NCBI RefSeq assembly: GCF_024832785.1
Contig: NZ_CP116615.1
Location: forward strand, 2,294,001 to 2,358,000
Origin: Fontisphaera persica
GTDB taxonomy: Bacteria > Verrucomicrobiota > Verrucomicrobiia > Limisphaerales > Fontisphaeraceae
DNA length: 64,000 bases
Reading direction: 5' to 3'
This document shows, piece after piece, positions 1-64,000 of the stretch. A program made the position numbers and the translations under genes. The notes below the pieces were generated by a model. It did not search any database, was not told where the DNA came from, and worked only from the letters and a program-made list of their open reading frames with translations. How positions within the stretch are numbered: the stretch's first letter is position 1; every line of letters starts with the position of its first letter.

Positions 1-33
1 GCGGAGCGCAAGTGCTACTTGAAACCGGGTTAA
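1..33 (+). CDS. C-terminal tail of an upstream gene (partial)
   Basis: The first 11 codons of the window are open in frame 1 and end in a TAA at 31-33, six bases before the next gene. The ten residues visible (ending in YLKPG) are too few to identify a family. The tight spacing to the glycosyltransferase suggests it is the end of a co-transcribed gene, but an accidental open stretch of this length cannot be excluded. Confidence 0.35.
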   Translation, partial: AERKCYLKPG

Positions 34-39
34 TTGGAC

Positions 40-1374
40 ATGAACGAGCAAGGATCACCAGACAAAGTGGCAGTGGATGAATCTCCGCAAGCATTGTTGT
101 CGCGTTGGGCGGCGGGGCGAGTGGTGGTGGAGGTGATGTCGGACCCGCGGCGTTTTTGGATATTTTTTTTGGTGGGCTTTTTGAGCTTGGTGGTGGTGGC
201 GGAGTTGTTTCGCGGATTACGGCATAATCCGCATGCGGACGTTCAATTATACCAAAAGGTGGCACTGAATACCTTGGACGGGCGATTGCCTTACCGCGAT
301 TATGTGCTGGAGTACCCGCCTTATGCCGTGCCGTTTTTTCTGGTGACGGCGTTGCGGTCCAGCGAGCGCGGTCATTTGGCCGCGTTCTCAGCGCAAATGC
401 TGTTGGTGGACTGGCTGGTGAAGGGGCTGCTGCTATGGATGGTGTTCCGCTGGTGGCGGGAGCAGGGGGCCGCCGCGCCGCCGGACGAAGGGCCAGCGGC
501 GGCCGTGTATGCGCCGCCGGCGCGGATGTTTCTGCCGCTGGTGGTCTTTTGCCTGTGCACGGCGCCGAATCACTATTTTTATTTGCAACGGTATGACCTG
601 ATCCCGGCGGCGTTATGTTTGGGGGTGTTGCTGGCGTGGTGGCGGCAGCGGCATGGGCTGGCGGGCGTGTTGTTGATGGTGGCTATCGGCGCAAAGCTGT
701 ATCCGGTGGTGTGGGTGCCGCCGTTGCTGGTATTGGCGTGGCGGACCGGGCGGCTCAGGCCGTTTGTCCTTGGCCTGGCGGCCGGCGCGGCACCGCTGGT
801 GCTCATGGGGCTGGTGGCGCCGTGGTGGCGGTTTTTGGATTTTCATGCCGAACGCGGCCTGCAAGTGGAGAGTTTGTTTGCGTCGGTTATTTGGCTGGGG
901 AAGCATCTGGGATTATGGGCTGCGGAATATAAATGGATCAAGTCATGGTTGGAGGTGAAGGGGCCGATGGCCGAGCGGTTGTTCCCGCTGGCATGGGCGG
1001 TGTTTGTGCTGGCGACGGTGGCGGGAGTGGCGGCAGCCTGCTGGCGTCTGTATCGGGCCAAAGAAGGATTGAGCCTGCCGGAGCTGGCGCGAGTGCTGCT
1101 ACTGCCCCTGCTGGCATTTGTGGCCTTCAACATCATCCTAAGCCCGCAGTACATGATTTGGCTGTCGGTGGTGGTGGCGGTGGCGGCTCTGGGGCAGTGG
1201 ACGCGGCCGCTGTTGTGGATTACGGTGGCGGCGTTCATCACGCCCATCATTTTTCCGGGTTACCATTACAGCACGGGCGAGTCGCTGGTGGAGGCGTTGG
1301 TGCTGGTGATACGCAACGGACTGCTGGTACTCGCCGCAGTGAAACTTTTCCGGCAAATGCGTTCCACGCCATGA
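40..1374 (+). CDS. GT87-type (DUF2029) polytopic membrane glycosyltransferase
   Basis: A 444-residue integral membrane protein that probably transfers sugar from a polyprenyl-phosphate donor on the outer face of the inner membrane. A short basic/acidic N-terminus is followed by about ten hydrophobic segments, the first near residues 40-60. The first periplasmic loop carries HADV and a GRLPYRDYVLEYPP-type stretch, the region that in GT-C/DUF2029 proteins holds the acidic active-site residue and the conserved Tyr-Pro pair. The ATG at 40 is preferred over an in-frame TTG at 34. Its stop overlaps the ATG of the next gene by four bases, so it is translationally coupled to the prepilin-like protein. 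Acceptor and product are unknown; the assignment is by topology and loop motif only. Confidence 0.75.
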   Translation: MNEQGSPDKVAVDESPQALLSRWAAGRVVVEVMSDPRRFWIFFLVGFLSLVVVAELFRGLRHNPHADVQLYQKVALNTLDGRLPYRDYVLEYPPYAVPFFLVTALRSSERGHLAAFSAQMLLVDWLVKGLLLWMVFRWWREQGAAAPPDEGPAAAVYAPPARMFLPLVVFCLCTAPNHYFYLQRYDLIPAALCLGVLLAWWRQRHGLAGVLLMVAIGAKLYPVVWVPPLLVLAWRTGRLRPFVLGLAAGAAPLVLMGLVAPWWRFLDFHAERGLQVESLFASVIWLGKHLGLWAAEYKWIKSWLEVKGPMAERLFPLAWAVFVLATVAGVAAACWRLYRAKEGLSLPELARVLLLPLLAFVAFNIILSPQYMIWLSVVVAVAALGQWTRPLLWITVAAFITPIIFPGYHYSTGESLVEALVLVIRNGLLVLAAVKLFRQMRSTP

Positions 1375-2210
1375 AACTGAGACATCCCATGGCGCTGCGG
1401 CAGGGCTTCACGCTGGTGGAACTGCTGGTGGTGGTGGGCATCATTGCGGTGCTGGCGGCGTTGCTCATGCCGGCCCTGGGCGCCGCCAAGCGGCGGGCGG
1501 TGACGGTGCGATGTTTGAACAACCTCCGCCAGTTGCAGGCGGCCTGGCAAATGTATGAGGTCGACCACCACGAGCTGCCGCCGAATAATGATCAGCCAGG
1601 CGCGGGGCAAAGCGCGGAGCAGCCCAGTTGGGTGGCGGGGTGGCTGCGGCTGGACAGCGAGCGGGGAGACAAAAGGGAATCGGTGGATACGGAGCTGCTT
1701 GTGGGCGCAAAGTACCGCGCTTTTGGGTCGCTGGGGCCGTACACGCGGAATCCGCAGCTCTACAAATGCGCGCACGACCGCAGCACGGTGCGAATTGACG
1801 GGGTGGATTTGCCGCGCACGCGCACCGTGGCCATGAACGCCTACATGAACGGCACGGGTGTATGGCAGGACACCAACTACGTGACATTCCGAAGGTCAGC
1901 GCAAATCCCCCATCCCGCCGGCATGTGGGTGTTCATTGAAGAGCGGGAGGACTCGATCAATGACGGTTATTTCGCCGTGGCCATGGCGGCGCGGTACGCA
2001 ATCATTGACACGCCGGCCAATTACCACGACGGCGCGGCGGTACTGTCCTTTGCCGATGGGCATGTGGATACAAAGAAATGGCGGGAGCCGACGACACAGC
2101 CCCCGTTGCGACCGGGGATGCACTTGAGCGGGGTGCCGTTTTACACGCCACCAACAGACCGGGACATGCGCTGGCTGGTGGAACATACCAGTGTGCCGGC
2201 GCGGCCTTAG
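1371..2210 (+). CDS. Prepilin-like protein with canonical GFTLVE signal and H-x-DG C-terminus
   Basis: A 279-residue type IV pilin-like/pseudopilin protein. The N-terminus MKLRHPMALRQG-FTLVELL is a textbook type III signal: cleavage after Gly12, Phe at +1, Glu at +5, then a hydrophobic helix of about 20 residues. The C-terminal part contains YHDGAAVLSFADGHV, the His/FADGHV signature of the large pseudopilin family expanded in Verrucomicrobia and Planctomycetes. The frame stays open upstream to 933, but the signal sequence and the 4-base ATGA overlap with the preceding stop fix the start at 1371. These proteins are thought to assemble on or pass through a type II secretion/type IV pilus-like machine; which one is not visible here. 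Confidence 0.88.
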   Translation: MKLRHPMALRQGFTLVELLVVVGIIAVLAALLMPALGAAKRRAVTVRCLNNLRQLQAAWQMYEVDHHELPPNNDQPGAGQSAEQPSWVAGWLRLDSERGDKRESVDTELLVGAKYRAFGSLGPYTRNPQLYKCAHDRSTVRIDGVDLPRTRTVAMNAYMNGTGVWQDTNYVTFRRSAQIPHPAGMWVFIEEREDSINDGYFAVAMAARYAIIDTPANYHDGAAVLSFADGHVDTKKWREPTTQPPLRPGMHLSGVPFYTPPTDRDMRWLVEHTSVPARP

Positions 2211-2216
2211 GGAAAG

Positions 2217-2816
2217 ATGCGACCCCACCACGACCACACCGTAAAGCGTTGGGTGGTGGGCGCCAGCCGCGCCGAGGTGGCGCTGGTGTTGCTGGTATTG
2301 GGCATTTTGGGGATGGTGATACTGGCCTTCGTTTCACTGAATCGCGAGCGCCCCAAGGAGGCGGCCTGCTCCATGAATGTGAAGCGGCTGACGCTGGCGT
2401 TTCAGAATTACACCGCCCAGCAGGCGGCTTATCCTGCCTGTGGCAGGCTGGGGGAGGAACTGCCGCAAGACTGGCTGCACTGGCAGCCGGGCCGCCGCAT
2501 TGAGCAGAGCGCCCTGGCGCCGTGGCTGGGGGAGATTTCCTCGCGCACGATGGCCTGCCCGCGTGATTTGGACACGCGGCATCGCCAGTTTCAATTCAGC
2601 TACACGATGAATATGCACCTGCACCTGGCCGCCGTGGCCGGAAGGCAACCCGCCGCCACGGTGGTGGTGTTTGAGGAAGAGCATCCCAATGACGGCGCCT
2701 GCCTGCCGGGGCATCCCAGTGACCGCCTGACGGCACGGCACACGCATGGGCGGTCGCATGCGGGCTTTGCCGACGGCAGCGTGCGGCTGGTGCGGGAAGA
2801 CGAAGTGGTGAAGTGA
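2217..2816 (+). CDS. Divergent prepilin-like protein with H-x-DG C-terminus
   Basis: A 199-residue companion of the preceding pseudopilin, starting 7 bases after its stop. The N-terminus lacks GFTLVE but keeps the geometry: ...VVG-ASRAEVALVLLVLGIL, with Gly at -1 and Glu at +5 relative to a possible prepilin-peptidase site, followed by a hydrophobic helix. The C-terminus has RHTHGRSHAGFADGSV, the same His/FADG signature as its neighbour. Two cysteines (AACSMN and MACPRD regions) could form a disulfide in the exported domain. It is probably a second subunit of the same fibre or secretion complex. Cleavage at the non-standard site is an inference. Confidence 0.75.
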   Translation: MRPHHDHTVKRWVVGASRAEVALVLLVLGILGMVILAFVSLNRERPKEAACSMNVKRLTLAFQNYTAQQAAYPACGRLGEELPQDWLHWQPGRRIEQSALAPWLGEISSRTMACPRDLDTRHRQFQFSYTMNMHLHLAAVAGRQPAATVVVFEEEHPNDGACLPGHPSDRLTARHTHGRSHAGFADGSVRLVREDEVVK

Positions 2817-3020
2817 CACGCTGGCGGGGCGGCAACACCACCAGGACGCCCCGACAAGGGGGTTGGCTCCTGGTCATGTTCCTTGCGGCAGGAATGGAGC
2901 CCGCCTCAACATCAGGGTTAACCCACCGTGATGAGCGGCGAATCATCTGAGCAAGTGTTTTGAATTTTCCCGCAAACAAAAAGCTTTTCCCGCAAGTACC
3001 GGCAGGCCAGACTTTTGGGC

Positions 3021-5009
3021 ATGGCATCGCGTTGGCAAGTGGTCATCGGGTTGGGTTTGGCATGGTTCGGAGTGCTGGAAGCGGCGGCGGCCGCTCCGGC
3101 AAACTGGACGGTTTCCTCCCCCAACGAAAAAATCAAGGTAGTCATCCGCCTGGCCGATTTGGGCAAACAACGGGATTATCCCTCCGGCCGCCGTCTCTAT
3201 TACCGCGTGGAATTGAACGGGCAAACTGTGGTGGATGATTCCCCACTTGGCCTGACCCTCACCGATGTGGATTTAAGCCGCAACCTGGCCGTGGTCACGG
3301 CCCTGCCGCCCAAGTCCATTGAGGAGCGCTACGCTGCCTTGCACGGCAAACGCCGTGAGCGTCTGCATCAGGCCCGGCAATTAACGCTGGTTTTGCGCGG
3401 AGAAAAAGGACGTGCCTTGGAGGTGGATTTTCGGGCAAGCAATGACGGGGTGGCCTTTCGCTATCGGCTGCCCGAGCGCATGCCCCTGGCCACCGCGATG
3501 GTAGCCGCTGAAGCCACCGGGTTTGCCCTGCCCTTGGATGGCCGGATGTGGGCGCACCCCGCCGATCACGTCACCGTCTATGCGCCCGCCTACGAAACTT
3601 ACTACGAGAATGAAATCCCCATTGGCACGCCATCACCCATCACCAACGGCTGGTCCTACCCCGTGCTCTTTCGCACCGCCAATGCGCGCGCCTGGGGATT
3701 AATCACCGAGGCTGCCCTGGGCACCAATTACTGCGGCACACGCCTGCAAAGCCAGGCGCCCCAAGGCGTTTATCGGCTGCGCTGGCCAGCCCCCGATGAA
3801 GGCCATAATACGGGCAGCCCATTCCCGGTTTCGACGCTTCCCTGGGAAATGCCGTGGCGCGTTATTATTTTGGGAGACTCGCTGGCCAACATCGTGGAGT
3901 CCACCCTGGTGGAGGACCTTTGCCCGCCAAGCGCGCTTAAAAACACGGATTGGGTCAAGCCGGGCCGGGTGGCCTGGAGCTGGTGGTCGGACCCGCCCAG
4001 TCCACAAGATGCCGCCAAACAGAAACAGTTTGTGGACTTCGCCGCAGAAATGGGTTGGGAATACGTGCTGGTGGACGCCAACTGGACGCTCATGGACAAT
4101 GGCAGTTTGGGCGACGTCCTGCGCCACGCCAAAAGCAAAGAGGTGGGCATCCTGCTCTGGTACAACTCGGGGGGACCGCACAACATCGTCACCGAGAAAC
4201 CGCGTGATGGCTTCACCTATCGCGAAGTCCGCCGCTTCGAGCTGGAGTGGCTTAAGAAATCGGGGGTCAAGGGCATCAAGGTGGACTTCTTCCAAAGTGA
4301 CAAACAAAACGTCATTCAACTCTATCACCAGATTTTGCAGGACGCCGCCGATTATCAAATCCTGGTCAACTTCCACGGCTGCACCCTGCCCCGCGGGTGG
4401 TCACGCACCTATCCCCACCTGCTCTCCATGGAGGCGGTGCGAGGTGCGGAAAACTACATTTTCACCGGCGATTTTCCGCAGCGCGCTCCCGTGCAAAACA
4501 CCATCACTCCGTTCACGCGGAATGTGGTGGGACCGATGGACTATACCCCGGTGGCACTCACGGAGCACAATCATAAACACTTGACCACTTACGCCCACGA
4601 GCTGGCACTCGCCGCGTTGTTTGAATCGGCGTGGGTGCACTTTGCCGACAAACCGGAGGCCTATCGCGCCCTGCCCGCCGAACCCAAACAATGGCTGAAA
4701 GACCTCCCCGTGGCGTGGGATGACACACGTTTGGTGGCGGGTTATCCCGGCCAGTTTATCGTGCTGGCCCGGCGCAAAGGGTCAGTATGGCACCTGGCGG
4801 GCGTGAATGGACAAAACCAGCCTCGCGAAGTGCGTCTAGAATTCGGCTCCTGGCTGAATCTGGCGCAGGCCGAATTGCTGGTCATGAGCGACGGCGCCGA
4901 CGCGCGCACCTTTAACGTGCAGCGCTTGAACTGGCAACGCGGCCAGACGCCCGTCGTTAAGATGCTGCCCTATGGCGGCCTGGTGGGGACGTTGCAGCAA
5001 AAGCCATGA
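3021..5009 (+). CDS. Glycoside hydrolase family 97 (alpha-glucosidase/alpha-galactosidase type)
   Basis: A 662-residue secreted glycosidase. An N-terminal signal peptide ends near AAAAAPA. It is followed by the GH97 beta-supersandwich (NEKIKVVIRL, DFRASNDGVAFRYRLPE), a TIM barrel (WSWWSDPPSPQD, ILLWYNSGG, GVKGIKVDFFQSD, MEAVRGAE, NVVGPMDYTP) and a C-terminal beta-sandwich. GH97 contains inverting members that use a Glu base and retaining members that use an Asp nucleophile at the end of strand 4. Here Asp422 in KVDFF fits the retaining, alpha-galactosidase-like branch, with Glu471 or Glu478 as acid/base candidates. The start at the ATG (3021) is chosen over an in-frame TTG at 3015. Its stop overlaps the next glycosidase by four bases, so both are probably made together for extracellular polysaccharide breakdown. 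Confidence 0.9.
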   Translation: MASRWQVVIGLGLAWFGVLEAAAAAPANWTVSSPNEKIKVVIRLADLGKQRDYPSGRRLYYRVELNGQTVVDDSPLGLTLTDVDLSRNLAVVTALPPKSIEERYAALHGKRRERLHQARQLTLVLRGEKGRALEVDFRASNDGVAFRYRLPERMPLATAMVAAEATGFALPLDGRMWAHPADHVTVYAPAYETYYENEIPIGTPSPITNGWSYPVLFRTANARAWGLITEAALGTNYCGTRLQSQAPQGVYRLRWPAPDEGHNTGSPFPVSTLPWEMPWRVIILGDSLANIVESTLVEDLCPPSALKNTDWVKPGRVAWSWWSDPPSPQDAAKQKQFVDFAAEMGWEYVLVDANWTLMDNGSLGDVLRHAKSKEVGILLWYNSGGPHNIVTEKPRDGFTYREVRRFELEWLKKSGVKGIKVDFFQSDKQNVIQLYHQILQDAADYQILVNFHGCTLPRGWSRTYPHLLSMEAVRGAENYIFTGDFPQRAPVQNTITPFTRNVVGPMDYTPVALTEHNHKHLTTYAHELALAALFESAWVHFADKPEAYRALPAEPKQWLKDLPVAWDDTRLVAGYPGQFIVLARRKGSVWHLAGVNGQNQPREVRLEFGSWLNLAQAELLVMSDGADARTFNVQRLNWQRGQTPVVKMLPYGGLVGTLQQKP

Positions 5010-7756
5010 TGCCGAGGACGGCCATGCTTTTCGCCGCGGCCTTGTGGCTCCATGCGGGCGCAGGCGCCGCCGAAAAGGTCATGGTGGAATGGACCTTCGC
5101 GCAGCCCGGCCAATTCCAAGGCTGGCAGGCCAATGGCCACATCCAGGGCGCGCAAGTGGCCCAGGGGGTCCTCTCCGGGCGGGCCGTGGGTAACGACCCA
5201 ATTCTCGAATACCAGCCTTCCCTCAACCTTGTTGCCTCCCCCTGGCAGGTGATTGAAATCCGCCTGTCGGCCAACCGAGATGGCATGTGCCAGGTTTTTT
5301 GGAGCAATACTCGTGAGGGGCGTTATGGGGGATTTTCCGGCGCTAAAACCACGGATTTTTATGTGGTGGGCGATGGCGCCATGCGCACCTACCGCCTGCT
5401 ACCCTTCTGGCACCGGGAGGGCAAAATCGTCCGCCTGCGCTTGGACCTGGCCGACGGCATGGAGTTTGCCTTGGACCACGTGCGCGTGGTGGAATTGGAC
5501 ATGCCCCCCGTGGCGGACACGCCTCATTTCCAATTTGACCAAGGTTTGGCCGGCTGGCAGGCGTGGGGCCTCGGCCGTTTATGGCTCACCAATCAAACCC
5601 TCGCCTGGCAAAGCGCGACCCACGGCGATTTTCTTTGGGCGCCACCTGTGCCATGGGACGCCTCCAAGATGAATTATGTTGTGCTGCAAATGGCGGCCGC
5701 CGCCGGCCGCGAAGGCCGCATTTACTTTGCCACGGACCGCCAAAGCGGGCTGCATTCCCTCGCCTTTCCCATCATCAGCGATGGGCAGATGCGGTATTAC
5801 AACGTGGACATGCTGGCCGCTCCGGCGTGGCAGGGACGCATCCTCGCGCTAGGAGTAGCCCCCACGGATGCCATTCAAAGTCCGGCCTTTATTCGTGCCG
5901 TCACGGGCAGCGACACCCCCTTGGGCCCGCCACAACTCAAAACAGTCCTGTTCGCGCTGGACACTGCCACTCCGCGAAGCGGCAAACCTGCGACGTTAAA
6001 AGCGATTGTGCATAACCAAGGCGGGTCCATCGCCAGCAACCTCCAAGCTCACCTCAACCTTCCGCGCAATCTGCGTCTGCTGCGGCCACTTGTCCCCCTG
6101 CCCGCCACCCTGGCCGTGGATGAGGAGGCCCAGGCAAGCTGGCAAATTCAAGCGGACGCCCCCGGACTTTACGAAGCCGCCCTCCAAGTGACCGCCCCTC
6201 AGGCGGAGCCAAGCACCGCCAGCGCCAGAATTATTGTGCCCTCCACGCCTCCCCCTCGGCGTCCGGCTGCGTATGTGCCTCCGCCTCAACCTGTGCGCGG
6301 CCCCTGGGATGTAGGGGTCTATTATTTTCCGGGCTGGCGCACTGCCAGCCAGTGGCACCCCGTGCAACGTTTCCCGGAACGGCAGCCTTTGCTTGGATGG
6401 TATCAGGAGGGCCTGCCGGAGATCGCCGATTGGCACATCAAATGGGCGGTGGAGCATGGCATTACCTTTTTTGCGTATGACTGGTACTGGGTGAAGGGCA
6501 GCCGCCAGCTCGAGCACGCCCTGCATGACGGCTATTTCAAGGCCCGCTACCGGCAACTGCTCAAGTTCTGCCTGCTGTGGGCCAATCACAATCCGCCCCA
6601 AACCCATTCGCTGGAAGATTCCCTTGAGGTCACTCGTTACTGGATTAGCCATTATTTTCAACGTCCAGAATATTACCGCCTCGATGGCAAGCCGGTGGTC
6701 ATCATCTTCAGTCCGCATAATTTCCGCAGTGACCTGGGCGTCGAAGGCACCCGCCGCGCCTTTGCCGCCATGCGCGAGGAATGCCGGCGCGCCGGGCTGC
6801 CGGGGTTGTTTCTGGTCGCCTGTGTCAGCGGCCCTCAAGAAGCGGCGGAAGAGGGGTATGACGCCGTCACCTGCTATAACTGGGCAGCGCTGGGTCTGCG
6901 GGGGGAGGAAAAACGCGGGCCGTTTTCCACTTTGATTGAAGGCTACCATCGGCAATGGGAAGCCCTCATTACCCAGGGCCGCCTGCCGCTTATGCTGCCC
7001 TTGAGCGGAGGCTGGGACAGCCGGCCGTGGCACGGGGAAACCGCCATGGTCCGCTTCGGACGCACCCCCGAGCTTTTCAAGCAACATTTGCGTCAGGCCC
7101 GAGCCTGGCTGGAACGGCCAGAAGCACGCCCGCGGCTGTTGCCCGCTATTTTGATTGAAGCCTGGAATGAGTGGGGCGAAGGCTCGTATATCGAGCCGCA
7201 TCAGGAGCACGGGTTTGCCTACCTGGATGCCATTCGTGAAGCCTTCACCTCCGCGCCCGCCCCACACCAGGACCTGGCCCCGGTGGACGTGGGACTTGGC
7301 CCCTACGATGTGCCGCCGGAACCACCAGGCCGCACGGCGTGGACTTTTGCGCAAGACGCGGAGGGGTGGGACAACACCATGAACTGCGACGCCGTCAAGG
7401 TGGAGGACGGGGTATTGCGCACGTTAACCGCCGGCCAGGACCCGGCGCTCTTTGGTCCGCCGATGCAGGCCTCCGCTTCCCACTGGACCAAAGTATCGTT
7501 GCGCCTGCGGTTGACCCCCACCGCAGGGCCTCCTTTTCGCGACCACGCCCAGCTTTTCTGGCGCACCAAACGCTGGGCAGAAAGTGAAGCCAGCAGTTTG
7601 CGCTTTCCCGTGGAGGTGGACGGGCAATGGCACGACTACGAGTTGCGGGTGTCGGAAAACCTCCGCTGGCGCGGCATCATCACACGCCTGCGGCTGGACC
7701 CCGCCAACCGGGCCGGCGTGCGGGTGGAATTGGAGGAAATCAGGCTGGCGAATTAG
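5006..7756 (+). CDS. GH99/WbsX-like glycosidase with three related beta-sandwich modules
   Basis: A 916-residue secreted protein. Signal peptide at residues 1-22; two N-terminal beta-sandwich modules (about 27-165 and 175-305); an Ala/Pro-rich CARDB-like linker domain (about 315-420); a GH99-like catalytic barrel (about 430-755) starting VGVYYFPGW and ending EAWNEWGEGSYIEP; and a third beta-sandwich (about 780-916). In GH99 endo-mannosidases the two catalytic glutamates lie in a NEWxEG motif; Glu722 and Glu725 here keep that spacing. The terminal module repeats landmarks of the first (EWTFAQ/AWTFAQ, QVFW/QLFW). It overlaps the GH97 gene by four bases and ends four bases inside the convergent methyltransferase gene. 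The substrate is unknown; an alpha-mannoside or related glycan is a guess from the family. Confidence 0.82.
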   Translation: MMPRTAMLFAAALWLHAGAGAAEKVMVEWTFAQPGQFQGWQANGHIQGAQVAQGVLSGRAVGNDPILEYQPSLNLVASPWQVIEIRLSANRDGMCQVFWSNTREGRYGGFSGAKTTDFYVVGDGAMRTYRLLPFWHREGKIVRLRLDLADGMEFALDHVRVVELDMPPVADTPHFQFDQGLAGWQAWGLGRLWLTNQTLAWQSATHGDFLWAPPVPWDASKMNYVVLQMAAAAGREGRIYFATDRQSGLHSLAFPIISDGQMRYYNVDMLAAPAWQGRILALGVAPTDAIQSPAFIRAVTGSDTPLGPPQLKTVLFALDTATPRSGKPATLKAIVHNQGGSIASNLQAHLNLPRNLRLLRPLVPLPATLAVDEEAQASWQIQADAPGLYEAALQVTAPQAEPSTASARIIVPSTPPPRRPAAYVPPPQPVRGPWDVGVYYFPGWRTASQWHPVQRFPERQPLLGWYQEGLPEIADWHIKWAVEHGITFFAYDWYWVKGSRQLEHALHDGYFKARYRQLLKFCLLWANHNPPQTHSLEDSLEVTRYWISHYFQRPEYYRLDGKPVVIIFSPHNFRSDLGVEGTRRAFAAMREECRRAGLPGLFLVACVSGPQEAAEEGYDAVTCYNWAALGLRGEEKRGPFSTLIEGYHRQWEALITQGRLPLMLPLSGGWDSRPWHGETAMVRFGRTPELFKQHLRQARAWLERPEARPRLLPAILIEAWNEWGEGSYIEPHQEHGFAYLDAIREAFTSAPAPHQDLAPVDVGLGPYDVPPEPPGRTAWTFAQDAEGWDNTMNCDAVKVEDGVLRTLTAGQDPALFGPPMQASASHWTKVSLRLRLTPTAGPPFRDHAQLFWRTKRWAESEASSLRFPVEVDGQWHDYELRVSENLRWRGIITRLRLDPANRAGVRVELEEIRLAN

Positions 7757-8412
7757 CGCTCAGGCTTGCGCAACATCACCAGTCGAAACCAGCCGCGTCC
7801 CACGGCCGGCTCTTCGTGCACCTTGACCAGTCGGGTGGCGGCAACAATCGGAGCCAGCTCGCGGTTGGCCTCGCTGGAAAACAAGCCCAGGATGGGATTG
7901 GTCAGTTGCAAAAAATGCCGCACCCAACCCTTGGGTGGAAGAAACTTGTCCATGAGGGAAATGCGGCCGCCCGGTTTAAGCACGCGCTCCGCCTCGCGCA
8001 AACAACGAATCGGGTCTGGCACCACTGCCACGACCAGATGCAAAACCACGGCATCGAAGCTGGCATCCGCAAACTCCAAGTCTTGGATATTCATGACTCG
8101 CGCATCCACGGGCAAACCCAACTTTTCGGCTCTGGCTTGCAGACGTTTGAGCATGGCAGGGGTTAAATCCACCGCCGTGACCCGCACGCCCGCCGGAATG
8201 AAGGGCAAATCCAGGCCCGTTCCCGCCCCGGCAATCAGCAGGCGCTCTCCTGGCTGGAGAGCCAGCAATTCAAAAGCCCGATGCCGCGCCCGATTGAAAA
8301 CCGTGACCAATGAGTCATACGTGGGCGCCCAAAAGGTGTAACGGCACCGGTTCCACCAGAGCGTGTTCAGAGGATGTCTCGGAGCGTCAGGGAGTGATAC
8401 CTTGGATTCCAT
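7753..8412 (-). CDS. Class I SAM-dependent methyltransferase (UbiE/phospholipid-methyltransferase-like)
   Basis: A 219-residue soluble methyltransferase. Motif I is LLIAGAGTGLDL (glycines 62, 64, 66), followed by an acidic strand end at VTAVDLT (Asp82), the DARVMNIQDLEF region, a motif IV-like DAVVLHLVVAVV and LKPGGRISLMDKFLP as post-motif. The N-terminal helix with WNRCRYTFWAPTYDSLV resembles quinone or phosphatidylethanolamine methyltransferases. The C-terminus has an uncharged helix with NPILGLF that could sit at a membrane. It converges tail-to-tail with the GH99-like gene (4-base overlap). The acceptor cannot be named from sequence. Confidence 0.82.
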   Translation of the reverse strand: MESKVSLPDAPRHPLNTLWWNRCRYTFWAPTYDSLVTVFNRARHRAFELLALQPGERLLIAGAGTGLDLPFIPAGVRVTAVDLTPAMLKRLQARAEKLGLPVDARVMNIQDLEFADASFDAVVLHLVVAVVPDPIRCLREAERVLKPGGRISLMDKFLPPKGWVRHFLQLTNPILGLFSSEANRELAPIVAATRLVKVHEEPAVGRGWFRLVMLRKPER

Positions 8413-8431
8413 AAGTTCTTATGTTCGCATG

Positions 8432-9175
8432 TTATTTTGGCAGACGCCGGGCCACCTGGCGGGCGATGGTTTCGCTGACCTCCACCACCGAGGGAATACC
8501 AGCAGGGGGCGCTGGCCGGTATAAATGTTCGTAACCGCTCTGCCGCACAAAAGCACGGCGCATGGCAGTGCCCGACGTGACCCAAACCGTTTTGCCTGTT
8601 TGCAAATCCCGCAGGTAAAAGACCAGGGTGACGGTTCGCCGGCCACCGCTGACCACCTCGTAAGTCATGGGCGTGGCCACCGCCCCGTGGTAAAGGTATT
8701 CTTCCTGATAATTCCGGTACACCGTCTGGCTCTCTTGTGAACGGGCCACATCCACTACCAATGCATAACGGGCGATGTTGGTGAGGGCTGCCAGCGACGC
8801 GAAATGTTCGTCTGTCCATCGGCCGGTTTTGGCCACTTTTTTCATAAGGTCCTCGTGCCGGCTCTGGGTCATGGCCAGACGCGCCTGCTCCAGAGGCAGG
8901 AGCTTGAGCCATGGCCGCGCCTCCCGAAATTGCTTGAGGACCACCTCTCCCAAGGCATCCGCGGCCACATATTCCCCTCCCCCCAAAGCAGTCACTGCTG
9001 CCAGCACCACGCCCTCCTGCTCCAGACTGGACCGGGACGGAGCCGGCTGAGTTCTCACCGTTTGTACTGCCGTGCGGCAGCCCACGGCGACCAGCAACAG
9101 AACCATCAGTCCCACCCAGCTCCCGGGTCTGCGAATCAGGCGCGCGAGCTTTGCTGTTTCCCTCACCACAACCAT
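8432..9175 (-). CDS. Putative lipoprotein of unknown function
   Basis: A 247-residue protein with a basic N-terminus, a hydrophobic stretch at about residues 21-31 and a lipobox ending in LVAVGC, giving lipidation at Cys33. The mature part (about 215 residues) begins with a Ser/Pro/Gln linker and then a mixed alpha/beta domain: VVLAAVTALGGGEYVAADALGEVVL, ARYALVVDVARSQES, TVTLVFYLRDLQTGKTVW, then a C-terminal helix. The layout, an ALGGGE region followed by a strand describing a derived output, loosely recalls CsgG/FlgO-type lipoproteins, but I do not recognise a definite family. It lies 19 bases upstream of the methyltransferase on the same strand and may be co-transcribed. Confidence 0.7.
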   Translation of the reverse strand: MVVVRETAKLARLIRRPGSWVGLMVLLLVAVGCRTAVQTVRTQPAPSRSSLEQEGVVLAAVTALGGGEYVAADALGEVVLKQFREARPWLKLLPLEQARLAMTQSRHEDLMKKVAKTGRWTDEHFASLAALTNIARYALVVDVARSQESQTVYRNYQEEYLYHGAVATPMTYEVVSGGRRTVTLVFYLRDLQTGKTVWVTSGTAMRRAFVRQSGYEHLYRPAPPAGIPSVVEVSETIARQVARRLPK

Positions 9176-9244
9176 GCGGATACAACTTGCGAAAGTTATA
9201 CGTCAATTGCAAGCCATGCCTGCCAGCCGCCAAAGCGGCGGCGT

Positions 9245-9739
9245 TTAGGTCAACGTTGAAGCCACCCCGCAGGCATCCGCCATGGCGCAGAGCTGTTGGT
9301 AATATTCTTCCTCTCCCAAGCCGAGCAACGTGGCTCCGTAAAGCAAGGCGTGTTCATCTTTAATCAATTCGCCGTAATTGATGACAGGAATCAGGTAAGC
9401 CACCGCCAGCGGCACAAGGTCTGGCTTGTCGCGCAAGGCCGGGCGCAGATACAGCACCCGCATCGGGCCGGCTGGCTCCTGAGGGTCTGGTGCCGGCTCG
9501 GCAAACTGATGCGGCGCCATCGGCCCCAAATCAAACACCAGCCGCACCGGATGACGCACACAATCCGGATCACTCAAAAGTTGCGGCAATTTCTCAAAGG
9601 TCAGCGGCGCATGGCGGCCATGCGCAGCGCGCGCCTGCGCCAGCAAATGCTCGCGCAACCCCTGCTCGCCCAGCCGGCTGACGGCTTCCGGCGAGAGGTC
9701 GCGTAAAAATCCCGGAAACACCGGTGGCTGTGGTTCCAT
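9245..9739 (-). CDS. Conserved-looking hypothetical protein
   Basis: A 164-residue soluble protein of unrecognised family. It has no signal peptide or membrane segment. Features include a proline-rich N-terminus, RHPVRLVFDLGPM (strand), RVLYLRPALRDKPDLVPLAVAYLIPVINYG (a long hydrophobic helix-turn with Pro), and LLYGATLLGLGEEEYYQQLCAMADACGV at the C-terminus. The ATG at 9739 is preferred over an in-frame TTG six bases upstream. It precedes the lipoprotein gene by 69 bases on the same strand. Codon third positions are GC-rich as in neighbouring genes, which supports it being real. Confidence 0.62.
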   Translation of the reverse strand: MEPQPPVFPGFLRDLSPEAVSRLGEQGLREHLLAQARAAHGRHAPLTFEKLPQLLSDPDCVRHPVRLVFDLGPMAPHQFAEPAPDPQEPAGPMRVLYLRPALRDKPDLVPLAVAYLIPVINYGELIKDEHALLYGATLLGLGEEEYYQQLCAMADACGVASTLT

Positions 9740-10087
9740 GGCCAACGATTATTCAGCCTGCGCGGCTTTTTGCCAAGCTTACATCCTCCTGCCGCAACCG
9801 GCATTACAGTTCACAGGGCGTGACATTAAAACGATGCCGAACAGAGGCGTTGCAGCAGGCGACTTGGGTGAATCGTGTTTCCAGTACCTGACGGCCAGAA
9901 TCGTCCGATGAGGGCGTTATCCTCTTGTCTTGGGCTGAGGGACAAAACCCCGCGTAAAATCCAGCGCTTTTTCCCCTAAAGACCAGACTCCAACCTTGAT
10001 TACGTCGTTATTCATGGCAATGTGGACGGTACCGACATGCTGACGCAAAGTATCACCGCTTTAACTACCAACTCCAACTCCAGCAAC
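9740..10087. other. Intergenic region, 348 bases, divergent gene starts
   Basis: This gap separates the starts of the minus-strand hypothetical protein and the plus-strand DUF5060 glycosidase, so it should hold two promoters. I see no convincing -35/-10 pair, no strong hairpin and no credible open frame, apart from an in-frame extension of the glycosidase back to a GTG at 10022 that would put an uncharged stretch in front of its signal peptide. Confidence 0.5.
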
Positions 10088-12055
10088 ATGCGCCGCAACC
10101 TCACCCCCGCTTGCATTGCCACGGCCGCCCTGCTCCTCGCAGCGGCCATTGTGCCGGCCAACCCTGCCGGCCTGCCCTTGCACCAGCCCCGACAGCCCGA
10201 TGGCCGGGGCGAGATTACCATTTCAGGCGAATTGAAACAGTGGCACAAGGTCACGCTGACGGTGGACGGCCCCTTCGCCCACGAGCAGGACAAGGAGCCC
10301 AACCCCTTCACGGATTATTGCCTCACGGTAGAATTTGTGCACGAGTCCGGCGCGCCGCGCTATCGCGTGCCCGGTTACTTTGCGGCCGACGGCAACGCGG
10401 CTCATTCCTCCGCCGAGGCAGGCACGCGATGGCGCGCCCATCTTTCCCCGGACAAACCTGGCCGGTGGACTTATACCATTTCCTTCCTTAGAGGCCCGCA
10501 AGCCGCCCTGCAAGACAAACCCACCGGCGCACCCGTAATCGGTCACGGCCGCACCGGCAGTTTTACCATCGCGCCCACAGACAAAACGGGCCGGGATTTT
10601 CGCGCCAGGGGCCGGCTGCAATACGTGGGAAAACACCACCTGCAATTTGCGGGCACCAGTGACTACTTCCTCAAAGCCGGCGCCGACGCCCCAGAAAATC
10701 TCCTGGCTTATGCGGACTTTGACGGCACGCATTCCCGCAAACTCAACCGCCAGGCGCGCCCCGGCGAGGCCTTGCCTGCGGGACTTAAAACCTGGCAGGC
10801 CCACGTGGCGGACTGGCGGCCGGGCGATCCCACCTGGAAGGACGGCAAAGGCAAGGGCCTGATTGGGGCGCTCAATTACCTCGCCGGCAAAGGCTGCAAC
10901 GCCTTCTCTTTCCTTCCCTACAATGTCGGGGGCGATGGAAATGACGTTTGGCCTTTTGTCGAGCCCACGGAAAAAATGCACTACGACTGCTCCAAACTCG
11001 ACCAATGGGGCATCGTGTTCGAGCACGCCACCCGCCTGGGATTGTATTTGCACTTCAAATTGCAGGAGACAGAGATGGATGACAACCGCCTCGGCGACCG
11101 CGACACCCCGGCCACGGTGCCGGCGGCGCTGGACGGTGGCGCCTTGGGGCCGGAGCGCAAACTGTATTGCCGCGAGCTGATTGCCCGCTTTGCCCACGCC
11201 CTGGCGCTCAACTGGAATCTGGGCGAGGAAAACACCCAGACCCCCGAGGAACAGCGCGCCATGGCCAGGTTTATTCGGGACACCGACCCGTACCACCACC
11301 CCATCGTCGTCCATACTTATCCGCACTGGCAGGACCGCGTGTACCCCCCCCTGCTGGGCGACCAATCGGTGCTGACGGGAGCGTCCCTGCAAAATGGCTG
11401 GGACCAAACACACCAACGCACCTTGAAATGGATTCAGGAATCGGCCAAGGCCGGCAAGCCGTGGGTGGTGGCCAATGACGAACAAGGCCCGGCTGACCTG
11501 GGCGTGCCGCCGGATCCCGGTTATGCCGGCTTCAACGGCAAGGCCCAGCAGGGCAACCGAACTTATGATTTGCATGACATCCGCAAGCTCACCCTCTGGG
11601 GCAACCTCATGGCGGGCGGCGCCGGTGTGGAGTATTACTTCGGCTACAAATTGCCGCAAAACGACCTGGCCTGCGAGGATTGGCGGAGCCGCGACCGCTC
11701 CTGGGACTACTGCCGATTGGCCCTGCAATTCTTTGCCGACCACAAGATTCCCTTCTGGGAAATGCGCAATGCCAACGCGCTCATCGGCAATCTGAAAAAC
11801 GACAACAGCAAATACTGCCTGGCCAAAACCGGCGAAATCTACCTGGTCTATTTACCCAATGGCATGCAGAGCGGGCCGGTGGAATTGGACCTGACAGGCG
11901 CCGCCGGCGTTTTCAAAGTGCAGTGGTTTAACCCGCGCGCGGGCGGACCTTTACAAAACGGCTCCCTCACGACGGTCAATGCTGGCGCCAAAGTTTCCCT
12001 GGGCGCACCCCCTGCCGACCCCGCAGAAGACTGGCTGGCCGTGGTTCAAAAGTAA
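10088..12055 (+). CDS. DUF5060-domain secreted glycosidase
   Basis: A 655-residue exported protein: signal peptide (MRRNLTP... to about residue 27), N-terminal DUF5060 beta-sandwich (KQWHKVTLTVDGPFA, NPFTDYCLTVEF, WTYTISF), a GH-A-type TIM barrel, and a C-terminal beta domain like the 'putative collagen-binding' module that follows DUF4038/DUF5060 glycosidases (GEIYLVYLP to the end). Candidate catalytic glutamates are Glu380/381 in WNLGEEN and Glu465 in NDEQGP, matching the spacing expected for strands 4 and 7 of clan GH-A. I chose the ATG at 10088 because it gives a clean signal peptide; an in-frame GTG at 10022 adds 22 neutral residues. It is convergent with the N-acetylneuraminate lyase gene. 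Substrate unknown. Confidence 0.85.
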   Translation: MRRNLTPACIATAALLLAAAIVPANPAGLPLHQPRQPDGRGEITISGELKQWHKVTLTVDGPFAHEQDKEPNPFTDYCLTVEFVHESGAPRYRVPGYFAADGNAAHSSAEAGTRWRAHLSPDKPGRWTYTISFLRGPQAALQDKPTGAPVIGHGRTGSFTIAPTDKTGRDFRARGRLQYVGKHHLQFAGTSDYFLKAGADAPENLLAYADFDGTHSRKLNRQARPGEALPAGLKTWQAHVADWRPGDPTWKDGKGKGLIGALNYLAGKGCNAFSFLPYNVGGDGNDVWPFVEPTEKMHYDCSKLDQWGIVFEHATRLGLYLHFKLQETEMDDNRLGDRDTPATVPAALDGGALGPERKLYCRELIARFAHALALNWNLGEENTQTPEEQRAMARFIRDTDPYHHPIVVHTYPHWQDRVYPPLLGDQSVLTGASLQNGWDQTHQRTLKWIQESAKAGKPWVVANDEQGPADLGVPPDPGYAGFNGKAQQGNRTYDLHDIRKLTLWGNLMAGGAGVEYYFGYKLPQNDLACEDWRSRDRSWDYCRLALQFFADHKIPFWEMRNANALIGNLKNDNSKYCLAKTGEIYLVYLPNGMQSGPVELDLTGAAGVFKVQWFNPRAGGPLQNGSLTTVNAGAKVSLGAPPADPAEDWLAVVQK

Positions 12056-12153
12056 AAATCCATGCCATGAGCGGCGCGGGGGCAATGGCAGGCAAGTTCT
12101 GAGGAAACACTCTTGAGTTGATACAGGCCAGGTGACTGCACGGAGAGCTTGGC

Positions 12154-13086
12154 TTATGCCGTTTTGCCCAACCATTCCCAGAATCCCAGCCGCTCCAGCT
12201 CCCGGTGCAGTGATTGCCTCTCGGTTTCGCTCAACCAACGCAAGGGCGGCCGCGTCGGTCCCACCTCCACTCCCACCATGGCCATTACCGCCTTGCTGGC
12301 CGGTAAAAACCCGTAACGGGCCAATAATTCAATGAGCTGCACCGCGCGGTATTGCTCCATGCGAGCGGCATCCCAATTCCCGCGTGCAAATGCCCCCATA
12401 AGCCGGTGGTATAAAGGCGCGGCAAAATTATAAGTGCTGCCCACCGCTCCCCTGGCCCCCAGCGCCAGGGCCGCCAGCAGCCATTCATCCCGCCCCCAAG
12501 CCACATCCAAGGTTCCGCCTGCTGCGCGCAGGCAATGCTGATAAGCCATCAAATCGCTGCCCGTGTATTTTAACCCGGCAAAATTGGGGATGCGCTCCGC
12601 TGCCTGCTCCACAAAATCCGGCATGGATAGGTGGACCCCGGTAAAGCCCGGGATGTCGTAGTAATAGAAGGGCGTCTCGGGTGCCGCCGAAGCCACCCCT
12701 GCACACCAATCCACCAAATCCGCCACCGTGGCCGGCTTGTAATAACTGGGCGCCAGGGCGCCCATGGCAATAGCACCGTGACGTTGGGCGCTGGCCGCCA
12801 GCGTGCGGGCATCCTCCAAAGCATTGGCTCCCACGTGCACAACAACTTTCATTTCCATCCCCTGCGTTACCGAAAGCCAGCGTTCGGTCAACGCCAGCCG
12901 TTCAGGCATAGTCAGCGAAGCCCATTCGCCCGTGGTGCCGCCAATGAACACCCGGCACACATCCTGTCTCAACAAGTGCTCTGCCTGCCGTTCGACTGCG
13001 GCCAGATGCAGCGTGCCGTCAGGCAGAAATGGCGTGTGTGGCGCGGCCACAATGCCGTGCAAGGGATGATGTGGTTTCATGGTCAT
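12154..13086 (-). CDS. nanA: N-acetylneuraminate lyase / DapA-family aldolase
   Basis: A 310-residue class I aldolase of the DHDPS/NAL superfamily. The (alpha/beta)8 markers are present: GGTTGEWASLT (carboxylate-binding GTTGE), FYYYDIP with the catalytic Tyr, GLKYTGSDL with the Schiff-base Lys, and GRDEWLLAALALGARGAVGSTYNF. The last stretch and the YYYDIP form are more typical of sialic acid lyases than of dihydrodipicolinate synthase, so cleavage of N-acetylneuraminate (or a related keto-acid sugar) to pyruvate plus an amino sugar is the likely reaction. The ATG at 13086 lies 8 bases after the transporter stop; an in-frame TTG at 13098 would overlap it. Coupling to the MFS gene supports uptake followed by cleavage. 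No NanE, NanK or sialidase is seen nearby. Confidence 0.82.
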   Translation of the reverse strand: MTMKPHHPLHGIVAAPHTPFLPDGTLHLAAVERQAEHLLRQDVCRVFIGGTTGEWASLTMPERLALTERWLSVTQGMEMKVVVHVGANALEDARTLAASAQRHGAIAMGALAPSYYKPATVADLVDWCAGVASAAPETPFYYYDIPGFTGVHLSMPDFVEQAAERIPNFAGLKYTGSDLMAYQHCLRAAGGTLDVAWGRDEWLLAALALGARGAVGSTYNFAAPLYHRLMGAFARGNWDAARMEQYRAVQLIELLARYGFLPASKAVMAMVGVEVGPTRPPLRWLSETERQSLHRELERLGFWEWLGKTA

Positions 13087-13094
13087 GACTGTTT

Positions 13095-14459
13095 TCAAGG
13101 GCCGGTCATCGCGGGCGGGTCATCCCGCTGCCGGGGCTGAATGAGTAGCACAAGGCTGACGGACAACAAGGCCACCACCGAAAAAATCCCAAAAATGGCG
13201 AGCAAAGGCACCCGCTGGTCACGCAGGATGCCAAAAAACCAATCGGCCAGCCCACCACAACTGATGCTGACCATGTTCATCAACCCATAACCGGTGGCGC
13301 GCAAGTGAGGGCGCGTCACCTGGCATAGAATGGGCATGTTGTTGGCGTCAAAAAATCCCCAGCCCCACCCAAATAAAACCAGAAAACTGACCGCCACCCA
13401 CAGCCTGCCCGTTTGCGGCGAATATCCCACACCAAACATCGCCACAGCCACGCAGACTGTGCCGATGGCGCTGGTATAAATCCGCCCTCGGACATCACGC
13501 CGGCTCCATCGGTCCGCCAGCCAGCCGCCGGCCAGCGCACCAAAAATACAGGCCACCATCCAGTAGAGAGTTGCCGACACCCCCGCCTTGCCTTGTCCAA
13601 TCCCAAACTCGGCCTTCAACACGGCCGGCATCCAATCGCGCACAATCCATGCCGCCATGGCCGGCAGGGTGAAGTAAAGCACGAGCAGGATGAAACCGAG
13701 GTTGCCGAACAGCTCCCGCAAAGCCCGGCCAGGCGGTGCGCCGGAGGCCGCGGCCACATCCGCGCGAGGCGGGGCGTTGCGCAACGCCCAAAACAAGGGC
13801 GCCGCATAAACCACGCCCAGGACACCACACACATCAAACAGCCAGCGCCAGCCCAGTGAGGGATGATCCGCAGCATAACCGCTGAATCCCCCGATGATAA
13901 CCCCCAGGTAGATGCCCAATTGATGCAGTCCCACCGCCCGCGAGCGGGTTGGTCCCGCATGATAATCCGCAATCAATGCCAGAGCCGCCGGAATGTAAAA
14001 CGCCTCGCTGATGCCCATGATGGCGCGCGTAGCCATGAGTTCACCGTAAGTCTGCACCTGGCCCGTCGCCCACGTGATGGCCGACCACGCCGCCAGACTA
14101 AAAACAATGACATGCCGCCGACTGAAACGGTCGGCCAGGTAGCCCCCAATCGGGCTCATCAGCGCATAAGTCCATTTGAACAAGGCCAGAATCTTGCCCC
14201 AGTTGGCTTCCAGTTGAATGTCCGGAATGTCGGCCATGACCGAAAACTTCATGGCCGCCAGCATCTGCCGGTCCATGTAATTCAACAATGCCACGGGCAC
14301 CAGCAGCACTACCACGCGCCACGCACCGGCGCTCGGCGTGGCTCCAGAGGCAGGAGGAACGGTCGTCTGAGCGTTACGGTCTGAGGGCATGTTCAAGCCG
14401 CTGATTGACAACATTGTAAAAGGCACGCCGCCACCGGGCCAGTGATTTGTCGCAAGCAT
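13095..14459 (-). CDS. MFS transporter, probable sugar-acid/sialic acid uptake
   Basis: A 454-residue major facilitator with about 12 membrane segments. Signature loops are visible: LNYMDRQML in helix 1, GGYLADRFSRRHV between helices 2 and 3, and GGWLADRWSRRDVRGR in the second half. The frame is open to 14771, but the ATG at 14459 has a good ribosome site (GAGG, 8 bases upstream); later Met codons at 14414 and 14390 have none. It is the first gene of a two-gene unit with the NAL-type aldolase, which suggests the substrate is a sialic acid or another ulosonic acid; this is inferred from context, not from a binding motif. Transcribed divergently from the S8 protease, 54 bases away. Confidence 0.82.
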   Translation of the reverse strand: MLATNHWPGGGVPFTMLSISGLNMPSDRNAQTTVPPASGATPSAGAWRVVVLLVPVALLNYMDRQMLAAMKFSVMADIPDIQLEANWGKILALFKWTYALMSPIGGYLADRFSRRHVIVFSLAAWSAITWATGQVQTYGELMATRAIMGISEAFYIPAALALIADYHAGPTRSRAVGLHQLGIYLGVIIGGFSGYAADHPSLGWRWLFDVCGVLGVVYAAPLFWALRNAPPRADVAAASGAPPGRALRELFGNLGFILLVLYFTLPAMAAWIVRDWMPAVLKAEFGIGQGKAGVSATLYWMVACIFGALAGGWLADRWSRRDVRGRIYTSAIGTVCVAVAMFGVGYSPQTGRLWVAVSFLVLFGWGWGFFDANNMPILCQVTRPHLRATGYGLMNMVSISCGGLADWFFGILRDQRVPLLAIFGIFSVVALLSVSLVLLIQPRQRDDPPAMTGP

Positions 14460-14478
14460 GTCTTTTCCCTCGCCCGGG

Positions 14479-14506
14479 TTGTCGGCACGCTGGTTTTCGG
14501 TTAAAG
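14479..14506 (+). promoter_or_regulatory. Weak candidate promoter of the S8 protease
   Basis: TTGTCG (14479-14484), a 16-base spacer and TTAAAG (14501-14506) sit just ahead of the GTG start at 14514. Both hexamers are imperfect. If used, transcription would begin at or beside the start codon, giving a leaderless mRNA, which fits the absence of a ribosome site. Confidence 0.25.
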
Positions 14507-14513
14507 TACCAGT

Positions 14514-17500
14514 GTGAAGTATCTCAGCAAGGGCGCCAGAAGGCGCAGGTGTGGCGGGTGGGCGCTGGTGGTTCTCATTTGGTTGTGGAGTCTCGCAGGA
14601 GCATTGGCCGCCAACCGCGAAATCCGCCTGCGGAATGAGCGCATCACCCCGCCGCCCAAGACCGCCGCCGCCAGCGCCAACCTCGTGGCTGTACCACCCG
14701 TGAATGGCCTGTTTCTCATTCAGTTTACCGGGCCATTGCAACCGGAATGGCGTACGGAACTGGCTGCCCAAGGGGTGGATTTGTTATGGCATGTGCCCGA
14801 GGATGCTTTTGTGGCCCGGCTCTCTGAAGTCTCCGTGCCGGCGCTGACGGCGCGCCCCTATGTGCAATGGGTGGGAGAATACCGCCCGGAACATAAGGTG
14901 CTACAAGGGCTTTTCCCTCCCCTGCTCGCGGCTGGCGAGCAGCCTGGGCGGCCCATTCGGGTTCTCCTCGCGCCCCGGCCCCGGCCGGCGGAGCTGGCCG
15001 CCTTGCGGCGGCTCTGGCCGGGTTTTGAGCGCGCCACCCGCACCCGTGACACATTGATTTGGCATGGCTGGGCCACCCCTCAACAGGCCCAGCGTCTGGC
15101 CCAGTCCCCGGCCGTGCTGTGGATTGAACGCGCCGCCCAACCCCAATTATACGATGAAATAGCCACGAAAATTGTGGCGGGCGAGGACGGCAACATCGGC
15201 ACCCGCGCCCTGGTGCATCAACTGGGCTTTGACGGCACCGGCGTGACTGTCAGCGTGGCCGACAGCGGCCTGGATACCGGGCGGGCCTCGCCCATTCACC
15301 CTGACATCCGGGGACGCATTGGACCGTTTTTCTATTACGGCGCTTTAACCGATGCCTCCGATGAACACGGCCACGGCACGCATGTCGCCGGCATCATTGC
15401 CGGCAACGCTGCGACGCAGGAAACGGATGAGTATGGTTACCTCTATGGCCTGGGGGTGGCCCCTGGTGTGCGGCTGGTCACCCAGCGCATGTTTGACGGG
15501 GCCGGCATGTATGAGGCGCCGCCCAGTTTTGCCACGCTCACCCGCGATGCCGTGCGGGCCGGGGCGGAGATTGGCTCCAACAGTTGGGGCGATGACACTC
15601 ATGGACGTTATGACCTGAGCGCCATGGAGTTTGACGCCCTGGTGCGCGATGCCGATGAACTGGCCTTTGGTGACCAGCCTTACATCCTCGAGTTCTCCGC
15701 CGGCAACGCCGGCCCCGGCGCGCAAACCATCGGCAGCCCGGCGGTGGCGAAAAACGTCATTGCCACCGGCGCCTCACAAAATGACCGCACCGGTTTCTTT
15801 TTGTTTGAGGACGGCATTGAAACCATGGCCGATTTTTCCAGCCGCGGCCCCTGCGAAGATGGACGCATCAAGCCGGACGTGGTCGCGCCCGGCACGTGGA
15901 TTGCCTCGCTCAAATCCTCGTTTGCCCCCGAAGACAACGCCTGGGCGCCCATTTCCTCCTATTACTTCTACATGGGCGGCACCAGCCAGGCCGGCCCGCA
16001 CGTTTCTGGCGCTGCCGCAGTGTTTGTTCAATATTATCGCATGACGCACACCAACCAGACGCCCTCGCCCGCCCTGGTCAAGGCCGCGCTGATTGACTGC
16101 GCCTGGGACATGGACGACACCGTGGAAACCGGACCCGTGCCCAATCACGATGAAGGCTGGGGCCGGGTGGACCTGACCGAACTCATCGGAGGAGAACGCC
16201 GGCATATCATGGTGGACCAAACGGTGACTTTGGCCACCGGCCAGGCCTGGGAATACCGCTTTGTGGTCAGCGGCAGCGCCGAACCGTTGAAAGTCACGCT
16301 GACCTATACCGATGTCCCCGGCCTGCCGGCCGCGTTGCCCGCGCTGGTCAATGATTTGGATGTGGTCGTCATCGGCCCGGACGGCACGCGCTATCACGGC
16401 AATCAAATCTGGGAGGGCGAATCCGCGCCCAACCCGCCGTCCTACGACAACCTGAACAACGTGGAGGGCGTGCGGCTGAACGCTCCCACCCCCGGCCAAT
16501 ACACCGTCCGCGTCCAGGCGCGCAACGTGCCCATGGATGCCCGGGCGGATACTCCCTTGGTGGACCAGGACTTTGCGCTGGTGATTTCCGGACTGCTCCC
16601 CGTGCCGGGGATGGGCGCCATTTTCATGGACCGCAGTTTCTACCGGGCGACAGACACGGTTAAACTATCGCTTTTCGACTCGGATTTGGCCGGCCAATCC
16701 ACGGTTTCGGTACGCATCCACAGCGCCACCGAAACCAACGGGGAGCCGGTGACACTGACTGCTGCCGGCACTGTGGGACTGTTCACCGGCGCTGTGGCCA
16801 CTGCCTCTGGCCCTGCCGCATCCGATGCGCGCCTGCAAATCGCTCATGGCGATTGGATTGAGGCTCGTTATCTGGATGCCTCGGCCAACACCTGGCGCAC
16901 GGCCACAGCCCAGGCCGATTTCATTCCGCCGGTCATTAGCTCGCCTCTCATCACCAATCAGCTTGGCCGCATGGTGATTAGCTGGACTACGGATGAACCT
17001 GCCAGTGGGGCCCTGTATTTTGGCGTTACCCTGACCACGGCAACCAATCTGGCAGCCGCGCCGCGCCGGAGTACATCGCAGGAAGTTGAGTTGACGGATT
17101 TAATCCCCGGCCAGCGGTATTTCTTTTATCTGGTGGCCGAGGATGTTGCCGGCAACCGCCGCACCAACAACCACGCCGGCGCCGGTTTCCAGTTCATCGC
17201 CGTAGCCGCGCCCACCTTGTTACTGGTGGATGATTACACCACTTTCCCCATGGACGACAGCCCCGGCGTGCCGCTCTCGGCCTACACCAACGCGCTGGAT
17301 GCCAGCGGGATAAGTTATGCGGTCTGGCCAGTGGCCACCCGCGGTTATCCCACCACCAACGACCTCAAGGCGTTCAAAGTTGTCTGGTGGCGTCTGAGCG
17401 ATAGTTTGTATGGCGGCCTGTATGGCTACCAGGGCTTGCTTTCCGCCCAGCAAAACACCTTGCATCAATATGTCCAGTCCGGTGGCGGACTATTACTGGC

Positions 17501-19664
17501 TTCCATGGAGTTGCTCTCCCGCCTGGGCACCAGCGAGGGAAGCATGGCCTTCAAGTCCAACGTGCTGCGGGTGGCCTCGTTCGTTGAAGATGCCGGGGTG
17601 GATACCATCCAGGGCGTGGCTTTTGATTCCACCACCAGCGGTGTGCTGATGGACCTGGATTACAGCAATTACGCCAGCGACTTTCTGGAATTGCTCGGCC
17701 AGTCGCCCAACGTGGCCGATGTCATCTTCCCCACCACCAATGCCGTCCCCATTCTCTATGCGGCCGGCACCAGTGAAATTGTGGGGATTCGCTCGCCTCC
17801 GCTCGGCACCGATGCCACCGGCCGCGTGGTGTTCCTGGCCTTCCCCATTGACGCCGTGCCTCTGACCGGCCCCGCGCCCAATAACCGCGCCAGTCTGGTG
17901 CGCAACCTGGTGGACTTCCTGGCCCCCGGCGAAGGCGGGCGGGGCGCCATTGCGCTGGACCGCAGCCACTACACCGTGCCCAGCCAGATGATTATTGAGG
18001 TGGGCGACAGTGATTTGGCCGGCCAGGGCACCCTGACCATCACCGTCCGCAGCCCCACCGCCACCAACGGTCTGAATGTCCAGCTAACGGAAACCGTCGG
18101 CCGAGGACTGTTTCGTGGGTTCCTCTCCCTGGTGCCCCCCACTAATGCGCCGACGCCCGGACGGCTGCCTGCCCGCCATGGCGATACCCTGATGGCGGAA
18201 TACTTGGACGCCTCTGCCAATGCCCTCTTGCGCTCTCATGCCCTGGTGGACACGACCCCGCCGGTTATCTCCAATGTGCTCGCCGAACCGGACTACGAGG
18301 ACATCACCATTTCCTGGACCACTTTGGAACCCGCTGAAGCGCTGGTACAATTCGGGGAATCGCCCTCCCCCCTGGCGCTTACCCGCACCGCGTATCGCGC
18401 CACCACCGACACTGACCACGAGTTGATGCTCAACGGACTGTTGCCCGATAAAACCTATTACTTCCAGGTGGTCAGCCGGGACGCCGCCGGCAATGTAACG
18501 GTGGATGACAATCAGGGCCAATACTACGCCGCCCGCACCCTGCGCCCCCGCACCGTACCGCTTGCGGAATCCTTTGATGCCACCGACGGCGGCTGGAGTG
18601 TGTTCAGCGGCGACGACTCCATGACGGACTGGATGTGGGGCGCGCCCAACAACCCGTGGGGAGAAACTGCGGCCCATTCGCCGCCCCACGCCTGGGGCAG
18701 CAACCTCAATGGCCGCCGCCTGGACTGGGCTGAAACCTTCCTTATCAGCCCAGCCATCAACCTCACCGGCGGCAATCAATTCAAACTCCATTTCTGGCAC
18801 AGTTACGATTTCTTGGCCCAGAGCGAATTAGACATACTGGAAACCGGAATCCTGTATGTCTTCACCAATCGTCTGAGTGACCCGGTTACGCTGGCCGAGT
18901 ATTACGATTTCTCCGCCGGATGGACTGCGGAGGAAGTTGACCTCTCGGCTTATGCCGGCCGCACCGTCTATCTAGTCTGGCATTACCTCCTGCTGTCGCT
19001 CGAACCAGCCCCGCGGGCGGGTTGGATGGTGGATGATGTCAGCATCACGGTCACCAATATCACCCCCGGCACCATCATCATCACCAACAACCTGGACCAA
19101 ACCCTCTTTGCCCTCACCGGCCCCGTCAACCGCAGTGGCGCTGGCACCTTTGCCCTTATCACCAACGCACTTCCCGGTGACTACCAGATTCAGTACTCCG
19201 ACGTGCCCTACTACACCAAACCCGCCACCCAAAATGCCCGCCTGGAAAGCGGCCAGACGCTGGTGTTCACCGGCCAATACACCTTTCCTGATACCAATCA
19301 AAACGGTCTTTCCGATGTGTGGGAACAGGAATTCTTGGGCGTGGTGTCACCCGGCTACACTGGCGCCGGTGACACGGATGGTGACGGCATGAGCGACGCC
19401 GCCGAGTTCATTGCCGGCACCAACCCCACCAATGCCCTGTCCCGTCTCGCTTTTACCCCGCCCGGACGCAATCCTGACCGCAGCGTGCAAATTACCTGGC
19501 CCACCCTGCCCGGCCGCGCCTACCGCCTGCACGGCTCCACCAACCTGACCCAGTGGTTTGTGGTGCGCGATTGGCTGCGCGCCAGCAGCAGCTTTCTCAC
19601 CCTGCCCTTGGACAATGCCACCAACCCACCCGCCCTCTGGCTGCGGTTGGAAGTGCGGCCGTAA
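14514..19664 (+). CDS. Giant secreted S8 (subtilisin-like) protease with multidomain C-terminus
   Basis: A 1716-residue exported protease. Signal peptide about residues 1-33, propeptide-like region to about 200, then the S8 domain with catalytic Asp250 (VADSG), His287 (HGHGTHVAG) and Ser491 (GGTSQAGPHVSG). Downstream are a convertase-type beta-sandwich (about 565-690), a beta module (about 700-800), a fibronectin III domain, an alpha/beta domain (TLLLVDDY... GGGLLLASMELL, about 900-1140), a second copy of the beta module (about 1143-1240; FDSDLAGQ versus GDSDLAGQ), a second Fn3, a MAM/jelly-roll-like domain, thrombospondin-3-type calcium loops (DTNQNGLSD, DTDGDGMSD, from about 1592) and a C-terminal beta domain. 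The start is GTG. The S8 domain is certain; the other boundaries are approximate. The substrate is presumably extracellular protein. Confidence 0.92.
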   Translation: MKYLSKGARRRRCGGWALVVLIWLWSLAGALAANREIRLRNERITPPPKTAAASANLVAVPPVNGLFLIQFTGPLQPEWRTELAAQGVDLLWHVPEDAFVARLSEVSVPALTARPYVQWVGEYRPEHKVLQGLFPPLLAAGEQPGRPIRVLLAPRPRPAELAALRRLWPGFERATRTRDTLIWHGWATPQQAQRLAQSPAVLWIERAAQPQLYDEIATKIVAGEDGNIGTRALVHQLGFDGTGVTVSVADSGLDTGRASPIHPDIRGRIGPFFYYGALTDASDEHGHGTHVAGIIAGNAATQETDEYGYLYGLGVAPGVRLVTQRMFDGAGMYEAPPSFATLTRDAVRAGAEIGSNSWGDDTHGRYDLSAMEFDALVRDADELAFGDQPYILEFSAGNAGPGAQTIGSPAVAKNVIATGASQNDRTGFFLFEDGIETMADFSSRGPCEDGRIKPDVVAPGTWIASLKSSFAPEDNAWAPISSYYFYMGGTSQAGPHVSGAAAVFVQYYRMTHTNQTPSPALVKAALIDCAWDMDDTVETGPVPNHDEGWGRVDLTELIGGERRHIMVDQTVTLATGQAWEYRFVVSGSAEPLKVTLTYTDVPGLPAALPALVNDLDVVVIGPDGTRYHGNQIWEGESAPNPPSYDNLNNVEGVRLNAPTPGQYTVRVQARNVPMDARADTPLVDQDFALVISGLLPVPGMGAIFMDRSFYRATDTVKLSLFDSDLAGQSTVSVRIHSATETNGEPVTLTAAGTVGLFTGAVATASGPAASDARLQIAHGDWIEARYLDASANTWRTATAQADFIPPVISSPLITNQLGRMVISWTTDEPASGALYFGVTLTTATNLAAAPRRSTSQEVELTDLIPGQRYFFYLVAEDVAGNRRTNNHAGAGFQFIAVAAPTLLLVDDYTTFPMDDSPGVPLSAYTNALDASGISYAVWPVATRGYPTTNDLKAFKVVWWRLSDSLYGGLYGYQGLLSAQQNTLHQYVQSGGGLLLASMELLSRLGTSEGSMAFKSNVLRVASFVEDAGVDTIQGVAFDSTTSGVLMDLDYSNYASDFLELLGQSPNVADVIFPTTNAVPILYAAGTSEIVGIRSPPLGTDATGRVVFLAFPIDAVPLTGPAPNNRASLVRNLVDFLAPGEGGRGAIALDRSHYTVPSQMIIEVGDSDLAGQGTLTITVRSPTATNGLNVQLTETVGRGLFRGFLSLVPPTNAPTPGRLPARHGDTLMAEYLDASANALLRSHALVDTTPPVISNVLAEPDYEDITISWTTLEPAEALVQFGESPSPLALTRTAYRATTDTDHELMLNGLLPDKTYYFQVVSRDAAGNVTVDDNQGQYYAARTLRPRTVPLAESFDATDGGWSVFSGDDSMTDWMWGAPNNPWGETAAHSPPHAWGSNLNGRRLDWAETFLISPAINLTGGNQFKLHFWHSYDFLAQSELDILETGILYVFTNRLSDPVTLAEYYDFSAGWTAEEVDLSAYAGRTVYLVWHYLLLSLEPAPRAGWMVDDVSITVTNITPGTIIITNNLDQTLFALTGPVNRSGAGTFALITNALPGDYQIQYSDVPYYTKPATQNARLESGQTLVFTGQYTFPDTNQNGLSDVWEQEFLGVVSPGYTGAGDTDGDGMSDAAEFIAGTNPTNALSRLAFTPPGRNPDRSVQITWPTLPGRAYRLHGSTNLTQWFVVRDWLRASSSFLTLPLDNATNPPALWLRLEVRP

Positions 19665-19666
19665 CC

Positions 19667-20254
19667 ATGCTCATCGCCCTGAATAAACCGTTTGGGGTGC
19701 TTTCCCAGTTCACGTCGGATGGCTCGGCCAACCGGACGCTGGCGGATTTTCACCTTCCCCCGCGCGTCTATCCCATTGGCCGGCTGGACGCCGACTCCGA
19801 AGGCCTGCTGCTGCTCAGCGATGAACCCGAATGGAATGCCCGCCTTCTGCATCCCCGCCGTGGTCACCCGCGCGAGTACTGGGCGCAAATTGAGCGCGTG
19901 CCCACCGATGCGGCGCTGCAAAAGCTGGCGTGCGGCGTGGTTGTTCAAGGTCATCGCACGCGTCCCTGCCGGGTGTGGCGCCTGGAACCGCCGCCGGAGG
20001 TGCCGCCACGCGACCCCCCCATCCGTTATCGCAAAAACGTGCCCGATTGCTGGATTGCCCTGGAATTGACCGAAGGGAAAAACCGCCAGGTGCGGCGTAT
20101 GACGGCAGCCATTGGGCATCCCACCCTGCGGTTGATTCGCGTGCGCATCGGTGGGTTCTGGCTGGGGGATTTGCCCGCCGGCCAATGGCGTGTCCTCACC
20201 CCTGCGGAAAGGGAACAAGTCAGCGTCCAACATCCCCTTTCCCCTGCCCCTTAA
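19667..20254 (+). CDS. rluE: 23S rRNA pseudouridine synthase, RluE-like (RsuA/RluB/E/F family)
   Basis: A 195-residue RNA-modifying enzyme that isomerises a uridine in 23S rRNA (position 2457 in the E. coli RluE case). It lacks the N-terminal S4 domain, as RluE does. Family motifs: LIALNKPFGVLSQF at the start, GRLDADSEGLLLL with catalytic Asp41, and EGKNRQVRRM near the C-terminus. The frame is open further upstream into the S8 gene, but the ATG at 19667 begins exactly at the conserved LNKPFG region and is 2 bases after the protease stop, suggesting one transcript. The exact target site is inferred from family only. Confidence 0.87.
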   Translation: MLIALNKPFGVLSQFTSDGSANRTLADFHLPPRVYPIGRLDADSEGLLLLSDEPEWNARLLHPRRGHPREYWAQIERVPTDAALQKLACGVVVQGHRTRPCRVWRLEPPPEVPPRDPPIRYRKNVPDCWIALELTEGKNRQVRRMTAAIGHPTLRLIRVRIGGFWLGDLPAGQWRVLTPAEREQVSVQHPLSPAP

Positions 20255-20281
20255 AGTGCCGGGTTTGATTTGGACTTCGGA

Positions 20282-20305
20282 TTTTCGCCAGGGCTCTGGC
20301 GAAAA
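20282..20305. other. Perfect 10-bp hairpin between rluE and argC
   Basis: TTTTCGCCAG, a GGCT loop and CTGGCGAAAA form an uninterrupted stem. It lacks a U-tract on either strand, so it is not a classical terminator on +; it may still end the rluE transcript or protect its 3' end. The same gap carries the likely argC -10 element (AATAAT, 20368-20373). Confidence 0.5.
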
Positions 20306-20381
20306 CCCGGCCTGGTTCACGCGGAGGTCCCGCTCGCCTTTCTGCTGGATAATTTTGGCGGGCGGCCAATAATCGCCCGCC

Positions 20382-21464
20382 ATGATGAGTGCGTTGAATC
20401 AGGCTCAGACAGTGCGGGTGGCCATTGTGGGCGCCTCCGGTTACTCCGGCGAAGAACTGGTGCGGCTTTTACTGGGACACCCGGCCGTGAAACTGACGGC
20501 GGTCACTTCCCGCCAATATGCAGGTCAGCCATTGACCCAGGTCTTTCCGCGTTTCGCCGCCCTGCCCAAGGCGCGGGACATCTCTTTTGTTGAGCCGGCC
20601 GTCGAGCATCTGGCCCGCGAGGCGGACATTGTGTTTCTGGCATTGCCGCACGGTGTGGCGGCCGAGTTTGCCCAGCCCCTGTTGGCGGCCGGGCGGCGGG
20701 TGATTGACTTGAGCGCAGATTTCCGCTTGCGCGATGCCGCCGTGTACAAAGATTTTTACGGGCATGACCACCCCGCCCCCCAACTCCTGGCGCAAGCGGT
20801 TTATGCGCTGCCAGAGGTGTACCGCGAGGCCATTCGCGGGGCGCAACTCATCGCCTGCCCTGGCTGTTATCCCACCAGCATACTCCTGCCGCTGATTCCC
20901 TTGTTGCGGGCCGGCCTGGTCTCGCCACAGGGCATCATTGCCAATTCCCTGAGTGGCGTGAGCGGCGCCGGACGGAAGGCCGAGCTGGATTATCTGTTCT
21001 GCGAATGCAACGAAAGCGTGCGCGCTTACGGCATTCCCAAACACCGGCATCTCTCTGAAATCGAGCAGGAACTCTCCCTGGCGGCCGGGCAACCAGTCAC
21101 CATTCAATTTACGCCGCACCTCATTCCGGTGAACCGGGGCATACTCACCACGCTGTATTTGACCCCGACAACCTCAGCACAAGGCGCCGAAGCTGCCGCC
21201 GCCCTCAACCGCCGAGTGGCGGAATGTTATGCCCAGGCCTATGCCCATGAGCCTTTTGTGCGCCGACTGGAAGGCAAGGCTCTACCCGATACCAAGCATG
21301 TTACCGGCACCAATTTCCTCGACCTCGCCTGGCGGGTGGACCCGCGCACCGGAAGGTTGCTGGTCATCAGTGCGGAAGACAATCTGGTCAAGGGCGCCAG
21401 CGGCCAGGCCGTGCAAGCCATGAACATTGCCTGCGGCTTCCCGGAAACCACCGGTCTGTTTTGA
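20382..21464 (+). CDS. argC: N-acetyl-gamma-glutamyl-phosphate reductase
   Basis: A 360-residue enzyme of arginine synthesis that reduces N-acetylglutamyl phosphate to the semialdehyde with NADPH. The Rossmann start is VRVAIVGASGYSGEEL, the catalytic Cys162 lies in CPGCYPTS, and the PHLIPVNRGI block provides the active-site His. Length is near that of the type 1 ArgC enzymes (about 345). Its ATG follows an AATAAT -10-like element by only 8 bases and has no ribosome-binding site, which may mean a leaderless transcript. No other arg gene adjoins it; argG lies about 9 kb downstream on the other strand. Confidence 0.95.
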   Translation: MMSALNQAQTVRVAIVGASGYSGEELVRLLLGHPAVKLTAVTSRQYAGQPLTQVFPRFAALPKARDISFVEPAVEHLAREADIVFLALPHGVAAEFAQPLLAAGRRVIDLSADFRLRDAAVYKDFYGHDHPAPQLLAQAVYALPEVYREAIRGAQLIACPGCYPTSILLPLIPLLRAGLVSPQGIIANSLSGVSGAGRKAELDYLFCECNESVRAYGIPKHRHLSEIEQELSLAAGQPVTIQFTPHLIPVNRGILTTLYLTPTTSAQGAEAAAALNRRVAECYAQAYAHEPFVRRLEGKALPDTKHVTGTNFLDLAWRVDPRTGRLLVISAEDNLVKGASGQAVQAMNIACGFPETTGLF

Positions 21465-21530
21465 GGTGGCGGGGAATCCTTTGGCCGTTCGCCGCTCTCC
21501 GCCAAAAGACATGTTTTCTGCCTGATGTCA

Positions 21531-21560
21531 TTGACCCACCCTGTGGGGAGAGAGTAAATT
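21531..21560 (+). promoter_or_regulatory. Candidate sigma70 promoter of nfeD, leaderless
   Basis: TTGACC (21531-21536), an 18-base spacer and TAAATT (21555-21560). The ATG of the NfeD gene begins at 21567, so the predicted transcription start falls on the start codon itself. Confidence 0.45.
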
Positions 21561-21566
21561 AATGAC

Positions 21567-22862
21567 ATGGTACACAGGCTGTTCTTGGGGTGCCTGTTGG
21601 GGCTGGCATGCAGCGGCTGGAGCGCTGAACAGGCCGCAATTATTCAAATTAAAGGGGCCATAGGCCCGGCCACCGCGAGCTACATCAGCCGCGCCATTCG
21701 TGTGGCCGCTGAGGCCAAAGCCCAGTGCCTCATCATCCAACTGGATACCCCCGGCGGCTTGTTGGACAGCACCAAGGACATTGTGCAGTCCTTCTACGAT
21801 TCGCCGGTCCCCACGGTGGTCTATGTCGCCCCTTCGGGCGCCAGTGCCGGCAGCGCCGGATGCTTCATCACGCTGGCCGCGGACATTGCCGCCATGGCGC
21901 CGAATACCACCATCGGGGCCGCCCACCCCGTGGCCATGGGGGGCGGCGGGAGCGACCAAAAACCCGATGAGGTGATGAAGCAGAAAATGGAGAGCTTTGC
22001 CACCAGCTTCATCGAAAGCATTGCCCACCGGCGCCAGCGCAATGTGGAATGGGCCAAGGCCTCCGTGCGTGAAAGCGCCAGCCTCACCGCCGAGCAGGCG
22101 CTGGAGAAAAAGGTGATTGATTTGCTTGCCAAGGATGTCACCGACCTGTTGCAGCAAATGGAGGGACGTCAGGTCCAGGGGCGCACGTTGAAAACCAAGG
22201 AAGCCCAGGTAATGCCCATTCCGATGATTACCCGCGAGCGCGTCTTCCAGATGCTCTGGCGGCCGGAAATCATGTTCATCCTGATGCTCATGGCCGTTTA
22301 TGGCATCCTGGGTGAACTGAGCAATCCCGGCGCCATTTTGCCGGGGGTGGTGGGGGCCATTTCGCTGATTCTGGCCCTTTATCTGGCGGCGGTGTTGCCG
22401 GTGAATGTGGCCGGGGTGGCGTTGCTGCTGCTGGCGGTGGGATTGTTCATCGCTGATATTTACGCCACCACCCACGGAGTGCTCACCGTGGGCGGCATCA
22501 TCAGCTTCTTCCTGGGGGCCCTCATGCTGTTTGACCGGACGGAGCCGCTGTGGCGGTTGTCGCTGGGCATGATTATTCCCGCCACGCTGATTACCGCCGC
22601 CTTTTTCATTTTGGTGGTGGGGGCCGGCTTGAAAGCCCAATTCCTCAGCCCCAAAACCGGCAAGGAAAGCATGATTGGGCAAACCGCACGGGTCATCGCC
22701 GCCACCGGCCCCGGCGCCGCCCGGGTTTTTGTCGAAGGTGAATACTGGAATGCCGTCAGCCCAGAGGACCTCGCCCCCGGCCAACAGGTGGAGATTGAGG
22801 CGGTGGAAGGGCTGACGCTCAAAGTAAAACCCAAATCCTCAACCCAGGAGAAACAGCCATGA
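21567..22862 (+). CDS. nfeD: NfeD-family membrane-bound serine protease (ClpP class)
   Basis: A 431-residue membrane protease thought to act with an SPFH partner in envelope quality control. Layout: signal peptide (about 1-19), a ClpP-class protease domain (about 22-200) with [17 protein letters not shown] and SGASAGSAG (Ser93 or Ser96 as nucleophile) and Lys138/Lys140 as the second member of a Ser-Lys dyad, four or more membrane helices (about 225-360), and a C-terminal NfeD OB-fold (about 365-431). The start is the ATG at 21567. Its stop overlaps the slipin ATG by four bases, the usual NfeD-slipin arrangement. Confidence 0.92.
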
Positions 22863-23653
22863 ACATGTTGGAAAAACTGATGGGCGCCCTCGGATGGATT
22901 ATTCCGGTTGTTGTGCTTGCCTCACTGGTGTTACCTTCCATGATTCGGGTGCTGCGCGAGTACGAGCGCGGCGTCATCTTCCGGCTGGGCAAACTGCTCG
23001 GCGCCAAGGGGCCGGGGCTGATTTTCCTCATCCCCGTCGTAGACCGCATGGTCAAGGTGGATTTGCGTGTCGTCACCATTGACGTGCCGCGCCAGGAGGT
23101 GATGACCCGCGACAATGTGCCCGTCACCGTGGATGCCGTGGTCTATTTCCGGGTGGTGGACCCCAATGCGGCGGTGGTCAAGGTGGAGCATTATTTGCGC
23201 GCCACCGCCCTCATGGCCCAAACCACCTTGCGCAGCGTGCTCGGCCAGGCCGAGCTGGATGAATTGCTGGCCCATCGGGAAAAAATCAACCAGACCTTGC
23301 AGGAAATTCTCGACCGCCAGACCGATGCATGGGGCATTAAAGTGACCTCGGTGGAAGTGCGCGATGTGGTGCTGCCCGATGGCATGAAGCGCGCCATGGC
23401 CAAGCAGGCCGAGACCGAGCGCGAGCGGCGCGCCAAAATCATCAACGCTGAAGGTGAATTTCAGGCGGCGGAAAAGCTCGTGCAGGCGGCCGCCATGATT
23501 AGCAAGGAACCGGTGGCCCTCCAATTGCGTTTCCTGCAAACCATGCGTGAAATCTCCAGCGAGCACAATACCACCACCTTCCTGCCCCTGCCCATTGACT
23601 TGTTCTCCGCCTTCATCAAGAAAATGGAGGAACCCCCGCGACGGGAAGGGTAA
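22859..23653 (+). CDS. Slipin (stomatin/prohibitin-family SPFH protein)
   Basis: A 264-residue membrane-anchored scaffold protein. An N-terminal hydrophobic segment (about 11-28) is followed by the SPFH core: [55 protein letters not shown], then a helical region with [21 protein letters not shown], and FLPLPIDLF at the C-terminus. It is translationally coupled to nfeD (ATGA overlap, with GGAG about 10 bases upstream). Family knowledge indicates oligomeric microdomain scaffolding and that the NfeD partner cleaves slipin's C-terminal region. Confidence 0.93.
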
Positions 23654-23689
23654 GCAGGCGCTGAAGATGGGCCGGCGCGTCAATTCCGG

Positions 23690-23718
23690 TTGAAAAATCC
23701 GCCCGCCGGCGGCATCTT
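23690..23718 (+). promoter_or_regulatory. Candidate promoter of leuD, leaderless
   Basis: TTGAAA (23690-23695), a 17-base GC-rich spacer and CATCTT (23713-23718). The leuD ATG is at 23726, 8 bases past the -10 element. The -10 match is weak, so this is a candidate only. Confidence 0.35.
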
Positions 23719-23725
23719 ACCCCCC

Positions 23726-24280
23726 ATGCAAAGTGTGATTAAGGGTCCGGTCTATGTGGTGCGGGACAACATTGACACTGACCAGATTATTCCCGCGCAG
23801 TTTTTGAATCTCGTGCCCACCATTCCGGCTGAGTACGAGAAACTGGGCAGCTTTGCCCTGTGGGGCCTGCCGGAGTCGCAATACCCCATCCGCTATGTCA
23901 AGGAAGGCCAGCTCGACAGCGAATACCCCATTGTCATTGCCGGACGCAATTTCGGTTGTGGCAGCTCCCGGGAACACGCGCCCATCGCCCTGGGCTCCGC
24001 CGGCTGCCGCGCCGTGGTGGCCGAGAGTTTTGCGCGCATTTTCTTCCGCAACTGCGTGGCCACCGGCGAACTTTACCCCTGCGAAAGCGTGGACCGGTTA
24101 TGTGAAATCCTGCAAACCGGGGACGTAGTCACCATAGATTTGGACGCCGGCACCGTCACCGTCGAGGCCACCGGCAAAGTTTTCAAGCTCAAGCCGCTGG
24201 GCGATGTGCGCCCCGTGGTGGACGCCGGCGGGTTGTTTAATTACGCCCGCAAAACCGGCATGATTCCCAGTCGAAGCTGA
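23726..24280 (+). CDS. leuD: 3-isopropylmalate dehydratase small subunit
   Basis: A 184-residue swivelling-domain subunit of isopropylmalate isomerase, which converts 2- to 3-isopropylmalate in leucine synthesis together with LeuC. The N-terminus has NIDTDQIIPAQF; the substrate loop FGCGSSREHAP is intact; VVAESFARIFFRNC follows. The length and bacterial-type N-terminus fit the LeuD/HacB small-subunit group. The frame is open to a TTG at 23690, but the ATG at 23726 starts at the expected place. No leuC is adjacent, so the large subunit must be encoded elsewhere. Confidence 0.93.
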   Translation: MQSVIKGPVYVVRDNIDTDQIIPAQFLNLVPTIPAEYEKLGSFALWGLPESQYPIRYVKEGQLDSEYPIVIAGRNFGCGSSREHAPIALGSAGCRAVVAESFARIFFRNCVATGELYPCESVDRLCEILQTGDVVTIDLDAGTVTVEATGKVFKLKPLGDVRPVVDAGGLFNYARKTGMIPSRS

Positions 24281-24313
24281 AACCAATCCGGCGCCAAAAT
24301 ACGCTTCAACAAA

Positions 24314-24348
24314 CAAGGCGCTTCCTTGCGGAAGCGCCTTGTTGTTTT
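24314..24348. terminator. Bidirectional intrinsic terminator between leuD and tsf
   Basis: A 12-bp GC-rich stem (CAAGGCGCTTCC with its complement, TTGC loop, 24314-24341) followed by TTGTTTT on the plus strand. It lies between the convergent leuD and tsf genes; on the minus strand the stem is followed by a looser T-rich stretch, so it can serve both. Confidence 0.88.
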
Positions 24349-24373
24349 AAGTGAAGGTTACGGTGTCGCAGCA

Positions 24374-25213
24374 TCAGGCTGTCGTCTCACCCACCTGGAA
24401 GCGGACAAAGCGGCGCACCGTAATCTTGTCGCCTAATTGCTTTGCCACCTCCTCGATGTACTTGCCCACGCTGATTTCGCCGTTGCGTTTGACGAAACCC
24501 TGGTCCACCAGACAGTAACCCTGATAGAACTTCTCCAGTTTGCCCGCCACAATCTTCTCAATGGCCTGGGGCGGCTTGCCCTTGGCCTGCTCGGCGGCGA
24601 TTTCGCGCTCCTTGGCCACCACGTCCGCCGGAGCCTGCTCGCGCGACACCACATACGGATGCCCCGCCGCAATTTGCAGCGTGATGTCCTTCACCAGCTC
24701 GCGGAATTGTTCTGTCCCGACGGTGGCTTCCTTCTCCGCACCCACTTCCACCAGCACGCCCAACTTGCCGCCGGTGTGGATGTAGGCGGCCACCATGCCA
24801 TGGCCGCTCACTTCGATGCGCGCATGCCGGGCAATGGCAATCTTTTCGCGGATGGCGTTGAAAATGGCCAGCCGGTCCGGCTCCAGGTCCACCTGAGGGT
24901 CCGCCGCCAGCTTCCGGGCGCATTCCTCCGCAAACTTGATGAAGCTCTCGTTGCGCGCCACAAAGTCCGTGATGCAGTTGACCTCGATAAGCACGCCCAC
25001 GCGCGCGCCGGGCGCGATATATTGGGCAATCACACCCTCGCGCGCCTCGCGGCCTTCCATCTTGGCGGCGCCGGCAATGCCTTTCTTGCGCAGGTATTCC
25101 ACCGCCGCTTTCAAGTCGCCGTTGGTTTCCACCAATGCCTTTTTGCAATCCATCATGCCCACGTTGGTCATCGCCCGCAATTGCGCGACCAGGGCAGCAG
25201 TAATCTCAGCCAT
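24374..25213 (-). CDS. tsf: Elongation factor Ts
   Basis: A 279-residue guanine nucleotide exchange factor for EF-Tu. The UBA-like N-terminus (ALVAQLRAMTNVGMMDCKKAL) and the conserved NCITDFVARNESF stretch of the EF-Ts core identify it, followed by two core subdomains and the C-terminal KITVRRFVRFQVGE. Length is normal for the family. It is transcribed 48 bases behind rpsB in the common rpsB-tsf order. Confidence 0.97.
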   Translation of the reverse strand: MAEITAALVAQLRAMTNVGMMDCKKALVETNGDLKAAVEYLRKKGIAGAAKMEGREAREGVIAQYIAPGARVGVLIEVNCITDFVARNESFIKFAEECARKLAADPQVDLEPDRLAIFNAIREKIAIARHARIEVSGHGMVAAYIHTGGKLGVLVEVGAEKEATVGTEQFRELVKDITLQIAAGHPYVVSREQAPADVVAKEREIAAEQAKGKPPQAIEKIVAGKLEKFYQGYCLVDQGFVKRNGEISVGKYIEEVAKQLGDKITVRRFVRFQVGETTA

Positions 25214-25261
25214 AATGCATTAACTCCAATTCCTGGGTTGAAGGTTGGTAAAATCTCCGGC

Positions 25262-26065
25262 TCAAGCCGTTGGCGCCGGGGCCGGGGCCGGGGCCGCCAC
25301 CACGGGCGCCGGGGCGGTCGGCGTCGGAGCTTCCTCGGCCGGTTTCTGACGGGAACGGCCCGCTTCCAGTTCGGTCCTGGCCTTGGCAATAGTGGCCACG
25401 ACGGTGTTCAAAATCAACCGCACCGAGCGAATGGCGTCATCGTTGCCCGCAATGGGGTAAGTGATGGGATCCGGATCGCAGTTGGTATCCACAATCGCCA
25501 CAATGGGAATCTTCATCCGGACCGCCTCGGCCACGGCGTTGTGCTCGCGCCGTACGTCCACCACAAACATGGCCGCCGGGGGGCGGTGCATGTCGCGGAT
25601 GCCGTCCAGATACTTGAACAACCGGCTGTGCTCGCGCCGGATTTTCGATTGCTCCTGCTTGCCGTAACCGGCCAGCGTGCCATCCGCATCCATCTTCTCA
25701 ATCTGCTTCATGCGCTTGATGGAATTGCTGATGGTCGCAAAATTCGTCAACGTGCCGCCCAGCCAGCGCTCGGTCACAAAGAACTGCCCGCAGGCCTTGG
25801 CCGCTTCTTTCACCGCCTCCTGGGCCTGCTTTTTGGTGCCCACAAACAGCACCGACCCGCCCTTGCGCACGGTGTCATACAAAAAGTCACACGCCGTCTC
25901 CAACTGGGCCAGCGTCTTGCTCAGGTCAATAATGTGGATGCCGTTGCGCGCGTCGAAAATGAACGGGCGCATCTTGGGATTCCACCGGCGGGTCTGATGC
26001 CCAAAGTGCACCCCCGCCTCCAGCAGTTCTTTTACACCGACAGTGATCTTGGCTTGGCTCGTCAT
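25262..26065 (-). CDS. rpsB: 30S ribosomal protein S2
   Basis: A 267-residue S2 protein of the small subunit. Typical blocks: [60 protein letters not shown] and the C-terminal [26 protein letters not shown]. After about residue 230 it carries an Ala/Pro/Thr-rich low-complexity tail of about 22 residues, absent from E. coli S2. First gene of the rpsB-tsf unit; its leader would be about 150 bases if the candidate promoter at 26220-26247 is used. Confidence 0.97.
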
Positions 26066-26219
26066 GCAATTGTTCCATTAGGTTGCCAGCCGGCGTTGTG
26101 CGCCAGCCATCCCGCGGAACCCGGGATTATCTACCGTTGTTGTTATGGCCGCCGCGCCCAGATGGACGCGGTACACATTAAGGCCGTTCACCCTTTGCGG
26201 TTGCCCGCAAGGAGCCGGA

Positions 26220-26247
26220 AACATAGCAAATCCCGGCCTCCCGGCAA
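26220..26247 (-). promoter_or_regulatory. Candidate rpsB promoter inside a 412-base gap
   Basis: On the minus strand TTGCCG (26242-26247), a 16-base spacer and TATGTT (26220-26225), each matching the consensus at four of six positions. The gap between kdtA and rpsB (26066-26477) contains no convincing gene: open frames there show no recognisable protein. It therefore holds the rpsB promoter and leader and the end of the kdtA transcript; no clear terminator is visible. Confidence 0.35.
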
Positions 26248-26477
26248 CAGGAAATTTTGCGGCCCAAATTGGGGCTTGGCCACCCCTCCCCTCCAGGGTC
26301 AGGCAACCTCGCCCACTCCATCGGGAGGATGCCCGATTGCGGATGAGAAATGGCGGTCGCGCACGAATTTTCCTTGCCAGCCCAGGCGTTTTTTGCTTGG
26401 ATAACGGCACCCAAACAAACCGGACTTGGCAGGCGCGTTGTGCTCGTCGGCCATCTTCCCAAACAACCAAACGCCTT

Positions 26478-27848
26478 CTATTCCCTTTTCGCCTCTGGGG
26501 CAGCCAGCGGCGGCTCAGCAATGTAGATATCCTCCCGCAGACGCAACTGGGCCAGAATCATTTCCACCGTGCGATCCACCGCCCCCAGATTTTCCTGCAC
26601 CACCCGGTAAGCCTGCCGGCCCATCTCCAACCGCCGGGCTTCGTCACTCAACAAACCGGCCACCGCCTCCTCAAGCTCCGCCGCATGAGCGACTTGTAAT
26701 GCGCCGCCCCGGCTGACCAGGAGCCGCGATACCGCCTCGAAGTTCTGCATGTTCGGCCCGAAAATGACCGGCCGCGCCAAAGCCGCTGGCTCCAGGGGAT
26801 TCTGGCCCCCTTCGGCCGCCAGGCTTTTGCCCACAAATACCACATCGGCATGGGCATAGAAATGGCGCAATTCACCCGTGGTATTGACCAGCAGGCAATC
26901 CACCTCCCCCGTCTCCAATTGGGTGGTGGCCGTGATTTGATTGCGGAAAAACACGCGCGCCCCCGCCGCCACCATGTCCTCCATGGCCTCCTTAGCCCGT
27001 TCAAAATGCCGGGGCACGACAACCAGGAATAAATCCGGAAATCGCTGCCGCAGACGGAGAAACACTTCAGTCACGATTTTTTCCTCGCCCGGATGCGTGC
27101 TGCCGGCCACCCAGATTTTGGCGTTGGTCGGCACCGCCAACTGGCGCAACATGCCAGGCACATCCAGCACTTTACGCTCCTCCAACTGGGCGGCGTCATA
27201 CTTTAAGTTGCCCACGACGTGCACGGCCTCCGGACGGCAGCCCAGGCGCCGCAATTTCTCCGCGTCCGCCTCATTTTGGCATCCCACGCCGGCAAATCCG
27301 GCAAACAACGGCCGAAACAAGCCGCCCAGCAGCCGGTACCCGCGATACGAACGGGCTGAAAGACGGGCATTGACGAGAAACACGGGGATGTTAAGGCGAT
27401 GGAGGCGAGTTAAAAAATTGGGCCAGATTTCCGCCTCCACCAGCACCACCGCCACGGGATGCAGCACGGCAATGGCCTTGCGCACGTATTTGGGAAAATC
27501 AATGGGGTAATACACCTTGAGAATGTGGGACGGCAACCTTTTCTCCAATTCCCCCATGCCGGTGGTGGTGGTGGTGGAGACAACGATTTTGACATTGGGC
27601 AGGCGGGGTTCCAGCGCACGGATTAACTGCGTGCAGAGATTCACCTCACCCACACTTACGGCGTGCAGCCACAAGACCTGGCGGTTGGTCACGGCATGAC
27701 GCACATGGCCACCGTATCGCGCAAAACGCTGGCCAAAGCCCCGGCGCCAATTTCCCCTCCTCCACAATTTAAGAAAATACCAGGGCGCACTAAGGATAAA
27801 GCCCAGTGTAAACAGCAGGTTATAAATCCAATGCCACACTGGCTCCAT
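26478..27848 (-). CDS. waaA: 3-deoxy-D-manno-octulosonic acid (Kdo) transferase
   Basis: A 456-residue GT30 enzyme that adds Kdo from CMP-Kdo to lipid A precursor at the inner membrane, which implies an LPS-bearing outer membrane. An N-terminal membrane anchor (WIYNLLFTLGFILSAPWYF) is followed by WLHAVSVGEV, with the Glu that is the probable catalytic base, STTTTTGM, VEAEIWPNFL, NARLSARS, CQNEADAEKLRRLG, GNLKYD, WVAGSTHPGEE and, in the C-terminal half, KSLAAEGGQNPLEPAA. The frame is open to 27968; the ATG at 27848 places the anchor right at the N-terminus as in homologues. Confidence 0.94.
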   Translation of the reverse strand: MEPVWHWIYNLLFTLGFILSAPWYFLKLWRRGNWRRGFGQRFARYGGHVRHAVTNRQVLWLHAVSVGEVNLCTQLIRALEPRLPNVKIVVSTTTTTGMGELEKRLPSHILKVYYPIDFPKYVRKAIAVLHPVAVVLVEAEIWPNFLTRLHRLNIPVFLVNARLSARSYRGYRLLGGLFRPLFAGFAGVGCQNEADAEKLRRLGCRPEAVHVVGNLKYDAAQLEERKVLDVPGMLRQLAVPTNAKIWVAGSTHPGEEKIVTEVFLRLRQRFPDLFLVVVPRHFERAKEAMEDMVAAGARVFFRNQITATTQLETGEVDCLLVNTTGELRHFYAHADVVFVGKSLAAEGGQNPLEPAALARPVIFGPNMQNFEAVSRLLVSRGGALQVAHAAELEEAVAGLLSDEARRLEMGRQAYRVVQENLGAVDRTVEMILAQLRLREDIYIAEPPLAAPEAKRE

Positions 27849-28070
27849 AAAACTGAAAACTGCCCGCAACTCAAGTCCAAAAGACCGAACCAGGTCTCCC
27901 TCCATGCCGTCGCAGGAGGGTGGGCCTGGCATAAACGCAAAACCAACCCATCCGCAGCCCTTGCCCATCTCACGCCTTTCAGTTGCTGCCGCCCGCCGCA
28001 GCAGACACGGTCAATCACTCCGCATTTTTCTGCTTGAGCGATTTATAAGAAATCGGCATAAAGCAACGCC

Positions 28071-29513
28071 ATGAGCAACAACACCGCAAACACACTACCG
28101 ACGTATATCACCAGTGCCACACCGAATCCGGCCTCCAACCGGGCGCCGTGGTACAAAAACACTGCCCCCACCTACGCGGGCATTTTCTTGTGGTTTGTGT
28201 TCTGGTCCAGTGCCTCCGGAAGTGACAATGTTGCCCAAAGCACGCTGGCTCAAGGCATTGGCTGGGCGTTGATCAGCTTGATCATCTCCGCCCTCGTCTG
28301 CCATTTCCTTTTCTATTTGGTGCCGGGTCTTTTTGGGCAAAAAACCGGTTTGCCGTTGTATATCGTGGGCACCTCGACTTTTGGCGCCAACGGCGGCTTC
28401 ATCATGCCGGGTTTCCTCATGGGCGTGCTGCAATTCGGGTGGTTGGGCGTGAACGTCTATTTCTCCGCCTGCGCCATTGGCGGCTTTTTTGATGCCAAAA
28501 TCAATCCTGGCGATTTTTCCACCATCCCCGTGTGGGTAAAAATTGTGATGGTGGTCTGGGGTGCGCTGGCCGCGTTCGTGGGGTTGAAAGGCATCCAATA
28601 TGTCGCCAAGGTGGCGACCTACCTGCCGCTGATTCCTCTGGCCATTCTGATTCTGATGTTGGTCAAGACCCTGGGCAGCGTGGGCGACTTCAAGCCGGAA
28701 GTGCTCACCGCTCCGGCAGCCGTCACAGAAGCCTTGACGGGCAAGGCCGCCATGCTGGACGCCTTTGGCGTGCTGGCCTTGATGCTGACCGTGGTGGTGG
28801 GCTTCTTCGCCACGGCGGGCGCGGCGGGGGTGGACTTTGGCACCAACAGCCGCGACTGCAAAGACGTGCAATGGGGCGGCTTGGTGGGCATTGCCCTGGC
28901 CATCATCTTCACCGCCGGCGCGGCGCTGCTGATTGTGGCAGGCGTTTATGGCAATCCGGAGCTGATGAAGAAAGCCATGACGGATAAAGCCGGTTTGAAC
29001 GCCTTCAACATGATTGGCGTCATCTTCTCTCAAGATACTGCCCGCTGGTTCAAGCTGGGGCTGGCCATTGCGGCCTTCCCGCCGGCCTGCTTCTCTTCGT
29101 TCATCGCCGCCAACAGCTTCAAGACCACCCTGCCCAAGGTGAATCCTTTTGTTTCCGTGGGCATCGGCGCCGCCGTCAGTATCCTGCTGGCCGTTTTCGG
29201 CATTGCCGGCAAGGCGGTTCAGGTATTCCAGATTATCGGCGCCTCCTTCGGCCCCATCTGCGGCGCCATGCTGGTGGATTATTTCATCAACGGCAAACGC
29301 TGGACCGGACCGCGCGCGGGCTTCAATCCGGCGGGCTGGATTGCGTGGGCGCTGGGCTTTGTGGTGGGCATTCTGCCGTTCCTCAAGGTGAACGTCCCGG
29401 CGGCGCCTGTGGCGGCGTTTATCGTGGGCGCAGTTGTGTACTTCCTCTGCGCCAAAGCCGGCCTGCAATCGCAGGTCGTGCCGCTGCCGGCTGCGGAAAA
29501 GCAAGCCGCCTGA
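28071..29513 (+). CDS. NCS1-type purine/cytosine permease family transporter
   Basis: A 480-residue polytopic protein with about 12 membrane helices. The N-terminus PWYKNTAPTYAGIFLWFVFW and the helix-1 region resemble CodB-type nucleobase:cation symporters; GADFGTNSRD-like VDFGTNSRDCKD in the middle, and GASFGPICGAMLVDYFI near helix 10, also fit NCS1. It is flanked by no nucleobase gene, so cytosine is only one possible substrate (others are purines, hydantoin or thiamine-like compounds). A sequence TTGAGC-17-CATAAA ends 12 bases before the ATG and might be its promoter. Confidence 0.8.
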   Translation: MSNNTANTLPTYITSATPNPASNRAPWYKNTAPTYAGIFLWFVFWSSASGSDNVAQSTLAQGIGWALISLIISALVCHFLFYLVPGLFGQKTGLPLYIVGTSTFGANGGFIMPGFLMGVLQFGWLGVNVYFSACAIGGFFDAKINPGDFSTIPVWVKIVMVVWGALAAFVGLKGIQYVAKVATYLPLIPLAILILMLVKTLGSVGDFKPEVLTAPAAVTEALTGKAAMLDAFGVLALMLTVVVGFFATAGAAGVDFGTNSRDCKDVQWGGLVGIALAIIFTAGAALLIVAGVYGNPELMKKAMTDKAGLNAFNMIGVIFSQDTARWFKLGLAIAAFPPACFSSFIAANSFKTTLPKVNPFVSVGIGAAVSILLAVFGIAGKAVQVFQIIGASFGPICGAMLVDYFINGKRWTGPRAGFNPAGWIAWALGFVVGILPFLKVNVPAAPVAAFIVGAVVYFLCAKAGLQSQVVPLPAAEKQAA

Positions 29514-29523
29514 TTCCACTTGC

Positions 29524-29562
29524 AAAAAAACCGTCCCTCCTGCGCAGGAGGGACGGTTTTTT
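29524..29562. terminator. Bidirectional intrinsic terminator between NCS1 permease and argG
   Basis: A perfect 30-base palindrome (29529-29558) with an A-run before it and a T-run after it, so both strands end in a U-tract. It serves the convergent permease and argG transcripts. Confidence 0.93.
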
Positions 29563-29600
29563 ATTTCCCAGACGGCTGGCGAAAACGCCCGGCGCCAGTC

Positions 29601-30833
29601 TTAGCGGCGATTCAGGGGGCCATGGACTTTGGCGGCCACTTTCAACCGCAAGGCATTCAACTTGATGAAGCCGGTGGCATCGCCCTGGTCGTAGTCGCGG
29701 GTCGGGTCCGCCTCCATCGTCGCAATATGCGGGTTGTAGAGACTCACGGGGGACTTGCGGCCCGCCACCATGATGTTTCCTTTGTAGAGTTTGACGCGCA
29801 CCGTGCCCGTCACGTTGCGCTGGCTTTCCGTGACCAGGGCCTGCAGGGCATACCGTTCCGGACTGAACCAGTAGCCGTAATAAACCAGCTCGGCATAGCG
29901 GGGGATGAGAGAATCCCGCAGGTGCATGACCTCGCGGTCCATCGTCAATGATTCAATCTGCCGGTGCGCAAAATGTAAAATCGAGCCGCCCGGCGTTTCA
30001 TAAACCCCCCGCGATTTCATGCCCACGTACCGGTTTTCCACCATGTCCACCCGGCCGACGCCATGTTTGCCGCCCAGTTTGTTGAGCTTCTTCATCACCC
30101 CCAACGGCGAGAGTTTTTCGCCGTTCACCGCCACGCAATTGCCCTGCTTGAACTCCAACTCCACATACTCGGGGCGGTCGGGCGCGTCTTCCGGCGCCAC
30201 CGAAAGCTTGAACATGTCCTTGTGCTCCGGCGCAAACATGTCCGTCCACGGATCCTCCAAAATGCCCGCCTCAAAGGAAATGTGCAGGAGATTGCGGTCC
30301 ATGGAGTATGGCTTTTGGGCGGTGGCCTGCACGGGGATGCCTTTGGCCTCGCAGTACTGAATCATCTCGGCCCGCCCGGGGAATTGGGCCCGAAAAGCCG
30401 CATCCCGCCAGGGGGCAATCACCTGAATGTCCGGCGCAAGCGCGGCGGCGGTCAATTCAAAACGCACCTGGTCATTGCCCTTGCCGGTGGCCCCGTGGGC
30501 GATGGCATCGGCCTTCTCTTTGCGGGCAATTTCAATCATGCGCTTGGCAATCAACGGACGCGCGATGCTCGTGCCCAGGTAGTACTGGCCTTCGTAAATG
30601 GCCCCCGCCTGAATCATGGGGAAGATGAAATCCCGCGCAAACTCCTCCTGCAAATCGTCAATATAGACCTTGGAGGCGCCGGTTTTTTTGGCCTTTTTTT
30701 CCAGGCCTTTTAGCTCCTCCTCCTGGCCGATGTTGGCGCAGAAGGCAATCATTTCCGCGTTGTACTTTTCTTTGATCCAGGAGAGCAGCACTGAGGTGTC
30801 GAGGCCGCCCGAATATGCCAGCACGATTTTCAT
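29601..30833 (-). CDS. argG: Argininosuccinate synthase
   Basis: A 410-residue ATP-dependent ligase joining citrulline and aspartate in arginine synthesis. The N-type ATP pyrophosphatase loop is AYSGGLDTS; further family blocks are [29 protein letters not shown] and [12 protein letters not shown]. The ATG at 30833 is preferred over an in-frame TTG at 30842. A good -35/-10 pair lies just upstream, giving a leader of about 16 bases. Confidence 0.97.
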
Positions 30834-30855
30834 AATGTTCAAAGTTGCGGGCTTG

Positions 30856-30884
30856 ATTCAACGGCAACCGTGCCGGGAAGTCAA
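30856..30884 (-). promoter_or_regulatory. Candidate sigma70 promoter of argG
   Basis: On the minus strand TTGACT (30879-30884), a 17-base spacer and TTGAAT (30856-30861). Predicted transcription start near 30849, about 16 bases ahead of the argG ATG. No ARG-box-like palindrome is evident. Confidence 0.5.
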
Positions 30885-31033
30885 ACTTTACGCTGCAAGT
30901 CGTGGGGAGTGCCTTCGGAATGGTGCGGAATTGCCGCCTTGCCAGTTTATCGTTGGGCAATCCCCTTCCCCTGCCCTGTTGCTGCTGTCTGTGCGGGAGG
31001 TTTGCCAGAAAACGAGGCCATACCGGCGCCACC

Positions 31034-31420
31034 TCATCGCAGCCAGTAAAGCAACGCGATTTGCAGGCCCGTTAAAACCGCCAGCAATCCCCAGGTGAAC
31101 CACTCCCTCATCCTCAAGGAGCGCAACGGCGCCGGAGCCAGCCAGAAACGCAATTTCAGTCCGCCCAGTTCCAGCAAGTCACCGTTGCGCAGGCGCGCCG
31201 CCCGCGCCGGTGCGCCGTTGATGACCAAAGGCGCTTCCGCCAGGGCGGTCACCCAAATCCCCTCATCCGCCAGCAACTCAAACCGCAAATGCTCGTCCCA
31301 GACGCCCGGTTCCTCCGCGCGCAAATCAGCCCCCGCCTTGCGTCCAACGCCAAAAGGCAAGCGGCGGGCCGTTTGCACAGTGCCCGCCGCCCTGCCGGAT
31401 AAAATTTGCAACTGGAACAT
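31034..31420 (-). CDS. FHA-domain protein with C-terminal membrane anchor
   Basis: A 128-residue protein: an FHA-like beta-sandwich (about 1-98) with RLPFGVGRKAGADLR at the expected first phospho-peptide loop, WDEHLRFEL, INGAPARAARLRNGDLLELGGLKLRF, and one C-terminal membrane helix (about 106-126). FHA domains bind phosphothreonine peptides. The GRxxxxD-type Gly-Arg is present (VGRKAGAD), while the usual SRxH element appears as DEHLRF, so phosphopeptide binding is plausible but not proven. It begins 5 bases after the Wza-like gene and is the last gene of the exopolysaccharide operon, which points to a regulatory or scaffold role in the export complex. Confidence 0.75.
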   Translation of the reverse strand: MFQLQILSGRAAGTVQTARRLPFGVGRKAGADLRAEEPGVWDEHLRFELLADEGIWVTALAEAPLVINGAPARAARLRNGDLLELGGLKLRFWLAPAPLRSLRMREWFTWGLLAVLTGLQIALLYWLR

Positions 31421-31425
31421 GCGCC

Positions 31426-32034
31426 TTACAGCCAGCGCCGCGGCACATTGATGGTGTCGCCCGGAAAGACCGGCAAATCCAGCGCCGGATTTTTTTCCGC
31501 CTTCTCACAATCCACCTTCTCGGTGGAGCCGTCCTGGCGGGAAATGGTGACACTGTCTTTCTTGCTGAACTCCGTGAAGCCGCCCGCCGTGGCAATGGCG
31601 CGGGTGACCGTCAAGTCTCCGACGTAAGGATAGCGGCCGGGCAGCTTGACGAACCCATAGACGAAGAAGAACCGGTTCTCCGTGGACATTACAATCACGC
31701 TCAGGTGTTTGTAATACTTCTGCTCCAGATACGCGGTTCGGATTTCATTTTCCAGTTGGGACGGCGTTTTGCGCGCCGCTTGCACCTTGTTGATGTATGG
31801 CAACGTGATGGTGCCGTCCTCCTTGATGCGCTGCTCGAACGGCGGCTTGCCCCGCCATTCGGGATGTTCCAGGGAGATTTTGATGATGTCCCCCACCTGG
31901 AGCAACTGGCTGCTCACCGTATTGGTGGGTTCGGAAGCCGTCACCCGCGTTTGCAGCCCACCCAGGGCCAGAAAAACCAAACAAGCCAGTCCCCAACCCG
32001 CCATCCACTGTGCCAGAATAGAATGCCGCTTCAT
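31426..32034 (-). CDS. Wza-like polysaccharide export protein (Poly_export/SLBB)
   Basis: A 202-residue exported protein. Signal sequence about 1-34, then a Poly_export domain (LLQVGDIIKISLEHPEW, DGTITLPYINKVQA) and one SLBB domain (FFFVYGFVKLPGRYPY, TVTRAIATAGGFTEFSKKDSV, VFPGDTINVPRRW). Unlike E. coli Wza it has no lipobox I can see and lacks the long C-terminal helix that forms the outer-membrane barrel, so the separate outer-membrane barrel gene upstream may provide that pore. It lies between the tyrosine kinase (20-base gap) and the FHA protein (5-base gap). Confidence 0.87.
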   Translation of the reverse strand: MKRHSILAQWMAGWGLACLVFLALGGLQTRVTASEPTNTVSSQLLQVGDIIKISLEHPEWRGKPPFEQRIKEDGTITLPYINKVQAARKTPSQLENEIRTAYLEQKYYKHLSVIVMSTENRFFFVYGFVKLPGRYPYVGDLTVTRAIATAGGFTEFSKKDSVTISRQDGSTEKVDCEKAEKNPALDLPVFPGDTINVPRRWL

Positions 32035-32054
32035 ACAGCTCGCACAACCAACAT

Positions 32055-34244
32055 TTAGTATTTTTGTTTGATTTCCACCTCGGACGAAGCCGGGCTGGCC
32101 TCCCCGCCGCTGCGCTTGCTCTTGCGGCGGCCGGAGGATTTATCATCGCTGTCCTTGTAATAAGACTCTTCGAAGTAACCGCTGTAGTAATAATAATAAG
32201 AGTCGGAGGACATATTGATGTTGTTGAGCACAATGCCCATGAGGTTGCCGCCCACCTTTTCAATCATCTGCTTGGCGCGGATGGTCATGGGCTGCGGGTA
32301 GCGGCGGTACTGAATAATTTGCAGCGTCATGTCCACCTCGCTGGCAAGGATGGAAGCATCGCTGATGCCCATGATGGGCGGTGAATCAAAGAACACAAAA
32401 TCATAACGCCGCTTCAATTCGGCAATCATCTCCTTCATGGCGGGAGAATTCAAAATGCCCATCGCGCTGCTCGGCAGTTTGCCGCTGGGCATGAAATCCA
32501 GCGTGGCAAGACTGGTGGTTTGAATCACCTCGGGCAGGCTGTTTTGTTTGAGCAGGAAGTTGGTCAAGCCCACGCTGTTGGAAACGCCCAGCCGCTTGTG
32601 GAGGCTGGGACGGCGCAGGTCCGAGTCCACCAGCAGCACCCGGCTGCCGCTCTGTGCGAAGACCACCGCCAGGTTAAACAGCGTGGTGGATTTGCCTTCG
32701 CCCGCGCCGGCGCTGACCACCGTGAGCGTATTCCAGTGGTCATCCTTGCGGGAGAACAACAAATTGGTGCGTAATACTCGATAGGCCTCCGCATGGGGGC
32801 TCTCCGGCCCCTCCTCCAACAAGTTGCCCACATTTTGCGGGATAACCCCAAGCACTGGCGCCTGCAGCGCGCGCTCCACATCGTCAATGGTCTTCACGCT
32901 GGTATCCAGGTACTCCACAAAGAACGCCAGCCCGATGCCCAGCACCAGCCCCGCCACCACCCCCAGGCTGATGTTCAGGATTTTTTTGGGCCGCACCGGG
33001 CGCAAAATCGGCTCGGCCTGGTCCACCATCTTGACCACGGAGTATTGAATTTTCTGGTTGTCCAGAATGGCGGCCTGGATGCGCATGGCCAATGCGTTTT
33101 TCACCGAGCGCGCGGTCTCCAATTCCTCCTTGGCGGAATAATACTCCATCAAACGAGACCCCGCCTCGCGGTCTTTTTTCTTGGCCTCATCCAGGCGGTG
33201 GGCCAGTTCCTCCACCCCCGCCTTGCTTTTCTCCACCACCGCCCGGAGTCCTTCCAGGATGCCGGTCAGCCGCTCGTCCACCAGCCGCTCCTGGGTGTTG
33301 AGCAATTGCACCAGGCGCTTGTATTCCGGATGCGCTTCCCCGTAGTCTTCGGCTGTCAGCGCCAGTTGCTGCTCCGTCTTGTTCAAGTCCTCCAGCAGCG
33401 TCATCAGAATGGTGTCAGGCTGCACGGTGACCAGCGCCCGTTTCAATTCCGTGCGCGTCATTTTGGCCAGCTTGGTGTACTGCGCATTCAGCTCGACATA
33501 ACGCGCCTGTGCATCCACATGCACCGCGTCGAGCCGGCGGATGGTTTCGGAATCCAAGGTGCCATAAACGCGCCCGCTGTAGGGATCAATGTCATTGATC
33601 TCCAGGTTTTTCCGTAAATGCACCACATTCGATTCCCGCGCGGAGTATTCCTGCTCCTTGAGTTTCAGTTCATCCTGCAAGGTTTGAATGCCCTTTTCCA
33701 CCAGGGTCAAACGGGTGCGCTGCCGGTATTCGCGGTACGCCTCCGCGATGGCGTTGGCAATTTCAGCCGCCTCTTCCGGTTTCTGGCTTTCCACCCGAAT
33801 TTCAATGATGGTGGTATTGCGATAAAGATTCAAATCCACCATCCGCCGCAGGAGCAACCGGGTCTCGTCCATGCGGTAGGGCACCTGCATGCCATCCCGC
33901 TCCGCAAAGCGCTCATTCAACCGGAGCTTGTTGATAACCGCGTCCAGCACCGTGCCGGATTTGATGATCTCAAACTGGGTTTGCATCCAGTAGGGATCAA
34001 AGGTGGCCAGTATGGGCCGCTCACGGAATCCCTCCACGTCCGGCATGTCTTTTTCCACCTCAATGCGGGCGACGCTTTCGTAGGTGGGGGGAAGAAACTG
34101 GGTGACCAGGGTGGTGGTCAGCACCACCAGCATGAATACCGTTAAAATGACGGTCTTCCGCACCCGGATGATACGCCAGTAATCCAGGAAGTGCAGCTTC
34201 GTTTCTGCCGGCGGCGCGCCGAAATTTTTCGTGCTGTCCATCAT
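32055..34244 (-). CDS. Polysaccharide co-polymerase / BY-family tyrosine autokinase (Wzc/ExoP-like)
   Basis: A 729-residue inner-membrane protein controlling exopolysaccharide chain length and export. Wzz domain with membrane helix near residues 33-55, long periplasmic coiled coil (about 190-420) ending in a GNVR-like part, second helix near 435-455 (LGVVAGLVLGIGLAFFVEYLD), then the cytoplasmic kinase: Walker A GAGEGKSTT (about 511-519), Walker A' VLLVDSDLRRP, Walker B DFVFFDSPP. The tail has SSDSYYYYYSGYFEESYY (from about 675), eight tyrosines for autophosphorylation, then a basic Lys/Arg stretch and a final Tyr. Two adjacent ATG codons (34244 and 34241) compete as start; no ribosome site precedes them, and a terminator-like U-tract directly abuts the first. 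Confidence 0.93.
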   Translation of the reverse strand: MMDSTKNFGAPPAETKLHFLDYWRIIRVRKTVILTVFMLVVLTTTLVTQFLPPTYESVARIEVEKDMPDVEGFRERPILATFDPYWMQTQFEIIKSGTVLDAVINKLRLNERFAERDGMQVPYRMDETRLLLRRMVDLNLYRNTTIIEIRVESQKPEEAAEIANAIAEAYREYRQRTRLTLVEKGIQTLQDELKLKEQEYSARESNVVHLRKNLEINDIDPYSGRVYGTLDSETIRRLDAVHVDAQARYVELNAQYTKLAKMTRTELKRALVTVQPDTILMTLLEDLNKTEQQLALTAEDYGEAHPEYKRLVQLLNTQERLVDERLTGILEGLRAVVEKSKAGVEELAHRLDEAKKKDREAGSRLMEYYSAKEELETARSVKNALAMRIQAAILDNQKIQYSVVKMVDQAEPILRPVRPKKILNISLGVVAGLVLGIGLAFFVEYLDTSVKTIDDVERALQAPVLGVIPQNVGNLLEEGPESPHAEAYRVLRTNLLFSRKDDHWNTLTVVSAGAGEGKSTTLFNLAVVFAQSGSRVLLVDSDLRRPSLHKRLGVSNSVGLTNFLLKQNSLPEVIQTTSLATLDFMPSGKLPSSAMGILNSPAMKEMIAELKRRYDFVFFDSPPIMGISDASILASEVDMTLQIIQYRRYPQPMTIRAKQMIEKVGGNLMGIVLNNINMSSDSYYYYYSGYFEESYYKDSDDKSSGRRKSKRSGGEASPASSEVEIKQKY

Positions 34245-34281
34245 AAAAAAAGGAGGCTAGATATTTTGGGTCCAGCCTCCT
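34245..34281 (-). terminator. Terminator-like hairpin abutting the kinase start codon
   Basis: On the minus strand an 8-bp stem (AGGAGGCT at 34274-34281 pairing with AGCCTCCT at 34251-34258, loop of 15 bases) is followed by a T-run (34245-34251) that ends exactly at the ATG of the tyrosine kinase. It could terminate the outer-membrane barrel transcript, attenuate the downstream genes, or act at the translational level, since AGGAGG lies in the 5' arm. Confidence 0.7.
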
Positions 34282-34339
34282 CCCAAGTTGTCGTTGGTAA
34301 TCCTTTGTCGCGCGATTGGATACACCGCGGCCGACAGGC

Positions 34340-35608
34340 TTAATACGTGGCCTTCAGGCCGATGTACACAAAGTTGCGATGAAAATCGCGCTCCGTGCCC
34401 GCCGGCCAGCCGTAATCCTTCAGCCAGTCAAACGAGTACCCCGCCTCGGCCGCCAGGAACGGATTAATCTTGTAGCTGGCGCCCAAATCCACGCTCAGGT
34501 AACCTTCATCCTGGCTGTTCACCGCGCCCCCGCGGAAAGTGCCATACTGGTACTGCGCGCCCGCGTTGAGCGTGAGGCGGCTGATGGTGTGGCTCACCCG
34601 CGCATAGAAGAAGTGCGCCAGTTGGTCCACCGTCAGGTTCAGCGGCGCCATGCCGGTGTAGCCAATCAAATCGGTGGTCATCCGCTGCAACTTGTATCCC
34701 AACTGAATGGTGCTGGCTTCCGCAAAGCGGTAGCTTGCCGACACATCAAAGTAGGGACTGGTGCGGTTGCTCTGGTTGTTGCGGTAGGTCACCGTCATCG
34801 CGCCCGCGCGCGCGCTGAGCGTCAGCCGCTCCGAAGCGCTGTAATCCACGCCGGCAAAGTAGTAATGCGAGCGGGTGTCACGCAGCTTGGGCGACAGATA
34901 AACAGCCCCCGTCGGGTCCAAAGTGTCCTTGCTGGTGTGGCCGGTGTACATGTACTGGTAACCCAGCAAGCCGTCGGTGCGCTCCAACATGTTGATCCAG
35001 CGCACGCCCACCTTGGCCAGGTGCTCATGCCGATCCAAGATGGCCGAGTAGCTGCCGTTGCCCTTCTCGCGGTAATCGTACACCGTGAAGGAGTAACCCG
35101 GTTCAAAGGCCACGCTCTCGGTCAGCCGCGCCCGGAAATCGGCGCCCGCGGTATTGCGCAGGTTGCTGCCACGCACGCGCAGGGTCTGCACCGGCTGGGC
35201 CGGGTTGAGCAGGGAAGGCTCCTGCGCCACCACAAAATCATCATACAGCGTCATCCGGAAGCGCTCGCTGAAGTCGTGGTTCAGCATCACATTGGCCAGA
35301 TGGGAGTAGTCCAGCTCGTTGTTGATGCGGTCCTCGTAGTAGCGCATGCCAAACTTGTACGAAGCATACAGTTGGGTCATCTCCTTGATGATATGACCCC
35401 GCACCGACGGGCTCACCTCCAGCCCGAAGGAATCCCGGCGCAAGCCGCTCCGCAGCGTCGCATAGTTATCATCGTAAAACCCACGCACCGAGGCCGAAAC
35501 ACTCCACGGTTTGGCAGTTTCCTGCGGCAGAAGTGTTGGCGGCGTCGCGGCATTCATGCTGGCAGCGCCCAGGGCGGCCATCCCGGCGGTTGCAAAAAGT
35601 TTTTTCAT
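34340..35608 (-). CDS. Outer-membrane beta-barrel protein (exopolysaccharide operon)
   Basis: A 422-residue exported barrel: signal peptide MKKLFATAGMAALGAASMNA, then about 16 to 18 alternating amphipathic strands (SVSASVRGFYDDNYA, LYASYKFGMRYYED, FRMTLYDDFVV and similar) ending in FVYIGLKATY, a typical aromatic outer-membrane C-terminus. It matches the 'putative beta-barrel porin 2' type found with exopolysaccharide clusters. The ATG at 35608 starts the signal peptide; the frame extends upstream without need. It is the first gene behind a strong promoter, and the next gene is the tyrosine kinase, so it probably forms the outer-membrane exit for the polymer. Confidence 0.85.
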   Translation of the reverse strand: MKKLFATAGMAALGAASMNAATPPTLLPQETAKPWSVSASVRGFYDDNYATLRSGLRRDSFGLEVSPSVRGHIIKEMTQLYASYKFGMRYYEDRINNELDYSHLANVMLNHDFSERFRMTLYDDFVVAQEPSLLNPAQPVQTLRVRGSNLRNTAGADFRARLTESVAFEPGYSFTVYDYREKGNGSYSAILDRHEHLAKVGVRWINMLERTDGLLGYQYMYTGHTSKDTLDPTGAVYLSPKLRDTRSHYYFAGVDYSASERLTLSARAGAMTVTYRNNQSNRTSPYFDVSASYRFAEASTIQLGYKLQRMTTDLIGYTGMAPLNLTVDQLAHFFYARVSHTISRLTLNAGAQYQYGTFRGGAVNSQDEGYLSVDLGASYKINPFLAAEAGYSFDWLKDYGWPAGTERDFHRNFVYIGLKATY

Positions 35609-35676
35609 AGCATTGTTTGTTTTTACCTGCGATGACTTGGGGCTCCCCAAAGCCAACTCATGCGATACTTGGGTTT

Positions 35677-35706
35677 CTTATAGCCAGCCCCGCAAGTCTT
35701 TGTCAA
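35677..35706 (-). promoter_or_regulatory. Strong sigma70 promoter of the exopolysaccharide operon
   Basis: On the minus strand TTGACA (35701-35706), an 18-base spacer and TATAAG (35677-35682). Predicted start near 35670, leaving a leader of about 60 bases before the barrel gene. This is the best consensus promoter in the window. Confidence 0.75.
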
Positions 35707-35811
35707 CGGATTTAATGCATTTTTCTTCAACATTTTTGTGCCAAAGGAGGCTTACAACCCGACATCTTGGGCCCTTAGACAAAACTCCCCATTGGCCCGT
35801 TCAAAAAAAGT

Positions 35812-38730
35812 TCAGACATAATTCTCCATGCCCGCGCAGGTGCAAACCGGATTGCGATCCCCCCAGACATTGTCCACCCGCCCCACCGCCGGCCAGAATT
35901 TGTGCTCCTTCAGGGCCGCCACCGGAAACGCCGCCTGCTCACGGGAATAGGGCCGCTCCCACGGGCCTGCCAACATGTCCGCGGTGTGCGGCGCATTTTT
36001 CAAGGGATTATTGACCCGGTCCATCTGCCCGTTTTCCACCGCCTGCATCTCGGCATGGATGGCTATCATGGCGGCGCAGAACCGGTCCAACTCGCGTTTG
36101 GACTCGCTCTCCGTAGGCTCCACCATCAGCGTGCCCGCCACCGGCCAGGAGAGGGTGGGCGCGTGGAAACCATAGTCCATCAGGCGTTTGGCCACGTCCT
36201 CGGCGGTCACATTTTTGAACGCCCGCAAGTCCAGGATGCACTCATGCGCCACATAGCCATTCCGCCCGCGGTACAACGTGGGAAAATACGGTGCCAGCCG
36301 GCGGGAAACATAATTGGCGTTGAGAATCGCAAAGGCCGTGGCCTGTCGCAAACCCTCTGCGCCCATCATGGCCATGTACATCCACGATATCGTAAGAATG
36401 GACGCGCTACCCCATGGCGCCGCCGACACCGCGCCCCCCTGGCGGCTGGCAGGCACTCCTGCGGTACGATGGCCGGGCAAAAATGGCGCCAAATCCGCCC
36501 GCACCGCAATCGGCCCCATCCCCGGCCCCCCGCCCCCGTGCGGGATGGCAAAAGTTTTATGCAAATTGATATGGCACACATCCGCCCCCATGTCCCCCGG
36601 CCGACACCAACCCACCTGGGCGTTGAGGTTGGCGCCGTCCATATACACCAGACCGCCGTGCTCGTGGATGATTCGGCACAAATCCACAATGCCCTCCTCA
36701 AACACGCCATGCGTGGACGGATAAGTCACCATCACACACGCCAATTGGGCCGCATGTTGCGCCGCCTTGGCCCCCAAATCCTGCAAATCAATGTTGCCTT
36801 CTTTGTCGCACAGCACCGGCACCACCTTCATCCCCGCCATCACCGCGCTGGCCGGGTTGGTGCCGTGGGCGGACATCGGAATCAGGCAAACATCGCGCTG
36901 GGCCTCCCCGCGCGCCTGGTGAAACTGGCGAATGACCAACAGCCCCGCATATTCACCCTGCGAACCGGCATTGGGTTGCAGGGAAACCGCCGCCAGCCCC
37001 GTCACCTCCGCCAGCCACGACTCCAATTGCGCAAACATTGCCAGATACCCCTGTGCTTGCGACGATGGTGCAAAGGGATGCAGCCGCGCAAATTCCGGCC
37101 AGCTCAAGGGCTGCATGGCCGCCGCCGGATTGAGTTTCATGGTGCACGACCCCAGGGGAATCATGGCCTGACACAGCGACAAATCCCGGGCTTCCAGCCG
37201 CCGCAAGTACCGCAGCATTTCGGTTTCGGAGTGGTACAAATGAAACACCGGATGCGTCAAAAACGCGCTCTGGCGGCGCATGGTCTCCGGCCATTGCGGC
37301 AAAGTCTCCTCTGGCACCTGCGCCGCCAGCTCGCGCGCCTTGAACGGCGGCGGCACGCCGCGGTTGAAAATGGCCAGCAAATCGTCCAAATCCTCTGCTG
37401 AAACTGTTTCATCCAGGGCCACAATGACGGCATCATTGCCCCACGGGCGCAAATTCACCTGCCGCGCCTCGGCCCACCCAAGCAATGCTTCGGCATTGCA
37501 GCCCTGCAAATGAATCTTCAGCGTGTCAAACCACGGCCCCGCCGAAGGCTCATGCCCCAGGCGCGCCACGCCCGCCGCCAGAATTGCCGCGAGCCGATGC
37601 ACATGCCGGGCAATGCCCGTCAGTCCTTCCGGCCCATGATAAATGGCGTAGGCCGCGGCCATGTTGGCCAGCAGCGCCTGGGCCGTGCAAATGTTGGAAG
37701 TCGCCTTCTCCCGCCGGATATGCTGTTCCCGCGTGCCCAGCGCCAGGCGCAACGCCGGGCGTCCCCGCGAGTCTTTGCTCACTCCCACCAACCGCCCGGG
37801 CATTTGCCTTTTGTATGCATCCCGGGTCGCCAGAAAGGCGGCATGCGGGCCGCCAAAACCCAGCGGCACGCCAAACCGTTGAGCGTTGCCCACGGCAATG
37901 TCCGCGCCGATTTCCCCCGGTGGACGCAGCAGCGTCAGGCTCAACAAATCCACCGCCATGACCACCAAGGCCCCGGCTGCATGTGCCCGCTGAACCACGG
38001 CGGAATAATCCTCAATGTGCCCGCAGGTATCCGGATACTGCAGCAGCACGCCCGCCACGTTAGCATCGAAGGCGAAGCCTGACGGCTCGCCTATTTCCAA
38101 TTTCGCCCCCAGGGCGGCCAGGCGCGTTTCCACCACCTCCAGGGTTTGTGGATGGCAGTTGGCGGCCGCCAGAAAACGCCGGCGCCCCTCGCGCAACCGC
38201 GCACACATCATCAACGCCTCCGCGGCGGCCGTGGCCTCGTCCAGCAAGGAGGCGTTGGCAATTTCCATGGCCGTCAAATCGCAAACCATGGTTTGGAAGT
38301 TGAGCAACATCTCCAATCGCCCCTGCGCGATTTCCGCCTGGTAGGGAGTGTATTGCGTGTACCAGCCTGGATTCTCCAAGATATTGCGCTGGATTACCGC
38401 CGGCGTGATGCAATCGTGGTACCCCATGCCCAGATAGGAACGATAGACGCGGTTCTGGCCGGCCAGCCTCCGCATCTCAGCCAGGGCGGCTGCCTCCGTA
38501 CGAGCGGCTGGCAACGCCAAAGGCTCCCGGCGCCGGATGCTGGCCGGCACCACCGCCTCCATAAGTTCCTCAAGCGACTGGACGCCGCATACCTCCAACA
38601 TCTCCTGGATTTCCTGGGCTGTCTGGGGGCCTAAATGGCGGCGGCAAAACGCATCCGGATGCGTCAGACCATGGACTGAAGCAGCCGTGGCTTCAACCGA
38701 ACCTTTCCCTGCGACTTGTCCAACAGACAT
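35812..38730 (-). CDS. gcvP: Glycine dehydrogenase (decarboxylating), P-protein
   Basis: A 972-residue single-chain P-protein of the glycine cleavage system, which decarboxylates glycine with PLP and passes the aminomethyl group to GcvH. Blocks: [33 protein letters not shown] near the N-terminus, [37 protein letters not shown] in the second half, the PLP-lysine site [18 protein letters not shown] (Lys about 722) and [18 protein letters not shown] at 38730 is preferred to a TTG at 38766. gcvT and gcvH are not in the window, and the upstream region shows no glycine riboswitch features. Confidence 0.96.
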
Positions 38731-38864
38731 AGACCGGCAACTTAATGCACCCGGCGATTCATGCAAGCTTCAAGACAGGGCCGTAACCCCGCGCCCCGGT
38801 CATCGTCCGGTTATTTTTTTCTGAAACCATTTGCAAATGCTCCCGCCGAGGCGTACGTTCCCCT

Positions 38865-39419
38865 GTGAAAGCCCCCAGACCACAACAGTCAGGCCCGGAC
38901 AATGTTTGGGGCGATTCAATTCATCTCAACATCCTTGTTGCTTGCGAGGATGCCACCTGTGGGGCCCAGGCGCGGACGGTCATCGCCCGGATGCTGCCAC
39001 TCCTGCCCGTGGCTGCCGAAGCGCATACGGTCACGATGGAGTTCCCCGCCTTCGCCTTGCAGGTGGCCTTGGACCAAGCCAGACAACCGGACATCGTTAT
39101 CATCGCAGCCCACGGCCGCAGTCCCCTGCCGGAAACCTTGAGGCAATGGCTGGAGTCATGGGCCGCCGGCGTCCACGGTTTGACGTGCGCCATGACGGCG
39201 GTGATTGACCGCCAGCACCAGGCCCATCCCGTGGCGGTGGAGATGATGTCCTACCTGAAGGCGCTGGCCCATCGCAACCACATTGATTGGTTGGAAGCAG
39301 GACGGCCTGCTTTTGAGGAAACGGGCGAATACCGCGAACACCTCAGCAGCCAGGCCACCACCGTGTCTTCCACCCTGACGGAAATTATTCGCACCCCTCG
39401 CCCCCGCACCTGGGCCTGA
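38865..39419 (+). CDS. Hypothetical protein, possible degenerate receiver-like fold
   Basis: A 184-residue protein starting at GTG, transcribed divergently from gcvP. The pattern of a beta strand with acidic end (IHLNILVACED), followed by helix, PDIVIIAAHGRS as a third strand and LTCAMTAVID as a fourth suggests a flavodoxin- or receiver-like alpha/beta fold, but the conserved Asp and Lys of a true receiver are not recognisable. The C-terminus is Ser/Thr-rich. I do not recognise the family. GC-rich third positions and the paired hairpins after its stop support a real gene. Confidence 0.6.
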   Translation: MKAPRPQQSGPDNVWGDSIHLNILVACEDATCGAQARTVIARMLPLLPVAAEAHTVTMEFPAFALQVALDQARQPDIVIIAAHGRSPLPETLRQWLESWAAGVHGLTCAMTAVIDRQHQAHPVAVEMMSYLKALAHRNHIDWLEAGRPAFEETGEYREHLSSQATTVSSTLTEIIRTPRPRTWA

Positions 39420-39422
39420 AAT

Positions 39423-39470
39423 ACAGGCGGCACGCCTGTCAGTTAGCTCCGCAAGCACGCCTTGCGGGGA
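39423..39470. terminator. Tandem hairpins between convergent genes
   Basis: Two stems in the 88-base gap: ACAGGCG-GCA-CGCCTGT (39423-39439) and CTCCGCAAG-CACGC-CTTGCGGGGAG (39447-39471, one bulge). Neither has a proper U-tract, but their place between two converging stop codons suggests transcript ends. Confidence 0.45.
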
Positions 39471-39507
39471 GGGGTCTTCGCAAATTCAAGGCGCCCAGGC
39501 CGAAAGG

Positions 39508-40521
39508 TCAGTAGGCCTTGCCCTCAGGCTGACCCAGCGCCTCCACGTCACGGCGAATCCGCGCCACATCGGCCGGCGCCAGTTCAATTTCTCCGGCGCG
39601 CGCATTGTCCTCCAACTGCTTTTGATTGCGGATGCCGCATAATACGTGAGTCACTCCCGGCTGAACCGCCGTCCAGGCCACCACCAACTGGGCCAGGGTG
39701 CACGCGTATTTCTCCAACAAGTCTTTCCACCCTGCCAGCATGTCCAGCACCTTGCGCCGGTTGGCCGGCAGGAACCACGGATTCCAAAATTGGTTGTTGC
39801 GAAAATCCGTGTTGGGAAACTGGGTTTCCATCGTCACCTTGCCCGTGAGCAGCCCCTGCTCCAGTGACATGTAGGTCAGGGTGCCAATCTGGTTTTGCGC
39901 GCAATAAGGCAGAATGTCCTTTTCGGCGTCCCGCCAAATCATGCTGTAGCGGAATTGGTCGGTGGCAATAGGCCCGCAAGCGCCATACGCCTTCAGCTCC
40001 TCCAGCGTGACGTTGCACACGCCGATGTGCCGGATTTTGCCCTGGTCCCGCATTTTCAGCAGGCACTCCATGGTCACCTCCACCGGCGTGAAATCTGGCG
40101 GCACCGAGGGCCAGTGAATCTGGTACAGGTCAATGCAATCCACCTCCAGGTTTTTGAGGCTGCGCTCAATTTCAATTTGCATCGTGTCCGGCCGCAGGCT
40201 GCGCCGCAAGGTGCGCCCGTAAAAAGGCGCAAAAAACGAGCCGCGGTCATCATCCGTCCACAAACCCACCTTCGTGGCCACAATCACCTTGTCGCGCCGT
40301 CCCTTGATGGCCTGGCCCACCACCCGCTCACTGCGACCCCAGCCGTAGGCAGGAGCGGTGTCAATGAGGTTTAACCCCCGGTCAATCGCCGCCTGCAAGG
40401 TACGAATGGACTCCCGGTCATCGGTGTCCTGCCCAAACACCTCGCCCCCGCCCATGACCCAAGTACCCACCCCCACAATGGCTGCGTTCAATCCGCTTTT
40501 GCCCAATGGACGATATTTCAT
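39508..40521 (-). CDS. Aldo/keto reductase
   Basis: A 337-residue NADPH-dependent oxidoreductase of the AKR superfamily. The catalytic tetrad is visible: Asp54 and Tyr59 (LIDTAPAYGWG), Lys84 (VATKVG) and His136 (LYQIHWP). The FGQDTDD and SLEQGLLTGK segments and the C-terminal CGIRNQKQLEDNARAGE match bacterial AKRs of the general-sugar/YghZ-like type. The frame is open to 40896, but the ATG at 40521 starts the conserved MKYRPLGKSG and has GGAG 6 bases upstream. Substrate unknown; the divergent neighbour is a sugar-type oxidoreductase. Confidence 0.93.
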   Translation of the reverse strand: MKYRPLGKSGLNAAIVGVGTWVMGGGEVFGQDTDDRESIRTLQAAIDRGLNLIDTAPAYGWGRSERVVGQAIKGRRDKVIVATKVGLWTDDDRGSFFAPFYGRTLRRSLRPDTMQIEIERSLKNLEVDCIDLYQIHWPSVPPDFTPVEVTMECLLKMRDQGKIRHIGVCNVTLEELKAYGACGPIATDQFRYSMIWRDAEKDILPYCAQNQIGTLTYMSLEQGLLTGKVTMETQFPNTDFRNNQFWNPWFLPANRRKVLDMLAGWKDLLEKYACTLAQLVVAWTAVQPGVTHVLCGIRNQKQLEDNARAGEIELAPADVARIRRDVEALGQPEGKAY

Positions 40522-40884
40522 AACTGGCTCCGTTGTTGATGGTTGCTCATGTGTGAGCGCATTATGCCCCAGGCCGCCCGTCAAAGACAACCATTTCCCA
40601 GCCGCTCCTTTGCCCAAGGGCGCAACGCATGCCGATGAGGCAAAGCTGAAAAATCCGCATCGAAAATCGCGCCGGGAAAGTTTCCTGCGCCCCCACCTGC
40701 CACCCCGCCCCCGTGGCCAAGGACCAGACTGGCTGATGGCAAAGTGGCTCCCACTCCGAGGTAAGTGGTTTTGCCACAGGGTATGGTCTGAAACAGCCAG
40801 CGGCGGCATGCCCCCAGGCTGAGGCCAGCGAGCTGCTGGATTTTGCTTGAATCTCCGGCCAAAAAACCGCGTCATGTATTTCGT
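40522..40884. other. Intergenic region, 363 bases, divergent promoters expected
   Basis: Separates the divergent aldo/keto reductase and Gfo/Idh genes. I see no convincing -35/-10 pair, no strong hairpin and no plausible small gene. The in-frame extensions of both flanking genes into it begin with TTG or have atypical protein sequence and were not accepted. Confidence 0.5.
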
Positions 40885-42210
40885 ATGACACAGCAAGCTC
40901 TCTGGAATCGCCGGAAATTTTTAACCACCACCGCGGCTGCCAGCGCCCTCCCCCTCATCGTTCCCTCGCGTTTGCTCGGGGCCAATGCGCCTTCCAACCG
41001 CATCACGCTCGGCGTGGTCGGCTGGGGCATGCAAGGCCCGGGCAACACCTCCAACTTCATGAATCATGAAGATTGCCAGGTGGTGGCAGTATGCGACGTG
41101 GACCAACGGCACCTGGAGCAGGCGCGCCAGGCCGTCAACCGCAAGTACAATAACGAAGACTGCAAAGCCTACAAAGACTACCGCGAATTGATGGCCCGCA
41201 AGGACATTGATGCCGTCATGCTCGCCCTGCCGGACAACTGGCACATGCTCACCGCCGTGGAGGCCGCCCGCCAGAAAAAGGACATCTACGGCGAAAAACC
41301 CCTGGCCCGCACCATTGCGGAACAACAGGCCATCGTCAAAGCCGTCCGTTCCCACAAGCGCATCTGGCAAACCGGCTCCTGGCAGCGCTCCGAAAAAAAT
41401 TTCCACTACGCCGCAGAAATCGTGCGCAACGGCCTGATTGGACAGGTCACCCGCGTGGAAGTCGGTTTGCCCAGCGGGCATACGGATTTTGCCGGCACCC
41501 GCAATAAAACCGCCATCACGGACCCACCGCCGGAACTGGATTACAACCTGTGGATTGGCCCCTCGCGCATGGAGCCGTACATCGAAGCCCGCGTTCATAA
41601 AAACTGGCGCTGGAATTACAACATCGGCGGCGGACAGTTGCTTGACTGGATTGGCCATCATTGCGACATCGCCCACTGGGGGCTGGGCAACGACGACACC
41701 ATCGGCCCACTGGAAGTCGAAGGCGAAGGCGAGTTTCCGCCCGCCGATGCCATCTGGAACACCTGCACCCGCTACCGCATCGAATGCAAGTACCCCGGCG
41801 GCATTACCATGATTATCGCCGGTGGCCACAGGGACATCCGCAGTGGCACCAAGTGGATTGGCACCGACGGCTGGGTCTGGGTCAACCGCGGCAATGCCTT
41901 TGAGTCCTCCAATCCCGCCTGGGCCGAAAGCCGTTCCCTGCCCGAGGCCCAGCGCAAAGTGCAACTGCCTTTGACCACCGGCAAAAGCCCGCACTACCGC
42001 AATTTCCTGGACTGCGTGAAATCCCGCAAGCCCACCGTCACGCCCGTGGAAGTGGCGCATCACTCCGCCATTCCAGGCCATCTCGGTCTGATTGCCATGC
42101 TGGTGAAACGCAAAATCCGCTGGGACCCGAAGAAGGAGAAAATCTTGGATGACCCTGAAGCCAGCAAACTTTTAACCCGCGACTACCGGGCTCCGTGGAA
42201 AATGGTCTAA
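40885..42210 (+). CDS. Gfo/Idh/MocA-family oxidoreductase with Tat signal
   Basis: A 441-residue NAD(P)-dependent oxidoreductase exported folded. Tat signal: NRRKFLTTTAAASALPL then a cut near LLGA. Rossmann fold starts ITLGVVGWGMQG with VVAVCDVDQRH; the catalytic-site Lys lies in GEKPLART; the C-terminal alpha/beta domain contains GGGQLLDWIGHHCDIAHWGL and WVWVNRGNAF. Such Tat-exported members are numerous in Verrucomicrobia and Planctomycetes and are thought to act on sugars or cyclitols in the periplasm. The ATG at 40885 gives the Tat signal; a TTG at 40843 is rejected. It precedes a Tat-exported isomerase-like protein by 45 bases. Confidence 0.93.
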   Translation: MTQQALWNRRKFLTTTAAASALPLIVPSRLLGANAPSNRITLGVVGWGMQGPGNTSNFMNHEDCQVVAVCDVDQRHLEQARQAVNRKYNNEDCKAYKDYRELMARKDIDAVMLALPDNWHMLTAVEAARQKKDIYGEKPLARTIAEQQAIVKAVRSHKRIWQTGSWQRSEKNFHYAAEIVRNGLIGQVTRVEVGLPSGHTDFAGTRNKTAITDPPPELDYNLWIGPSRMEPYIEARVHKNWRWNYNIGGGQLLDWIGHHCDIAHWGLGNDDTIGPLEVEGEGEFPPADAIWNTCTRYRIECKYPGGITMIIAGGHRDIRSGTKWIGTDGWVWVNRGNAFESSNPAWAESRSLPEAQRKVQLPLTTGKSPHYRNFLDCVKSRKPTVTPVEVAHHSAIPGHLGLIAMLVKRKIRWDPKKEKILDDPEASKLLTRDYRAPWKMV

Positions 42211-42255
42211 AGTTTCCGCACGGTTGCCTGGCGCCCGGGGCATAAGCCACTCCCC

Positions 42256-43227
42256 ATGAAAACCACTACTGCACCGCAAAATCGCCGTGAGTTTCTCACG
42301 GTTACCCTGGCCTCCACCACCTTGGGCGCCGCCAGCATCGGGCTGGCTGCAGAGAGCGCCCCAGCAATAGCAGCCCCGGCCGTGGTGCGGCCGCCCACGG
42401 GCAAAAAATTGCTGCTGGCCACCAAGCTCAGCATGATTGCGCGGGAGGCCGAGGGCCGCAAATTAACCGTGGTGGAGCGCCTGCGCATGGCGGCTCAGGC
42501 CGGTTTTGACGGCGTGGATTTCGACGAGGCCGCCGGCTACACCCCGGAACAAGTGCGCGCCGCCGTGCAGGAGTCGGGTGTGTTTGTGCACAACGCCATC
42601 AACCATGAGCATTGGAATAAACGCCTGACCAGTCCCAAGCCCGAGGACCGCGCTCAGGCGCGCGCCAATCTGGAACACTGCCTGCGCGTCAGCCACGCCG
42701 CGGGCGGCAGTGGCGTGCTGATTGTGGTGGGCCGCGGCGAAGACGGCCCGGCCGAGGAAATCGAGGAACGCTGCCGCCAGGAAATCCTGGCCGTGCTGCC
42801 GCTGGCAGCCTCCCTGGGACAGCACATCCTGGTGGAAAACGTCTGGAACCGCATGATGTACGATCACGATCGCGGCCCCGAGCAATCCCCCGACCGCTTC
42901 ATCCGCTTTGTGGACAGTTTCCGAAGTCCCTGGGTGGGCATGTACTACGACCTGGGCAACCATTGGAAATATGGACAGCCGGCCGAATGGATTCGCGCTT
43001 TCGGCCATCGCTGCGTGAAATTGGACGTCAAGGGCTTCAGCCGCGCCAAAAACAAATTCACCGACATCACCAGCGCCGAAGACGACGTGCCCTGGGCTGA
43101 AATCCGCAAAGCCCTGGCCGATATTCACTTCCACGGCTGGGCCACCTGCGAAGTGGGCGGCGGCAACGTCCAGCGCCTCACCCAGGTGCGCCAGCAGATG
43201 CAAAAGGCCTTCGGTTTGGAGGCCTGA
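42256..43227 (+). CDS. Sugar phosphate isomerase/epimerase-like TIM-barrel protein with Tat signal
   Basis: A 323-residue protein of the xylose isomerase-like (AP endonuclease 2) superfamily. Tat signal NRREFLTVTLASTTLGAASIGLAA, then a TIM barrel with AAQAGFDGVDFDEA, NAINHEHWN, VLIVVGRGED, LVENVWNRMM (metal Glu), MYYDLGNHWKYG (metal Asp and His), VKLDVKGFSR and the C-terminal WATCEVGGGN (metal Glu). It sits 45 bases behind the Gfo/Idh gene with which it probably forms a two-step pathway on one sugar. Its 3' end overlaps a small minus-strand frame by 50 bases. Confidence 0.9.
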   Translation: MKTTTAPQNRREFLTVTLASTTLGAASIGLAAESAPAIAAPAVVRPPTGKKLLLATKLSMIAREAEGRKLTVVERLRMAAQAGFDGVDFDEAAGYTPEQVRAAVQESGVFVHNAINHEHWNKRLTSPKPEDRAQARANLEHCLRVSHAAGGSGVLIVVGRGEDGPAEEIEERCRQEILAVLPLAASLGQHILVENVWNRMMYDHDRGPEQSPDRFIRFVDSFRSPWVGMYYDLGNHWKYGQPAEWIRAFGHRCVKLDVKGFSRAKNKFTDITSAEDDVPWAEIRKALADIHFHGWATCEVGGGNVQRLTQVRQQMQKAFGLEA

Positions 43228-43462
43228 CCTTTTCTCGCCAACCATCCCGGGGAGCCGCCTCGCAAGCCGGCGCCGGCCGGCACGCGGGCACGGCCTCATG
43301 CATGAACAGGGAAATCCATTCCCTGGCTTCAGCAATGTCGGCCGCTGTGCCCCCGCGCAACTCGACGCGTCCCCGGCCCGTCATCACCAACTGCGCCTGG
43401 CCAAAGCGGGCAATCACCCGCACGTGTTCCTGACGCTGCCAATTCTGCCACCAGTTTTTCAT
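43178..43462 (-). CDS. Small hypothetical protein (AREWISLFMHEA motif)
   Basis: A 94-residue protein on the strand opposite to its neighbours. The first 57 residues look coding: MKNWWQNWQRQEHVRVI, ARFGQAQLVMTG, GRVELRGGTAADIAEAREW, ISLFMHEA, with GC-rich third positions; the rest is Pro/Arg-rich and overlaps the isomerase gene by 50 bases. The pattern recalls short Verrucomicrobia proteins with an RGG...AREW..LFxHEA ending, but I cannot name a family. The ATG at 43462 is one possible start; 43492 is another in frame. Confidence 0.5.
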   Translation of the reverse strand: MKNWWQNWQRQEHVRVIARFGQAQLVMTGRGRVELRGGTAADIAEAREWISLFMHEAVPACRPAPACEAAPRDGWREKVRPPNRRPFASAGAPG

Positions 43463-43536
43463 GCGCTCATGATGCCATGAGGCGTTGGACATCTGTGGTC
43501 CAACCCTCTCCCCACTGCCACCGTGTTTGCCCCAAA

Positions 43537-43564
43537 TTGACATCCCCCAAGAATGTGTTAGCCT
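43537..43564 (+). promoter_or_regulatory. Candidate promoter of pncB with perfect -35
   Basis: TTGACA (43537-43542), a 16-base spacer and TAGCCT (43559-43564). The -35 is exact, the -10 weak. Transcription would start near 43571, just ahead of the TTG start at 43574. Confidence 0.4.
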
Positions 43565-43573
43565 CACCCCAAG

Positions 43574-45100
43574 TTGACTATTCCACCGCTCCATAATGTC
43601 GCATTAGGCACGCCACCGCCCGCAGGTTACCTCTCCCGCCTCTACCGTTTGAATCTCAGCCTGGCCACCGACTTATACCAGTTAACCATGGCCCAGGGCT
43701 ACTGGCATGCCGGTCATACCGGGCAGGAGGCAGTGTTTGTCCTGTATTTCCGGCGGAATCCCTTCAACGGCGGCTACAGCGTGGCCGCCGGACTTGCCTG
43801 GGCGGTGGACTTTCTCGAGCATTTTCATTTCAGCGCCGAAGACCTTGCATACCTCGCCACGCTCCGTGGCAACGATGAACGCCCGCTCTTTCGCCCTGAG
43901 TTTCTGGAATATCTGGGCCAGCTACGATTTTCTTGCGATGTGGACGCCGTCCCTGAAGGCACCACGGTGTTTCCCCTGGAACCGCTGGTGCGCGTGCGCG
44001 GCCCCATCATCCAGGCGCAAATTCTGGAAACACCCCTGCTGAACCTGTTCAATTTCCAAACCCTGATTGCCACCAAAGCCGCGCGCGTGGTGAGCGCGAC
44101 CCGCGGCGAGCCGGTGCTCGAGTTTGGCTTGCGCCGCGCGCAAGGCATGGACGGGGCGCTTTCCGCCAGTTGGGCGGCGCATGTGGGCGGGTGTCATGCC
44201 ACCTCCAATGTCCTCGCCGGACGCCTCCTGGGCATCCCCGTGCGCGGAACACACGCCCATAGCTGGGTCATGTCGTTTAGCAGCGAAATCGAGGCCTTCG
44301 AGGCCTATGCGGAAGCCATGCCCAACAACGCCGTTTTCCTTGTGGACACCTACCACACCCTGGAGGGAGTCCGCCATGCGGTGGCAGTTGGGAAAAAACT
44401 GCGGGAAAAGGGCTGGAAACTTGCCGGGATTCGCCTGGATAGCGGCGACCTGGCCTACCTGAGCCAGGAGGCACGAAAAATCCTGGATGCCGCCGGTTTT
44501 CAGGACACCGCCATCGTGGCCAGCAACGACCTCGACGAGCACATCATCGAAAGCCTCAAAGACCAGGGCGCGGCCATCAATGTCTGGGGCGTGGGCACCA
44601 AACTGGTCACCGCCTATGACCAGCCGGCCCTTGGCGGCGTCTATAAACTGGCCATGATTCGCGACCCGGGCGGCCCCTGGCGCCATGTCATCAAACTCAG
44701 CGAGCAAAACCTCAAGATTTCCACTCCCGGCATCCAACAGATTCGGCGTTTCGACAATGGGCAAGAATACGTGGGCGACATGATTTATGACACCGAACTC
44801 GGCGTTAAATCACCTGCCGTAATCGTGGACCCCACCGACCCCACCCGCCGCAAAATCATGTCAGCCAACCTCGCCGCCCAAGACCTGCTAATCCCAATCT
44901 TCCGCGAAGGCCAGCGGGTGTACACGCCGCCGCCGCTGCCGGCCATCCGCGAGTTTGCAGCCACGCAATTGCGCCGCTTCCATGCCGGGATTAAACGCTT
45001 TGTCTATCCTCATCAGTATCCGGTGGGGTTGGAGGAAACCCTGCACGAACTAAAAACCCGGCTGGTCCTGCAGGCCCGCGGATTGGCTGCTCCCCACTGA
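43574..45100 (+). CDS. pncB: Nicotinate phosphoribosyltransferase
   Basis: A 508-residue enzyme of NAD salvage that makes nicotinate mononucleotide from nicotinate and PRPP. Blocks: [27 protein letters not shown]-like [41 protein letters not shown] (catalytic His region), [13 protein letters not shown] and [21 protein letters not shown]. No ATG lies before [10 protein letters not shown] in this frame; the TTG at 43574 gives about 26 leading residues, and a TTG further down is possible. The 10-base spacing to the Nudix gene implies one transcript and NAD-linked regulation. Confidence 0.93.
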
Positions 45101-45109
45101 GCTCCCGTT

Positions 45110-45835
45110 ATGAGCACCCCGCGCAAAAGCAATATCCGCAAACCCTACCAGTATGCCTACCCGCACCCGGCTGTGACTGTGGACACCGTGGTTTTCGGGT
45201 TCACTGGCTGGGACCTTCAGGTGCTGCTCGTCCGCCGCGCCCAACCGCCCTTCGCTGGGCAATGGGCTTTCCCAGGCGGTTTTCTGGACATGCAAGAATC
45301 CCTCGAAACCAGCGCCAGCCGCGAGTTGGAGGAGGAAACGGGCTTGTCAGTGGCGCCCGAAAATCTGCATCAGCTCGGGGCCTTTGGCCGGCCGGACCGT
45401 GACCCCCGGGAGCGGGTGGTCAGCGTGGCTTTCATTTTTTTGTCAAGCCAGGCCAACCAGCCGCTTAAGCCAGGCAGTGACGCGGCCGAGGCCCAATGGT
45501 TCGATGCTCTGAATCCCCCGGCGCTGGCTTTCGACCACGCGCACATCCTTCAGGCCGCCTTGGTCTGGCTGCACGCACAAGCCCGCACGGGGCTGAACCC
45601 CCTGGCCCTTCTGCCGCCGACCTTCAAATTCCCCCAAGTGCAACGCCTCTGTGAATTGATTGCCGGACGTCCCCTGGACAAACGAAACCTTCGCCATCGC
45701 CTGCTTGCCACGGGTTTGTTTGTACCCACTGGAAAACTGGACCGCTCAGAACATCGCCGCCCCGCCCTGATGTATCGTCTTTCTCCAAGCCGCTGGAAAA
45801 CTTTGCACCAGAAAGGTTTAGGACTAATCGGCTAA
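45110..45835 (+). CDS. NrtR-like Nudix hydrolase/regulator
   Basis: A 241-residue two-domain protein. N-terminal Nudix domain: VDTVVFGF, LLVRRAQPPFAGQWAFPGGF and an intact Nudix box (G-x5-E-x7-REL-x-EE-x-G, about residues 55-80). The C-terminal part, PTFKFPQVQRLCELIAG, LDKRNLRHRLLATGLF and RRPALMYRLS, matches the winged-helix DNA-binding domain of NrtR-type regulators, which sense ADP-ribose and repress NAD-salvage genes. It follows pncB by 10 bases, which fits a repressor of the same operon. Because the Nudix box is intact, it might also hydrolyse ADP-ribose; binding sites were not found by eye. Confidence 0.87.
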   Translation: MSTPRKSNIRKPYQYAYPHPAVTVDTVVFGFTGWDLQVLLVRRAQPPFAGQWAFPGGFLDMQESLETSASRELEEETGLSVAPENLHQLGAFGRPDRDPRERVVSVAFIFLSSQANQPLKPGSDAAEAQWFDALNPPALAFDHAHILQAALVWLHAQARTGLNPLALLPPTFKFPQVQRLCELIAGRPLDKRNLRHRLLATGLFVPTGKLDRSEHRRPALMYRLSPSRWKTLHQKGLGLIG

Positions 45836-46112
45836 AGCCTCTTGAATCTCGCCGCTGGAATTGCCCGCGAGTCCTACCGGCTCATGCCCTTGCGGCCTAA
45901 ATCAGGTGAAACAGGCGAGGGTTTTGTGCAAAAGGAATGCCTCTGACCCGTTTTTGAAAACCGGCGCAAAACCGTCCCCCCCTTGAACTCCTGCCTGCCA
46001 TTCCAGCCCTGCTTGCCGTCGGCAATTGTGACCTTTTGGAAAATTGCCCTAAAACCACTTGACCGTGCCTTTAAGTCAGTTCATGTTGAATAGGGCCGGA
46101 TGGTAGTTTCAA

Positions 46113-46406
46113 ATGGTCAAATGGGTTATGGCACCAAAAAAAACAACACGCAAGCGGGTCTGTTTTGCTTATGAAGCGCCCACCGCAGGGCATGTGGCCC
46201 TCGCCGGGGATTTCACGAGTTGGGAGCTCAATCCCAAACCCATGAAAAAGGGCAAAGACGGCTGCTGGACATTGTGTGTCAACCTGGCGCCGGGGCGTTA
46301 TGAATACAAGTTTGTCGTGGATGGTCAATGGCTGCCTGACCCGGCGGCCACCGAAAGCGCTCCAGACCCCTATGGCGGGATGAACAGCGTACGGGTGGTA
46401 ACTTAA
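46113..46406 (+). CDS. Stand-alone CBM48/AMPK-type glycogen-binding domain protein
   Basis: A 97-residue single-domain protein. After a basic N-terminus (APKKTTRKRV), the isoamylase N-terminal/AMPK-beta fold is clear: VCFAYEAPTAGHVALAGDFTSWELNPKPMKK, CWTLCVNLAPGRYEYKFVVDGQWLPDP, and AATESAPDPYGGMNSVRVV at the end. These short proteins probably bind glycogen or other alpha-glucan, or interact with a kinase. The start may be 46113 or the ATG at 46128. It has no obvious operon partner and converges with the receiver-GAF gene. Confidence 0.85.
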   Translation: MVKWVMAPKKTTRKRVCFAYEAPTAGHVALAGDFTSWELNPKPMKKGKDGCWTLCVNLAPGRYEYKFVVDGQWLPDPAATESAPDPYGGMNSVRVVT

Positions 46407-46554
46407 ATCCCCCTCCGCCCCCGCCACACCGCCGATGCAGGCAATGCCCGCCTCGCTGCTTGCCGAGCCATGGGATTTTGCCTGCCGGGTAAATGAATTC
46501 GGATACCATCCCCCAAAGGCCTGACCAGCGGCAGGTCTGGGATTCCCCCGCCGT

Positions 46555-47622
46555 TCAAACCGCACTACTGCCCAATTGGCTGGTCCGGTAGGCGTCCAAC
46601 ACCGCCGCCGCCACCACTGCAAAGGCCTCGATGGTGGGTTGGACGGCCGCATCGAAACGCACGATGGCCCCGGTTTTCGGGTCACGGGCGTTGATGAGTT
46701 GTAAAACCCCAATCACCTGCTGCCGCTCATTTTTCAAGGGCACCGTAAGGAAAGATTTGCTGCGATAACCGGTATTGGCGTCAAAACGCCGCGTGCCGGA
46801 AAAATCAAAACGCCCCGCGGAATAGGCATCCTCTATGTTGACGGTCTGTCCGGTCAGGGCGGCATGATTGGCGACATATTGATGATTGGGCTTGCCATCC
46901 TCGCCCATCAACTTCAAGGGGGGAAAAGTGATGGGTTTGCCCGTGCTGCCGCCCATGTTGATGTCGAGCATGTCATTGCGCACCAGGAGAAAGCGAAGCG
47001 TTTGATCCAGCCCCCGCATGTAGATGGTGCCGCCCTCGCAATCGGTGATCCGCATGGCCTCCTTGAGGATCATCTCCATCACCGCCAGGGGGTCTTTCTC
47101 TTTGACCATCCCCACCCCCAAATCAATCAAACTGGTGGCCAGGCGCTCCGCCTCCTGCTTGGCACGCGTAGTCAGGTCCAGGTTCAAGGCCAGAAGCTGC
47201 CAGTGTTGTTTAACGGCCAGACACCCTTTGAGCCGGGCTTTGAGCCGGGCTTCATCCACCGGCCAGTGCCAGGCGTCCACCGCCCCCAGTTGCAAACAAC
47301 TGTTTAATGCCGCCTCATCCGCCTTTTCACTGATGACAATCACCGGCACATGCCACGCCGTCTCGCTGTCGCGCAATGCGCATAACAGGCCAAATTCCGC
47401 CTCGCCCGGCCGGTCCACAGCCACCACCAGCGCATCCCCACTGGTGATGCGGGCCTGCGCCTCCGCCAGCGAAGGGGGGAATAACACCCGATGTCCCTCC
47501 GCCACCAACATGCGGGTTAATTCTTCTCGTGGCGTGAATTGATGCGCCACCAGCAGCAGGGTGGCCTCAGGCAAGGCTTCGGTTTCCTTGGGCATTTCCG
47601 GGCCACTTTCGGCGGTTGTCAT
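46555..47622 (-). CDS. Degenerate receiver-GAF domain signalling protein
   Basis: A 355-residue cytoplasmic protein. The N-terminal receiver-like domain (about 20-135) keeps the fold (TLLLVAHQF, ALVVAVDRPGEAEF, VPVIVISEKAD, GAVDAWHWPVDEARL) but lacks the acidic pair at the first strand and has Trp in place of the conserved Lys before Pro, so phosphoryl chemistry is doubtful, although an Asp in VVAVDRP remains. A helix (about 140-175) leads to a GAF domain (about 180-345) with CEGGTIYMRG, YVANHAALTGQTVNIEDAY, YRSKSFLTVPLKNERQQVIGVLQLINA. There is no output domain. It is encoded behind a membrane protein and a complete receiver protein. Confidence 0.85.
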   Translation of the reverse strand: MTTAESGPEMPKETEALPEATLLLVAHQFTPREELTRMLVAEGHRVLFPPSLAEAQARITSGDALVVAVDRPGEAEFGLLCALRDSETAWHVPVIVISEKADEAALNSCLQLGAVDAWHWPVDEARLKARLKGCLAVKQHWQLLALNLDLTTRAKQEAERLATSLIDLGVGMVKEKDPLAVMEMILKEAMRITDCEGGTIYMRGLDQTLRFLLVRNDMLDINMGGSTGKPITFPPLKLMGEDGKPNHQYVANHAALTGQTVNIEDAYSAGRFDFSGTRRFDANTGYRSKSFLTVPLKNERQQVIGVLQLINARDPKTGAIVRFDAAVQPTIEAFAVVAAAVLDAYRTSQLGSSAV

Positions 47623-47723
47623 AAATGATCGGGGTTTGGTGGATGATTGGCGCGCTGTCCTGTAAAGTTACATTGCCCCATTTGCCGCCCGGCGTCAATA
47701 GAACTGCGCAGCGCCGGCCGACT

Positions 47724-48293
47724 TCACGGGGCCTTAGTGCCGGCGGGCATGACCGCCTGTCTGCCGCGCCGCCATAGCCACGTCAACACCGCCACCACCC
47801 CCACGCCGAAAATCCCCGGGATGACCGGCGGGATATAATGCGCGGCCGTGCCTCCCAGCAACAGAATCAACACCACGCCGTAAAGATGCAGATACGCCTG
47901 CACCAGCCCGTCCAGCCAGCGAGGGCGTCTTTGCCAGGCCTCAAAAGCCAGCCAGCTCCAGCCCGCCTCCATGACCCACAAGGCTAAAAACACATAGGTC
48001 AGATAGATGGCGCCCCCGGTCTGCCGCGGTAAAAACTCGGCCGTCCGCAGCTCCATGGCAATGCGGGCCATCTCATGGCTCCAGTGGTGAAAGTTGTCGA
48101 AAACAATCACCACATGGATGGCCAGCGCCAGCAAACCACTCGTGACGAAGGCACGGGCTGTTTTCCACACTCCCGCTCCCGGCGCAGCCTTCCAGCGAGT
48201 GGCCCAAGCCGCCCAACCCAGCCACACGCCCACCCAAAGAGAGCCCACCATCAGGCCAGTGCCGGGATTGAAATTCAGAAAAGCCAGCCACAT
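47724..48293 (-). CDS. Polytopic membrane protein of unknown function
   Basis: A 189-residue protein with about five hydrophobic helices (near residues 12-30, 48-66, 93-113, 130-150, 155-172). A HWSHE pair of histidines lies after the second helix (FDNFHHWSHEM), and a HYIPPVIPG loop precedes the last; histidines at membrane borders might bind a metal or heme, but no family is recognised. It sits between the CheY-like gene (15-base gap) and the receiver-GAF gene (101-base gap) on the same strand, which suggests a link to signalling. Confidence 0.65.
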   Translation of the reverse strand: MWLAFLNFNPGTGLMVGSLWVGVWLGWAAWATRWKAAPGAGVWKTARAFVTSGLLALAIHVVIVFDNFHHWSHEMARIAMELRTAEFLPRQTGGAIYLTYVFLALWVMEAGWSWLAFEAWQRRPRWLDGLVQAYLHLYGVVLILLLGGTAAHYIPPVIPGIFGVGVVAVLTWLWRRGRQAVMPAGTKAP

Positions 48294-48308
48294 AAGGACG
48301 CCGCAGCA

Positions 48309-48773
48309 TCAATTGGTCTGCTCGGACTCCTCCATGCGGGTGGCCTTGCGCAGGACGGATTGAATGGCCATTTGCAGCTCGTGCATTTGAAAGGGCTTCC
48401 ACAGCATCAAACCGCCCACCCGCCGGATGAACGCATCAATCTTGGGGTCCCCTTTATGGCCGGTCATGAAAATGAACCGCCGGCACAACCGGGGCCTGGT
48501 CCGCTCCACCGCCAGATAAAACATGTCGCCGGGCAGGTTGGGCATGACCATGTCGCAAATCACCAAATCAAAATCATCGGCCATGATTTTCTTCAAGCCC
48601 TCCACGCCCGATTTAGCCGTATGCACCTGCCAGTTCTGGGTTTGCAGGAAATCCGTCATCACCCGGACAAAATCCTCATCATCATCAAGCACCAGGCACT
48701 TTTTGGGAAGGTCCAATTCCCCGATGTCGTGGGTCTTCTCCTCGATGGGTGCAAACCATTTTTTCTGCGCCAT
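48309..48773 (-). CDS. Single-domain response regulator (CheY-like)
   Basis: A 154-residue stand-alone receiver. All catalytic residues are visible: the acidic triad in LVLDDDEDF, the phospho-acceptor Asp in VICDMVMPNLPG, Thr in FIFMTGHKG and Lys in LMLWKPF. A 25-residue N-terminal extension (MAQKKWFAPIEEKT) and a short acidic C-terminal tail flank it; there is no output domain. It starts downstream of tRNA-Arg. A histidine kinase is not present in the window, so the partner must be elsewhere. Confidence 0.93.
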   Translation of the reverse strand: MAQKKWFAPIEEKTHDIGELDLPKKCLVLDDDEDFVRVMTDFLQTQNWQVHTAKSGVEGLKKIMADDFDLVICDMVMPNLPGDMFYLAVERTRPRLCRRFIFMTGHKGDPKIDAFIRRVGGLMLWKPFQMHELQMAIQSVLRKATRMEESEQTN

Positions 48774-48820
48774 AACTTATGAGGCCCCTCCTGGCCGTGG
48801 AGCGGCATATAACAGCAAGC

Positions 48821-48897
48821 TGGTGCGCGAGGCGGGAGTCGAACCCACAACCTACGGCTCCGGAGGCCGTCACTCTATCCAGTTGAGCTACTCGCGC
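48821..48897 (-). tRNA. tRNA-Arg (anticodon CCG)
   Basis: A 77-base tRNA with CCA encoded. Acceptor stem GCGCGAG pairs with CTCGCGC; the anticodon stem ACGGC/GCCGT encloses the loop CTCCGGA with anticodon CCG (reads CGG); the T-arm has GGTTCGACTCC. Discriminator base is A. Confidence 0.96.
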
Positions 48898-49051
48898 AAC
48901 CGCTGCTGAAACAAAAACTAAGCGGGAAACGGGCCGGAAGGCAAGGAAGAAACCCAGGGGACTGCCCCACCTCCGCGGCGCCCTCCCGGGCAGGCTCACC
49001 TGCCGCATCCAAGGGGAGGCCCAAGCGCGGAAAACCACCTTCCCCGCCCGG

Positions 49052-49465
49052 TTAAGTGCGCTTGGAGTGTTTCTTGACCTGCAACAGCGCGGCGGAACGG
49101 GCCAGGGCCGCCTGGGCCGCCGCCAATTCTTCCTGGCTCAATTTTTCCTGCAGGCGGGCTTCGGCCCGGCGGCGGGCCTCCTCCGCCTTGGCCTCGTCAA
49201 TGTCATTGGCCTTGATGGCCATGTCGGTCAACACCGACACATGGTCCGCCGTGATTTCCACAAAGCCATCCCCCACCGCCAGGAGATACTCCTCGCCGCC
49301 TTTGCGCACCACGATTTCTCCCGCCACAATCTGGGTCATCAACGGCACGTGCATGGGGTAAATCCCCATCTCTCCCTCCACGCCGGGCAGGGTCACATAG
49401 TCCACCATTTCGGAGGTGGTGACCCCCTCCGGGGTGACGATTTCCAGTTTCAATTGTGAGGCCAT
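49052..49465 (-). CDS. atpC: ATP synthase epsilon subunit
   Basis: A 137-residue subunit of the F1 central stalk. N-terminal beta-sandwich (LKLEIVTPEGVTTSEMVDYVTLPGVEGEMGIYPMHVPLMTQI type blocks) and two C-terminal helices rich in Ala/Glu (DEAKAEEARRRAEARLQEKL). Last gene of the atp operon; the gap to tRNA-Arg is 154 bases and carries a small GGCAGG/CCTGCC hairpin without U-tract. Confidence 0.96.
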   Translation of the reverse strand: MASQLKLEIVTPEGVTTSEMVDYVTLPGVEGEMGIYPMHVPLMTQIVAGEIVVRKGGEEYLLAVGDGFVEITADHVSVLTDMAIKANDIDEAKAEEARRRAEARLQEKLSQEELAAAQAALARSAALLQVKKHSKRT

Positions 49466-49498
49466 GGTGGAATCGCAGCGCCGCCAGGGCGCTTCCGG

Positions 49499-50905
<1,407 letters not shown>

Positions 50906-50939
50906 CTAAAAATCAGGTTGCTTGGCTCCAAATCGGGTT

Positions 50940-51821
50940 TTACTCCAGCGCCATCGTGGCGGAGGCAATCTCCAGCAATTCCTTGGTGATGCCTGCCTGG
51001 CGCATCTTGTTGTATTGCAGGGTGAGCGTGCGAATGAGCTGGTTGGCGTTGTCGGTCGCGTTTTTCATGGCCACCATCCGCGCGCTGTGCTCGCTGGCCT
51101 TGGCTTCCAACAGGTACTGGTAGAGCTGGAAGTTCAGATAATGCGGCAACAGGGCTTGAAACACCTGCTCGGCGGACGGCTCGAACAAAAATTCCGAGCT
51201 GCCTGCCGGCAAGGGCGCCTCCTCCTTGTTTTCACCGGCAAAGTCGGCGGAGACTGCCTCCAGCCGGCCCACGGGCAGGAGCGTCCGCACCTCCGGCCGC
51301 TGATTGAGGGTGGTAATGAAGTTGGTGTAGAGCACCTGCACCTCATCCACTTCCTCTTCGGTGAACAGGTCGCAGGCAAACTTGCATATCGCCCGCGCCT
51401 CGCTGAATTGCGGGGTGTCCTTGTAACTGAATTCCGCCGCCAGTTGCCGTTTGGTGCGGGCGACAAATTGGGAGCCTTTGCGCCCGGCCGCAATGAACAC
51501 GGTGGTGGCCGGATCAAACTTCAGGCTCTCCCGCAACAGGTTGCTGTTCAGCGCGCCGCACAGGCCCTTGTCCGTGGTGATGAGAATGACGGCCCGCTTG
51601 GCCACCGGGCGCGCCTGCATCAAGGGATGCTGGAAGTCGCCCGCATGGTGGGACACTTCGGCCATCACCCGGTTGAGCAGGGCCGCATAGGGCCGGCCCG
51701 CCAGGGCGGCCTGCTGCGCCTTGCGCATCTTGGCCGCCGCCACCATCTGCATGGCCTTGGTAATCTGGGCCGTGCTTTTGACCGACTTGATGCGGCGGCG
51801 TATGTCGCGCGTGCTGGGCAT
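50940..51821 (-). CDS. atpG: ATP synthase gamma subunit
   Basis: A 293-residue rotor subunit. N-terminal helix STRDIRRRIKSVKSTAQITKAMQMVAAAKMRKAQ and C-terminal helix ARMVAMKNATDNANQLIRTLTLQYNKMRQAGITKELLEI are the conserved coiled coil (only parts quoted are diagnostic); LITTDKGLCGALNSNLLR marks the central domain. It starts 15 bases after the alpha-subunit stop. Confidence 0.96.
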   Translation of the reverse strand: MPSTRDIRRRIKSVKSTAQITKAMQMVAAAKMRKAQQAALAGRPYAALLNRVMAEVSHHAGDFQHPLMQARPVAKRAVILITTDKGLCGALNSNLLRESLKFDPATTVFIAAGRKGSQFVARTKRQLAAEFSYKDTPQFSEARAICKFACDLFTEEEVDEVQVLYTNFITTLNQRPEVRTLLPVGRLEAVSADFAGENKEEAPLPAGSSEFLFEPSAEQVFQALLPHYLNFQLYQYLLEAKASEHSARMVAMKNATDNANQLIRTLTLQYNKMRQAGITKELLEIASATMALE

Positions 51822-51835
51822 GCGTCAGGTTAAAA

Positions 51836-53368
51836 TTATTGATAGGTCTGCTTGAACTCGGTCACCGCTGCCTTGAGCTGATTGACCAGCAGGTCGCTCA
51901 GCGCCTTTTCCCGCTCCAACTGGGCTATCAGGTCCGCTTTGCGGTTGACCAGAAAGTCCGTGAGCTTGGCCTGGAAATCCTTGATTTTGTCCACCGGCAC
52001 ATCATCCATGAAACCGTTTTGCACCGTCCACAAAATGGCCACCTGGATTTCCACCGGCACCGGATGAAACTGCGGTTGCTTGAACACTTCCACGATGCGC
52101 TTGCCCCGCTCGAGCTGCGCCAGCGTCCGCGCGTCCAAATCACTGCCAAACTGGGCAAAGGCCGCCAGCTCGCGGAACTGTGCCAGCTCGCCTTTGATGC
52201 GGCCGGCCACTTGTTTCATGGCCTTGACCTGCGCGGCAGACCCCACGCGGGACACCGAGATGCCCACCGAAATGGCCGGACGCACGCCCTGGTAAAACAA
52301 GTCCGTTTCCAGGAAAATCTGGCCGTCGGTGATGGAAATCACGTTGGTGGGAATGTACGCCGAAACGTCACCCGCCTGCGTTTCAATGATGGGCAGGGCG
52401 GTCAGGGAGCCGTTGCCGTTCTTTTCATTCAACCGAGCCGCGCGCTCCAGCAACCGGCTATGCAGGTAGAACACGTCACCCGGGTAGGCCTCGCGTCCCG
52501 AGGGCCGGCGCAACACCAGCGACACCTGCCGGTAAGCCACGGCATGCTTGGACAAATCATCGTAAATAATCAGGGCGTCCATCCCGTTGTCCATGAACCA
52601 CTCACCCATGGCCGCCCCCGCAAACGGTGCCAGGTATTGCATGGTGGCGCTGTCCGAGGCCGAGGCCACCACCACGATGGTGTACGGCATGGCCTGGTAT
52701 TGCTCCAGCACGCTGATGACCCGCGCGATGTTGGACTGCTTCTGGCCAATGGCCACGTAAATGCTGTACAACGGCCGGTAGGTCTTGTCGCCCCGCTGCT
52801 CGGCCTCGCGGTTCAACCGGGCATTGTTGATGATGGTATCAATGCAGATGGTGGTCTTGCCCGTGGAGCGATCGCCAATGATCAATTCGCGCTGGCCGCG
52901 GCCGATGGGAATCATCGCGTCCACCGCCATGATGCCCGTCTGCACCGGCTGATTCACCGAGCGGCGCTTGATGATGCCGGGCGCAATCTTTTCCACCGGA
53001 TAGGCCCCGGCAGCCTTGATGGGGCCTTTGCCGTCAATCGGCTCGCCCAGCGCATTAACCACCCGGCCCAGCAGGCCCATGCCCACCGGCACCTGCAACA
53101 GCTTGCCCGTGGTGCGCACCTCCTGGCCTTCCTTGACCTTCAGGTAATCACCCAGAATGATGGCGCCCACCTCCGTCTCTTCCAGGTTCAAGGCCAGCCC
53201 CGTCACGCCGTCGCCGAAGTCCAGCATCTCGTTCAACATGGCGTCGTCCAGCCCTTCTATCTTGGCCACGCCGTCGCCAATTTCGCGCACGATGCCCACA
53301 TTGCGACGGGAAACCGCGCTTTTTACGCCCGTAATCTGGGCTTCAATTTCCTGCAGAATGTTGCTCAT
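51836..53368 (-). CDS. atpA: ATP synthase alpha subunit
   Basis: A 510-residue non-catalytic nucleotide-binding subunit of F1. Blocks: [64 protein letters not shown], and [27 protein letters not shown]. The P-loop reads GDRSTGKT, whereas nearly all alpha subunits have GDRQTGKT; the Gln-to-Ser change is unusual but conservative in size class for binding. Encoded 21 bases after atpH. Confidence 0.97.
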
Positions 53369-53389
53369 AGCGTATTCCGTAAAAATTCC

Positions 53390-53788
53390 TCAACTCGCCA
53401 GCCGCTCTTCCAGTTCAGCCAGGCGGCTGCGCACGCTTCCGTCCCACACCTCGCTGCCCACCTGCACCCGCAGGCCGCCCAGCAGCGCGGGATTCTCCAC
53501 AAACTCGAAGCGCAACCCCGGCCCGTGCCGCCGAATCAGCCCCGCCTGCACGCCCTCGCGCAGGGGGGCGGCCAGTGGAATCGCACTCTCCACGCGCGCG
53601 GTCCGGCGCTGGATTTCCAGGCGCAGCAGGCGCTGGAAATGCTGCAGAATGCCCAAGTACCCCCGCGGCTGGCGGGCCGTCACTTCCGCCACCACCTGCC
53701 GCGCGCGTCCCTCGTCCAGCACGCCGTTGACCTTGCACAAGGCAAAGAGCTTCTTGGCTTCGCGCCGCGCCTGTTTGGTCACTTTCAC
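53390..53788 (-). CDS. atpH: ATP synthase delta subunit (short form)
   Basis: A 132-residue OSCP/delta subunit, clearly shorter than the usual 175-185 residues. It starts at GTG with GAGG 7 bases upstream. The N-terminal helical domain (VTKQARREAKKLFALCKVNGVLDEGRARQVV, YLGILQHFQRLLRLEIQRRTARV) is compressed; the C-terminal part ends with LLGGLRVQVGSEVWDGSVRSRLAELEERL, matching the family's 'GG.. ...G....DgSv..rL..L...L' ending. Position between b and alpha subunits confirms it. Confidence 0.9.
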   Translation of the reverse strand: MKVTKQARREAKKLFALCKVNGVLDEGRARQVVAEVTARQPRGYLGILQHFQRLLRLEIQRRTARVESAIPLAAPLREGVQAGLIRRHGPGLRFEFVENPALLGGLRVQVGSEVWDGSVRSRLAELEERLAS

Positions 53789-53832
53789 GGGGTCACCTCA
53801 AATTGCCGCTGCTGCTTCAACTCCGGGCCGCT

Positions 53833-54378
53833 TCAAGCGGCCAGCTCGCGGTTGGTTTCCTCCACCAACCGCTTCTGGTCTTCCGGCGTCAAAATCTTGC
53901 CCGTCACCTGCATCGCCGCCTGCACCGCCAGCCGCCCGATTTCCCGCTTCAACTCGGCCCGCAGGCGGGCGATTTCCGCGGCATTGGCCTCGTTGGCCTT
54001 GGCGATGATTTGATTGGCGGCCGCAATGGCCTTTTGCGTTTCCGTTTCCAGCACCTTGGCGGCCGCGGCGCGCGCCTCCTCGATGGCCCGGTTGGCCTGG
54101 GCATTGGCCTGAGCCAGAATCTCCTGCCGTGCCTGCTCGGTTTTGGCCAGCTCTTCCTTGATTCGCTCGGCGTTGGCCAGGCTCTCGGCAATGCGCTGTT
54201 TGCGCTCCTCCAGCATCTTGAGCACCGGCTTGTACGCAAACCGATGCAGCAGGAAGGCCACAATGGCGAAGCTGATGCATTGCGCAATGAAATGCGGCCA
54301 GTCCAGACCGAAGGTCAGGGCGGTTTCACGCGCCGTATCCTGCAACGTGCCTGCGGCCAACAAAAGCATGCTGTTCAT
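53833..54378 (-). CDS. atpF: ATP synthase b subunit
   Basis: A 181-residue peripheral stalk subunit. One membrane helix (about 25-47, WPHFIAQCISFAIVAFLLHRF) is followed by YKPVLKMLEERKQRI and a long Ala/Glu/Arg-rich coiled coil; the C-terminus has IGRLAVQAAMQVTGKILTPEDQKRLVEE. A single b gene is present. Standard position between c and delta. Confidence 0.95.
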   Translation of the reverse strand: MNSMLLLAAGTLQDTARETALTFGLDWPHFIAQCISFAIVAFLLHRFAYKPVLKMLEERKQRIAESLANAERIKEELAKTEQARQEILAQANAQANRAIEEARAAAAKVLETETQKAIAAANQIIAKANEANAAEIARLRAELKREIGRLAVQAAMQVTGKILTPEDQKRLVEETNRELAA

Positions 54379-54439
54379 ACAACGTTGTCCCGATCAAAAG
54401 TGGCGGGCGCCAGGGGGCTCGCCCCCCGGCGCCGTTGGA

Positions 54440-54688
54440 TTATTTCGCCAAAAAGATCGCGAAAAACACGATCCCTTCGGCAAAGGCGGTGCTCAGAATG
54501 GCCTGCACCAGGATTTTGGTCGAGGCGCCCGGATTGCGCCCCACCGCTTCAGAGGCTTTCATGCCAATGAAGCCCACGCCCAGGGCTGCGCCCAGGCAGG
54601 CCAGCCCAATGTGCAGGTTGCCCGTCATGCCCGCCGCTTTTACGGCTTCGGCCACCGGTTCGGCCGCCGCAAGGATTGGCGTCAACAT
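54440..54688 (-). CDS. atpE: ATP synthase c subunit
   Basis: An 82-residue proteolipid forming the rotor ring. Two membrane helices with the polar loop GRNPGA; the ion-binding Glu71 lies in AFAEGIVFF. The Gln and Ser/Thr ligands typical of sodium-binding c subunits are not evident, so proton coupling is likely. AAGGA lies 8 bases before the ATG. An N-terminal segment MLTPILAAAEPVAEAVKAAG adds about 20 residues before helix 1. Confidence 0.96.
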   Translation of the reverse strand: MLTPILAAAEPVAEAVKAAGMTGNLHIGLACLGAALGVGFIGMKASEAVGRNPGASTKILVQAILSTAFAEGIVFFAIFLAK

Positions 54689-54772
54689 AGGTTTGTCCTT
54701 TCGTTGTTTCCGGCGGCTCCCGCGCTCCAGGCACGGTCCAGCCGCCGAAAGTGTCCCAGGCGCCGCAGCGCC

Positions 54773-55675
54773 TTAATGATGTCCTTTCTCGTGTCCTTCC
54801 TCATGCGTGCAAATCAGCAGGGTGAACACCGCCGTCAACAGCATGAACACCAGCGCCTGCACCAGGCCCACCAGGACTTCGAGAAAATAAAACGGAATGG
54901 GAATCAGCCAGCTCAAGGCCGGCACCAGCCGGGCCATGCTCTCCAGCATGTTTTCCCCCGCAAAAATGTTGCCATAAAGACGAAAACTCAGGGAAACCGG
55001 GCGGAATAAGATGGACACCACTTCCAGCACCCCCACCAGCAGAAACACCAGAATCATCAGCACCTTCAAAGCGCCGGTGGTGTCGCCCTTCGGCCCAAAC
55101 AAATGCAGCACAAATCCCTTCGCGCCGTTGGCCTGAAACGCCCAGATTGTCCACATCACAAAGAAAATCATCGCCATCGCCGCCGTCATGTTCAAATCGG
55201 CATTCACCCCGCGGAACAGGGGCCGGGCAATGTGGCCGGGATGCTCCGGGTCATACCAGCCTATGGTCCCCACCCCGGGAATCAGGCCAAACCAGTTGCT
55301 GAACAAAATGAAGATGAAAATGGTGGCAAAAAACCAGAAGGTCTTTTTCACCAGCTCGGCCCCGATGATGCTTTCCAGAAAATCATGCAGACTTTCCACC
55401 AGCCATTCCACGAAGTTTTGCTTGCCGGAAGGCACCAGCTCCATGCGGCGCGTGGCCACCCGCGCAAACAAAATGACGGTCAACGCCACAATCCACGTCA
55501 CCACCATGGAGTTGCTGACCTTGACCGGCCCCAGCGAAAAAATGTCCGGCGCCGCCTCGGGCAACCCCTGCGCCGCAAGCAGCCACGGCCCGTTGGGCGC
55601 CACGCCGGTGTCCGCCGGCAGGCTGCCCGCCAGTGCCATCCCCATCAGCACAATGCAATGCAAAATCCAGCGCAT
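54773..55675 (-). CDS. atpB: ATP synthase a subunit
   Basis: A 300-residue membrane stator subunit carrying the proton half-channels. Conserved segments: LFGLIPGVG-like FGLIPGVGTIGW, LSFRLYGNIFAGENML with the essential Arg, and LVGLVQALVFMLLTAVF. The first 25 residues (MRWILHCIVLMGMALAGSLPA) look like a signal peptide, as in other Verrucomicrobia a subunits. ATG at 55675 is preferred to a TTG at 55684. First gene of the atp operon; no atpI precedes it. A 7-bp hairpin (55701-55721) lies in its leader. Confidence 0.95.
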   Translation of the reverse strand: MRWILHCIVLMGMALAGSLPADTGVAPNGPWLLAAQGLPEAAPDIFSLGPVKVSNSMVVTWIVALTVILFARVATRRMELVPSGKQNFVEWLVESLHDFLESIIGAELVKKTFWFFATIFIFILFSNWFGLIPGVGTIGWYDPEHPGHIARPLFRGVNADLNMTAAMAMIFFVMWTIWAFQANGAKGFVLHLFGPKGDTTGALKVLMILVFLLVGVLEVVSILFRPVSLSFRLYGNIFAGENMLESMARLVPALSWLIPIPFYFLEVLVGLVQALVFMLLTAVFTLLICTHEEGHEKGHH

Positions 55676-55795
55676 GATGTTCAATCGCTCTACCCGGCCA
55701 GCCGTCCTTCGGGTGGACGGCGGCCTTTCTTTCTTCCAGAGACCGCAAAAATTGGCCTATGCCTGCCTTTTCCACAAGTGTTTTTTTATGCGGAA

Positions 55796-55824
55796 TTGAC
55801 ACCCGCAGGCTGCCGGGGCTAAAT
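55796..55824 (+). promoter_or_regulatory. Candidate promoter of the LysE exporter with perfect -35
   Basis: TTGACA (55796-55801), a 17-base spacer and CTAAAT (55819-55824), the last overlapping the annotated ATG at 55823. Transcription would start near 55831, at an in-frame GTG (55832). Confidence 0.4.
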
Positions 55825-56449
55825 GCGGCGCGTGTCGGAAATTGTTGCCGCGGGTCTGGTGCTGGGCTTGTCTGCCGGCTTTGCGCCGGGGCCGCTCATG
55901 ACGCTGGTGCTGATGCAGTCTCTCAAGCACGGCGTCAAAGAGGGCCTCAAGACTTCCCTGGTGCCCCTGATGACGGATTTGCCGGTCATCCTGCTGTCCC
56001 TCTGGTTTACTGCGCAGGCCAGCCGGCTGCGCCCCCTCTTGGGCGTCATCTCCCTGGCGGGCGGCCTGTTTGTGCTGCGCCTGGCCTGGCAAAGCTTGCG
56101 CCCCTCCCTCCCCGCCGAGGACGCCTCGACCGAACCTCCCCGCTCCTGGCAAAAGGGACTGGTCACCAATTTTTTAAGCCCCAATCCGTGGCTTTTCTGG
56201 TTCACCGTGGGCGCCGCCACCGTTCTGAAAGCCCGCCAGGTGGGCTGGGACGCCGTCCTCGTTTTCTTCGTCATTTTCTATCTGCTGCTCTGCGGCATCA
56301 AGGCCCTGATGGCCGTCGTTGCCGGCAAAGGCCGGGCCTTCCTGCGGGGCCGGGCCTATCGGCTCGTGCTTCAAACCCTGGGTGTTGCCCTGGCCGTGTT
56401 TGCCCTGTCTCTCTTTTGGGAAGCCTGGAAATATCTGGGCCGCTCCTGA
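55823..56449 (+). CDS. LysE/RhtB-family amino acid exporter
   Basis: A 208-residue inner-membrane exporter with six hydrophobic helices. The family signature LGLSAGFAPGPLMTLV is in helix 1 and GLVTNFLSPNPWLFWFTVGA in the middle. The GTG at 55832 may be the true start (205 residues), since the candidate promoter's -10 overlaps the ATG and LysE proteins usually begin directly with helix 1. Divergent from the atp operon and convergent with the sugar porter. Substrate unknown. Confidence 0.88.
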   Translation: MRRVSEIVAAGLVLGLSAGFAPGPLMTLVLMQSLKHGVKEGLKTSLVPLMTDLPVILLSLWFTAQASRLRPLLGVISLAGGLFVLRLAWQSLRPSLPAEDASTEPPRSWQKGLVTNFLSPNPWLFWFTVGAATVLKARQVGWDAVLVFFVIFYLLLCGIKALMAVVAGKGRAFLRGRAYRLVLQTLGVALAVFALSLFWEAWKYLGRS

Positions 56450-56463
56450 AGCTCCACAGGATT

Positions 56464-57855
56464 TCAGGACTGGTGCCGCCAGCCAGCCTCGATTTGCTCC
56501 AGCGTTTTGCCCTTGGTTTCCGGCACCCACAAGAGCACAAACAGCACCTCCACCACACAAAATGCGCCGTACAAGAGAAACGGAAACGCCTGCCGGAAAT
56601 GCGTCTGGAGCCATTCGTTTTCCGCCATCATGGGGTAAGTCTGGGTGACCAGGTAATCCCCAAGCCACAAGCAAAACGTGGCCAGGCCCAGCGCGCGTCC
56701 CCGCACCCGCGTGGGAAATATTTCCGCCAAAATCACCCACGTCACCGGCCCCAGGCTCAGCGCAAAACAGGCAATATACCCCAAAATAAAAACCAGTTTA
56801 AGCGCGCTGGCGGCCCCGGTACCCGCCCCGGAGGAAAAATACAGGCCAAAGAGACAAATCCCCATCCCCAAGCTGCCGGCGACCATCAACGGCTTGCGGC
56901 CCAGGCGGTCCACCGTGGCAATGGCGACCAGCGTAAAGAGGAAATTCACCCCGCCCAGCAGGACATGCTGAATCAAGGCCGTCTGCGTGGAGCTGCCCAT
57001 GCTTTTGAAAATCTCCGCCCCAAAGTAAATGAACGCGTTGATGCCCGTGAACTGCTGCAGAAACGCCAGCATGATGCCAATCACCAAGGCGCGCCGCAGG
57101 CCCGGTCTCAACAACTGCCCCAAGCCCGGCTCCTCCTGCTGAATGGCGGCATGAATGGCGGACAATTCGGCAGCGGCGGCTTCTGCCCCGTTCACCCGCT
57201 CCAAAATGACCCGCGCTTCTTCGGGCCGGTTTTGCTTCACCAGCCAGCGCGGGCTTTCCGGCACCCAGAGGAGCAACACCAGAAACAACAGGGAGGGCAG
57301 CACACACGAGGCAAACATCCAGCGCCAGCCATGCTCCTGATTCCACGTGGCGTCCCCCAAACTGGCGATGAACCAGTTGGCGAAATAGACTACAAAAATG
57401 CCGGTCACAATCGCCAGTTGATTGAGCGAGATAAGCCGCCCGCGCCAGTCCGCCGGAGCGATTTCCGCAATATACATGGGCGCCGCCATGGAGGCTGCCC
57501 CCACCGCCACGCCGGCCATCAGGCGGAAAGCAATAAACACCGATAAAGTCTGCGGCAGCGCCGTGCCCACCGAGGAAATGCCGAACAACAAACCAGCAAT
57601 GACCAGCAACCGCTTGCGTCCGAGGCGGTCTGCCACCGGCCCGGCAATTAAAACCCCCACCATGCACCCCACCAAAATGCTCGCCGCGGTCCAACCTTCC
57701 TGCGCCGGATTGAGCGAAAACTTGGCCCGCATGAAGCCAATGGCGCCGCCAATGACTCCCGTATCATAACCAAACAACAAACCGGACAAAGCGGCCACGA
57801 AGCAAACCAGAAGCACGTAACCGCGGGACTGGGAAACTTGTGTTGTGGGCGCCAT
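56464..57855 (-). CDS. MFS sugar porter family transporter
   Basis: A 463-residue sugar:proton symporter-like protein with 12 helices. Signatures: FGYDTGVIGGAIGFM (helix 1), GPVADRLGRKRLL between helices 2 and 3, MAAPMYIAEIAPADWRGRLISLNQL, VPESPRWLV in the central loop, QQFTGINAFIYFGAEIFK in helix 7, VDRLGRKPL, and VPETKGKTLEQIE at the C-terminus, all typical of the XylE/GalP group. The ATG at 57855 is chosen; the upstream extension to 57924 has no role. Sugar identity (xylose, glucose, galactose, arabinose) cannot be decided. Confidence 0.94.
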   Translation of the reverse strand: MAPTTQVSQSRGYVLLVCFVAALSGLLFGYDTGVIGGAIGFMRAKFSLNPAQEGWTAASILVGCMVGVLIAGPVADRLGRKRLLVIAGLLFGISSVGTALPQTLSVFIAFRLMAGVAVGAASMAAPMYIAEIAPADWRGRLISLNQLAIVTGIFVVYFANWFIASLGDATWNQEHGWRWMFASCVLPSLLFLVLLLWVPESPRWLVKQNRPEEARVILERVNGAEAAAAELSAIHAAIQQEEPGLGQLLRPGLRRALVIGIMLAFLQQFTGINAFIYFGAEIFKSMGSSTQTALIQHVLLGGVNFLFTLVAIATVDRLGRKPLMVAGSLGMGICLFGLYFSSGAGTGAASALKLVFILGYIACFALSLGPVTWVILAEIFPTRVRGRALGLATFCLWLGDYLVTQTYPMMAENEWLQTHFRQAFPFLLYGAFCVVEVLFVLLWVPETKGKTLEQIEAGWRHQS

Positions 57856-57903
57856 AGGATTACGGCCCGCATTGAACCCGGAGCCCCGCGCCAACGCAAT
57901 GAC

Positions 57904-57935
57904 AAAAAAAAGCCCGCCTCTCATCGAGACGGGCT
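57904..57935 (-). terminator. Intrinsic terminator of the Ig/PA14 gene
   Basis: On the minus strand AGCCCGTCTC/GAGGCGGGCT forms a 10-bp stem with one mismatch and a 5-base loop, followed by eight T's (57911 down to 57904). It lies 21 bases after the stop of the 1555-residue gene. Confidence 0.9.
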
Positions 57936-57956
57936 GGAGGTCTTCCCACTCAAGGA

Positions 57957-60900
57957 TTAAGGCTCTCGCCGCACCTGGAAGAACTTGCCTTGCGCCGCCC
58001 GGGTGGACACCGAGTAGGTGCCCACCGGGTCACCCGGCACCGGTGAGTATGGGCCTTCCACGCGGTCGGCTTGATACAACCGGAAGCCGGTCAACGGCGG
58101 CCAGTTGATGCGGAAGGTGTCGCCGTTGACCACCGCGGGCTGCAGCCGCAGCTCCACCGGCGGCACATTGATGAGCAGCTCCGCCGCAAAGGCCACGTCA
58201 CTGCTGGTGGCGTTGACCTGGTGCACTTCCACCGCAATCACGTTCTGACCACCAAACACCAGGTTGGCCACCGGCAGGGCATACGGCCCTTCCCAGCGGT
58301 AATCGTTGCCCTGAGACCGCGTGGCAAAGGTCTCATAGAAGATGGGCCCGGCGTTGGTCATGCCCACCCGCAAGGCTTCCTGCCCGTTCAGGTGAAACAC
58401 GGCCCCGTCGTCAATGATGGGCCGCACCATTATCTGGAAGCTCTGCAAGCCCGACAACTGCGCCAGCGACGGCAGGTTGAACCGCCCGCGGAAATAATAC
58501 GTGGTCTGGCCCATGGCCAGCGATGTGGCAATCGGAATATCTCCCTGCCCCGGTGTGCCGGTCTTGCCCACAAACAAGGCCAGCCCATTGGACCAGCCGC
58601 TGTCATCAAACGCCGGCGCCGTCCAGCCCGCGCCCGCATCGCCGTTCTGGAAGAACTTCCATTCACTGATGGGGGCAATCAGGCTGATTTGCGAGCCCAG
58701 AATCAGCCACGTGGGATTGGGTGCCAGCACATTTTGCCGATAGGCCACATCCGTCACATCCCGCACCGTCAAGGTGTAATACGTGAACGCATTGCGGGGC
58801 TCGGTGGTAATGGTCGCGGTCAGTCCGTTGGTGGCCAGCGCCACGCCCAGCACATTCAGCGGCGCCCCGCCATAAGCCGGCGCCACCACGAACCGTCCGG
58901 CCTGCGCCAAACTCGCGGCATTCATCGGCTTGTTGAACACCACCCGAATTTCCGACAGGTTGGTGGTGGCCAGCGCGCTCACCACCACCGGCCGGTTGGT
59001 ATCCGGATTCACCACCACCACCGCATCGGCGCTTTGCACGATGCTCGGCGCAAAGTTGCTGACGATGCAGAAGTAGCGCCCGGAGAAGGTCTCGTTCACA
59101 TTCGCCAGCGTCAAGGTGGCATTGGTGGCGCCGCTCAAGACCTGGCCGTCCTTGTACCATTGAAACTCCGGCCGTGTGCCCGAGACGGAAACCGACAGGT
59201 TCACGGCAGCCCCTTCATTTACGGTTGTCGTCGGCGCCGGCTGGCTCACAATTTGCACCGGCTGCACCTCGGTGCCCGGCTCGTATTCCACCATCAACAG
59301 CGGCCGGTATTGCACTTCGCTGTATTCGGAGGAGCTAAACCGGTAACCATCTGTGTTCACGTTAATCAACACCCAGCCATTATTAGCCACCTGGCCAGAG
59401 GCCCAGGCTTGCAAGGAACTGAGCACATCCACATCGCGTGTCTGCCAAGTTGTCCCGTTGGGATTGGGGAAGTTGGGAACAATGCTGCCATAGTTGTTGG
59501 TCGTCGCCTCCACCCCGTTGGTGGCCACGCCAGCGGTGAGCGAATTATATGTCACATTGGCGCTGTCCCACGGCACCAACATCAAGTGCAGGTAAACGGG
59601 CCCCGGCGTGTCGGCGTTGGCATCAATGGAGAACAACCGCAAGGTGGCCGACCGCAAGGTCACTCCCGGTGGAATCTGACCCGGTCCCGTCCCAAACAGG
59701 TTGCGGAATGCCACCAACACCTGCACCACGCCGCCGCCATCGGAGGCGTCCACCAGCAGGGAAGTCGCCGTGTTGTAGTTGTCATCCGGATTGGCCTGGC
59801 GCAATTGGGTGTCCTGCGCGCCGGTGTAGCCATAAAGGCCTTCCTGGAACGAGGCTACAATCCGCAGCGGCACCGTCGTCGGCGGCCGAATCACATTGCC
59901 GTGCACGTCGGTGACGCCACTGAGCCGCAGTTGATAGGTCCCGGCCAAATCCGGCATTTCCGTATCCAAAATCACCGTCGTATTATTATTCGTCAAGGTC
60001 GCCCCAAGGATGTTCAGGCAGCGGTTCGGGACGAAAGCATCGCAGACCTGGTAATTGCCCACCGTCGTGGCATTCACCGGGTCCAGCGGCTCGGTAAAGT
60101 TGATGGTGATGGTGGTCAAATTCGCCTCCCGGCGCGCGTTGACCACCTGCGGACCGGTGACATCCGGCGTGATGGTAACCGTGGCCACCCGGCTGGTGAT
60201 GGCCGTGTCGCCGGCCGCCACAATCACCCGGAACTGGGCGCCATTCTCCGCCACGGTCACATTGGTGAAGGACAGGTTGCGGCCCCGGGCATTGGGAATA
60301 TCCACAAAGCCCGCGCCATCATTGCGCTGCCATTGATAAGAGAGAGGCACATTCAAACTGTTGGCAGCCAGAGCCGAGAGGGTGAAAGAGGCGGGCGATT
60401 CGCGGGTAATATCCTGCGGTTCGGCCAGGAAGGTATTCTGGCCATACAACCCCGGCGGCAAATACGGCACACCCGTCTCGAGAATCGGTACCAGTTGGTT
60501 GGCCGGAGTGGGGTCGCCCACACGGCGCGCTGCCACCTGGCACCAGTCGCCGCCCGTGCCTTCCTTGTAAACCGCCTCCACGTAATACGGGCGGCCTGCC
60601 ACCAGAGCGAAGGTGTTGGTCGAAGTTTGTATGGCCGTGCCCGGCTCCTGGAAGGCGTTGCAGCAGCCCGTCTCATACGCCACGCGCACCTTGCCATCGG
60701 CCGAGGGGCCGTTGGGGTTCACGTACAACTCGGAGGCGTCATCGCTGCGAATGAAGAAGTGATAATTCCCGGACACCACCGGAATAAAGAACCCGCGCAT
60801 CCGGGCCCCGTAATTCTGGCGATAAGGTTCACCATTGCTGGCATCCGGCCAGAACACCGTGGTGTCGAAGTTGGTCAGCACAAAGCTGCTGTCCGGTGCA

Positions 60901-62624
60901 TGGGGGAAGTTGGTATGATTGAGCAGGTTGGTAATCGCCGTGCCGCCCCCTGTATAATACACATCAAACATGACCCCGCCCGCCAGGTTGGGCGTCCACG
61001 TGCGGAAGGAGGTTGAGAGAAAGTCAAAATTATTCACCAGGTCCTGCACAAAAATATCCAGGTTGTAATCCGTGTTGGGTGCCAGCGGCGAAGTGAACAA
61101 CACCGCCGTGCGGTCGTTGGTCAGCACCACCGAATACACATCAAACATGCTAGGCGTATAATTGGCGCCATTGCCCGCCACGCCAGGGTCCACTGCCTCA
61201 TCGAATTCCACAATCACCTGATTGTGAAAAGTATTGGGCACAATGCGCACCACCTGCGGTGGGGCGATATCCGAGGACACAATCACTTGCGCCACCGTGC
61301 TCGTCGCTCCGTAAAGAAGGTTGGTGACCACCACATAATAATTCCCGCTGTCCGCCGCCACCGCCGAGGCAATGGTGAAGGTCTGGTTGGTGGCATCGGG
61401 AATGGCCTGGCCATTCTTGTACCATTGAAATTGCGGGCGCGTGCCCGTCACCCCCACACTCAGGTTCAAGGGCCGCAATTCCAAAATCGTCAGGCGGTTG
61501 GTCGGTTGCTGCGTGATTTGAATGGGATTTACAAACACCGTCACGGTGGAAACCGTGGTGGTCATGGCATTGTATTGGTTGCGGATGACCGCAAAATACG
61601 TACCGCTGTCTGACAACATGGCGCTTGGAACGCTGTACGTGCGCCGGGTGGCGCCCTCAATGGCCACCGCATTGCCCGGCGTGCCTCGGTACCATTGGTA
61701 TTGCGGGCCGCCCCCCAGGGTTTCCACCGATAGGGACCACGGGCTGAAGGCCTCCACCACCACATTGGTTTCCGGTTGGCGCACAATTTCAATCGGTCCG
61801 CTCATCAATTCCTCCAGACGCAGCGCGTTGAAACCGTAGGATACGGTAGCCGCGGTGCCGGCGGGGATTGGCCCGGTGTACACCCGGCAGACAATGATGA
61901 TTTCCCCATCGGCGCCAGGGTCAATGTTTGTCCACCCCACCACGTCACCCGCCACAACATTATAACCGGGGTTGAAAGCCACCTCATTGGGGCCAAGTCC
62001 AGACCCCGGATACTGCGCATCCAATATGCCCGGGCTGGAGGGCCCCGTCAGATTGGCCGCATCAAAGGATTCGGCCCCCAGCAAAGTAACCCGCGTCCAC
62101 CGAATGGTATAGCCCGAATTGCCGCGCACGGCTGTGCCATGGAAAGAGTAACGGGCGGCGGGGTTCAAACCAGTGAAACGATAATAAATGACGTCCGAGG
62201 TGGAATCCAAATACACTGCGTTCTGGCCTCCAGACGCCGTGCTCCAGTCCACATACGGTCCAAACATGTTCATCGCCGGGGTGTCCTGGTTGGGCGTGCC
62301 CATCGTGCCCGCAGGCACCACGTTTTCATTGTAGATTTCCAAGCGTGCGGACAAATCCTGCCCCGTGCTCAAATCCTTCAGGAACCCGCTGCCCGTAATC
62401 GAAACGCCTTGGGCAACCGTGCCATAAGTGGTCACATTGGGATGAGTCAGGGGGCCATTGAAAACATCATTGATGGCCACCCATTGACCATGCGCCAGCG
62501 ATACCGTTAAAGCCAGGGTTAATCCCGCCAGCCAGCTTCTTAATCCGGGCCTGAAACCTGCTCCCTGCCTGACCTCTCCAAGAAGCCCGCCATTGAAGTT
62601 GGATTGCTGTGTTTGCATAAACAT
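57957..62624 (-). CDS. Giant secreted Ig-like/PA14/DNRLRE surface protein
   Basis: A 1555-residue exported protein without a visible catalytic domain. Signal peptide with a long n-region (hydrophobic core SWLAGLTLALTVSLAHG, to about 47). Approximate order: beta-sandwich (48-270); Ig-like modules with QYQWYRG (275-365) and QFQWYKNG (370-450); SbsA-like Ig (VIVEFDEAVDPG, 455-545); PA14 (GVMFDVYYTGGG, FFIRSDDASELYV, 550-710); Ig with SYQWQRND; SbsA-like (TINFTEPLDP); DNRLRE (LRLFSIDANADTPGP, NVTYNSL, 915-1085); Ig with EFQWYKDG; SbsA-like; beta-sandwich domain; C-terminal beta module ending in FFQVRRE. AAGGA lies 6 bases before the ATG at 62624, which fixes the start. Probably an adhesin or polysaccharide-binding surface protein. 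Confidence 0.88.
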   Translation of the reverse strand: MFMQTQQSNFNGGLLGEVRQGAGFRPGLRSWLAGLTLALTVSLAHGQWVAINDVFNGPLTHPNVTTYGTVAQGVSITGSGFLKDLSTGQDLSARLEIYNENVVPAGTMGTPNQDTPAMNMFGPYVDWSTASGGQNAVYLDSTSDVIYYRFTGLNPAARYSFHGTAVRGNSGYTIRWTRVTLLGAESFDAANLTGPSSPGILDAQYPGSGLGPNEVAFNPGYNVVAGDVVGWTNIDPGADGEIIIVCRVYTGPIPAGTAATVSYGFNALRLEELMSGPIEIVRQPETNVVVEAFSPWSLSVETLGGGPQYQWYRGTPGNAVAIEGATRRTYSVPSAMLSDSGTYFAVIRNQYNAMTTTVSTVTVFVNPIQITQQPTNRLTILELRPLNLSVGVTGTRPQFQWYKNGQAIPDATNQTFTIASAVAADSGNYYVVVTNLLYGATSTVAQVIVSSDIAPPQVVRIVPNTFHNQVIVEFDEAVDPGVAGNGANYTPSMFDVYSVVLTNDRTAVLFTSPLAPNTDYNLDIFVQDLVNNFDFLSTSFRTWTPNLAGGVMFDVYYTGGGTAITNLLNHTNFPHAPDSSFVLTNFDTTVFWPDASNGEPYRQNYGARMRGFFIPVVSGNYHFFIRSDDASELYVNPNGPSADGKVRVAYETGCCNAFQEPGTAIQTSTNTFALVAGRPYYVEAVYKEGTGGDWCQVAARRVGDPTPANQLVPILETGVPYLPPGLYGQNTFLAEPQDITRESPASFTLSALAANSLNVPLSYQWQRNDGAGFVDIPNARGRNLSFTNVTVAENGAQFRVIVAAGDTAITSRVATVTITPDVTGPQVVNARREANLTTITINFTEPLDPVNATTVGNYQVCDAFVPNRCLNILGATLTNNNTTVILDTEMPDLAGTYQLRLSGVTDVHGNVIRPPTTVPLRIVASFQEGLYGYTGAQDTQLRQANPDDNYNTATSLLVDASDGGGVVQVLVAFRNLFGTGPGQIPPGVTLRSATLRLFSIDANADTPGPVYLHLMLVPWDSANVTYNSLTAGVATNGVEATTNNYGSIVPNFPNPNGTTWQTRDVDVLSSLQAWASGQVANNGWVLINVNTDGYRFSSSEYSEVQYRPLLMVEYEPGTEVQPVQIVSQPAPTTTVNEGAAVNLSVSVSGTRPEFQWYKDGQVLSGATNATLTLANVNETFSGRYFCIVSNFAPSIVQSADAVVVVNPDTNRPVVVSALATTNLSEIRVVFNKPMNAASLAQAGRFVVAPAYGGAPLNVLGVALATNGLTATITTEPRNAFTYYTLTVRDVTDVAYRQNVLAPNPTWLILGSQISLIAPISEWKFFQNGDAGAGWTAPAFDDSGWSNGLALFVGKTGTPGQGDIPIATSLAMGQTTYYFRGRFNLPSLAQLSGLQSFQIMVRPIIDDGAVFHLNGQEALRVGMTNAGPIFYETFATRSQGNDYRWEGPYALPVANLVFGGQNVIAVEVHQVNATSSDVAFAAELLINVPPVELRLQPAVVNGDTFRINWPPLTGFRLYQADRVEGPYSPVPGDPVGTYSVSTRAAQGKFFQVRREP

Positions 62625-62961
62625 TATTGTCCTTTCTGCACGGTTTGCCGCCACCATTAGCACAAAGACATTCTTTGCCCCCCCCAAAGGCTAAACTGGC
62701 CTTTGTGTCCATTGGCAGACGGCATGCTTGTTAGGGTACAAGGCAATAATTAGCTAAATTCTTGATGGAGTGCAATCCCAAAAAAGAAAATTTTTTGTGT
62801 AAAAAGGGTTAATAATGAGCAACTAACAGAAGTTTTGCTTATGCGCACCCCCTGCCCATCCCCGCATGATTCCCAACCCCTTGGATTACGAAAAATGACT
62901 CCGTGCCTTATCCTGCCGGCACTTGATGAAGTTACTGCCCAGCCTTTTGGGCAGAAAAGAT
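62625..62961. other. Intergenic region, 337 bases
   Basis: Separates the PEP-CTERM gene end from the Ig/PA14 gene start, both on the minus strand. It holds a weak promoter candidate for the latter (TTGCAC at 62770-62775, 18-base spacer, AATTAT at 62746-62751) and a 7-bp hairpin CTGCCCA-TGGGCAG (62935-62954) just after the PEP-CTERM stop, without a U-tract. It is locally AT-rich compared with its neighbours. No gene seen. Confidence 0.5.
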
Positions 62962-64000
62962 TTAATGAATAGCAGCTAGCACTTTTCGGCCCAACACCAA
63001 CCACCGGTTGCGCTCACGCCAACCCACCAAACCCGCCAGTAATACCACCGCCACAATTGTGGCCGGCTCGGGCACTGGCACCACCTCGCCGCTGCTCAAC
63101 ATCACCGCATTGTAAATGCCGGGCGTCAACCCAAACGGATTGACGAATCGGACTTGCGAAAGCTGGCCAGCAGTCAAACCGCCGGGGCCAAAATGCACTT
63201 GATCTGTTCCACCCCCATAGAGGTTGCCCGTCCAATTCACAATACTCAGGATGGCCGAAGCATTCCACGACTCGGTGGTGCTGTTGGCAAAGGTTAAAAT
63301 GCTGTTCCCCGCGCCCAAATCCACGGTGGAGTTGGCGTCCAACGTCAGTTTGCCCAGGGTCTCGTCATATCCGCCGGTGGCAAAGGTGCCGCCTGCCAGC
63401 GTCATCGGCACCGAATTGCCAATCCGCTCGTCCGCTCCCAATAAAAGCGTGCCGTTGTTGATGACCACGCGCGTCGGGGTGATTTGATTGGCCAGCACCG
63501 TCGTCCCCGGCCCGTTCTTGACAAAGGCGCCCATGCCGGTGAGCGGTGTGGTGCCGCTGACATAAGTGGTTTCGCTGGCCGCCGGGTTCATGGTGATATT
63601 CGGAGTGTTGGCCAGCGTGGTGCCATTGCCAATCAAATCCCCGCCAATGACCAGCGTGCCTTTGGTGGTCCCTGCTCCGCCGCTGAGCGTGCCCCCTTGC
63701 AGCAACGCATTGCCCTCAATCGTCAACGTCCGCGGGGTGGTGCCGCTGCCCAACACCAGCGTGCCGCCGCAAACATCCAAGGTCGTCCGAATGGCCGCCG
63801 TGCCCACAAAAGATTGATTCGCGCCCAATTGCACGGTGCCGCCCTTCACCACCAGGCCGCTGAAGTTGGCCATGTCATTGGCGGTTTGGCCAATGGTATA
63901 GACGGGGTTTACGGTGTTGGTGGTGCGGTCAAAGCCCAGCTTGATGGGGCTCGGGGCGGATGGTCCCGGCGCAAAAGTTTGCGCCGCGCTGTCGCTAAAG
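62962..64000 (-). CDS. PEP-CTERM protein with autotransporter-like repeats (5' end outside window)
   Basis: At least 346 residues; the frame is open to the window edge, so the start lies beyond 64000. The visible part is made of autotransporter-associated beta-strand repeats (GTVQLGANQSF, LVLGSGTTPRTLTIEG, GTLLLGADERIGNS, KLTLDANSTVDLGAGNSIL). The C-terminus has the sorting signal VPEPATIVAVVLLAGLVGWRERNRW: Pro-Glu-Pro, a membrane helix and basic residues, recognised by exosortase, which is not encoded here. It continues 13 residues past the usual basic end (LVLGRKVLAAIH). Surface or exopolysaccharide-associated function is likely. Confidence 0.87.
   Translation of the reverse strand, partial: FSDSAAQTFAPGPSAPSPIKLGFDRTTNTVNPVYTIGQTANDMANFSGLVVKGGTVQLGANQSFVGTAAIRTTLDVCGGTLVLGSGTTPRTLTIEGNALLQGGTLSGGAGTTKGTLVIGGDLIGNGTTLANTPNITMNPAASETTYVSGTTPLTGMGAFVKNGPGTTVLANQITPTRVVINNGTLLLGADERIGNSVPMTLAGGTFATGGYDETLGKLTLDANSTVDLGAGNSILTFANSTTESWNASAILSIVNWTGNLYGGGTDQVHFGPGGLTAGQLSQVRFVNPFGLTPGIYNAVMLSSGEVVPVPEPATIVAVVLLAGLVGWRERNRWLVLGRKVLAAIH

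Follow-up and report, generated by a model that had tools for sequence, protein, structure and literature searches.

What does a small FHA-domain membrane protein do at the end of an operon whose other genes encode a polysaccharide exporter? We addressed this question at a locus of Fontisphaera persica, within a stretch of 64,000 nucleotides (the window). Read 5' to 3' on the minus strand (window positions 35706-31034), the locus comprises a near-consensus promoter, an outer-membrane barrel, a BY-kinase, a short OPX protein and an FHA protein with a membrane helix (FHA-TM). The original prediction had proposed this gene order, a strong promoter, and gaps of 20 nt between the kinase and OPX genes and 5 nt between the OPX and FHA-TM genes, all of which agreed with the open reading frame coordinates, the family searches and the promoter match. 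The features are as follows:

35677..35706, minus strand: sigma-70-like promoter, TTGACA-18-TATAAG (pattern match; consensus only)
34340..35608, minus strand: predicted outer-membrane 18-stranded beta-barrel, 422 aa (BBP2_2), putative partner of the short OPX protein (PF10082, AlphaFold2, Foldseek)
32055..34244, minus strand: Wzc-type co-polymerase / BY-kinase (PCP-2a), 729 aa (TIGR01007, Wzz, GNVR)
31426..32034, minus strand: short OPX protein (class 3 / D1D2), 202 aa (PF02563, PF10531)
31034..31420, minus strand: FHA-like protein with a C-terminal membrane helix, 128 aa (AlphaFold2, fold match, profile)
31298..31300, minus strand: codon of Trp41 in the GVW[DE]xH signature (gapless alignment to SRRH of FhaA/GarA)

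The promoter sits 68 nt 5' of the barrel start codon, and its pattern is expected 0.01 times by chance in 64 kb; the generic promoter scan demands a final T, hence it gave no match to TATAAG. The operon is flanked by housekeeping genes, gcvP upstream and argG downstream, and no glycosyltransferase, flippase or polymerase gene adjoins the four-gene unit. A gene that resembles a KDO transferase in sequence (waaA) is located at 26478-27968, about 3 kb downstream of the operon and past argG. The four-gene arrangement is not due to chance, because it recurs in essentially every testable relative. Our answer, which we hold with moderate confidence, is that the FHA-TM protein acts as an inner-membrane adaptor independently of phosphate; it would usually serve the exporter but be able to work without the kinase.

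The first three genes encode an exporter of a known kind

Pfam and NCBIfam searches recognized Wzz, GNVR and polysaccharide tyrosine autokinase regions in the kinase, which scored 165 bits against TIGR01007, above the cut-off. As expected of a BY-kinase, a periplasmic Wzz/GNVR part is fused to a kinase with Walker A, A' and B motifs (AGAGEGKST, VDSDLRRP and FFDSPP in the window) and a tyrosine-rich tail. Walker A' was found in 91 of 94 relatives, Walker B in 86 and a tail with at least seven tyrosines in 93. Because nearly all relatives conserve the A' and B motifs and the tail, the kinase looks active as judged from its sequence.

The OPX protein consists of a signal sequence, a Poly_export domain and one SLBB domain (PF02563, PF10531 and PF22461 were the only matches), which is the domain content of class 3 (D1D2) OPX proteins. 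It stops at the SLBB domain, and neither Pfam nor the alignment revealed a Wza_C domain, a GfcC domain or an outer-membrane helix. The lipobox cysteine, present in 78 of 106 relatives, is missing from the window protein, which is therefore probably not a lipoprotein. The barrel matched PF10082 (BBP2_2) with 33 bits and was modeled by AlphaFold2 with 18 strands (pLDDT 83), providing the adjoining 18-stranded barrel that also characterizes class 3 OPX systems; its Foldseek matches include AlgE, in a search where barrels match one another broadly.

By analogy, the short OPX protein and the separate barrel would form a composite translocon that replaces the outer-membrane helix. The original prediction had suggested such a replacement, rightly in our view, and it is already published: D1D2-OPX/18-stranded barrel translocons are known from Myxococcus and found widely in Gram-negative bacteria (PMC9601211, PMC9603273). 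EpsY-EpsX and WzaX/S/B of Myxococcus xanthus share with our locus a short OPX protein lacking the outer-membrane helix, an AlgE-related 18-stranded barrel and a PCP. However, no FHA protein has been described there, and at our locus the kinase and PCP are fused and biosynthesis genes are not adjacent. The main texts of these two papers mention neither Verrucomicrobiota nor FHA, and the new part of the locus is the FHA gene rather than the barrel and short OPX protein. An assignment to XrtA/PEP-CTERM export was considered and rejected: TIGR03027 gave the OPX protein 62 bits against a cut-off of 180, and the response regulator and kinase frequently encoded upstream fell below the cut-offs of the PEP-CTERM models.

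In the window genome (4.7 Mb, one contig), there are four matches of the OPX type, of which three exceed the family cut-off. Six Wzy_C proteins also score above their cut-off, and all are encoded away from the operon. Among these six, a protein of 627 aa encoded at 1.425 Mb is a relative (E 3e-34) of the Wzy-like protein encoded directly after OPX in sister orders. With no biosynthesis genes adjoining the exporter and the Wzy_C proteins elsewhere, the synthesis half of the polysaccharide pathway is probably unlinked to the exporter genes.

The FHA gene accompanies the OPX gene throughout the order

We detected the FHA gene in 261 of the 293 genomes of the order and in 147 of the 154 near-complete ones (95%), almost always in single copy. 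In a set of 58 genomes, made up of that of the window plus 57 relatives that mostly represent one family each, 54 carry it. At 52 of 55 loci examined, including that of the window, the gene follows OPX on the same strand; two of the remaining three are relocated (G009, G025) and one lies at a contig edge. The order is kept wherever the contig is long enough in 55 named loci (Limisphaerales, Pedosphaera, Verrucomicrobia subdivision 3), and the full succession of barrel, kinase, OPX and FHA genes recurs in nearly all relatives sampled at about one per family.

The coupling to OPX is especially tight. Outside the relocated clade described below, every one of the 106 distinct loci with enough sequence has OPX directly upstream of the FHA gene. 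With FHA starts set at the first position of the profile, 66 of these loci show a 1-nt overlap between the OPX stop and the FHA start, and in 96 the two lie within 9 nt. These results support the view of the FHA gene as a conserved partner of the export operon across the order. A comparison of the window genome with its congener indicated purifying selection on the FHA gene (dN/dS 0.13). Some apparent absences are contig ends, as in genome G346. Nevertheless, genome G383 has the trio and lacks the FHA gene at the operon, and the gene is therefore dispensable in places.

The flanks of the unit vary. GcvP and ArgG border it in the window genome and the congener, and about 20 other loci carry either purH on the downstream side or, upstream, a membrane protein together with a kinase/response-regulator pair (only clusters with recognizable proteins were counted as neighbor families). 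At 19 loci (for example L075, L066 and L304), the region upstream of the barrel encodes a multi-pass membrane protein of 580-680 aa, often preceded by an NtrC-type regulator and a histidine kinase. This membrane protein resembles GT39/PMT-type glycosyltransferases and has no NCBIfam match.

A clade that keeps the FHA gene without the kinase

Two families of the order (f8 and f24) retain the FHA gene in all 12 genomes tested and lack the BY-kinase in all 12; the barrel is absent from the four tested. Here the FHA gene has an lptG-like permease gene on one side and accA on the other; one search showed this at all 13 of its loci, and G009 and G025 share the arrangement. The encoded proteins retain the Trp signature, and dN/dS was about 0.1-0.2 in five of six pairs, with a value of 0.63 for one very close pair. 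Elsewhere, neither the FHA gene nor accA adjoins the lptG-like gene in the genomes tested. The lptG-like genes of both families form one clade (support 94) in an unrooted tree that is silent on which arrangement is older, so that one event suffices for the relocation; the FHA tree, built on 129 columns, resolves too poorly to root it.

Because the FHA-TM protein is kept in these families without any BY-kinase, it does not need the kinase, and the strict dedication to the kinase that had been proposed for it is not supported. In f8 and f24 at least, it serves something other than the exporter. Accordingly, one may ask whether the protein acts in a general envelope process, with lipopolysaccharide transport and lipid supply as examples. 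Its location in the exporter operon would then reflect a joint need for the two systems, and its main partner would be something other than the exporter. Its place between lptG-like and accA genes and its low dN/dS in genomes without kinase or barrel speak for this explanation, as does the wider retention of the FHA gene compared with the trio. We nonetheless regard it as somewhat unlikely, given that the lptG-like gene has no such neighbors elsewhere, that its single f8/f24 clade may reflect one relocation with a change of role, and that outside these families the FHA gene stays with OPX despite changing flanks. An adaptor that usually serves the exporter remains our preferred reading.

A predicted FHA fold without the phosphothreonine pocket

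Taken alone, the window protein falls just below the Pfam FHA cut-off (19.9 versus 20.7 bits), and 47 of 49 relatives match PF00498 (FHA) with E <0.001. The best match of the family profile by sequence was the FhaA structure (E 6.6e-12). AlphaFold2 predicts an FHA beta-sandwich over residues 1-97 followed by a single helix at 103-127 (pLDDT 92.5), and the closest solved folds are GarA and OdhI (VIA Z 17 to the GarA FHA domain); weak or absent fold matches were never counted as evidence of absence. The membrane helix has conserved positions of its own, namely Glu106 (93/100), Trp110 (98/100) and Gln/Glu120 (99/100). Arg and Lys residues precede it and no signal peptide is present, which suggests that the FHA domain faces the cytoplasm.

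The top Pfam match of the window protein was Yop-YscD_cpl (24.4 bits, under the cut-off of 33.2). YscD, EscD and PrgH of type III secretion similarly carry a cytoplasmic FHA fold on an inner-membrane protein of an export machine, and a purely structural role has been proposed for that FHA-like domain (PMC1084347). We rejected membership in this inner-membrane ring family, however, since the match is below the cut-off and our protein has no periplasmic, ring-building domains and ends directly after the helix.

We read the phosphothreonine pocket from the gapless profile alignment to FhaA and GarA. The arginine of the Gly-Arg pair (Arg27) is retained in 97 of 99 sequences. In contrast to GarA, OdhI and FhaA, with which the family shares this Gly-Arg and the His of SxxH (Z 17, about 23% identity), the phosphate-contacting Ser of SxxH is replaced by Trp41 in all 100 distinct sequences (Ser in none), and the backbone-contacting Asn of the S-x-N-G loop is found in none (Ala in 82). 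These actinobacterial proteins also differ from ours in that ours has a C-terminal membrane helix and no adjoining Ser/Thr kinase. Asp or Glu directly follows Trp41 in 93 of 100 sequences, and Trp, His and Gly positions are invariant across the family. Thus, two of the three residues defining the pocket (Arg, Ser, Asn) are gone in every sequence. The Fha protein of type VI secretion likewise dedicates an FHA domain to a secretion machine; it binds phosphothreonine through Arg30 and Ser46, and the Ser of SxxH, together with the Arg, is required for its function (PMC3953482), whereas the window protein has Trp at that Ser.

With Ser and Asn lost, canonical phosphothreonine reading appears unlikely, contrary to the original suggestion of a domain that recognizes phosphothreonine or the phosphorylated tail of the kinase. 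This loss and the retention of the gene after loss of the kinase in f8 and f24 together make a dedicated phospho-reader of the BY-kinase unlikely. Of the two properties on which the original prediction had staked itself, the conserved neighborhood is present and the canonical phosphopeptide pocket is absent.

Could the pocket instead have been remodeled, with Arg27 and Trp41 reading another phospho-mark such as the phosphotyrosine cluster of the kinase tail? The near-universal Arg27, the tyrosine-rich tail (93/94) and the location of both genes in one operon would fit, but we find this improbable: Ser and Asn are lost in all sequences, the acidic residue at position 42 is unfavorable for phosphate, and the protein is kept where the BY-kinase is absent. 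The lost pocket and the one trio genome without the FHA gene might hint at a passenger gene in decay, but this reading can be dismissed as highly improbable and is refuted by conservation, namely the presence of the gene in 95% of near-complete genomes, the invariant Trp, His and Gly, and purifying selection in two contexts.

A possible origin in sister orders

Sister orders of the class encode a related barrel-kinase-OPX trio. At most of the loci inspected, a large membrane protein, Wzy-like where examined, comes after the trio, and no FHA gene was seen at the export operon in the inspected loci. In L303, L304, L305 and L308 the trio has no FHA gene behind OPX; what follows OPX in L303 and L308 is a large Wzy-like polymerase whose tail is TPR-like. 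FHA-TM proteins of these orders (L347-L358) are encoded at other sites, with Hanks-type kinases or response regulators as neighbors. They share the FHA domain and single membrane helix (profile E down to 7e-21), but carry a long proline-rich tail behind the helix, and several have a canonical pocket (GVSGRH...STNG). Elsewhere in the phylum, none of the best matches that were inspected carries the Trp signature. A plausible ancestor is a sister-order FHA-TM protein beside Ser/Thr kinases, which would have joined the OPX operon and lost its pocket.

A proposed adaptor of the exporter

We propose that the locus encodes the inner-to-outer-membrane part of a Wzx/Wzy-type polysaccharide exporter, in which the PCP-2a/BY-kinase would reside in the inner membrane, the short OPX protein would form a periplasmic ring and the 18-stranded barrel would serve as the outer-membrane pore. 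The fourth gene would add a small inner-membrane protein presenting its FHA domain to the cytoplasm. Given the loss of the Ser and Asn that hold phosphothreonine, we infer that it most likely binds its partner without phosphate, perhaps through the surface around the invariant Trp41 and through the membrane helix (Glu106, Trp110, Gln/Glu120). Such an adaptor would be made in step with OPX through the overlapping or nearly overlapping genes and may help assemble or place the inner-membrane part of the exporter. Since the FHA-TM protein persists in a clade that has no BY-kinase, something other than the kinase may be its partner. A search for coevolution between proteins by mean-field DCA (93 genomes, effective number 75) yielded top pairs that were gap or terminus artefacts and did not recover the FHA contacts, and its output was discarded. 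The retention of Arg27 counts against the adaptor, because a purely structural domain might not need this residue.

In the literature searched, which excluded most subscription journals, we found no paper tying FHA proteins to OPX/BY-kinase operons. A broader scenario, which we offer as unlikely but worth stating, is that a phosphate-independent, tail-anchored FHA adaptor is a standard fourth exporter subunit across the order, derived from a Ser/Thr-kinase-linked phospho-reader whose pocket the invariant Trp closed, and also serves an LptG-linked envelope machine in the clade that lost the exporter.

The family provides a clear case of an FHA domain that is maintained by selection after the residues that read phosphate were lost, and its possible ancestors retain these residues. 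It is an uncharacterized protein, translationally coupled to the OPX gene order-wide and open to deletion, and it bears on the poorly known cytoplasmic-side organization of the inner-membrane part of Wzc-type exporters.
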